DNA of 31,679 nt, from the IMG/VR virus record IMGVR_UViG_3300047552_000157, positions 1 through 31,679 of that record; one strand, 5' to 3'. This DNA is from a virus. The notes beneath the pieces were generated by a model. That model did no database searches and was not told where the DNA came from. It was given only the letters and a program-made list of their open reading frames with translations. A program made the translations under genes and the position numbers. Positions 1 through 31,679 of this stretch are shown here, one piece after another (the first letter of the stretch is position 1; the number at the start of each line of letters is the position of its first letter).

Positions 1-43
1 TTCTTTTTCTAATAGTTCTTTTTTTCTTTTCCATATTTATTCC

Positions 44-71
44 TTAAGAAAATATTTTTATCCACTATAAT
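44..71 (+). promoter_or_regulatory. Possible host-sigma70-type promoter
   Basis: A perfect TATAAT -10 box lies at 66-71, with a TTAAGA hexamer (4 of 6 matches to TTGACA) at 44-49 and a 16-base spacer. Transcription would start near 78, upstream of the glycosyltransferase start at 115. The rest of bases 1-114 is AT-rich and holds no gene I can support. This is motif matching in AT-rich DNA, so confidence is modest. Confidence 0.35.
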
Positions 72-114
72 TATTGTATCAGTAAAATACATTACCTCAT
101 GGGGGAATTTTAAG

Positions 115-1161
115 ATGTCTAAACCGGAACCCAAATCTATAATATTGTACCCATCTGATAAAAATGGATGTGGGTTTTATAGGACTTTTTTACCATTCCG
201 TTACCTTTCTGTTAAGTATTCGGAATATCATTTATCTGAGTTATACGCTTATAACTTTGATCTTAATTATGTTAGAAGGGCAGCGTATATAAGATTTCAA
301 AGACAGGTTACTGAAACGCAGAAGAAATTGATGATGCAGTATAAGTTTCAAATAAACAAATGTGGATCAAAATGTAAATTGGCATATGAGTTGGATGATC
401 TAGTTCATGGTATAGCGCCGAATAATATTTTAGCTTATCAGTTTTACTCACCTATCCGTAGAAATAATCTCATAGAGATTTTTAAAATGATGGATGTGGT
501 AACATTCTCCACTAAGTATTTAAAAGATTTTTATGCCAGCAATTATCAAATAGATAACTCTGTAGTTATTCCAAATTATTTACCAAAATATCTATGGGGT
601 CAGTGTGGTAAAAGAGATAAAGCAAACAAGGATACCAGGGGTCGCCCAAGGGTTTTGTGGGCGGGATCTGCATCACATCTTGGTAAAGGCGGCGATCTGG
701 AATTTTTAATACCATTGATAAAAAAGACATTGAATGATATTCAGTGGGTGTTTTTTGGTGTTCAACCACCAGAATTACAGGGCATGGTCGAATTCCATGA
801 CTGGGCCAATGTTTATGACTATGCGCAGAAATTAGACAGTATAAACGCCGACATTGCCCTGGCACCAATTTATGATAATCAGTTTAATTTAGCAAAATCG
901 GACCTAAAGATACTGGAATATTCTGCTCTTGGATTGCCAACCATTGCATCCACAATAGGTGATAAGAAAGGTCCATATGATTTAATAAATGGACTTAAAA
1001 CGATTCCGAATAATCCAGACGATTGGTATAGTTGTATAATGGAGTTGTATAAGAATCAAGACGAAAGAGAAAAACTTAAAAATGCTGGACAGGTGGAATT
1101 GAATAAGAGATGGTTAGAAGATGAGAATAATATAGGATTGTATAGAAAAATTTACTCATAA
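115..1161 (+). CDS. Glycosyltransferase, GT-B fold (GT4 / group 1-like)
   Basis: Predicted sugar transferase using a nucleotide-sugar donor; acceptor unknown. The C-terminal half carries group 1 glycosyltransferase signatures. RVLWAGSASHLGKGGD (around residue 180) resembles the start of the second Rossmann domain. The stretch around 260-280 (AKSDLKILEYSALGLPTIAS) resembles the donor-binding region that normally reads 'K..EY.A.G.P.I.S', with the Glu-x-x-x-x-x-x-Glu motif reduced to one clear Glu. At 348 residues the length is normal for the family. A G-rich Shine-Dalgarno (GGGGGA) precedes the ATG. It stands just before the DNA polymerase gene but belongs functionally with the deoxysugar and glycosyltransferase genes further along. 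Family call is fairly sure; specificity cannot be inferred. Confidence 0.8.
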   Translation: MSKPEPKSIILYPSDKNGCGFYRTFLPFRYLSVKYSEYHLSELYAYNFDLNYVRRAAYIRFQRQVTETQKKLMMQYKFQINKCGSKCKLAYELDDLVHGIAPNNILAYQFYSPIRRNNLIEIFKMMDVVTFSTKYLKDFYASNYQIDNSVVIPNYLPKYLWGQCGKRDKANKDTRGRPRVLWAGSASHLGKGGDLEFLIPLIKKTLNDIQWVFFGVQPPELQGMVEFHDWANVYDYAQKLDSINADIALAPIYDNQFNLAKSDLKILEYSALGLPTIASTIGDKKGPYDLINGLKTIPNNPDDWYSCIMELYKNQDEREKLKNAGQVELNKRWLEDENNIGLYRKIYS

Positions 1162-1177
1162 ACCGTAATTCGTAATA

Positions 1178-1205
1178 TTGAAAAATTAGTTACCTTTGGT
1201 ATGAT
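1178..1205 (+). promoter_or_regulatory. Putative extended -10 promoter overlapping the polymerase-start hairpin
   Basis: TTGAAA (1178-1183), a 16-base spacer ending in TGG, then TATGAT (1200-1205) give a sigma70-type promoter with an extended -10 (TGnTATGAT). The predicted start near 1212 lies inside the 3' arm of the hairpin at 1189-1221. RNA started here would lack the hairpin's 5' arm and carry the Shine-Dalgarno AGAGGT close to its 5' end. Motif-based inference. Confidence 0.45.
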
Positions 1206-1221
1206 GAATACCAGAGGTAAC
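1189..1221 (+). promoter_or_regulatory. Hairpin sequestering the polymerase ribosome binding site (gp43 operator-like)
   Basis: The arms 1189-1200 and 1210-1221 pair over 12 continuous positions, with one G-U wobble (1196 with 1214), around a 9-base loop ATGATGAAT. The 3' arm contains the Shine-Dalgarno AGAGGT (1213-1218) and ends immediately before the ATG at 1222, so initiation should be blocked when it folds. T4 gp43 represses its own translation by binding a hairpin over the gene 43 ribosome binding site. Position and logic match, although this stem is longer than T4's and protein binding is only inferred. Confidence 0.7.
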
Positions 1222-3963
1222 ATGTATAGTTCTATATATTTTTCACCAAGACACTCTGAGGTATACTGCTGGGAGTATGACGGAACCAAAAAGGTTATGT
1301 CAACCAACCCAGCACCTTTGTTTTTCTATGTAAAAGAATCCTCTTCACAGAATGCGGAGTATAAAACTATTTACGGTGATGCTGTAAAAAGGGTTGAGTA
1401 TACTTCGTGGCGAAAGTATAAAGATGCCATTGAAAGATATCATGAATGGGGAACTCAGACATTTGAATCCGATGTTGCTATTGAGACTAAGTTCATCATC
1501 TCAAATTACCTCGGAATGAATCTAAAAGTTCCTAAGTTTGACATTCATTTTCTTGATATTGAGGTTCATTCTGAAGTTGGGTTTCCTCGTCCAGAAGATG
1601 CCAATTCGCCAATTACTATTATTACAACATGGTCAACAAAACATGAAAAGTTCTTTATATTTGCCGAGAAGGATTTTGATGAATCTTTTATAATTACAAA
1701 TGGTGAGAAATGTGAAAAAAATATATTTAAATCTGAAAGTGATATGCTTAAAGAGTATATGCTTTGGGTTAAGGAAGAACATCCAGATATCATCTCGGGG
1801 TGGAATAGCAATGGATACGATATTCCATATATTATAAACCGTGCGAGAAAATTATTCGGTTACAAAGAAGATGAGAGGGGTTTTATCGTCGAAGATGGTG
1901 CATCGGACATATCCCCAATAGGGGTTATTCGTAACCGCCGCGTTCCAATTGATGAGTTTAATTTTGAGATAAAGTACGAGATTGCTGGTATAAATCTTCT
2001 AGATTACATGGAAGTATTTCAGAATTATACATTTTCCGAGCAAGAATCGTGGAAACTTGGTCATATATCACAATTGGAACTTGGAGAATCTAAAAATGAG
2101 TTCAATGGGTCGTTGGCTGACCTTTACAAACAGTGGCAACAGTATGTTGAATATAACGTACAGGACGTTCGTCTCTTGAAAAAGTTAGACGCTAAGAAGA
2201 GATTTTTAAACCTTCTTGTAACATTTTGCTACGGATGCAGAGTTCCTTTCGAGCATTATCTAAAGACGACAAAAGTTCTAGATGGAGCATTCCTCTCTAA
2301 ACTTGCCGAGGAAAAGGTCGTTCTTCCAGATGTCAATCGTAAATTGGTCGAGGAAATGAAGATTAAGAAAGAAAAGTATCCTGGTGGTTTTGTTAAGCAT
2401 CCTGAGGCGGCACTCCATGAGTGGTCGGTATCATTTGATGCTACGTCGCTTTATCCCTCTATTATGATGGGTTGGAACATAAGTCCTGAAACAAAGGTAT
2501 GTGTCATTGACAGTAAGCATGTCAAGTCGCTTATGAAGTATATGTCAAGGGGCATTGAGTGTGAAGATGAAGTTAGCATTCTTAAGAATCGTATGACTAT
2601 TACCGAATTGGGAAATATTATCAAGGATAAGAAGTGGTGTCTTGCGGCAAATGGGGCTATATACAGAACCGACACGCAGGGTGTTATTGGAAGATTCGTG
2701 AAGGAATGGTTCAATAAGCGCAAAGAATACAAAAAGAAGATGTTGAAGGCCAAGGATGCTCACGATGAAGATAAGGCATCTGAATATGATGGTCTTCAAC
2801 ACAATTTTAAAATACTAATTAATAGTGTGTACGGATACCTTGGAACTCCTCATTCACGATTCTTCGATTGGGATAATGCTGTAGCAGTTACCATGACCGG
2901 AAGGGCAATAACTACAACTTGTATCTCGGCTATTGATAATTATTTCAAGTCTGATGTGTGGATAAACAACAAGAAGTATCGTCTTGGTGAAACTAACAAA
3001 CCAATTGACAACACCGTTATATATGGGGACACAGATTCCCTTTACATATCATTCGGGCGCATACTCAAGTCATTTGGATATGAATACGAGGGTAAGGATC
3101 CCGAATCCGTGAAGAATTACATTATATTCGGTGAAGATAAGACTAACGCTGAATTTTATGATAAACTCTCTAAAGACGAGCGTGAGAAACTTGAAGACAA
3201 GGCGGATTCAATTCAAAATTTCGTATCATCAATAATCAATAAAGCGATGAAATCATTAACAATTGGGCATATGAATGTGCCTGAGAATCTAATTCACTTC
3301 AAACGTGAATCCGTTGCTTCTAGGGCAATCTTTCTCGAAGCTAAAAAACATTATGCAATGTGGGTGCTCAACTCGGAAGGGGTCGAATTAGAAGACAAAA
3401 AGAAGCTAAAATTAGTTGGTATAGACGTTGTAAGATCTTCAACGCCACCCATAGTTCGCAAAGAACTAAAAACTATCATCAGGGATATTCTGGTTAAACT
3501 TGATAGAGATTTTACAGTAGGTGAATTGAGCAAAATGTATGATTTGTTCCTCACGGCAAAACCGGAAGATATTGCATTTCCGTCGTCAGCAAAGGATGTC
3601 AAAAAGTACGTTCAAAAGTTAAAAGAAGAGGGAAAGTTTAAGAGCACTCCTATGCACATTCGAGCAGCAATTCTTTATAATCAGATGCTCAGTGATAATC
3701 CCAATTTGAAGCGTAAGTACGACATGATATACAACGGCGATAAGATGAAGTATGTTTATACTAAGAAGTCTAACGAGTGGAAAAATGATATTTTTGGATG
3801 GAAAGATAAGTGGGTTTCGGAATTGGGTATTGAAGATAATATTAACCGTCGAGAACAATTCCATAGGGCTGCAATAAGTCCCATTGAAGATTTTTTTAAA
3901 ATACTTAATTGGAGCCTTCCAGACCTGGATTGTCATGATATGACTGGTATTTTTAAGTGGTAA
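1222..3963 (+). CDS. 43: Family B DNA polymerase with 3'-5' exonuclease, T4 gp43-like
   Basis: Replicative DNA polymerase. Exonuclease motifs: DIEV (D112, E114), GWNSNGYD (193-200) and YNVQD (D315). Polymerase motifs: FDATSLYPSI (D406), KILINSVYGYLG (about 529-540) and YGDTDS (D603, D605). The segment around VGIDVVRSSTP matches the thumb-side region of gp43. The open frame extends back to 1201, but neither ATG at 1201 or 1204 has a Shine-Dalgarno. The ATG at 1222 follows AGAGGT by a few bases and places the Exo I residues at 112/114, as in T4, so I use it (913 residues). T4 gp43 has 898. The C-terminus ends in an aromatic-containing tail (GIFKW), where gp43 binds the gp45 clamp. Unlike T4, the gene is separated from the 45-44-62-regA cluster. 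Confidence 0.97.
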   Translation: MYSSIYFSPRHSEVYCWEYDGTKKVMSTNPAPLFFYVKESSSQNAEYKTIYGDAVKRVEYTSWRKYKDAIERYHEWGTQTFESDVAIETKFIISNYLGMNLKVPKFDIHFLDIEVHSEVGFPRPEDANSPITIITTWSTKHEKFFIFAEKDFDESFIITNGEKCEKNIFKSESDMLKEYMLWVKEEHPDIISGWNSNGYDIPYIINRARKLFGYKEDERGFIVEDGASDISPIGVIRNRRVPIDEFNFEIKYEIAGINLLDYMEVFQNYTFSEQESWKLGHISQLELGESKNEFNGSLADLYKQWQQYVEYNVQDVRLLKKLDAKKRFLNLLVTFCYGCRVPFEHYLKTTKVLDGAFLSKLAEEKVVLPDVNRKLVEEMKIKKEKYPGGFVKHPEAALHEWSVSFDATSLYPSIMMGWNISPETKVCVIDSKHVKSLMKYMSRGIECEDEVSILKNRMTITELGNIIKDKKWCLAANGAIYRTDTQGVIGRFVKEWFNKRKEYKKKMLKAKDAHDEDKASEYDGLQHNFKILINSVYGYLGTPHSRFFDWDNAVAVTMTGRAITTTCISAIDNYFKSDVWINNKKYRLGETNKPIDNTVIYGDTDSLYISFGRILKSFGYEYEGKDPESVKNYIIFGEDKTNAEFYDKLSKDEREKLEDKADSIQNFVSSIINKAMKSLTIGHMNVPENLIHFKRESVASRAIFLEAKKHYAMWVLNSEGVELEDKKKLKLVGIDVVRSSTPPIVRKELKTIIRDILVKLDRDFTVGELSKMYDLFLTAKPEDIAFPSSAKDVKKYVQKLKEEGKFKSTPMHIRAAILYNQMLSDNPNLKRKYDMIYNGDKMKYVYTKKSNEWKNDIFGWKDKWVSELGIEDNINRREQFHRAAISPIEDFFKILNWSLPDLDCHDMTGIFKW

Positions 3964-4088
3964 AAAACGGGCATGGCAGATAGTATATAGCGTATGAGCC
4001 AGGGCGTTCTATTTCGTCCCAACTTAAAAGCACTCTCTCAAGCCCCTTCGCAAAAACATGCTAAAGACATCACAATACTGCCATGCCC
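3962..4088 (-). ncRNA. Candidate structured non-coding RNA, minus strand (novel)
   Basis: The 206-base gap between polymerase and uvsX contains what looks like a minus-strand RNA of about 127 nt. Its ends form a perfect 11-bp stem (3969-3979 with 4078-4088). Inside are a second stem (3988-3995 with 4056-4063; 7 of 8 pairs) and two abutting hairpins: 4021-4044 (10 bp, tetraloop) and 4002-4020 (5 bp with one bulge). Five pairs are G-U on the minus strand and would be A-C mismatches on the plus strand, which favours minus-strand transcription. A TATAAATA box sits 6 bases before the 5' G. Six U follow the terminal stem, overlapping the polymerase stop codon. I recognise no known family, and see no tRNA, hammerhead or HDV core. 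Confidence 0.6.
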
Positions 4089-4094
4089 AAACAA

Positions 4095-4102
4095 TATTTA
4101 TA
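4095..4102 (-). promoter_or_regulatory. T4-type late promoter (TATAAATA) for the minus-strand RNA
   Basis: The exact octamer TATAAATA reads on the minus strand from 4102 to 4095. Six bases separate it from the G at 4088, the spacing expected for a T4 late transcription start. Known biology: T4 late promoters consist of this -10 octamer read by gp55-RNA polymerase and activated by the gp45 clamp, which this phage encodes. Because it points away from uvsX, the only transcript it could produce nearby is the structured RNA. Confidence 0.6.
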
Positions 4103-4169
4103 TAACGAATTAAACCATTGTATTATTTTATTAAAACATTAAAATTCTATTATAGAAAAAGGAGAAAAC

Positions 4170-5306
4170 ATGGCAAAGTCTAAAAAAGAAGCGGCAAAAG
4201 TTGATATTAGGTCTTTGTTTAAGACATACGCATCCAATACCAAGAATTCAAAATTAGAAATGTTTGATGAAGCACAGTTACCGAATGTTGATTCTTTTAT
4301 ATCAACTGGTTGTTACTCATTAAACAGAATACTTTCCGGTTCATACTATAAGGGTATCGCTCATGGAAGAATGACTGGACTTGTTGGACTTCCAGGTGTT
4401 GGTAAGACTTATGTTTGTAAAAATGTAATTAGAGAGGCGCAAAAAGAAGGATACGGTGTCATTATATATGATACCGAAAATGCATATTCAAAGGATGATT
4501 TGGAACGCTCTGGAATTGACGCCTCGCAGGTAGCATATCCATCGGTAACAACTATCAACGAATGGAAGACAGACATATCCAACATGCTTCCAGCACTTCA
4601 TGCTGAAAACCCAGATCAAAAGTGGCTAGTTGTCACAGATTCCCTTGCAAATCTTCTTACCGAAAAAGAAATTACCGATACTGAAGAAGGTGGCACCGCT
4701 CAAGATATGGGACTGAGGGCTAAGCAATATTCAGCAGCATCAAGAATACTTCAAAAGATAATTGCCAATAATAATGCCGCCATGTTGATAACTAATCATA
4801 GTTACGAAAAACCAGGGGCAAATCCAAATGTCCCACCCGTAGAGATACCGAAGGGTGGTAATGGGTTTATCTATATGGTTTCTTATATGGTTGGTATAAA
4901 GAAATATGCGGTGAAGGACGAGCAAAAAAATGTAGTTGATAATAGCACGGAAAAGATAAAAGTTGGAAATAGAATGGTATTCACAACGATGAAAAATCGT
5001 TTTGTTCCAGAGGGAATGACTGCCGAGGCGTTTATAAATTTTAGAGAGGGATTGCTCCCATATCATGGACTATTGGAAGATGCTGTAAAGCATGGATTCA
5101 TAGAGAAATCTGGAAACCGTTGGAATATTAAGCATTCTGGTAAATCTGTTTGGACTAAAGAGTTGTATACTTCGGAAGTTTGGGATGCAATTTTACCAGA
5201 ACTTGATAAAAAAGTCAGCGATGAATTACGGTATTCTTCCTACGGTGACGATGCTTTAAAGGATATGAATGTGGAAGAGAAAAGTGACGACAATCTGGAT
5301 GGTTGA
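4170..5306 (+). CDS. uvsX: UvsX-like RecA-family recombinase
   Basis: Strand-exchange protein used in recombination-dependent replication and repair. Walker A GLPGVGKT is at residues 73-80 and the Walker B strand WLVVTDS at about 152-158. The Glu in DTEN (about 101-104) fits the RecA-core catalytic position, and ITNHSYEK (about 207-214) is in the position of the UvsX/RecA switch region. A DNA-binding-type segment follows (VEIPKGGNGFIYM, about 224-236). The acidic C-terminal tail (EEKSDDNLDG) is typical of the family. Length is 378 residues against about 390 in T4. The start follows AAGGAGA at good spacing. A weak promoter (TTGTAT at 4118, TAAAAT at 4140, 16-base spacer) could serve it. Confidence 0.93.
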   Translation: MAKSKKEAAKVDIRSLFKTYASNTKNSKLEMFDEAQLPNVDSFISTGCYSLNRILSGSYYKGIAHGRMTGLVGLPGVGKTYVCKNVIREAQKEGYGVIIYDTENAYSKDDLERSGIDASQVAYPSVTTINEWKTDISNMLPALHAENPDQKWLVVTDSLANLLTEKEITDTEEGGTAQDMGLRAKQYSAASRILQKIIANNNAAMLITNHSYEKPGANPNVPPVEIPKGGNGFIYMVSYMVGIKKYAVKDEQKNVVDNSTEKIKVGNRMVFTTMKNRFVPEGMTAEAFINFREGLLPYHGLLEDAVKHGFIEKSGNRWNIKHSGKSVWTKELYTSEVWDAILPELDKKVSDELRYSSYGDDALKDMNVEEKSDDNLDG

Positions 5307-5351
5307 CTAATCTGAAACTGAGTATAAAATATACAAAAGATTGGGAAACAT

Positions 5352-6746
5352 ATGTCAGATAAGACACAACTTTATATTCTAAACGCTATACTAAGCGACT
5401 CAAATTTTTCTATAAAATATATTGATAAATTTGAATCCAAATTCTTCGCCCCTCCGGTTGCAAGAGTTATTCAATGTGTTAAGAAGTTTTTCGTCCTATA
5501 TCACCGTATACCAACATCCGAACAATTGATAAAAACTCTTCTTCCAAAATTAGTGAAGGATGATGCTGAAAAATTGGAAGAATCTATAGATTGTATCCAC
5601 GAGTGTCGTCAACTTGAAATGAGAGAAGATTTCTCACAGTGGATAGAGGACGAATCTAAGACATTTATACGAATTCAAAGAATATCCCACGCTTTGACAC
5701 AGTGTATAGAACATCTTGATAAAGGCGACCCTGAAACCGCTGCTAACATGGTGCTCAAAGCGTCCGAGATTCATTTTGACGAGGATCTTGGACTTGATTA
5801 TTTTGAAGATGTTGAAAAGAGAATGGAAGAGTTGCGAAACCCAGCACTTGTCATACCGACTGGTCATGATAAGTTGGATTCTGCTATAGGCGGTGGGTGG
5901 AGAAATAAGTCCCTTATTATGTTTGGCGCCGCCACCAATGTTGGAAAGACGCTTATTTTGGGGCATATAGCATATAAACTTATAGAATATGGAATAGATG
6001 GTCTTTATATAACCCTTGAAATAAATCAAAATATTTTAGCGAATAGAATAGATGCAAATCTATCCGATATTGGTATGGGCGACTTGTCCGAGAATGTTGA
6101 TGAGTTGATGCAGAGAATTGTTACCAGAAAAAAAGAGCGACTGCAAGCCAGTAAAGAAGACCCATCTGTAAAACCATTCGGTAGATTTATCATTAAAGAA
6201 TGTCCCCCAGGGTTTTTAAATGCAAATGGAATATCCGCTTTACTTAGAGAGTTGCAGTTGAAGAGGAATTTTAGACCTAAGTTTATCTGTGTGGATTATA
6301 TAGGTTTGATGATTCCAAATGGAAAAGCATTCTCTGATAATACATATGGAAAAATGAAAACCATTACCGAGGAATTGAGAGCAGTTGGTGTTCTTCATGA
6401 TATACCAATATTCTCAGCGGTTCAAGTCAATAGAGAAGGTTATAATACAACACATGTTGGACTTGAAAAAACCTCAGATTCCATGGGAATTGCCCACGGT
6501 GCAGATTTAATGATAATGGTTAGTAGAGACGAAAACGCTGACAGTGAAAATAAGATGTATTGGCATGTTGCAAAGTCCAGGTGGAGTCGAAATGGTCAGA
6601 GTTTCGTCATGTCGGTTGATTATGAGCATATGAGAATTGTGGACGAGGAACCAGATAAAAACCAAGCACAAACCCAAGCCGTAGTTGATGCTATTAACGA
6701 ATATAAGAGCAGAAGTGCGACTGATAATAATGGGAGAAAACAATGA
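5352..6746 (+). CDS. 41: Replicative DNA helicase, DnaB/gp41-like
   Basis: Hexameric 5'-3' replicative helicase expected to work with the primase encoded at 15301. The N-terminal ~150 residues are helical, as in DnaB-family collar domains. The RecA-like motor follows: Walker A GAATNVGKT (192-200), the catalytic Glu in YITLEIN (E223), Walker B FICVDYIGL (D316), the SAVQVNREG sensor loop (about 356-364) and an AKSRWSRNG arginine-finger region near the C-terminus. At 464 residues it is close to T4 gp41 (475). The last bases overlap the next ATG (ATGA), so translation of the following HTH gene is probably coupled. The start codon at 5352 is preceded by GGGAAA, a weak Shine-Dalgarno. Confidence 0.93.
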   Translation: MSDKTQLYILNAILSDSNFSIKYIDKFESKFFAPPVARVIQCVKKFFVLYHRIPTSEQLIKTLLPKLVKDDAEKLEESIDCIHECRQLEMREDFSQWIEDESKTFIRIQRISHALTQCIEHLDKGDPETAANMVLKASEIHFDEDLGLDYFEDVEKRMEELRNPALVIPTGHDKLDSAIGGGWRNKSLIMFGAATNVGKTLILGHIAYKLIEYGIDGLYITLEINQNILANRIDANLSDIGMGDLSENVDELMQRIVTRKKERLQASKEDPSVKPFGRFIIKECPPGFLNANGISALLRELQLKRNFRPKFICVDYIGLMIPNGKAFSDNTYGKMKTITEELRAVGVLHDIPIFSAVQVNREGYNTTHVGLEKTSDSMGIAHGADLMIMVSRDENADSENKMYWHVAKSRWSRNGQSFVMSVDYEHMRIVDEEPDKNQAQTQAVVDAINEYKSRSATDNNGRKQ

Positions 6747-7018
6747 GAGTCGCAAAACCAGACCAATTAACATATGAAGAAATCGCTGAATTATATAAAA
6801 TATCACCCAATAAAGTCCATGATATAGTAAAGTCCGCTTATAACAAAATGGTTAATTTTTATGTTGATAAGTTTGAAATGAATATATTTGATGCTGTAAT
6901 GGAACTTAGACAGGTTATGAATATGTCGGAAAAGGAAGCGTTTGATAAATTAGATGATTCTAATAGAATGAAAATCAAAGAAGAAGCCATCCACAGGATG
7001 AAGGAGAAATATATATAA
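6743..7018 (+). CDS. Small helix-turn-helix protein, sigma region 4-like
   Basis: A 91-residue protein. Residues 9-36 (LTYEEIAELYKISPNKV and onward) match the helix-turn-helix pattern of sigma factor region 4: an LT-EEIA helix, then a turn, then a recognition helix with a following basic segment. The rest is helical and charged with no other domain I recognise. It starts inside the helicase stop codon (ATGA overlap) and is followed by dUTPase one base after its stop, so it is co-translated with replication genes. DNA or RNA polymerase binding is a reasonable inference. A part in late transcription would be speculation, although a stand-alone sigma-4-like domain in a phage with T4-type late promoters is suggestive. 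Confidence 0.8.
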   Translation: MRVAKPDQLTYEEIAELYKISPNKVHDIVKSAYNKMVNFYVDKFEMNIFDAVMELRQVMNMSEKEAFDKLDDSNRMKIKEEAIHRMKEKYI

Positions 7019-7019
7019 T

Positions 7020-7454
7020 ATGAAAACTTTTAAAGTATTTCTAAACCACCCTAATGCCAAGATACCGGTTAAAAACAATAAAACCGACGCTGGGTTTGAT
7101 TTGTTTAGTGTTGATGAAGAAACAATAATTCCAGGTGAGCGCAAAATAATTGACACTGGAATTGTTCTCCATCTAGAAAATGGGTGGGAAGCACAAATAC
7201 GTCCAAGAAGTGGATTGGCTGCAAAAAACGGTATAACTATTGTGAATACTCCTGGAACCGTTGATTGTGAATATCGCGGAAATATAAAAGTAATTATGTT
7301 AAATACATCCACAGAACCTTTTATCGTAAAATCCGGATCAAAGATTGCGCAGATGGTTATAAAAGAGGTTCCAGATGTAGAGTTAGAGATAACCGATACA
7401 CTGGATACTAATACCAACCGAGGCGTTAAAGGTTTTGGGTCGTCGGGAGTATAA
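7020..7454 (+). CDS. dut: dUTP diphosphatase (trimeric dUTPase)
   Basis: Hydrolyses dUTP to dUMP and pyrophosphate, keeping uracil out of phage DNA and feeding dTMP synthesis. All five family motifs are visible: DAGFDL (23-28), RPRSGLA (61-67), GTVDCEYRG (79-87), GSKIAQ (106-111) and the C-terminal RGVKGFGSSG (134-143), which closes over the active site. The length of 144 residues is standard for the homotrimeric class. The start ATG lies two bases after the preceding stop; AGGAGA is rather far upstream (about 12 bases). The stop codon overlaps the late promoter for gene 32. Confidence 0.96.
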   Translation: MKTFKVFLNHPNAKIPVKNNKTDAGFDLFSVDEETIIPGERKIIDTGIVLHLENGWEAQIRPRSGLAAKNGITIVNTPGTVDCEYRGNIKVIMLNTSTEPFIVKSGSKIAQMVIKEVPDVELEITDTLDTNTNRGVKGFGSSGV

Positions 7455-7457
7455 ATA
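7450..7457 (+). promoter_or_regulatory. T4-type late promoter upstream of gene 32
   Basis: Exact TATAAATA, overlapping the dUTPase stop codon (TAA 7452-7454). Transcription would start near 7463, just before the predicted pseudoknot, giving gene 32 a leader of about 120 bases. T4 gene 32 is likewise read from late as well as earlier promoters. This is one of only three intergenic copies of the octamer that I found. Confidence 0.55.
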
Positions 7458-7466
7458 TATCTGTTA

Positions 7467-7495
7467 GACGGGTGTTCCGTCCTTCATAAGACATC
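7467..7495 (+). promoter_or_regulatory. Predicted pseudoknot in the gene 32 leader (autoregulatory site)
   Basis: GACGG (7467-7471) pairs with CCGTC (7477-7481). The five-base loop GTGTT (7472-7476) can pair with GACAT (7490-7494; two G-U pairs), giving an H-type pseudoknot. It is followed by a long A-rich, apparently unstructured leader up to AAGGAG and the ATG at 7584. T4 gp32 is known to nucleate on a leader pseudoknot and spread along unstructured RNA to repress its own translation. The layout here is the same, although the pairing is only predicted. Confidence 0.5.
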
Positions 7496-7527
7496 TTAGA
7501 AAAAAACTATAAGAATCAAGTAAACGA

Positions 7528-7555
7528 TTGAAAATCTAGAAAAAACTAAGATAAT
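7528..7555 (+). promoter_or_regulatory. Possible second promoter for gene 32
   Basis: TTGAAA (7528-7533), a 16-base spacer and GATAAT (7550-7555) resemble a sigma70-type promoter with the same -35 hexamer seen at 1178 and 16336. Transcripts would start near 7562, downstream of the pseudoknot, so they would escape that control. The region is very A-rich, so chance similarity is possible. Confidence 0.35.
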
Positions 7556-7583
7556 AAAAAAAGAGAAGCAAGGAGAAAAACTT

Positions 7584-8606
7584 ATGGCAAAATTCGCATC
7601 TTTCAACAAAGATCAGTTTGAGGAACTTCGTAAAAAACTAGAAGAATCCAAGAACGCTGGAGCAAATAAAAAGGAAGATACCAAATCTTTCGATTGGCGA
7701 TTCAACCCAACACAAATAAAAGGCGAAGCGAGGACGATTTACAAGATTCGCATCCTCCCTCACATCCATGTTGACGATGGTGCGTCAGAACCGTGGATTC
7801 AAAATTCGGTACACATTTTTAAACCAAAGGGTTCCGATAAGAATACTTATCAGATTTGCCCCCATACTTATGAGGGCGATAAGGCCAAGTGTCCAATATG
7901 CGAGCATTCTAAGTTCTGGTTCGCTAAAAAGGATAAGACCAGTGAAGATATTGGTCGTGCTTTCTGGAGGAAGAAGCGTTGGCACATGAATATTCTTGTC
8001 AAGGAAGATCCTCGTAAGGGTGAAGAGAATCAAAAGGGAAAGGTTCTTGTTTGGGAAGTTGGTACTAAGATTTTTGACAAGTTGAGTGAAGCACTAACGA
8101 TGCATAAGATGTTTTTCTGGGATCCTCATAACGGTTTTGATTTCAATATAGTCGTTAAGCAGGTTGGTGGTTATGCTAATTATGATTCATCTGATTTTGC
8201 AAGAAGTCCTTCGCCAATTGTTGAAGTTGAGGAAGAGTTGGATTCAATCCATGACCAGATTAGAGATCTTAATAAGTTGATTATTGGGCAGAAGAGAAAG
8301 TCATATGACGAACTTAAGGCTATCCTTGAGGGTCGTAAGACGGCAGGTGGTAATGCTCCAGATGGTGAATCATCACCAGAAACCGTTACCAGGGATACAG
8401 AGGGTGAAACCGAAGTTTCCAGGGCAAATGATGCTGAAGCAGTTCCTATGAATGAGGAAGAAGATGTACCACCATCCAATCCAGCGCCAAAGGCAGAGTC
8501 AAAGGCACCCGCCAAAACACCAGCAAAGTCATCCGCTAAAGCAGCATCGTCCGAACCCGAGATAGATATTGACAAGATAAACTTTGATGAGGAAGATCCG
8601 TTCTGA
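7584..8606 (+). CDS. 32: Single-stranded DNA binding protein, T4 gp32-like
   Basis: Coats single-stranded DNA during replication and recombination and coordinates the polymerase, helicase, primase and UvsX. The zinc ligands match gp32: His77, Cys92, Cys103 and Cys106 (T4 uses H64, C77, C87, C90, with similar spacing). The basic N-terminus (LRKKLEESK) corresponds to the cooperative B domain. The OB-fold core is rich in aromatic and basic residues. The C-terminal third is an acidic then Ala/Pro/Lys-rich linker (about 255-320) ending in an acidic tail, FDEEDPF, the type of tip used to bind partner proteins. At 340 residues it is longer than T4's 301 because of this linker. AAGGAG precedes the ATG at good spacing. 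Terminator at 8632-8672. Confidence 0.93.
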   Translation: MAKFASFNKDQFEELRKKLEESKNAGANKKEDTKSFDWRFNPTQIKGEARTIYKIRILPHIHVDDGASEPWIQNSVHIFKPKGSDKNTYQICPHTYEGDKAKCPICEHSKFWFAKKDKTSEDIGRAFWRKKRWHMNILVKEDPRKGEENQKGKVLVWEVGTKIFDKLSEALTMHKMFFWDPHNGFDFNIVVKQVGGYANYDSSDFARSPSPIVEVEEELDSIHDQIRDLNKLIIGQKRKSYDELKAILEGRKTAGGNAPDGESSPETVTRDTEGETEVSRANDAEAVPMNEEEDVPPSNPAPKAESKAPAKTPAKSSAKAASSEPEIDIDKINFDEEDPF

Positions 8607-8627
8607 TAATAATCTAAGTTAGAATGA

Positions 8628-8636
8628 TGATATAAT
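8628..8636 (+). promoter_or_regulatory. Extended -10 promoter embedded in the gene 32 terminator
   Basis: TGATATAAT is a perfect extended -10 element (TGn plus TATAAT at 8631-8636). No good -35 lies upstream, which extended -10 promoters can tolerate. The predicted start near 8643 falls inside the 5' arm of the terminator stem, so RNA made here would keep only about three bases of that arm and could not form the terminator. It would drive the rmlB-like gene independently of gene 32. Confidence 0.4.
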
Positions 8637-8672
8637 AACCAGTAGGAAATAACCTGCTGGTTATTATTTTTT
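8632..8672 (+). terminator. Rho-independent terminator after gene 32
   Basis: The arms 8632-8646 and 8653-8667 form a 15-bp stem (one U-G wobble) around a six-base AAATAA loop. The tract of T at 8667-8672 follows directly. It lies 26 bases after the gp32 stop codon and before the Shine-Dalgarno AGGAGA of the next gene, so it separates the replication operon from the sugar genes. Confidence 0.85.
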
Positions 8673-8687
8673 ATAGGAGAATAAAGT

Positions 8688-9722
8688 ATGAATACATTGA
8701 TAATAACTGGATCCGCTGGTTTTGTCGGCATTAACACTCTGGAGAAACTTTCGGAGAGACAAAATCTAGCAAAGAATTATAATAGAATAATATCAATAGA
8801 TAAAATGGGATATGCTACAGAGTTTAATAGGTCTTTTTATTATCAAATTTTAAATAAATTAGACAAGTTTACCAAGGTAATATCTTTAGAATGTGATATC
8901 AATTCTAACGAATTTAAACATAAAAAATATCAACATTACGATGATGAAAGTATAGACATTCTGGATTTCGCAAGCGAATCGCATGTGGATAATAGTATAA
9001 AAGATCCTTTCTTCATATACACACAAAATTGCGCCATACCTTCAAATCTTTTATCGTGGATAGGTAAAGATAAATGGAAAAGTATAAAAACTTATTATCA
9101 TATAAGCACTGATGAGGTTTATTCGGAGATACCGCTGGAAAATGTGCATGATAAAAAATATTGGTTTACAGTGGATACGCCATTAAAACCCAATAATCCA
9201 TATTCGGCGTCAAAGGCCGCTCAAGATTGCTTTCTAATGTCTATAAAACATACATACGGTCTTAATGTCAAATTTATAAGAATGGCCAACCAACAACCTG
9301 GAAAATATCAGCATAAAGAAAAAATGTTAATGGCGAGTATACTAAGAGTTCTTAATGGTGATACTGTTAAAGTATATGGTAACGGTAAAAATATTAGACA
9401 GTGGACTCCAGTAGAAATAACAGCGGGGATAATACTTGATGTTTTAGGTGGAGTTATTACTGTAGATGACAGTGTAATACATATAGCAAATAAAAATGGT
9501 GTATTTACAAACAATGAAATAGTTAGTATGCTTGAAAGGGTTATGAGTGGATATGGTTATGAATTGAAAAAGGAATATATTCAGGATAGATTGGGACATG
9601 ATACTGCCTACGCTCTAATAACCGAAGAATATATAGACAAATATTTTGATGGTGTTAGTGTAGAGGAGTATATGAAAACTTGCGTAGATTTTTGCATTAA
9701 AAATAAACAAATATTCTTTTGA
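8688..9722 (+). CDS. rmlB: NAD-dependent sugar-nucleotide 4,6-dehydratase, RmlB-like
   Basis: Short-chain dehydrogenase-type enzyme predicted to convert dTDP-glucose (or a related nucleotide sugar) to its 4-keto-6-deoxy form. Evidence: Rossmann motif GSAGFVG (8-14), ASESHVDNSI (95-104) as in RmlB, the catalytic triad region ISTDEVY (T141, D142, E143), YSASK (Y172, K176), a QPGKYQHKEK stretch matching the RmlB 'GPYQHPEK' loop, and RLGHDTAYAL matching 'RPGHDxRYA' near the C-terminus. At 344 residues the length is normal. It lies directly upstream of the RmlC-RmlD fusion, which supports the dTDP-deoxysugar assignment. No RmlA thymidylyltransferase is visible, so dTDP-glucose would come from the host or from a gene outside the window. 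Confidence 0.87.
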   Translation: MNTLIITGSAGFVGINTLEKLSERQNLAKNYNRIISIDKMGYATEFNRSFYYQILNKLDKFTKVISLECDINSNEFKHKKYQHYDDESIDILDFASESHVDNSIKDPFFIYTQNCAIPSNLLSWIGKDKWKSIKTYYHISTDEVYSEIPLENVHDKKYWFTVDTPLKPNNPYSASKAAQDCFLMSIKHTYGLNVKFIRMANQQPGKYQHKEKMLMASILRVLNGDTVKVYGNGKNIRQWTPVEITAGIILDVLGGVITVDDSVIHIANKNGVFTNNEIVSMLERVMSGYGYELKKEYIQDRLGHDTAYALITEEYIDKYFDGVSVEEYMKTCVDFCIKNKQIFF

Positions 9723-9737
9723 TATAAGTGAGGAAAA

Positions 9738-11099
9738 ATGAATACAACAGTTTCACATAAAGAAATTCATAATTGGTTTGATGGGAAAGTTATAATTGAT
9801 GAAATTAAGGAATATAAAGATTCTAGAGGTAGTCTTGTAGAGGTTTGGAGAAATGACGATGATCGAATGAAGGATTCTGTCATGTCATACTGGTCTGAAA
9901 CGGCGCCATATGTCATACGGGGGCCACATCAACATTCATCGCAACGGGACGAATTTATTTCCTGGCGATCTGATATGGTATACATGCTCCACAATCCGGA
10001 AACTGGAGAAACAAAGACATTCCGAACCGATCCTACCAAGATAACGAGAGTTACGGTATCGCCTCCAATAATACACTCGTATAGAAATCTTGACAACAAG
10101 GTGTCACTCACTGGAAACTTCCCAACCTCCTTATTCATGGGTAAGGATAAGAAGGAAAAGACAGACGAAACGCGCCACGAACCAAAGTTGAAAGATACTA
10201 CTGTGTATGTTGTTCTTGGAGCGGGTGGGAGACTTGGAAAGTCTATAACTAAGGTTCTCTTTGATAATATGGGTATAGCAAATCATCAAGTTATACCTGT
10301 ATATGAAAAGTTTCCAGCGTATGATAGTATATACGTTCAGAAATTTGTAGATCGTATAAAAGAATCGGCAAAACTCACCGAAGCGGGGGAGGTTGTTATT
10401 ATAAACTGTGCCGCTGATACCAGAACAAAGACCATAAATACCGACAAAAAACAAAGTAAAGATATGGTTTGGGTAAACTCCGATTTTCCATTCCTAATGG
10501 GTGAAAGGTGCTCACGGTCGGATGTTAAGTTTATTCACTTTAGCACGGACTATGTGTATCAGAAAATTAAGGAAGGTAATGTTCGTGGTAAATTAAGCGA
10601 CTACACGCGCACAAAGCAATTTTATGAATCTTCTTTAAACGATGTCATTGAATCAAATGGTAAGATGCAAAGAAACACCACGGTTTTAAGAGTTTCCAAT
10701 CTATTTTCAGTTGACCGCAATGATACTGTTAATATTCTTTACAAGATAAACGAAAAAGTAAAAACAAATACGGTTATTGATCAGGACCCTCAGGTAAAAA
10801 TTGGAATAACAGATGTTGACGTACTATCCAAATGGGTATATGAAAATATGAAAAATGGAGAGTTATTCAAAAGAAATGGCACATTACCAAACTTTTATAA
10901 TGTTGTTTCCGGTAGCGTTTATAACATTCCAGATTTAGTAAAAAAGCACTTTAATGATTACTCAAATATTATAAAAGTAGACAGCGACCTGGAGTATTGG
11001 TTTGACGAATTTGCTAATGATACTAAATGTAATGTAGTCACTATTCCAGATTCGGAAGAATCAATTAAATCTTATATTAATTTTTTTAGTAAAAAATAA
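9738..11099 (+). CDS. Fused RmlC-like epimerase and RmlD-like reductase
   Basis: Two-domain deoxysugar enzyme. Residues 1-135 form a cupin resembling dTDP-4-dehydrorhamnose 3,5-epimerase: YKDSRGSLVEVW (26-37), RGPHQHSSQ (61-69, H64 in the catalytic His position) and VSPPIIHSYRN (107-117). A charged linker (about 136-152) leads to a RmlD-type 4-reductase: GAGGRLG (161-167), the INCAADT loop (222-228), HFSTDYVY (267-274) and Y289-x-x-x-K293. Together with the upstream RmlB-like gene this could make dTDP-L-rhamnose or a related 6-deoxyhexose from dTDP-4-keto-6-deoxyglucose. RmlC and RmlD are usually separate proteins. The gene starts 15 bases after rmlB with a GTGAGGAA Shine-Dalgarno. Confidence 0.85.
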   Translation: MNTTVSHKEIHNWFDGKVIIDEIKEYKDSRGSLVEVWRNDDDRMKDSVMSYWSETAPYVIRGPHQHSSQRDEFISWRSDMVYMLHNPETGETKTFRTDPTKITRVTVSPPIIHSYRNLDNKVSLTGNFPTSLFMGKDKKEKTDETRHEPKLKDTTVYVVLGAGGRLGKSITKVLFDNMGIANHQVIPVYEKFPAYDSIYVQKFVDRIKESAKLTEAGEVVIINCAADTRTKTINTDKKQSKDMVWVNSDFPFLMGERCSRSDVKFIHFSTDYVYQKIKEGNVRGKLSDYTRTKQFYESSLNDVIESNGKMQRNTTVLRVSNLFSVDRNDTVNILYKINEKVKTNTVIDQDPQVKIGITDVDVLSKWVYENMKNGELFKRNGTLPNFYNVVSGSVYNIPDLVKKHFNDYSNIIKVDSDLEYWFDEFANDTKCNVVTIPDSEESIKSYINFFSKK

Positions 11100-11159
11100 T
11101 ATACTTCTATATTGCATATTTTGTTTTGTGGATTACAATACTAATCAGGAGAGAAAAAT

Positions 11160-11906
11160 ATGCTACAGGGGAAGTTTAATAGTAAGCAAGTAGAGGCACT
11201 TCTAACCCCGCTCTTGGATATTCAGCGTGTCGGTATTGATAGGATATTGCTGGAGATAAATTCGGATGGAACTCTCAATATAGGAACACAGACTGGAAAC
11301 GGATCAAATTTTGTTATTGTTAACTACAAGCAAAATTTGTTTAGCGGTTTTGAAACCGTTTCAGAAAAATTCCAGTTTGGTATTCATAATTTATCGGAGT
11401 TTTCTGGAATAATAAAGATATTCGATGAGGGTTTTACTTTTAAACTGACTGAAGAGTTGGCATCTATAGATAACGATTCCAATAAGTTTCTATATTACGG
11501 GTGTTCCGCTAAAGATACCCTAAAAGCACCAGGATCCAAGATAAATGGATTATCATTTAAACCAGATGCTACTTTTGTTTGGGACGCTAAGATGAAGCAG
11601 TTTATGAACGCCATGTCTATGCTCAAGCAGGAACATATTATATTCACCGGTGATGTCAGCACTAAAACAGTATCAATTACGGTCACGAATAAAGAATTTA
11701 AAAAATATAACAATTTCAAAGTAACGGTTCCTGCAACAACCGTTGAAAAAGAATTTAGAATAGTTGTTGATAAGGATAAATTACAACCAATTGTAATGTC
11801 TAAGAATAGTGTTTTCAATGTGTCACTTTTGGAAAAAGGAGTAGTTTTCTTAAATAATACTGAGTATTATGACATACTACATTCCGTGACGCCTCTAATA
11901 CGGTGA
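11160..11906 (+). CDS. 45: DNA polymerase sliding clamp, gp45-like
   Basis: Predicted trimeric clamp that tethers gp43 to DNA and, in T4, also activates late promoters. Sequence conservation is low in this family. The call rests on length (248 residues, T4 gp45 has 228), the predicted two-fold beta-rich pattern, the FGIHNLSEFSGIIKIF stretch (about 73-88) resembling the clamp helix region, and position: it opens the clamp / clamp-loader / RegA / primase cluster in the T4 order 45-44-62-regA. AGGAGAG precedes the ATG. A weak TTGCAT-N16-TACAAT promoter lies at 11112-11139. The three TATAAATA sites in the window fit with a gp45-dependent late system. Confidence 0.77.
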   Translation: MLQGKFNSKQVEALLTPLLDIQRVGIDRILLEINSDGTLNIGTQTGNGSNFVIVNYKQNLFSGFETVSEKFQFGIHNLSEFSGIIKIFDEGFTFKLTEELASIDNDSNKFLYYGCSAKDTLKAPGSKINGLSFKPDATFVWDAKMKQFMNAMSMLKQEHIIFTGDVSTKTVSITVTNKEFKKYNNFKVTVPATTVEKEFRIVVDKDKLQPIVMSKNSVFNVSLLEKGVVFLNNTEYYDILHSVTPLIR

Positions 11907-11910
11907 TGTG

Positions 11911-12393
11911 ATGGATAAAAAGAAAAAGACAAACCCACTTAATTATACATTCCCATCTCCGGTGCAACAATATAAATCGTGGATATCAACCACCAATACA
12001 CATTATATTGGAACACCTTATACCACTAACAGTCCTTTCGTCAAAACTAGTAATTTAGGTTTGGGGTTGCGTAGTGATTTATTTTTAGTTGAAATTGGTG
12101 AATATAAAACTGAAATAATATCTTCCCTCATAAGAGGTATCAATTTTGAAGAAAATAGAATTATAATATCATTCTTATTAGATGAGAAAGATGTTGTCAG
12201 AGAAGCGTTTACAGAGTATCATTTTTTTCGCTTATCATACCTTGATACAAATGGTAAAACTATTGAAAAATACGAAATAAGAACCGATCCTCTTATACAA
12301 GTAAAACATGTTTTGCCTAATGTTGGTCATGGTTCCACCGAAATTCCCATTTGGAAACTTATTTGGGATTCGTATAATATAATCAAACTATGA
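11911..12393 (+). CDS. Protein of unknown function between clamp and clamp loader
   Basis: I do not recognise this 160-residue protein. It has a basic N-terminus (MDKKKKTNP), then alternating hydrophobic and polar stretches that suggest a mostly beta-strand fold (for example SDLFLVEIGEY and RIIISFLLDE). There is no signal peptide, membrane segment or nucleotide-binding motif. The frame also opens with a GTG at 11908, but the ATG at 11911 is the more likely start (weak GGTGATG upstream). It lies 4 bases after the clamp stop and 12 bases before gp44, so it must be co-expressed with them. T4 has no gene between 45 and 44, so this is an insertion; a structural beta-domain is as likely as a replication role. 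Confidence 0.72.
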   Translation: MDKKKKTNPLNYTFPSPVQQYKSWISTTNTHYIGTPYTTNSPFVKTSNLGLGLRSDLFLVEIGEYKTEIISSLIRGINFEENRIIISFLLDEKDVVREAFTEYHFFRLSYLDTNGKTIEKYEIRTDPLIQVKHVLPNVGHGSTEIPIWKLIWDSYNIIKL

Positions 12394-12405
12394 GGAAAAT
12401 CGTTT

Positions 12406-13308
12406 ATGCCTAAGACCCCTTTGGTTGAAAAATATAGACCAAAAATTTTGGAAGATGTTATTGGTGACGAGTATATGCTCGTCAAGTTCAAAGAATATAT
12501 AGAAAAGAAAGATCCACCTCACCTTCTTTTCGTTGGTACTCCAGGTGTTGGAAAGACAACATGTGCCAAGATAATAGCAAGGGCTATAACTCAGGAAGTT
12601 ATGGTTATAAACTCTTCGGAAAAGCGTGGTATTGATACTCTTAGAAACGATATTGTCAATTTCTGTTCTACAATGACTTGGGACGAGAGTGGTATAAAAG
12701 TTGTTATTTTGGACGAAGTTGATAATATGACCCATGATACAATGCAGGCGCTCCGTGGAGTCATGGAAGAATATATGGAAACTGTAAGGTTCTTCCTCAC
12801 TGGTAATCACGCTGGAAAAATTCCAGATGCTATTGAGTCAAGGTGTCAAAAGTTTGACTTTAAAAACATCTCTAAAAACGATGTTGCTAAACGGTGCAAA
12901 TATATTTTAGACAAAGAAAACATAACATCTGTGAACTTTGTGCGGGACATAAAGTATATTATTAACCAATATTACCCGGATATAAGGAGTATTATTGGCG
13001 GATTGTCCAAGTTCACCGTTGGTGGTACTTTTAAAGTAGATGTATCAAAACTTTCTTCAACAAGTCATGACCTCCTCATTAATCTAATAAAAGAAAAGAA
13101 TTGGAAGCGTATACGGTCAGAAGTTTGTGGGACCGATACATACGATACTTTGTTTAAAGTTATTTTTGACAGGTCTGAGGAAATATCGGAAGAAAAAGCG
13201 CCTTTTATAATGATATATGCTGCCGATGGGATGAAGTCACAGGCAGATGTTGCGGACTTAGAAGTTAATTTTATGTCCACTGTTTTAAAAATTATGCAGG
13301 AGTTGTAA
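12406..13308 (+). CDS. 44: Clamp loader large subunit, gp44-like AAA+ ATPase
   Basis: ATPase subunit that opens the gp45 ring and loads it at primer ends. Motifs: the N-terminal EKYRPK box of clamp loaders (8-13), Walker A GTPGVGKT (44-51), Walker B VVILDEVDN (99-107), sensor 1 FFLTGNHAG (129-137), the arginine-finger motif SRC (145-147) and sensor 2 around YYPDIRSII. Length is 300 residues against 319 in T4. It is followed by an overlapping start (TAATG) of a Pro/Met-rich gene and then by the small subunit, so the two loader subunits are not adjacent as in T4. Confidence 0.95.
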   Translation: MPKTPLVEKYRPKILEDVIGDEYMLVKFKEYIEKKDPPHLLFVGTPGVGKTTCAKIIARAITQEVMVINSSEKRGIDTLRNDIVNFCSTMTWDESGIKVVILDEVDNMTHDTMQALRGVMEEYMETVRFFLTGNHAGKIPDAIESRCQKFDFKNISKNDVAKRCKYILDKENITSVNFVRDIKYIINQYYPDIRSIIGGLSKFTVGGTFKVDVSKLSSTSHDLLINLIKEKNWKRIRSEVCGTDTYDTLFKVIFDRSEEISEEKAPFIMIYAADGMKSQADVADLEVNFMSTVLKIMQEL

Positions 13309-14396
13309 TGGGTTTTTTTGGTTCATTGTTAAAAATCTTCAATAAAAAAGAAGAAAATGAATTAAAGAAAAATAATGTATGTTTAGATGACTTGATAGGT
13401 GTCAAGTATTCAGATGTTTCTATAAAAAATAATCATATTGTCAATTTTGAAAAAATAGAAAAAAAAGAAGAAAAAAAAGATTTTAATGTAAAAACATTAT
13501 ATAATAATCAACAAGGAGTTATACCGATGGCTGAAAGATATTTGGTTGTTTTGGACACTACTAACCGTCCAGAAGTTAAAGATAGAGGTTTACAGGGTGG
13601 TCTAAAAAATTTCTACTTTGTATTCGCTACAACTGCGGACCAGGCTAGAGAAATTGTTCTTAGGTCTTTCGCCAGATCCCCGGCGATATTAAATCAGATA
13701 CAGTATTCTCTAACAGTTACGCCAATATCTAAAATAATACCGCTTATGAATGAAAAGAACTTCTTTTGGAGTTATATACCATTTAATGCGTCACAGAGAT
13801 CCCCCGGTCAGCGTTCAACTCCACCCCCACAAAAAACAAATCCAAATAATCCAGAAGAAGTTATTCCTATGGATCCAAGGGAAATCCCCATACCAGTAAC
13901 ACCTGAAAATCAAAACGATACTCCTAAGGTTAACGAGATACCGGAAGAAGCGAAAAAACTCGGTCAGTCACAAATTAACCCCATGATGGCATTTATGTCA
14001 CCGACTTTTCCAAATGGTCAACCAAATCCAATGTTTGCTATGATGCAAATGATGGCCGCCGCTGCGGGGATGCAACCCCCGTCGCCAGTAGAAGCATCTC
14101 CACCGAAGTCTACGGTTACAAGGGGCGATCCAAATAACGATCCTGAATTGGCGAGTAGAATGGCCGAGGTTAGGTCAACTGCTGTGGCGAGGCATAGAAA
14201 CCATGACCCATCCGCTCTAGATGAGAATATGGAAAGAGCGGAAAGAGAAGCTAACGAACAAGTTGAAAGATTCAAGAGTTTACCGAAAGAACAACAAGTT
14301 AAGCACAATTTGAATCAGGTTGATATGAATGATATTGGGGTTGACATTAACCATATGAAGCAGATAATGGAATCATCCAATATCAACAAGGAGTGA
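13308..14396 (+). CDS. Pro/Met-rich protein of unknown function with two in-frame starts
   Basis: The 362-residue frame has three parts. Residues 1-73: an N-terminal amphipathic-looking segment (MGFFGSLLKIF) followed by a Lys/Glu-rich stretch. About 74-165: a compact domain beginning MAERYLVVLD, of a type I cannot name. The rest is low-complexity (Pro-rich about 166-215, Met/Ala-rich about 225-260) with a charged helical C-terminus. The first ATG overlaps the gp44 stop (TAATG) with AGGAG five bases upstream. A second ATG at 13527 has AAGGAG eight bases upstream, so a 289-residue form starting MAERYLVV is likely too. The gene lies between the two clamp-loader subunit genes, where T4 has none. 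Function unknown; membrane association of the long form is only a guess. Confidence 0.78.
   Translation: MGFFGSLLKIFNKKEENELKKNNVCLDDLIGVKYSDVSIKNNHIVNFEKIEKKEEKKDFNVKTLYNNQQGVIPMAERYLVVLDTTNRPEVKDRGLQGGLKNFYFVFATTADQAREIVLRSFARSPAILNQIQYSLTVTPISKIIPLMNEKNFFWSYIPFNASQRSPGQRSTPPPQKTNPNNPEEVIPMDPREIPIPVTPENQNDTPKVNEIPEEAKKLGQSQINPMMAFMSPTFPNGQPNPMFAMMQMMAAAAGMQPPSPVEASPPKSTVTRGDPNNDPELASRMAEVRSTAVARHRNHDPSALDENMERAEREANEQVERFKSLPKEQQVKHNLNQVDMNDIGVDINHMKQIMESSNINKE
13513..13529 (+). promoter_or_regulatory. Strong internal ribosome binding site and in-frame ATG
   Basis: AAGGAG at 13513-13518 is eight bases before an ATG at 13527-13529, in frame with the surrounding gene. Spacing and match are as good as for any gene start in the window. 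It coincides with the boundary between the Lys-rich N-terminus and the folded domain, so it may be the start of a separate shorter product or even the main start. Confidence 0.55.
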
Positions 14397-14400
14397 TTTG

Positions 14401-14841
14401 ATGGCAAGTAGAGTAGGACTCAAGAAACAAAAAAAGCCAACAAAGATGTGGGAAATCATTGATGATATTCTGGTAACTAAATCTGGAAATCTTTTAAATG
14501 ATGTCGAATTTGAAAAAGATTTTAACGCGTTTATGATAATTAGATTTTTGTCAATGAATCCAAATCTACTACCGTATTGCAACCATTTAAATAAAATTCA
14601 TGATATTCGTGGTCAGAAGTCTATAAGTAAGAAACAATTTTATAAATTGATGGTTAAGTTTATTCCAAAGACAACCGAAAGATTTCCATATATAAAGTCT
14701 GCCATCATGGAAAATCCCGATATTGATAAAATAATGGAATATTATGATTGTAATCGTAGAGAGTCTATAATGTACCTTGATATATATGGGAAAAAGTGGT
14801 GTGATGAGATAACTAAAGAATTTGGTGGTTTTCGTAAATAA
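14401..14841 (+). CDS. 62: Clamp loader small subunit, gp62-like
   Basis: Non-ATPase partner of gp44 in the clamp-loader complex. The family is recognisable in the pattern: an acidic region, then DFNAFMIIRFLSMNPNL (a 'FIVNRGLS-FPD'-type motif in T4-like cyanophage gp62), CNHLNKI, then KKQFYKLMVKFIPK, PDIDKIMEYYDCNRRESI and a C-terminal GG motif. The length is 146 residues, shorter than T4 gp62 (187) but near the short forms of related phages. The frame extends to a TTG at 14398, but the ATG at 14401 has AAGGAG eight bases upstream and is preferred. It is followed after 13 bases by regA, the T4 order. Confidence 0.8.
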   Translation: MASRVGLKKQKKPTKMWEIIDDILVTKSGNLLNDVEFEKDFNAFMIIRFLSMNPNLLPYCNHLNKIHDIRGQKSISKKQFYKLMVKFIPKTTERFPYIKSAIMENPDIDKIMEYYDCNRRESIMYLDIYGKKWCDEITKEFGGFRK

Positions 14842-14854
14842 TAAGGAGAAATAA

Positions 14855-15271
14855 ATGAGCAATGAACAGGTTGTTTTAGATCCGTCCTCTATAGGTATAA
14901 AGGTTAAATTGGTTAAAGATTATGCCTTGGTATGCGAAACGCTTGAACGGATAGGTGTGGTTAATCATAAAGAGAAAATAATATACCCATCGTGTTATTG
15001 TAGAAAAGTTGAGTCCTCAGACGGTCCACAATATACAATATGTCATTTCAAGGAGATGTTTTCTATTCAGGGAAAACCATCTTCTTTTACGAATGTAGAT
15101 TCGTTACGTAGATGCACGATAACATATCTTCTTCAAAAGTGGGGACTTATCCAGGTTGTTGATAGTAATGATGTATCTAAGATTCTAGATGAGAAGATAG
15201 ACGTTGTGGCACATAAAGATAAGAATCAATATAAGATAATACACAAATTCAAACAGCATAGAAATCCATAA
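14855..15271 (+). CDS. regA: RegA translational repressor
   Basis: RNA-binding protein that blocks translation of early phage mRNAs (in T4 including 44, 45, rIIB and its own) by binding at their initiation regions. Similarity to T4 RegA is clear: ETLERIGVVNHKEKIIYPSC (28-47) parallels the T4 'ETLTRMGIANNKDKVLYQSC' segment, HFKEMFSIQG matches HFKEMLRMDG, RRCTITYLLQKWGLIQVV matches RRDSIAWLLEDWGLIEIV, and a Lys-rich KYKIIHKF-type end follows. It has 138 residues against 122 in T4. AAGGAG is at good spacing before the ATG. Position directly after gp62 is as in T4; what follows is primase, whereas in T4 it is gp43. Confidence 0.93.
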   Translation: MSNEQVVLDPSSIGIKVKLVKDYALVCETLERIGVVNHKEKIIYPSCYCRKVESSDGPQYTICHFKEMFSIQGKPSSFTNVDSLRRCTITYLLQKWGLIQVVDSNDVSKILDEKIDVVAHKDKNQYKIIHKFKQHRNP

Positions 15272-15300
15272 TATAAATTAAAAGTTAATGAAAAAGTGAT

Positions 15301-16347
15301 ATGAACAAACCACCCAACTATGCAGTTCAGGCAATATTTTACAGAATAATACCCGACTGTGAAGAAGTAAAAACTTCCAATTCATTTCTCCATCGTGGTA
15401 GATGTCCACTTTGTAATGATTATAAGAAAAGAATGTATTTGAAGGAATATGGTGATCATTACCATATATATTGTCATAACTGCGGTTATTCTAATGGATT
15501 TCATATATTCTTGAAAGACGAGTATCCAGAATATATAGAGGAACTAAAAGAATTTGTGATACAGTCTATAAGAGACGGGTCCTTCATGAAGAAGACAAAG
15601 ACAGAAAATGTTGTTGCGGATGTTCGTGATGAGATAGATATGAAACTCCGTTGTTATCTACATGATAATGCCTTTTCTTTAACCAAGAAGCAAAAGCATG
15701 CATCAAAAGAAATGTGTAGAATAAAATCAATAGAATACCTTGAATCTAGAAGAATAAGAGAACATGATTGGAAGGACTTCTTTTTCTTCTTTGATGGTCA
15801 ATTAAAAGGGTATATTGGTATACCAATGTGGGACGAGAAGAAACAGGTATTACTTCATATTCAAGGAAGATTGCTTATACCATCTAAAGCAGCAGAAATT
15901 AAACAGGAAAAATATCTATTCTTGAAGGATACGACTGCCAACATAGACAACATACCAAAACCTATATTTGGGTTGTGGAGGGCTGAAGAAAATAATCGCG
16001 TGTTCATGTCGGAGGGAACTCTTAGTGCTTTGGCGTTTGGCAAGCAAGGGTTGTCAACTTGTGGTGCCAATATGAGTAAGATTTTTGTGTCTAAGGTTAA
16101 GAAGAAGTATAAGAATGTGGTATGGTCTTTGGATAACTACTGGACAGATGACACTGGAAGAAAGAAGACGGATTCTCTTCTCCAGATGGGTGAAACTTGC
16201 TTTATAATGCCAAGAGATGTGCCGTGTAAAGATACGAATGATTTATTAGAATATCTTGATGTTGATGAGATTCCGGATGATTTTGTAAATGATAATCTAT
16301 ATACTGGAAAAACTGGATTTGTTAAACTACAACTTTTGAAAAGATAG
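15301..16347 (+). CDS. 61: DNA primase, gp61-like
   Basis: Makes RNA primers for lagging-strand synthesis together with the gp41 helicase. An N-terminal zinc ribbon is formed by C35-x-x-C38 and C58-x-x-C61. A TOPRIM-type catalytic core follows: the conserved Glu motif in RVFMSEGTLSALAFG and the Asp motif in NVVWSLDNYW. The sequence between them (GLSTCGANMSK) also fits TOPRIM. At 348 residues it is close to T4 gp61 (342). The Shine-Dalgarno is weak (AAAAGTGAT). A TATAAATT octamer at 15272-15279, one base off the late consensus, lies just upstream but I do not call it. The end of this gene carries the -35 box for the gmd promoter. Confidence 0.9.
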   Translation: MNKPPNYAVQAIFYRIIPDCEEVKTSNSFLHRGRCPLCNDYKKRMYLKEYGDHYHIYCHNCGYSNGFHIFLKDEYPEYIEELKEFVIQSIRDGSFMKKTKTENVVADVRDEIDMKLRCYLHDNAFSLTKKQKHASKEMCRIKSIEYLESRRIREHDWKDFFFFFDGQLKGYIGIPMWDEKKQVLLHIQGRLLIPSKAAEIKQEKYLFLKDTTANIDNIPKPIFGLWRAEENNRVFMSEGTLSALAFGKQGLSTCGANMSKIFVSKVKKKYKNVVWSLDNYWTDDTGRKKTDSLLQMGETCFIMPRDVPCKDTNDLLEYLDVDEIPDDFVNDNLYTGKTGFVKLQLLKR

Positions 16348-16364
16348 CATAAATATGATATAAT
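16336..16364 (+). promoter_or_regulatory. Strong extended -10 promoter for the gmd cluster
   Basis: TTGAAA (16336-16341, 5 of 6 consensus), a 17-base spacer ending in TGA, then a perfect TATAAT (16359-16364) form a near-consensus sigma70 promoter with an extended -10 element. The start is predicted near 16371, inside the loop of the hairpin at 16361-16382, so its RNA would lack the 5' arm and have an exposed Shine-Dalgarno. A late-like CATAAATA at 16348-16355 (one mismatch) overlaps it. Confidence 0.65.
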
Positions 16365-16382
16365 TCTCCTAATGGAGAGTTA
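16361..16382 (+). promoter_or_regulatory. Hairpin sequestering the gmd ribosome binding site
   Basis: TAATTCTCC (16361-16369) pairs with GGAGAGTTA (16374-16382) over 9 positions, one of them a U-G wobble, around a TAAT loop. The 3' arm holds the Shine-Dalgarno GGAGA for the ATG at 16384. RNA read through from primase would fold and hide it; RNA from the overlapping promoter would not. T4 uses the same logic in gene e, where early RNA folds and late RNA does not. Confidence 0.65.
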
Positions 16383-16383
16383 C

Positions 16384-17493
16384 ATGAAAAAAGCTTTAGT
16401 AACAGGTGCAAATGGACAGGATGGTTCCTATCTCATAGAACTTTTATTGGAAAAAGGATATGAAGTCCATGGGATGATAAGACGGTCTTCGGTTTTTAAT
16501 ACAGACCGAATAGATGGACTTATGAATAATCATGATATATACAATAAAACTCTTTTCATTCACTATGGAGATGTCACCGATTCATCCAATGTTAGTCGTT
16601 TATTAATGGAGATAAAACCGGATGAGATATACAATCTCGCCGCTCAAAGTCATGTTAAGGTTAGTTTTGAATTACCCCAATATACAGGGCAGGTTGACGG
16701 TATAGGAACATTGAACATATTAGAGTCAGCGAGAATAATAGTCCCAAATTGTAAAATATACCAAGCGTCAACATCCGAGTTGTACGGTGGCATGGGTTAC
16801 AATATGCCGGAATTCGGATACACTGAGAATTCACCTTTCCACCCGCGTTCCCCATATGGATGTGCGAAAATATATGGATATTGGTTGGTTAGAAACTATA
16901 GAGAAGCATATGGTATGTTTGCCTGTAACGGTATTTTGTTTAATCATGAATCTCCAAGAAGAGGTGATACATTTGTTACCAAAAAGATAACAAACTGGTT
17001 TAGAAAATTACCTAAGAGGATTTCCCAAACCATTCCAAAAGATTGCACTATGGAAATATACTCTGAAACGGATTGCCAAACAAAATTAAAAAGTATACCT
17101 CCATTAGAATTGGGCAATATAAACGCAAAGCGTGATTGGGGGCATGCTAAGGATTACGTTGAGGCTATGTGGTTGATGCTTCAACAGGAAACCCCAGAAG
17201 ATTTTGTAATATCAACAAATTCCACATATTCGGTGAAAGAATTTATAAATGAGTGTGTTAGATATTTGGGACATGAAGAGCATGTGACCTGGATAGGTAA
17301 CGGTATTGATGAAAAACTGGTGTGGGTGGATGGAAAACTCAAAAATGAACCTTTGGTTGTAATAAATAAAAAATATTTTAGACCATCTGAAGTGGAAGTT
17401 TTGTTAGGAGACTCTACTAAGGCGAGAGAAAAGTTGAAGTGGGTACCGAGGTATAACTTCTCAAGTCTCGTATCGGAAATGATGAATGGATAA
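16384..17493 (+). CDS. gmd: GDP-mannose 4,6-dehydratase
   Basis: Converts GDP-D-mannose to GDP-4-keto-6-deoxy-D-mannose, the branch point for fucose, rhamnose, perosamine and colitose nucleotides. Motifs: GANGQDG (8-14, NADP binding), AAQSHV (86-91), QASTSELYG (127-135, with T130 and E132), Y158-x-x-x-K162, FNHESPRRG and RDWGHAKDYVEAMW, all hallmarks of Gmd. The length is 369 residues. An unusual insertion with two Cys (about 213-240) lies between RRGDTFVTKKI and the RDWGHA motif. The frame has an earlier ATG at 16372, but its only Shine-Dalgarno is downstream of it; GGAGA at 16374-16378 fits the ATG at 16384. It overlaps the next gene by 8 bases. Confidence 0.96.
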   Translation: MKKALVTGANGQDGSYLIELLLEKGYEVHGMIRRSSVFNTDRIDGLMNNHDIYNKTLFIHYGDVTDSSNVSRLLMEIKPDEIYNLAAQSHVKVSFELPQYTGQVDGIGTLNILESARIIVPNCKIYQASTSELYGGMGYNMPEFGYTENSPFHPRSPYGCAKIYGYWLVRNYREAYGMFACNGILFNHESPRRGDTFVTKKITNWFRKLPKRISQTIPKDCTMEIYSETDCQTKLKSIPPLELGNINAKRDWGHAKDYVEAMWLMLQQETPEDFVISTNSTYSVKEFINECVRYLGHEEHVTWIGNGIDEKLVWVDGKLKNEPLVVINKKYFRPSEVEVLLGDSTKAREKLKWVPRYNFSSLVSEMMNG

Positions 17494-18433
17494 AACATCA
17501 AAGATATTGGTTTTAGGTTCCCGTGGAATGGTTGGGTCTGCAATTATAAGAGAATTGCAAAAAATGGATTATTGTAATATATTACAACCGTCGAGAAATG
17601 AGTTAAATCTCATGGATGGGATTGCCGTTGGGAAATATTTTGAGTTACATAAACCCGAGTATATTTTTCTAGCTGCCGCTAAAGTTGGCGGGATAATTGC
17701 AAATTCTCTATATCAAGTGGAATTTGGAAGAGAGAACATTATCATACAAACAAATGTATTGGACTCCGCTGCGTCTGGTTGTGAGCGTGGTTATGTTAAA
17801 AAACTATTATTTTTGGGTTCAAGTTGTATATACCCCAGAGATTGCCCACAACCGATAAAAGAAGAATACCTTCTATCTGGACAATTAGAGGATACAAACT
17901 ACATGTATGCCTTATCAAAAATACACGGACTGAAAATGTGCCAGTCTTATAAGAGGCAATATGGTTACAATTTTATATCATGTATGCCAACGAATCTATA
18001 CGGTATAAATGACAATTTTGATGAAAAAACAAGTCATGTCTTACCGGGTATAATGAGTAAGATTTACAAATCCATGCTAAACGAACAAGACGCTGTTTTA
18101 TTTGGTGATGGAAGTGCTCTCCGTGAATTCTTATATGTTGATGATATGGCAGAGGCATGTATCATTCTTATGAATAATTACGATGGCGAGTCTACTATTA
18201 ATGTTGGTTATGGTGAAGATATGTCTATAAAAGATGTTGCGAGATATGTTTCTGAGGTTATGGATTACCGTGGAAATATAGTATGGGATACCACCAAACC
18301 AAATGGGACTATGCGTAAATTACTAGATTCCACGAAAATAAAACAGATTGGATGGTCGCCAAGAACAAAATTTAAAGACGGTCTTTATAAAACCTATATG
18401 TGGTTTTTGGAAGGAAAAAATGGAAACAAATGA
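17486..18433 (+). CDS. fcl: GDP-L-fucose synthase-like epimerase/reductase (copy 1)
   Basis: NADPH-dependent enzyme converting GDP-4-keto-6-deoxy-mannose to GDP-L-fucose by 3,5-epimerisation and 4-reduction. Rossmann motif GSRGMVG (11-17), AAAKVGGI (63-70), and the catalytic set are all present: GSSCIYP (111-117, with the acid/base C114), Y141-x-x-x-K145 and the His in SHVLPG (H184). At 315 residues the length is typical. All residues known to be needed in E. coli GDP-fucose synthase are in place, so it should be a complete enzyme, although a ColC-type activity on a 3,6-dideoxy substrate cannot be excluded given the ColD-like gene nearby. It overlaps gmd by 8 and the next gene by 14 bases. 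Confidence 0.9.
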   Translation: MDKTSKILVLGSRGMVGSAIIRELQKMDYCNILQPSRNELNLMDGIAVGKYFELHKPEYIFLAAAKVGGIIANSLYQVEFGRENIIIQTNVLDSAASGCERGYVKKLLFLGSSCIYPRDCPQPIKEEYLLSGQLEDTNYMYALSKIHGLKMCQSYKRQYGYNFISCMPTNLYGINDNFDEKTSHVLPGIMSKIYKSMLNEQDAVLFGDGSALREFLYVDDMAEACIILMNNYDGESTINVGYGEDMSIKDVARYVSEVMDYRGNIVWDTTKPNGTMRKLLDSTKIKQIGWSPRTKFKDGLYKTYMWFLEGKNGNK

Positions 18434-19352
18434 TATTATATGTGTACTAGGATCCAATGGAACTTTGGGAAAATCTCTAATACAACATATACAGGACGCT
18501 GGATATCATAATATTCTGTCTCCACCGCGATCGGAGTTGGATCTGACATCATATGATAGTGTTAGAAAATATATAGAACGTAATAAACCAAAATATGTTA
18601 TTTTATCCGCTGCTAAGGTTTCCGGTATATCCGATCAGATGCTATATCCAGCGGATCATGCTTTTATCAACGGTTCTATAATATTGAATGTATTTGAGGC
18701 GTGTGCGAAGAACATGGTTGAAAAGACCCTATTCATATCTTCGGCTACTATATATCCAAGGGATTGTCCGAATCCGATAAAGGAAGAAAGTATATACACG
18801 GGAATGTTAGACACTGATGTTGAGATGTATGGGTTGACTAAATTGTTGGGGACAAGAATGTGTCATTACTATAGCAAACAGTATAAGACTAAATTTGTAT
18901 GCTGCGTCCCATCTAATATATATGGTCCGTATTGCAATCTATACGGAAGTCGTAAGCATGTTATAGCGTCTCTTATAGAAAAGATACACAATGCTAAGAT
19001 ACATAATCATCCTAGTATAACAGTTTGGGGAGATGGAAATGCTAGAAGAGAATTTATATACTCTGGCGACTTAGCGGAATGCTGTTTATTCATACTAAAT
19101 AGTGTTGATTCCTCAAATCATATAAATGTTGGAACGGGTGAAGATTTCAGTATAAAACAACTCGTAGAAGTCATAAAAAGAGTTGTAGATTATGAATGTG
19201 ATGTTATTTGGGACACCTCCAAACCCAGTGGGAATGGTAGGAGACTTTTAGATTCGTCTAAGATAAATAATATGGGTTGGAATCCAAAGCATAATCTTGA
19301 AAATGGAGTTAAAAAAACCTACGAATGGTATATGAAGGAAATAATAAAATGA
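18420..19352 (+). CDS. GDP-fucose synthase-like paralog lacking the epimerase cysteine (copy 2)
   Basis: Tandem paralog of the preceding gene. It keeps the Rossmann motif GSNGTLG (11-17), AAKVSGI, IYPRDCPNPIKEE, Y137-x-x-x-K141 and the His in RKHVIASL (H179). The GSSC segment reads SSAT (107-110), so the epimerase cysteine position is a Thr. In E. coli GDP-fucose synthase that Cys and the His act in the 3,5-epimerisation, so this copy may be mainly a reductase, or a related epimerase/reductase such as ColC with altered chemistry. The frame runs back to 18348, but the ATG at 18420 follows AAGGA by five bases and aligns with the start of copy 1, giving 310 residues. Its stop overlaps the next ATG (ATGA). 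Confidence 0.85.
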   Translation: METNDIICVLGSNGTLGKSLIQHIQDAGYHNILSPPRSELDLTSYDSVRKYIERNKPKYVILSAAKVSGISDQMLYPADHAFINGSIILNVFEACAKNMVEKTLFISSATIYPRDCPNPIKEESIYTGMLDTDVEMYGLTKLLGTRMCHYYSKQYKTKFVCCVPSNIYGPYCNLYGSRKHVIASLIEKIHNAKIHNHPSITVWGDGNARREFIYSGDLAECCLFILNSVDSSNHINVGTGEDFSIKQLVEVIKRVVDYECDVIWDTSKPSGNGRRLLDSSKINNMGWNPKHNLENGVKKTYEWYMKEIIK

Positions 19353-20551
19353 TATATAAGTTAGCAGAATCTACCTGGAGCGCGGAAGAAAAGAATGCCG
19401 CAATTGATGTTATCAATAGTGAAAAGTGTACTATGGGTGATATAGTTAAGAAATTTGAAAAATCATTCTGCGATATGATTGGATGTAAATATGCGGTTAT
19501 GACAAATTCCGGATCGTCTTCCAACCTCATAATGATGGCATGTTTAAAGTTCATAAAGAGTAAATATAAATTAAATGATTGGGATGAAGTTATAGTTCCG
19601 GCTGTTTCTTGGGCTACTACATACTATCCAATCTACCAAAATAGATTAACTATGAAATTCGTAGATGTCAATTTAGATACATTAAATATTGATGAAGATA
19701 TAATAGAAAAAGCAATATCTAGTAAAACCCGAGCAATATTGGCTGTAAATATTTTGGGAAATCCGTGTGACTATTCAAAATTAAAAAATATATGTGAAAA
19801 ATATAATTTAATTCTTTTGGAAGATAATTGTGAATCATTGTATGCCAAGTATGACGATAGATTTTGTGGCACCCATGGGTTAATGGGGACATACAGTACT
19901 TTCTTCTCACATCATATTTGTACAGTCGAGGGTGGAATAACAGTAACCGATGATGAAGAGGTATATCATAATCTCCTATCTTTAAGAGCGCATGGGTGGA
20001 CTCGCGATCTTCCAAAAATAAACCATGTGAAAAATAAATCTGGACAACTAATAGACGACCTATTCGACTTTGTTATCCCGGGTTACAATGTTAGACCCAA
20101 TGAGATATTCGCTGCTATTGGAATACAGCAATTGAAGAAACTCCCAATGTTTATAGAATATAGAAAAGAAAATTATAATAAATTTATGCAATATGTAAAT
20201 TTATTAAATCAAATGACTGGTAATGCTATAAGAGTTCAAAAAATGACTCCGAAATCCATCGGTTCGTATTTTGCATTTACTATGATATTCGAGGGAATGT
20301 TGCGGGGAAAGAAGAGAGAGATAATGAATTTCCTATACAACAATGGAATAGAGTGCCGTCCCATAGTTGCTGGAAATTTTACGAAGAATCCCGTGCTAAC
20401 AAATATGGACTGTGAAATATTTGGTGACATGAAAAACGCTCAGATAATAGATGATGATGGGGTTTTCATAGGAAATCATGCTAGAGACATGTCTGATAAC
20501 TTGAAGTTATTTTTCGATGTCATGGTTAAGTATATTGATGGTGTCCGATGA
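19349..20551 (+). CDS. DegT-fold PLP enzyme with His at the lysine position; ColD/RfbH-like 3-dehydratase
   Basis: Member of the sugar aminotransferase family (DegT/DnrJ/EryC1/StrS), 400 residues. The usual PLP-lysine motif (K-N-x-T-x-x-E-G-G) reads HHICTVEGG here: His188 is exactly where the lysine stands, six residues before the Glu. Replacement of that lysine by His is the hallmark of GDP-4-keto-6-deoxymannose 3-dehydratase (ColD) and of the CDP-sugar E1 enzyme RfbH, which remove the C3 hydroxyl rather than add an amine. The PLP phosphate-binding part (TNSGSSSNL, 52-60) and LLEDNCES (156-163, with the pyridine-binding Asp) are intact. With Gmd upstream, a GDP-4-keto-3,6-dideoxymannose product (colitose route) is likely. 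The start at 19349 overlaps the previous stop. Confidence 0.85.
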   Translation: MIYKLAESTWSAEEKNAAIDVINSEKCTMGDIVKKFEKSFCDMIGCKYAVMTNSGSSSNLIMMACLKFIKSKYKLNDWDEVIVPAVSWATTYYPIYQNRLTMKFVDVNLDTLNIDEDIIEKAISSKTRAILAVNILGNPCDYSKLKNICEKYNLILLEDNCESLYAKYDDRFCGTHGLMGTYSTFFSHHICTVEGGITVTDDEEVYHNLLSLRAHGWTRDLPKINHVKNKSGQLIDDLFDFVIPGYNVRPNEIFAAIGIQQLKKLPMFIEYRKENYNKFMQYVNLLNQMTGNAIRVQKMTPKSIGSYFAFTMIFEGMLRGKKREIMNFLYNNGIECRPIVAGNFTKNPVLTNMDCEIFGDMKNAQIIDDDGVFIGNHARDMSDNLKLFFDVMVKYIDGVR

Positions 20552-21432
20552 TGGATGAAATCGTATTTTATAATCATTTTCACAATGGAGACGTTCACTA
20601 CAGTAGAGAATTTTGTAGGCATATTGGTAGTTTTTTCCCAAAATGTAAAAAGAAATACGTTCATGGAAACCATCCAAAATTAACTAGAGATTTGTGGAAC
20701 GATTCCGATAACTTTAAATCTAATCTTGGGGAGTTGGATCAAGAGAGACATGTGTTTATTAGCAATAACACTTTATTTATTAATACTTGGATAGGCAATA
20801 CAAATAGAAAATATTTGTCCAGTGGGAATACCAATTGTTCCATGTATGCCAATATGAAAATGTGGAATGATGCTTTTGAAGAAGTTAGAAAGATAACCGG
20901 TGTTAATGTTAGTATGCGTGAGATGGACTACTATGTTCCATCCGTAGATTATAGTTCATTGGAAATTCAAAATATAGATCCGTTTTTAAAGAATATAAAT
21001 TCTAGAAAAAAGATACTAATAGTCAACTCGGATGTTATGAGCGGGCAATCTGTAAATTTCAGTTTTGACCCTGTGGTAAATATTTTATCAGAAGAATATC
21101 CAGAATGGATATTTTTCTTAACAAACAGAAATAAGACATCTCTTAATAAGAGTAATGTTGTAATAACACATGAATTTATAAGAGCTAATCAATCTGATAT
21201 AATGGAAAATTCATATCTCAGTACTAAATGTGATATAATTGTTGGTCGTGGATCCGGTGTTTTTTGCACATCATGTGTCAAAGAAAATTATCTATCTGAT
21301 AAGAAGATTTTTGGTATAGGTCATACGAAAAATGACTCTCTTTGGTACCCTAGAGATGAAAATAAAATATACACCGGGGATTACAGCGTAAACAACATAA
21401 CTAATATTCTTAGAAATATTATGAAAGGATAA
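20548..21432 (+). CDS. Unknown protein, probably GT-B-type glycosyltransferase-like
   Basis: A 294-residue protein that starts within the stop of the ColD-like gene (ATGATG; either ATG possible). The N-terminal stretch FYNHFHNGDVHYSREF (7-22) is a distinctive His-rich motif. The second half has KKILIVNSDVMSG, then a VGRGSGVFCTSC segment, which recall a GT-B Rossmann domain with a donor-binding Gly-Ser-Gly loop of the heptosyltransferase (GT9) sort. I cannot place it in a named family with confidence. The context, between a deoxysugar enzyme and a small DUF4254-like gene followed by a CgeB-type transferase, supports a role in glycan assembly. Confidence 0.7.
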   Translation: MMDEIVFYNHFHNGDVHYSREFCRHIGSFFPKCKKKYVHGNHPKLTRDLWNDSDNFKSNLGELDQERHVFISNNTLFINTWIGNTNRKYLSSGNTNCSMYANMKMWNDAFEEVRKITGVNVSMREMDYYVPSVDYSSLEIQNIDPFLKNINSRKKILIVNSDVMSGQSVNFSFDPVVNILSEEYPEWIFFLTNRNKTSLNKSNVVITHEFIRANQSDIMENSYLSTKCDIIVGRGSGVFCTSCVKENYLSDKKIFGIGHTKNDSLWYPRDENKIYTGDYSVNNITNILRNIMKG

Positions 21433-21435
21433 AAT

Positions 21436-21771
21436 ATGCATGAAACTATAGATTCACTTATACAGAAAAGAGTATCTGAGATTTTGAAACAGGGGAAAAT
21501 TCCAGAGAATCAAGATATTGTGGAAACTGATAACATAGGCGAAGTCATTGAGAAGTTAGTTATTTTACATATAAGGACTTGGATGTTAGAGGATGCTTGT
21601 GCGGCGGCGACAACTGACGATGAAATTGGAAAGATAAAAAGGAAGATAGATATTTGTTTCAAACAGAAGCGCCCGAAGTTAGTAGAGGCTATAAACAGAA
21701 TGATTACCAATTCCATAGTTAGTGGGCGAAGTCTAGTAGAGGATAGTGTAAAATTATATAAAGGTTTTTAA
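21436..21771 (+). CDS. Small helical protein, DUF4254-like
   Basis: A 111-residue protein, wholly helical by composition. The central part, EVIEKLVILHIRTWMLEDA followed by a basic KIKRKIDICFKQKRPKLVEAI stretch, resembles DUF4254 (short proteins with a 'KL-IL--R-WHLED' helix and a Lys/Arg-rich second helix), a family often found beside heptosyltransferase-like genes. This is recalled similarity, not a search result. It lies three bases after the probable glycosyltransferase and three bases before the CgeB-like gene, with a Shine-Dalgarno AAAGGA. Function unknown; a partner of the neighbouring transferase is possible. Confidence 0.72.
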   Translation: MHETIDSLIQKRVSEILKQGKIPENQDIVETDNIGEVIEKLVILHIRTWMLEDACAAATTDDEIGKIKRKIDICFKQKRPKLVEAINRMITNSIVSGRSLVEDSVKLYKGF

Positions 21772-21774
21772 ATC

Positions 21775-22695
21775 ATGAAAATGATATTCATAAAAATGGA
21801 TGAGGCGAAGTGTATGATGGATGCATTTCGCCTGATTACCGACGACATAACATTTCTCAATATTAATGTGGTTTCACAGGAAAATCTTTACAGACATATG
21901 GAGAAGTTGACTAATGGGGATATAGTATTCATACAAACGCATAATAAAAATGTTTTTACGGATTTCAAAAGACTTGATTCCATAAAGGACAAAGGTGTAA
22001 AGATACTACATTGGACTGGAGACGTTAGGAGTGAATCGGATAGTATCTGGTATGATGAAATGGGTGAACATGTTTTTTGCACTTCATTTACTAATATGAC
22101 GGATGTTGATAGATGTTTAAGTAAGGGGATACATTCTGAATATTTGCAGGTTGGGTATGATGATTCTGTCTATAGAAGAATTGATGAGGTGCGAAAGTAT
22201 CCCGATATATCTTTTATGGGAAGTAACTATGGTTCTACTTTTCCCTTAAGCAATGATAGGCGTGAAATGGTAAACGTCATGAGGTATTGTTACGGTGGGA
22301 ATTTCGGACTGTACGGTAACTTTTGGAATTCCATATGCCCGGCTAGATATGTTAATGAGTATGAAGAAAATCTCATCTATAACAACACTAAGATAGTTAT
22401 AAATTACTCGCATTATCTTCGCCCCAGATACTCATCTGATAGAATTTTTAGAGCTATGGGCGCCGGTGCAATGGTAATATCACATAAATACCCGCTTATG
22501 GAGATGGAATTTGAGTTGGGTAAACATGTAGAAACATTTTCGGATATTGATGAGTTGGTGACAAAAATAAATTTTTATTTAAAGAATGAAGATGCTAGAA
22601 AAGTGATATCCGACGCTGGATATGATCATGCTAGAAAAACCCATACCTGGAAATGTAGAGCGAATGACATAAAGCGAATATATGGTATTTTATGA
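21775..22695 (+). CDS. Glycosyltransferase, CgeB-like
   Basis: A 306-residue protein ending in the C-terminal domain seen in CgeB and glycosyltransferase group 1 relatives: YNNTKIVINYSHY (about 204-216), RPRYSSDRIFRAMGAGAMVIS (about 218-238), GKHVETFSDIDELVTKI and a KNEDARKVISDAGYDHARKTHTW helix near the end. That domain binds the nucleotide-sugar donor. The N-terminal half (with ILHWTGDVR and SFMGSNYG) is the acceptor-side Rossmann-like domain. Acceptor unknown. It overlaps the next gene by 4 bases (ATGA). Confidence 0.85.
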   Translation: MKMIFIKMDEAKCMMDAFRLITDDITFLNINVVSQENLYRHMEKLTNGDIVFIQTHNKNVFTDFKRLDSIKDKGVKILHWTGDVRSESDSIWYDEMGEHVFCTSFTNMTDVDRCLSKGIHSEYLQVGYDDSVYRRIDEVRKYPDISFMGSNYGSTFPLSNDRREMVNVMRYCYGGNFGLYGNFWNSICPARYVNEYEENLIYNNTKIVINYSHYLRPRYSSDRIFRAMGAGAMVISHKYPLMEMEFELGKHVETFSDIDELVTKINFYLKNEDARKVISDAGYDHARKTHTWKCRANDIKRIYGIL

Positions 22696-23306
22696 TAAAA
22701 TTATATATTAATTACTTTACACCTAAAACCGAAGATAGATACAAAGAGATTAATCATTGTATCATAATGAATGCAACAAATCCAATAATTGATAGTGTTG
22801 TAATACTTAATGAAACTGATAAAGTTTTCGAATATGAAAAAGTGGTAAATATAAAGATAGATAAAAGACCGACATATAATGATTTCTTCAGATTGTCTAA
22901 ACCGTCAAGTTATGAAGATATTCATGTGGTCACTAATAGCGATTGTTTTTTGGATCATGAAACGACACATCGTATCAATAATATAAAGAGTAATGAGGCA
23001 TGGTGTCTCTCCAGATGGGATGTAATATATGATGGGGTACCGGCTAAATTATCTCCTTACAATAGACCAGACAGCCAAGACGCCTGGATATTTAGGGGCG
23101 AGATAAAAGACATTGAGTATGGCGATTTCTATATGGGGGTTCCAGGTTGTGATAATAGAATTTCTCACGAACTCCACACCGCCGGATACTCATTACGAAA
23201 TCCGATGTGGGATGTTAAATTAATACATTACCACATGACAGCATCCAGAAATTATAATGGAATTGTGCCACCCCCATACAAATATGTTAACCCTTCACAT
23301 ATGTAA
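22692..23306 (+). CDS. GT-A-like glycosyltransferase-related protein
   Basis: A 204-residue protein overlapping the preceding gene (ATGA). It has features of a small GT-A fold: a strand followed by VVTNSDCFLD (about 75-84, DxD-like), then CLSRWDV (about 102-108), PDSQDAWIFRG (about 124-134) and a C-terminal GVPGCDNRISHELHTAGY segment, which suggests donor and acceptor loops. It lacks an obvious N-terminal nucleotide-binding signature and I cannot place it in a numbered family. It ends in Met then TAA, in a 14-bp palindrome shared with the convergent gene on the other strand. Confidence 0.72.
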   Translation: MIKLYINYFTPKTEDRYKEINHCIIMNATNPIIDSVVILNETDKVFEYEKVVNIKIDKRPTYNDFFRLSKPSSYEDIHVVTNSDCFLDHETTHRINNIKSNEAWCLSRWDVIYDGVPAKLSPYNRPDSQDAWIFRGEIKDIEYGDFYMGVPGCDNRISHELHTAGYSLRNPMWDVKLIHYHMTASRNYNGIVPPPYKYVNPSHM

Positions 23307-23313
23307 TTACATA
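23300..23313. repeat. 14-bp perfect palindrome at convergent gene ends
   Basis: TATGTAATTACATA (23300-23313) is self-complementary and has no loop. The stop codons of the plus-strand gene (23304-23306) and the minus-strand gene (23307-23309) sit side by side at its centre, so both proteins end Met-stop. There is no U tract on either side, so it does not look like a normal terminator. It may be chance in AT-rich DNA or a protein-binding site. Confidence 0.4.
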
Positions 23314-24083
23314 ATTCCATAACTCTTTAACCAGGGGAAATTTTTAACTCTTTCCCTAGTTTGCTCTGGCGTCTCACCCTCCACATCTCTGAACAACTTA
23401 GCATTGGTATCCAAATGTGGGTTACTATTGAAATTATTGGAAACTCGACAGTGTTCCAGGTGCCATAGTTGACCTTCGCCATAGCGATGTTTCAGTCCCA
23501 TGCGTACAAATCTCCAATGTCTCTCGTTGTCTTCGAATCCCCACGACTTGAAGAACTCATTTTCCATTCCCGCTTCCATATACTTACTGGTTAATACCCA
23601 AGCTGGAGATCCAACTGCCGCCGCCATTTTTCCACCATTTGCAACCTTATATGGATCCATAGTGTTCCTAAGAATTGCATGTTGGTCTTGGTTCACACGA
23701 ATGAGATCACCATATCCGACTATATATTCATAACCGTCTTTTGTTATATAATTTCTAGAAGTTTCATACAAACTCGGTTCCATGATAATATCGCAATCAT
23801 ACATCACCATTATCGGGGTCTTTACTTGGAGTGCCATCGTGTTTAAATGCTTGGTCTTCCAGAACAAATATTCATTGTTTTGATTGAATAAATACTTAAC
23901 ATCGTTTAACCTGTTTCCAAGAATAGATGGAACTTTTGAAGTCTTATCATCTTCAAGTATTATTATATTTGTATCAAGGTGGTTTAGTAGATATGAAACA
24001 CTTGTTAATATATTATTTGCTCTATCTTGTGACTCAACTCTCACTGGTATTATAAATGTCGTATCCTTTAAATCGTATTTCAT
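23307..24083 (-). CDS. Glycosyltransferase, GT-A fold (galactosyltransferase-like)
   Basis: A 258-residue predicted inverting sugar transferase. It has a nucleotide-binding start (TTFIIPVRVESQDR), a metal-binding DxD-like motif in MYDCDIIM (D94 and D96, about 93-99), and NEFFKSWGFEDNERHWRF (about 174-191), the 'GWG.ED.E' motif of the galactosyltransferase/chondroitin-polymerase type, where the Glu/Asp are catalytic. Length fits the small single-domain forms. It is the last gene of the minus-strand operon, four bases after the preceding gene, with AAAGGGA before its ATG. Acceptor unknown. Confidence 0.85.
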   Translation of the reverse strand: MKYDLKDTTFIIPVRVESQDRANNILTSVSYLLNHLDTNIIILEDDKTSKVPSILGNRLNDVKYLFNQNNEYLFWKTKHLNTMALQVKTPIMVMYDCDIIMEPSLYETSRNYITKDGYEYIVGYGDLIRVNQDQHAILRNTMDPYKVANGGKMAAAVGSPAWVLTSKYMEAGMENEFFKSWGFEDNERHWRFVRMGLKHRYGEGQLWHLEHCRVSNNFNSNPHLDTNAKLFRDVEGETPEQTRERVKNFPWLKSYGIM

Positions 24084-24087
24084 ATTA

Positions 24088-24834
24088 TTATCCCTTTAGT
24101 ATTTTTTCTATATCGGTAAATGGTATAAGTAATCTTGGTATTCCTCTACTATATACCCGCCCATTATGATCAATTTGTGGTTTTCGCTCTTCGTCACTGG
24201 TTGTGTTGGGAACATCAAGCATAGCAGTATAGTCCCAGGTTTCCCTTATAAAAGGAAATCCTGACCTTGGAAACTTATTTGCAACTATACACCTTCTCGT
24301 GTAATCGCAATGTTCATATCCATACCCAATGTATTCTGGATCCAGCGCCCCAACGGCGTTGAGGGTGTCTTTGGTTATAGACATTATCTGAGCGACATGT
24401 GTGTATTCGTATATAACGGTTCCAGAAGGATATTTTACTATTTTCTTTTGTCTCTTCTCATTATCAGAAACCCATTGTGGACAATAGTTAAAAAGACCTA
24501 TTCCAGATTCTCTATGAACATTAATATACAAAGAATCCCATCCAACTTTTGTAGGTTTAAAGTCATCCTCGAACAAGAAAACATGATCACACTCTTGTAG
24601 GTTCATAAGTGCAATGCTTTTGTTTATTGATATACCAACGTTTTTATGTGGTATGAGATTCATTAATTGAGCGACTTTCTCATATCCATCGGTATTTGGT
24701 TGGTCCAATGAACAAACCAATTTATAATCATATTTGTCTTTATCAAGTGTTGCGACTATGGATTCTGCTACTTCCGTAGCCGCCTTTGCTCTGTTGTATG
24801 TAATAAGACCAATACCTATAAGTGGTTTACCCAT
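24088..24834 (-). CDS. Glycosyltransferase, GT-A fold (GT2-like)
   Basis: A 248-residue protein beginning PLIGIGLITYNRAK, the usual donor-binding start of GT2-type transferases. It has the DxD-type metal motif in HVFLFEDDFKP (about 89-99) and GYGYEHCDYTRRC (about 171-183), a helix signature shared with the gene at 25009-25737, so the two are paralogs. The start overlaps the preceding 60-residue gene by 8 bases; GAGGA lies eight bases upstream. Donor and acceptor unknown. Confidence 0.83.
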   Translation of the reverse strand: MGKPLIGIGLITYNRAKAATEVAESIVATLDKDKYDYKLVCSLDQPNTDGYEKVAQLMNLIPHKNVGISINKSIALMNLQECDHVFLFEDDFKPTKVGWDSLYINVHRESGIGLFNYCPQWVSDNEKRQKKIVKYPSGTVIYEYTHVAQIMSITKDTLNAVGALDPEYIGYGYEHCDYTRRCIVANKFPRSGFPFIRETWDYTAMLDVPNTTSDEERKPQIDHNGRVYSRGIPRLLIPFTDIEKILKG

Positions 24835-25009
24835 TTTTAGTGTCCTCTATATCGGATTCTTCTTGCTGTAATACTATTTCGGCATCCTTTTGCAACGATA
24901 GTATCACATCTACAACCTTTTTACCGGTCTTTTTCTCTATAAATCGTGATAGGAGTTTTTTTATATCATCCTCATTGACGATGACTTTTGGATTGTTCAC
25001 TATTTTCAT
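24827..25009 (-). CDS. Small protein of unknown function in the glycosyltransferase operon
   Basis: A 60-residue protein with a hydrophobic-basic start (MKIVNNPKVIV), then a Lys/Asp-rich helical body (KKLLSRFIEKKTGKKVV, EIVLQQEESDIED). It has no transmembrane segment or recognised domain. It is real rather than a shadow frame: the ATG at 25009 overlaps the stop of the upstream transferase by one base (TGATG), AAGGGGA sits seven bases before it, and its own stop overlaps the next gene by 8 bases. It is translationally coupled to two glycosyltransferases. Function unknown. Confidence 0.7.
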   Translation of the reverse strand: MKIVNNPKVIVNEDDIKKLLSRFIEKKTGKKVVDVILSLQKDAEIVLQQEESDIEDTKNG

Positions 25010-25737
25010 CAGTAATCCCCTTCTGGAAATGGTATGAATATTCGTCTTGGATCAAAATCCATATATATTTTATTTGCCTCTTCTGAATACTTTGTTCTGT
25101 CATTCAGGTTATAACAAGGTTCTATATTCATCTCTTCAATATACATGTCTAAGTCTAGTATGTGTGGATGTATGTCATGGTGTGGTGGTATACAAAATCC
25201 AGCGCCTTTACATCTACGGGTATAGTCGGAGTGTTCAAATCCATATTTACCAAATTTTGGATTAAAAGCGCCTACTTTTTCAACAACCTCTTTTGTAAAA
25301 ACCATCAATTGTGCCGTATTTTTACTAAAGAATCCTATGTTTAAACTATTGGTTCTTGATAATGCATACATTTCCGTTCTATGGTCTAGTCTAATATAAT
25401 TATAATGTTGCATACCCGTTTCTTTTATAGCGGTTAAAAACAACTCTATAAAACCACCTTTACGGACCTTTATATCATCTTCAAATATAAATATTAAATC
25501 ATTATCTTTCAATCTACTAAGGATTCTATTTTTATTTGCAGATACCCCACCGTTTTTATGAAAAATATAATTAAAATTTCCATTCATACAATCACGATAA
25601 CTACCATCATCTTCATTATCCACTGAACAAAGTAATTGATATGTATGATTGTTGCCAAGGTGACTTATAATGCTATCGGAACAAATTTTACACTCTTTTG
25701 GTCTTTTGTATGAAGATATTCCTATTCCAATTCGCAT
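25009..25737 (-). CDS. Glycosyltransferase, GT-A fold (GT2-like)
   Basis: A 242-residue first gene of the minus-strand operon and paralog of the gene at 24088-24834. It begins MRIGIGISSYKRPKEC, with the metal-binding motif in LIFIFEDDIKV (about 95-105) and KYGFEHSDYTRRCK (about 167-180), the same helix signature as its paralog. The frame continues to a TTG at 25803, but the ATG at 25737 directly precedes the GT2 start motif and has AAGGA about 11 bases upstream. A divergent promoter is likely in the gap to the plus-strand gene at 25795. Confidence 0.83.
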   Translation of the reverse strand: MRIGIGISSYKRPKECKICSDSIISHLGNNHTYQLLCSVDNEDDGSYRDCMNGNFNYIFHKNGGVSANKNRILSRLKDNDLIFIFEDDIKVRKGGFIELFLTAIKETGMQHYNYIRLDHRTEMYALSRTNSLNIGFFSKNTAQLMVFTKEVVEKVGAFNPKFGKYGFEHSDYTRRCKGAGFCIPPHHDIHPHILDLDMYIEEMNIEPCYNLNDRTKYSEEANKIYMDFDPRRIFIPFPEGDY

Positions 25738-25751
25738 CGTTTTTTTAGTCC

Positions 25752-25778
25752 TTGACTTGTTATTAAGGTTGGTACAAT
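25752..25778 (+). promoter_or_regulatory. Possible extended -10 promoter for the 3D-domain gene
   Basis: TTGACT (25752-25757), a short 15-base spacer ending in TGG, then TACAAT (25773-25778) give an extended -10 element. Transcription would start near 25785, about 10 bases before the ATG at 25795, leaving only the GGAGGG Shine-Dalgarno as leader, as at 1222 and 16384. The short spacer makes this weaker than those. Confidence 0.3.
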
Positions 25779-25794
25779 CCTTATCGGAGGGTAC

Positions 25795-26406
25795 ATGATT
25801 CAATTATATACGACTGCTCTTATTATATCATCATCTTTAATTTACAATATTTTACCAGACAAAGATATACCAACTGAAGTATATAAATCCCCAATAACTG
25901 TAAACCAAAAACACTACGATGCGTCCGGTGTAAGTGGTAATATAAAAACTTCACAAGAAGTAAAATTAAAAAATATAGAAACCGTTGATATTGAATCAAT
26001 TCAATCGCTCATCAATGAAGAAGAACCGCCTCCAAAGGGTAGATGGGTGACGGCAATTGTCACCGCCTACAGTCCCCATTTTAGGTCTTGTGGTAGGTGG
26101 AGTCGATATGGAAAAACATCAACCGGTGTGCAAGTAAGGACTAGTAACCCCGATAAAGCATATGGTATTGCCGCCGATCCAAAGTTAATACCATATGGGA
26201 CTCGTATCTTTGTCCCTGGGTATTGGGAAATGTTGCAAAATAATAAAGTATGTGTTCCTACTGAGATGACGGAGGTTGACGATACTGGTGGTGGCATGCG
26301 CCAGTCGGCACGACGGGGAATTATACATATTGATGTTAGATTTAGGACGGAGAAGGCCGCCATAGAGTGGGGTCGTCGCAAAATGGATATATTCATATAT
26401 GACTGA
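25795..26406 (+). CDS. 3D-domain protein, probable secreted or anchored cell-wall lytic enzyme
   Basis: A 203-residue protein. It starts with a short hydrophobic segment (LYTTALIISSSLIYNIL, about 4-20), a possible signal or signal-anchor. A linker with a Pro run follows, then a 3D domain (about 83-203): VTAYSPHFRSCG, TSTGVQV, YGIAADPKLIPYGTRIFVPGY, VDDTGGGM and IIHIDVRF. The three conserved aspartates of the domain lie in AADPK, VDDTGG and HIDVRF. 3D domains occur in the MltA/YuiC/RpfB group of lytic transglycosylases and related peptidoglycan enzymes, so a role in lysis or wall entry is likely. The start has a strong GGAGGG. It is divergent from the glycosyltransferase operon. Confidence 0.83.
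   Translation: MIQLYTTALIISSSLIYNILPDKDIPTEVYKSPITVNQKHYDASGVSGNIKTSQEVKLKNIETVDIESIQSLINEEEPPPKGRWVTAIVTAYSPHFRSCGRWSRYGKTSTGVQVRTSNPDKAYGIAADPKLIPYGTRIFVPGYWEMLQNNKVCVPTEMTEVDDTGGGMRQSARRGIIHIDVRFRTEKAAIEWGRRKMDIFIYD
25822..25830 (-). promoter_or_regulatory. Possible extended -10 promoter for the minus-strand operon
   Basis: On the minus strand, TGATATAAT (25830 down to 25822) is a perfect extended -10 element with no clear -35. It would start RNA near 25815, 78 bases before the glycosyltransferase at 25737. It lies within the first codons of the plus-strand gene at 25795, so chance is possible. Confidence 0.3.
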
Positions 26407-26420
26407 AAACAGTTAAAATA

Positions 26421-26428
26421 TATAAATA
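26421..26428 (+). promoter_or_regulatory. T4-type late promoter upstream of the nucleotidyltransferase-fold gene
   Basis: Exact TATAAATA in the 45-base gap before the ATG at 26452; the start would be near 26434. A TATAAT at 26432-26437 also lies there, but has no good -35. It suggests that the genes from 26452 to the window end are expressed late, as virion or maturation genes are. A run of seven G (26441-26447) serves as the Shine-Dalgarno region. Confidence 0.55.
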
Positions 26429-26451
26429 GATTATAATGATGGGGGGGTTGG

Positions 26452-27927
26452 ATGAAGAACGTTATGACAGAAGCTTTTAGAAGTTTTTACGAAGGTGAAG
26501 TTTTAATACAGTTATCCACTAAGATTAACTCGTGGGTAAAATCTACAAATTTTTTGTATGAACGGTGGAGACGCCCGAATCGCGGTGGAATGCGGGAATT
26601 AAAGGTCAGATCTAGAGTTTATCATTATGAGAAGTCAGAAGATGACTCTAAATTTGGACCAGAGTGGATACTTCATGGTAAGCGTGGTGCTAGATATGGA
26701 CTTTTTAGAGGTATCAATGACGAATATATACCCCTTAATCTAAAGACACGAAAAGTAGTATCAAAGGCCGGAACATTTAAAGCAACTGAATCTGGTCTTA
26801 TGTGGAGTAAAGATCCATCCACTCTTGATAGAATGACTAATGATTTTAACGAATCATCACTTATGGTCGAGGGTGGTAATGCGGCGGAATATCTTCTTCC
26901 AAAGTTACAATCTGCCACTGGTAATAAAAATCTTAAATATTCTAAAATACCTCAGTCATCATTGGGAGTTGTGTTTAAGGAAATAGTTCAACCTATTCTT
27001 ATAGAACTTGCTAAGAACGGTCTTATTGATAAAAACTATAAAACCGAATTTGGTCTTGGATCTACAAGACTTGCCGCTAAAATTGCGGGATATGATGTTA
27101 AGGTTTTTAAATCCGAAAATTCAGAAGTGGTCGCCAGAGCCACCGCTGCCAAAAAGAATTTTGGTGATTTGGATATAGATGTCGTTCTTACCAATGGGAA
27201 AAGTATTTCAGATATTGGTAAATATTTAGAAGGTTCATATCCAGAAAAGTATGCATTTAAATTGGGAAATAAGGAAATAAATGTAGCGGCGGTTTTGGAT
27301 GGTAATAACGTTATACAGATAGATATTGTTGATGTTACATCCGAAAAAGAAGACATGATGTTCATGCAGAGTAGTAGCATGGTTGATATATCATCTGGTG
27401 TAAAGGGTGCTATTCAAAAATGGCTCATTAGAGCGGTATTATCTGTTAAAAATATAACCCCCGCTCATCAAAATCTTATATCAATTGCACTTAAAAAGAA
27501 TCCAGAATATTTAAAGTGGGAAAAACAAGGATACACCACACAAAAAGAAGGTGGTGACAGTAGACCCGTTGGAAGATATTCTTTATCAACAAGCGGGGGT
27601 ATATATCTTGTATTTGACATATATAAACCCGGAGTTAAGAATAAGAAACTTATAAAGGTAACGGAAGATCCTGTTGTTAAATTTTCAAATATGTCAGAGT
27701 TAATACAGTTTATCCTCCCAGGTGCGGACGAAGATATCGCCAATTCTGCTGTTAAAATATCTGAGTATGTAAAAGAGAATTTTAGTAATGAGGATGTTGA
27801 TAAAATATGGAACGCTTTTGTTGAATCTATGAAAAATCAATCTGGTACAATGGACATTGAAGATTTCAACAATGGTATGAAGGTCATATCGAATATATTT
27901 GGGAAACCCTGGGAAATTGGAGAATAA
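26452..27927 (+). CDS. Protein with a polymerase-beta-type nucleotidyltransferase fold
   Basis: A 491-residue protein. The central region has the nucleotidyltransferase signature: FGDLDIDVVL (237-246; D241 and D243 as the metal-binding pair), followed by VIQIDIVDV (288-296, D291 as the third acidic residue). Before it, FGLGSTRLAAKIAGY is a family-like helix, and after it MMFMQSSSMVDISSGVKGAIQKW is a conserved-looking Ser-rich block. The N-terminal ~150 residues are basic and include a YHYEKSEDD stretch I do not recognise. The C-terminal 100 residues are helical. Similar nucleotidyltransferase-like proteins occur in T4-like marine phages, by recollection. Substrate unknown: RNA, protein or nucleotide are all possible. 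Late promoter upstream; next gene 3 bases after. Confidence 0.72.
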   Translation: MKNVMTEAFRSFYEGEVLIQLSTKINSWVKSTNFLYERWRRPNRGGMRELKVRSRVYHYEKSEDDSKFGPEWILHGKRGARYGLFRGINDEYIPLNLKTRKVVSKAGTFKATESGLMWSKDPSTLDRMTNDFNESSLMVEGGNAAEYLLPKLQSATGNKNLKYSKIPQSSLGVVFKEIVQPILIELAKNGLIDKNYKTEFGLGSTRLAAKIAGYDVKVFKSENSEVVARATAAKKNFGDLDIDVVLTNGKSISDIGKYLEGSYPEKYAFKLGNKEINVAAVLDGNNVIQIDIVDVTSEKEDMMFMQSSSMVDISSGVKGAIQKWLIRAVLSVKNITPAHQNLISIALKKNPEYLKWEKQGYTTQKEGGDSRPVGRYSLSTSGGIYLVFDIYKPGVKNKKLIKVTEDPVVKFSNMSELIQFILPGADEDIANSAVKISEYVKENFSNEDVDKIWNAFVESMKNQSGTMDIEDFNNGMKVISNIFGKPWEIGE

Positions 27928-27930
27928 ATT

Positions 27931-30900
27931 ATGCCAAGAGAAGGAATAGGTAGATTTTCTGGAAAAAATGAATTCAGTGATGTTGAATTTTTGGAAATAT
28001 TCAAAGAAATACTCCCACATGTTCAATCTGGTGAGATTGATTTGGATAAAATAAAAACCATAGATATGGTTGAAAAAATGGATTCTTCTTTTATTCATTT
28101 TGGGATAAATTCCTCTGGTAAGTTCTTTATGGAATCTTCAAATTCTGGAGAGGTTACTGTTGACGACTATGAACAGCGGTTTGGACATATCTACATGTCC
28201 GATTATAGAGAATCGTTTTCTTCGCTTTTGAAGAATACCATTCTACAATCAACTCTAAAGAAAATATTTAAAAAATTTGGAGCGATTAGATATGATGCCG
28301 AATTATTCCCAATACTCACACATACTGGTGATGAATCTGGTTATGTGACATTTGTTGCTACTAAATACGACAAGAAAAAATTCGGAACCAAGGGAGCATT
28401 GGTTGTCTTTAAATCATGGGTAAAAGATGAAAATGCACAATGGATAAGACCCGAACCAAAAATTAGCACAAGTCTTATCTCGGCAATTGAATCTGCGGAT
28501 TCCACTGAGTGGCGCATATATACAAATGAAAAACACGCAAAAATATCCGGTGTTGTTCAATTAAAAGCTATAAATGTTGATAAGATGCTATCTTCTACAG
28601 AATCAATAGACGATGCTATTGAGGTTCTTAGTTCTAGAGGAAATACCACTATTAAGTCACACCTAAAGAATGTCATATCCGAATTAAAAGAAAAACTGCA
28701 AGGTATTCTGGACAAATATGCGGAAGAGACATCTTCTATTTTTAGTAAACCAGATTCACCATCTTCAATAGAAGGTGTTGTTCTTCGCATAAAAAAGGCG
28801 AATGGAGACATATTTGAGATAAAGGGAACCTCCAATGCGTTTGATACTCTTAAAAAGCAAACATGGGCAACCCGTAGTAGTATTGCTGAGTTAGAGGCTG
28901 TTACAGAGGGTTCCTTCCTAAAAGACGCTCTTGGATTAAAAACATCCCAGGCCGCATCCTTAAACAGAATCATAAAAGATTTTGGATCCAAATTCGTCTC
29001 CACCGAAAAGAATTCAGAGAAAAAAGAGCATGAATTCCTTATGAAACTTTTTTCGGAAATGCGCAATTCCGATGCCATAGTCGAACCTGCTGAAACGAGA
29101 AAAAGAGTCAGTCAAATATTTGAAGTGGCTAAAAATCAACTGTCCGTTATTGTGGATGAATTTAAATCACAAAAAATAGATCCAGATAGCAAAAGAAAAT
29201 CTTTAAATTCTATAAAAGACATAATCGAAAAATTTGATTCTATAGAAAAAACAATAAATACTGATATGCCCGACGAGGCATTCCAATTATATATTTTTAA
29301 ATTCATGTTGGATCGTAGATTAAAGCAATATGCTGGTCAGCATATGAATGCTGCCGATAGGGATTACTCGCAATATTATAAAGGAATGACTCCTGTTATA
29401 ATTTGGAACGGAAGGGCGCAACCGTGGCACCGTGGTCATGATGCTATGATACAGTTGGCCAAGGAAAAACTTGATGCACTTGGTGCTGAGAAAATATTAA
29501 TTCTTATAGTTAAGGGTGGAAAGACATCCCTTAATAAAGATGAAAATCCACTTAGTGAAAAGGATCAAAAAGCATTGATAGAATCCGTTTATGTTAACGA
29601 TTCTAATGTTGTAGTTTCCCCAACCCCCCTGGCAAATGGGAGTTTGTTTGCTATTATTCAGAAATTGGGGGAAATGAAAGCGTATATGGTTGGTTGGCTC
29701 GCTGGTAATGATAGAATAGGCGAGTATGGAAAAGTTTTAACCAGTTTCAATGCTTCCGTTTGGTTGAAAGACCATGCAACCCTTCCTATAAAAGTAAATT
29801 CAAAGGGAATTGCTGATGTTGAGATGATAGAGACTCCAAGGGTTATGAGTGGAACGGCGGCTCGCGAATCTGCTAAAACATCGGACTTCCAGACATGGTT
29901 GAATAATGTTGCCCCATCGCATTCAAAGAAGAACAAGGAAGCGGTTGGAATCTATAAGCAAATATACCAGTTGCTCAACAGCATTAAATCTGAGTCGATT
30001 ATCCGTGACATGGTACGCAATAAGTTTACGGAGGGTTTTGTATTGAATGAGCTACATCCAGATAATCCAGAAAAGGCTAATGGGGAAATACAAAATCTCA
30101 TCGACGCTTACACCAACGAATCTGACCCTGAAAAAAAGAAGATAATATTGGCCAAGATTGAGAAAAGATGGATAGGCGGCGCTAATGAGTTTATTAAAAA
30201 AATAGATGATATGAATGCTCCCCCCGAAGTAAAGGAAAAAAGTAAGGAGATATACAAGAAACTTGCCGACATAACACCAAGTGCTAACGCTTTGGGCAAT
30301 ATAGATAGTCAGCAAGATGTGGGTGGAAAAAATATAAGCGGTCCACCCGCAGATGTAAAAAGTATCGGTACTAATCAGAAACCTTCGACATCTCCCACGC
30401 CGAAACCCGAAGCAGTAGATAAGAAGAAAGAATTTGAAGCGTATGTAAAGAATATACCGAAATATGCCTCCGTTTCCGACCCGGAGAAATTGAAAAAGTT
30501 TTTATACGGGTCATTGGGTGCGTTGTCTGGAGCATTGGTGTGGGCAATGAAGGCTGAGAATGAAAAGGGAGGAAATGCTGCCGAAGTATTCTTTGGTAAG
30601 GTTTCTGAAAAATGGACAGTTATATTGGATAAAATAAATAAGGGCAAAGTAGCCGCTGACGAGATAAATCGGATGGTAAAGTCCGCTGCTAGTGATATGG
30701 GTGAGAATATGCAATCATATCTGGATCTTAAAAAGTCTGCAATGGATATTATGGATAAGTATAATATTGCTGACAAGTTTGAGCAATATGCTAATCCGAG
30801 AAGAATATCTGCTGCTAAACATAACAGTAGTGGCAAAATGCAAAAGGGATTAGATGAAACGAAGTATATGTTCTTGATGAATCACATTAGAATATTTGCT

Positions 30901-31164
30901 TCTGTAGAAGGTTTGGATGAGAGTATAAAAGGTGGGTTGAAGAACATTATGACTAAATATAAAGGAAACCCATCGGATGTTAAAAAGGCTATCACTGAGA
31001 TAGTTGACTCTCTAGGAAAAATGGATTTACCCTACGATGTTATTAGACAATCCTTGGATAAGAATCCAGGAATGGATCCAAATGAACTAAAGAGCGTAAT
31101 AGAAAAGGCCATTTCCGATAGTAAGAATACTAAGACACCCCCAACCGACACTGAAACCCCATAA
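27931..31164 (+). CDS. Large multidomain protein: ligase-like region plus NMNAT-type nucleotidylyltransferase
   Basis: A 1077-residue protein. Residues ~40-320 resemble a ligase-type nucleotidyltransferase: VEKMDSSFIHFGINSSGKFF (48-67) parallels the K-x-D-G motif followed by '.FG.d..GkFF' seen in T4-like cyanophage proteins, but the Gly is Ser (K49, D51, S52). RYDAELFPI (about 119-127) fits motif III, and EGVVLRI and FEIKG fit motifs IV and V. Residues ~485-650 are an NMNAT/cytidylyltransferase domain: WNGRAQPWHRGH (about 491-502) with the HxGH motif, and MSGTAARES (about 638-646) in the ISSTxxR position. A Pro/Ser-rich linker (about 795-830) and a helical C-terminus follow. It could be a virion or injected enzyme. 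The substrate is unknown. Confidence 0.75.
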   Translation: MPREGIGRFSGKNEFSDVEFLEIFKEILPHVQSGEIDLDKIKTIDMVEKMDSSFIHFGINSSGKFFMESSNSGEVTVDDYEQRFGHIYMSDYRESFSSLLKNTILQSTLKKIFKKFGAIRYDAELFPILTHTGDESGYVTFVATKYDKKKFGTKGALVVFKSWVKDENAQWIRPEPKISTSLISAIESADSTEWRIYTNEKHAKISGVVQLKAINVDKMLSSTESIDDAIEVLSSRGNTTIKSHLKNVISELKEKLQGILDKYAEETSSIFSKPDSPSSIEGVVLRIKKANGDIFEIKGTSNAFDTLKKQTWATRSSIAELEAVTEGSFLKDALGLKTSQAASLNRIIKDFGSKFVSTEKNSEKKEHEFLMKLFSEMRNSDAIVEPAETRKRVSQIFEVAKNQLSVIVDEFKSQKIDPDSKRKSLNSIKDIIEKFDSIEKTINTDMPDEAFQLYIFKFMLDRRLKQYAGQHMNAADRDYSQYYKGMTPVIIWNGRAQPWHRGHDAMIQLAKEKLDALGAEKILILIVKGGKTSLNKDENPLSEKDQKALIESVYVNDSNVVVSPTPLANGSLFAIIQKLGEMKAYMVGWLAGNDRIGEYGKVLTSFNASVWLKDHATLPIKVNSKGIADVEMIETPRVMSGTAARESAKTSDFQTWLNNVAPSHSKKNKEAVGIYKQIYQLLNSIKSESIIRDMVRNKFTEGFVLNELHPDNPEKANGEIQNLIDAYTNESDPEKKKIILAKIEKRWIGGANEFIKKIDDMNAPPEVKEKSKEIYKKLADITPSANALGNIDSQQDVGGKNISGPPADVKSIGTNQKPSTSPTPKPEAVDKKKEFEAYVKNIPKYASVSDPEKLKKFLYGSLGALSGALVWAMKAENEKGGNAAEVFFGKVSEKWTVILDKINKGKVAADEINRMVKSAASDMGENMQSYLDLKKSAMDIMDKYNIADKFEQYANPRRISAAKHNSSGKMQKGLDETKYMFLMNHIRIFASVEGLDESIKGGLKNIMTKYKGNPSDVKKAITEIVDSLGKMDLPYDVIRQSLDKNPGMDPNELKSVIEKAISDSKNTKTPPTDTETP

Positions 31165-31179
31165 GATACTGGAGAATAT

Positions 31180-31554
31180 ATGGATGAAAAATTAAAAAAA
31201 CTTCCAGAGGATGCTGACGATGCTTTGAATGCTTTTATAGCGCAAGAAGCTCAATTTTTTAGTGAGTTGGCAAAGTGTGTAGAAACTGCTAATGATATTT
31301 TGAAACGGGTAGCGGGTGATGTTGCGCGTGATAAAAATGTAACATATGTTTCTCGCCAAGATTATAAGAATTTCTTCAACTTAAGTGATGAAGTTATAGA
31401 ATTGTGGATAAAATATGCCACAAATGTTCTTGGTAGAGAGGAATTGGTGAGGGGAATTGATAAAATAAAAGGATCATATTTGAAACAGGCAAAAAATAAG
31501 AATAGTAATAATATGGACGGTCAATCGAATACGAATGCTATGGGGAGTAAATAA
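31180..31554 (+). CDS. Small protein of unknown function
   Basis: A 124-residue protein, mainly helical, acidic in the first 20 residues (DEKLKKLPEDADDALNAF) and ending in an Asn/Ser/Lys-rich disordered tail (NKNSNNMDGQSNTNAMGSK). There is no signal peptide and no domain I recognise. It lies 15 bases after the 1077-residue protein, with CTGGAGA at good spacing, and its stop overlaps the next ATG by one base (TAATG), so it belongs to the late operon. A structural or scaffold-like role is possible but not shown by the sequence. Confidence 0.75.
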   Translation: MDEKLKKLPEDADDALNAFIAQEAQFFSELAKCVETANDILKRVAGDVARDKNVTYVSRQDYKNFFNLSDEVIELWIKYATNVLGREELVRGIDKIKGSYLKQAKNKNSNNMDGQSNTNAMGSK

Positions 31555-31679
31555 TGATAATAAAGAGATTTATAAACGGTAAGCCTGCTGAAGAGACTGT
31601 TAGAAATACACCCCCACAACCGACCCCGCAACCTTTGCCAAAAAAAGCAAACACTCCTCCCCCACCGCCAAATCCCCAA
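31554..31679 (+). CDS. Partial Pro-rich protein, cut by the window end
   Basis: Starts at ATG 31554, overlapping the previous stop (TAATG), with GGGGAG upstream. The visible 42 residues begin MIIKRFINGKPAEE and then become Pro-rich (TPPQPTPQPLP, then a run of prolines). There is too little to assign a function. The start is likely correct because of the overlap and Shine-Dalgarno. Confidence 0.7.
   Translation, partial: MIIKRFINGKPAEETVRNTPPQPTPQPLPKKANTPPPPPNPQ

Follow-up and report, generated by a model that had tools for sequence, protein, structure and literature searches.

One group of uncultured T4-like phages very likely carries a previously undescribed small structured RNA gene with its own late promoter, situated on the minus strand in the gap between the genes for the gp43-like DNA polymerase and the UvsX-like recombinase. 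We read its product, with confidence slightly short of even, as a late, stable, trans-acting noncoding RNA in which a terminal helix would protect the ends and two short boxes would form the functional core, most likely one that binds protein.

Genomic context and layout of the element

The window—by which we mean the whole stretch of DNA that was analysed—is a 31.7-kb fragment of a T4-like phage with 36% GC (its genome is labelled G000, and its version of the RNA W). Its gp43–uvsX gap measures 206 bp and contains no long ORF (Table 1). On the minus strand the order is the octamer, TTGTT, T, the 5′ arm of the terminal helix, the interior, the 3′ arm, a single G (3968), and T6, which overlaps the gp43 TAA (3961–3963). 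The body of the RNA ends inside this stop codon, and further overlap with the gp43 message would need read-through. When checked in the sequence, the promoter octamer, perfect 11-bp stem, G, and six U of the original prediction, made from this DNA alone, were all found where it had placed them. T4-type late transcripts should start about 5 nt after the octamer of the late promoter, where the stem begins. The prediction had set the 5′ end at 4088; this stands as one of two positions, the other being 4089, that are allowed by the conserved offset of 5 nt from TATAAATA to the start of the stem, which the three versions of the RNA described below share.

For gp43 itself, a start at 1222 is probably to be preferred to the ATG at 1201, which appears too early; gp43 of the relatives begins at MYSS. 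Just 5′ of this likely start, a hairpin (CTTTGGTAT..ATACCAGAG, 1194–1216), with a counterpart in the relative L002 (CTCTGGTATACTTAAGCCAGAG, about 1023–1050), is placed like the autogenous operator of T4 gp43. Elsewhere in the window, a 91-aa protein between helicase and dUTPase (6743–7018) bears a weak resemblance to sigma-70 region 4 and helix-turn-helix proteins (Pfam E 6e-4, below the cut-off), and three successive nucleotide-sugar epimerase-like genes (PHROG 540) followed by an aminotransferase make up a sugar-biosynthesis cassette adjoining the replication genes (16372–19352).

Table 1. Features of the window that bear on the candidate RNA gene and its surroundings
Feature	Position	Strand	Basis or remark
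gp43-like DNA polymerase	1201–3963	+	PHROG 262, E 5e-197
Structured noncoding RNA gene (candidate), about 127 nt	3962–4089	−	Fold z-score; three diverged versions at one junction; no conserved frame; no Rfam family
U6 tract at the RNA 3′ end	3962–3967	−	Overlaps gp43 stop codon
Terminal helix P1, 3′ arm CTGCCATGCCC	3969–3979	−	Pairs with 4078–4088
Invariant box 2, ACGCCCTGGCTCA	3995–4007	−	Identical in 3/3 versions
Invariant box 1, TGCGAAGGGGCTT	4040–4052	−	Identical in 3/3 versions
Tentative hairpin CUUU-A-GCA loop UGC-G-AAGG, 3′ side forming the start of box 1	4045–4066	−	Minimum-energy fold of W
Terminal helix P1, 5′ arm GGGCATGGCAG	4078–4088	−	Perfect pairing with 3969–3979
T4-type late promoter TATAAATA (putative)	4095–4102	−	Exact match; equivalent position in L002 and L004
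UvsX-like recombinase	4170–5306	+	PHROG 97, E 2e-54
gp41-like helicase	5352–6746	+	
Clamp, gp45-like	11160–11906	+	PHROG 223
Further replication genes: dUTPase, single-strand binding protein, clamp loader, RegA-like repressor, primase		+	

Conservation among related phages

A UvsX search of IMG/VR contigs returned matching junctions in L001 (the same or nearly the same virus), in L002/L003, and in L004/L005, whose gp43 proteins are 88% (L002/L003) and 79% (L004/L005) identical to that of the window; the source of L002 is a 33 °C geothermally affected sediment, Larsen N4 (PMC8098120). A pattern scan of viral contigs for both boxes gave those five contigs again and no others, and the collections searched hold three distinct versions of the RNA (W, L002, and L004). 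At fourfold-degenerate sites of gp43 and uvsX, identity is 0.42–0.44 between W and L002 and 0.36 between W and L004, with only 22% of such sites identical in all three, which implies that neutral DNA is nearly randomised and close to saturation. The two 13-nt boxes TGCGAAGGGGCTT and ACGCCCTGGCTCA are nonetheless unchanged in all three versions, for which the naive chance at neutral sites is about 7e-18 per placement. As invariant runs of 14–16 nt also occur in constrained coding sequence there, the boxes demonstrate constraint but not its kind. Their spacing differs by 3, 4, and 7 nt from one version to another, and neither strand preserves a reading frame across the three; the element is not protein-coding.

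The remaining parts of the element keep their places as well: every version has the late promoter, a stem that begins 5 nt further on, and a T-run (T6 in W and L002, T5 in L004) abutting the gp43 stop. We scanned about 270 kb of the phage group for this layout—TATAAATA, then, 2–8 nt on, the start of a stem of 9 bp or more, and a T-run after the 3′ arm—and found one match per RNA-bearing genome, at this locus, and none elsewhere. These observations bear on the possibility that an inverted repeat and an octamer have met in a spacer by chance. The octamer occurs four times in the 36% GC window, which is not above its frequency in shuffled sequence, but every part of the element is conserved at one place in three diverged genomes; a chance origin is already contradicted and we regard its probability as next to negligible.

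Compensatory change in the terminal stem

MAFFT alignments (A3 and A4) put the 3′ arm of L004 in the wrong place, and we therefore compared the stem by hand and not through a covariance model. Its arms are GGGCAUGGCAG/CUGCCAUGCCC in W, with an additional U-G closing pair, UGAGGGCGUACCAAC/GUUGGUACGCCCUCA in L002, and GGAGAUAUGUU/GACAUAUCUCC in L004, where the last pair is U-G and the 5′ arm reads GGAGAUAUGU(U). Despite these differences in sequence, the stem is without mismatch in all three versions. Counted by hand, about six to seven two-sided changes separate W from L004 and about four separate W from L002, all of them still paired. Compensatory changes across relatives, which the original prediction had named as a touchstone, have thus kept the terminal stem intact, and its central claim, that the minus strand holds a structured RNA gene driven by a late promoter, is strongly supported by this compensatory replacement, by the invariant boxes, and by the fixed positions of promoter and T-run. 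What comparison of this kind reveals is the putative gene together with a promoter, a terminal helix, and an invariant core.

Folding and strand preference

Folding energies point in the same direction. The minus strand of W folds at −44.6 kcal/mol, against −31.8 for dinucleotide shuffles (z −3.7; 2 of 1000 shuffles as good), and the minus strands of L002 (z −5.5; 0 of 1000) and L004 (z −2.4; 19 of 1000) likewise fold better than their dinucleotide shuffles, the outcome that the original prediction had anticipated. The single-sequence z-score of W alone is suggestive only, the comparative evidence being the strong part. Plus-strand folds are weaker in every version (z −3.4 in W, −4.4 in L002, and −1.35 in L004), in keeping with the claim that the fold favours minus-strand transcription. 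We also considered a plus-strand terminator for gp43 and rejected it, since on that strand the stem is not followed by a run of U and the fold is poorer in every version.

Third among the alternatives is an element acting as DNA, such as a recombination, replication-start, or packaging site, to which the promoter would be incidental. An inverted repeat flanking conserved boxes within a replication gene cluster is what such a site might look like, but the stem is held at a fixed position relative to TATAAATA (5 nt) and to the T-run on one strand only, and the minus strand outfolds the plus strand throughout; we judge a DNA-level site very improbable.

The interior is less settled than the terminal helix. 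Minimum-energy interiors differ among the three distinct versions (W, L002, and L004), and the nested inner hairpins of the original prediction did not survive comparison: the relatives have no fold in common with them, and they are a property of one sequence. The hairpin of W that runs into box 1 has an equivalent in L002, and L004 has a different, overlapping hairpin (UCGUAG/CUGCGA), so that we tentatively propose a small predicted hairpin ending in box 1, common to W and L002 and with a counterpart in L004. An inner helix found by hand (UGUGA/UCAUA in W, GUGAG/CUCAU in L002, and UGUG/CACA in L004) is plausible but not compelling. Two further candidates were discarded: a helix joining the boxes through GGGC/GCCC, and a pseudoknot formed by UGAG/CUCA. 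Either can be drawn on paper, but both have near-zero pair probability by nearest-neighbour energies and no variation at the bases concerned.

Evidence for a working late promoter

In the relatives, the octamer is placed as a promoter should be: 10 of its 18 matches in genome G004 and 15 of 19 in G008 lie at most 80 nt upstream of an ORF start, and among the 56 permutations of T3A5 it ranks first for placement upstream of ORFs (G001, G004, and G008). This placement and rank argue for a working late promoter in the lineage, and the octamer is very probably functional there.

Other sites with the octamer or the boxes were also encountered. Looser pattern scans of viral contigs yielded L041–L045 and L054–L057, which were rejected for want of boxes, stem, or noncoding context. 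In L041 (214–400) and L043 (631–820), which share the same sequence, TATAAATA is followed by a compact foldable stretch (GCGAAG...CTTCGC, CCGGCGACGAAGGGGCCGG) that is not homologous to this RNA. The site L058 (G004:C1:2872–3010) has two orphan octamers, and downstream of the second come TTCTCAC (after 2 nt) and GTGAGAA (after about 110 nt); from its sequence the site is possibly a second late structured RNA. A scan of 257 Gb of genomes for both boxes matched only repeats of Wenzhouxiangella sp. XN79A, a multi-copy element (L014:6060, L015:190, and L016:3931 and 4237) with both boxes at the same 56-bp span as in the window. By our own estimate, 23 fixed bases at 31 spacings in 257 Gb should give about 0.2 matches by chance at even composition and about 1–2 in GC-rich genomes. 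Given this expectation, and as the repeat has nothing in common with the RNA beyond the searched bases, we rejected it as a homolog and take the match as coincidence.

Related phages that lack the RNA

A tree of gp43 places W, L002, and L004 in a group separate from L006, L034, and L032; these last three lack the RNA at this site. The absence from L006 and L034 indicates that the RNA is not essential to the wider lineage, its distribution reflecting either a gain in one clade or losses in the sister lineages. In L034, whose gp43 is 60% identical, the RNA body is missing. L032 has in its gp43–uvsX gap a 480-aa minus-strand ORF without a Pfam match (7879–9321) and a minus-strand TATAAATA at 9395. 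In cyanophages that share this gene order, gp43 and uvsX either overlap or lie 10 nt apart. The L034 promoter described below, the L032 ORF with its promoter, and the cyanophage gaps together suggest that the gap is a site of late minus-strand cassettes in this lineage.

L034 and L035 retain a minus-strand TATAAATA (L034:7824–7831) whose distance to uvsX matches that in W (67 nt), yet here the octamer immediately follows the gp43 stop codon; it has no RNA body or gene downstream, would start a gp43 antisense transcript, and is the only far-orphan intergenic late promoter in its 62-kb record. This speaks for the second-ranked alternative, a local antisense device in which the late minus-strand promoter opposes gp43 expression at late times and the folded RNA with its U-run serves as a leader and terminator that meters read-through into the gp43 antisense. 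The promoter of the RNA does aim into the 3′ end of gp43, and both sense and antisense transcription of T4 gene 32 are documented in work that the T4 review cites (ref B83 in PMC3014915). The T-run, however, would terminate the RNA within the gp43 stop codon, and a metering leader needs neither two invariant boxes nor a stem that starts at +1; we consider such a device distinctly unlikely.

Comparison with known RNAs

Searched with Rfam 15 at the gathering threshold, the window gave no match, and a search up to E = 5 on the RNA strand found nothing relevant in the W, L002-type, or L004-type loci. Hits to Yfr13 (E 4.1, opposite strand, beside the L012 element) and to tmRNA (E 1.6, far from the element) were dismissed as chance matches. 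Similar DNA was absent from 50,697 GenBank phage records. Like 6S RNA, tmRNA, RNase P, and other Rfam families, the predicted RNA is compact and closed by a terminal helix, but it matches none of them. CfrI of cyanophage S-PM2 is transcribed from the strand opposite a coding cluster. It too is a noncoding RNA of a T4-like phage, but is about 225 nt long and acts in cis at psbA (table in PMC12197685), whereas the present RNA is about 127 nt; the S-PM2 gp43–uvsX gap is only 10 nt. PreS of lambda and PAK_P4as15 also come from phages and alter the expression of host or phage genes in the course of infection (PMC12197685), but pair with known messages (PreS in trans, PAK_P4as15 in cis), whereas this RNA is marked by a closed helix at +1 and two invariant boxes. 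The phage sRNA list in PMC12197685 has no entry at the gp43–uvsX junction which, with the lack of an Rfam family, agrees with the statement in the original prediction that no RNA is known to have been described at this site.

The nearest counterparts in T4 itself are RNAC and RNAD, also small RNAs of a T4-type phage and of unknown role (PMC3014915). They are set apart by location, lying in the T4 tRNA region, whereas this RNA lies in the gp43–uvsX gap, on the opposite strand and with its own late promoter.

Possible function

A helix at +1, an outer helix free in sequence, an invariant core, a late promoter, and a T-run fit a stable trans-acting RNA of late infection. Under this reading, the phage-modified RNA polymerase would start at about 4089 from TATAAATA, reading away from uvsX, and transcription would stop where gp43 ends, in the T-run. 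A helix of 10–15 bp with the 3′ end would bury the 5′ end of the RNA and should protect it from 5′-end-dependent decay and from exonucleases. The two 13-nt boxes would make up a compact core acting in trans, most probably through the binding of a phage or host protein as a ribonucleoprotein or decoy. From the conserved architecture we infer transcription, stability, action in trans, and a protein partner.

The main alternative is that the same late RNA is a trans-acting antisense molecule, its boxes being seeds that pair with host or phage messages. Boxes of 13 nt that stay invariant beside freely changing helices are as expected of a base-pairing seed, and many of the phage sRNAs so far described work by such pairing (table in PMC12197685). 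On the other hand, neither box has a complement of at least 11 nt elsewhere in the available parts of G000, G001, G003, and G004; the best complements in an E. coli rRNA operon are 7–8 nt long (8 nt to tRNA-Glu), E. coli possibly not being the host; and the boxes are mostly paired in the predicted folds of W and L002, though partly open in that of L004. We therefore hold base-pairing to be unlikely, if still a serious contender. A more specific proposal within the protein-binding reading is that the two boxes let the RNA work as a late decoy or effector, seizing or disabling some protein of the host, such as an RNA-processing enzyme, a defence nuclease, or the transcription machinery; to this we likewise give only a minor share of our confidence.

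Were a decoy or effector role true, a new RNA family would begin here, and lytic phages of the T4 type would have their first trans-acting RNA with a defined function. According to a 2010 review, T4 had yielded no functionally characterised small regulatory RNA acting in trans; the review gave the roles of RNAC and RNAD as unknown and noted that candidates might come from the genomes of related phages (PMC3014915). The RNA described here is a candidate of the kind hoped for, with comparative support for its structure, promoter, and sequence core, and a cultured relative would make its role directly testable.
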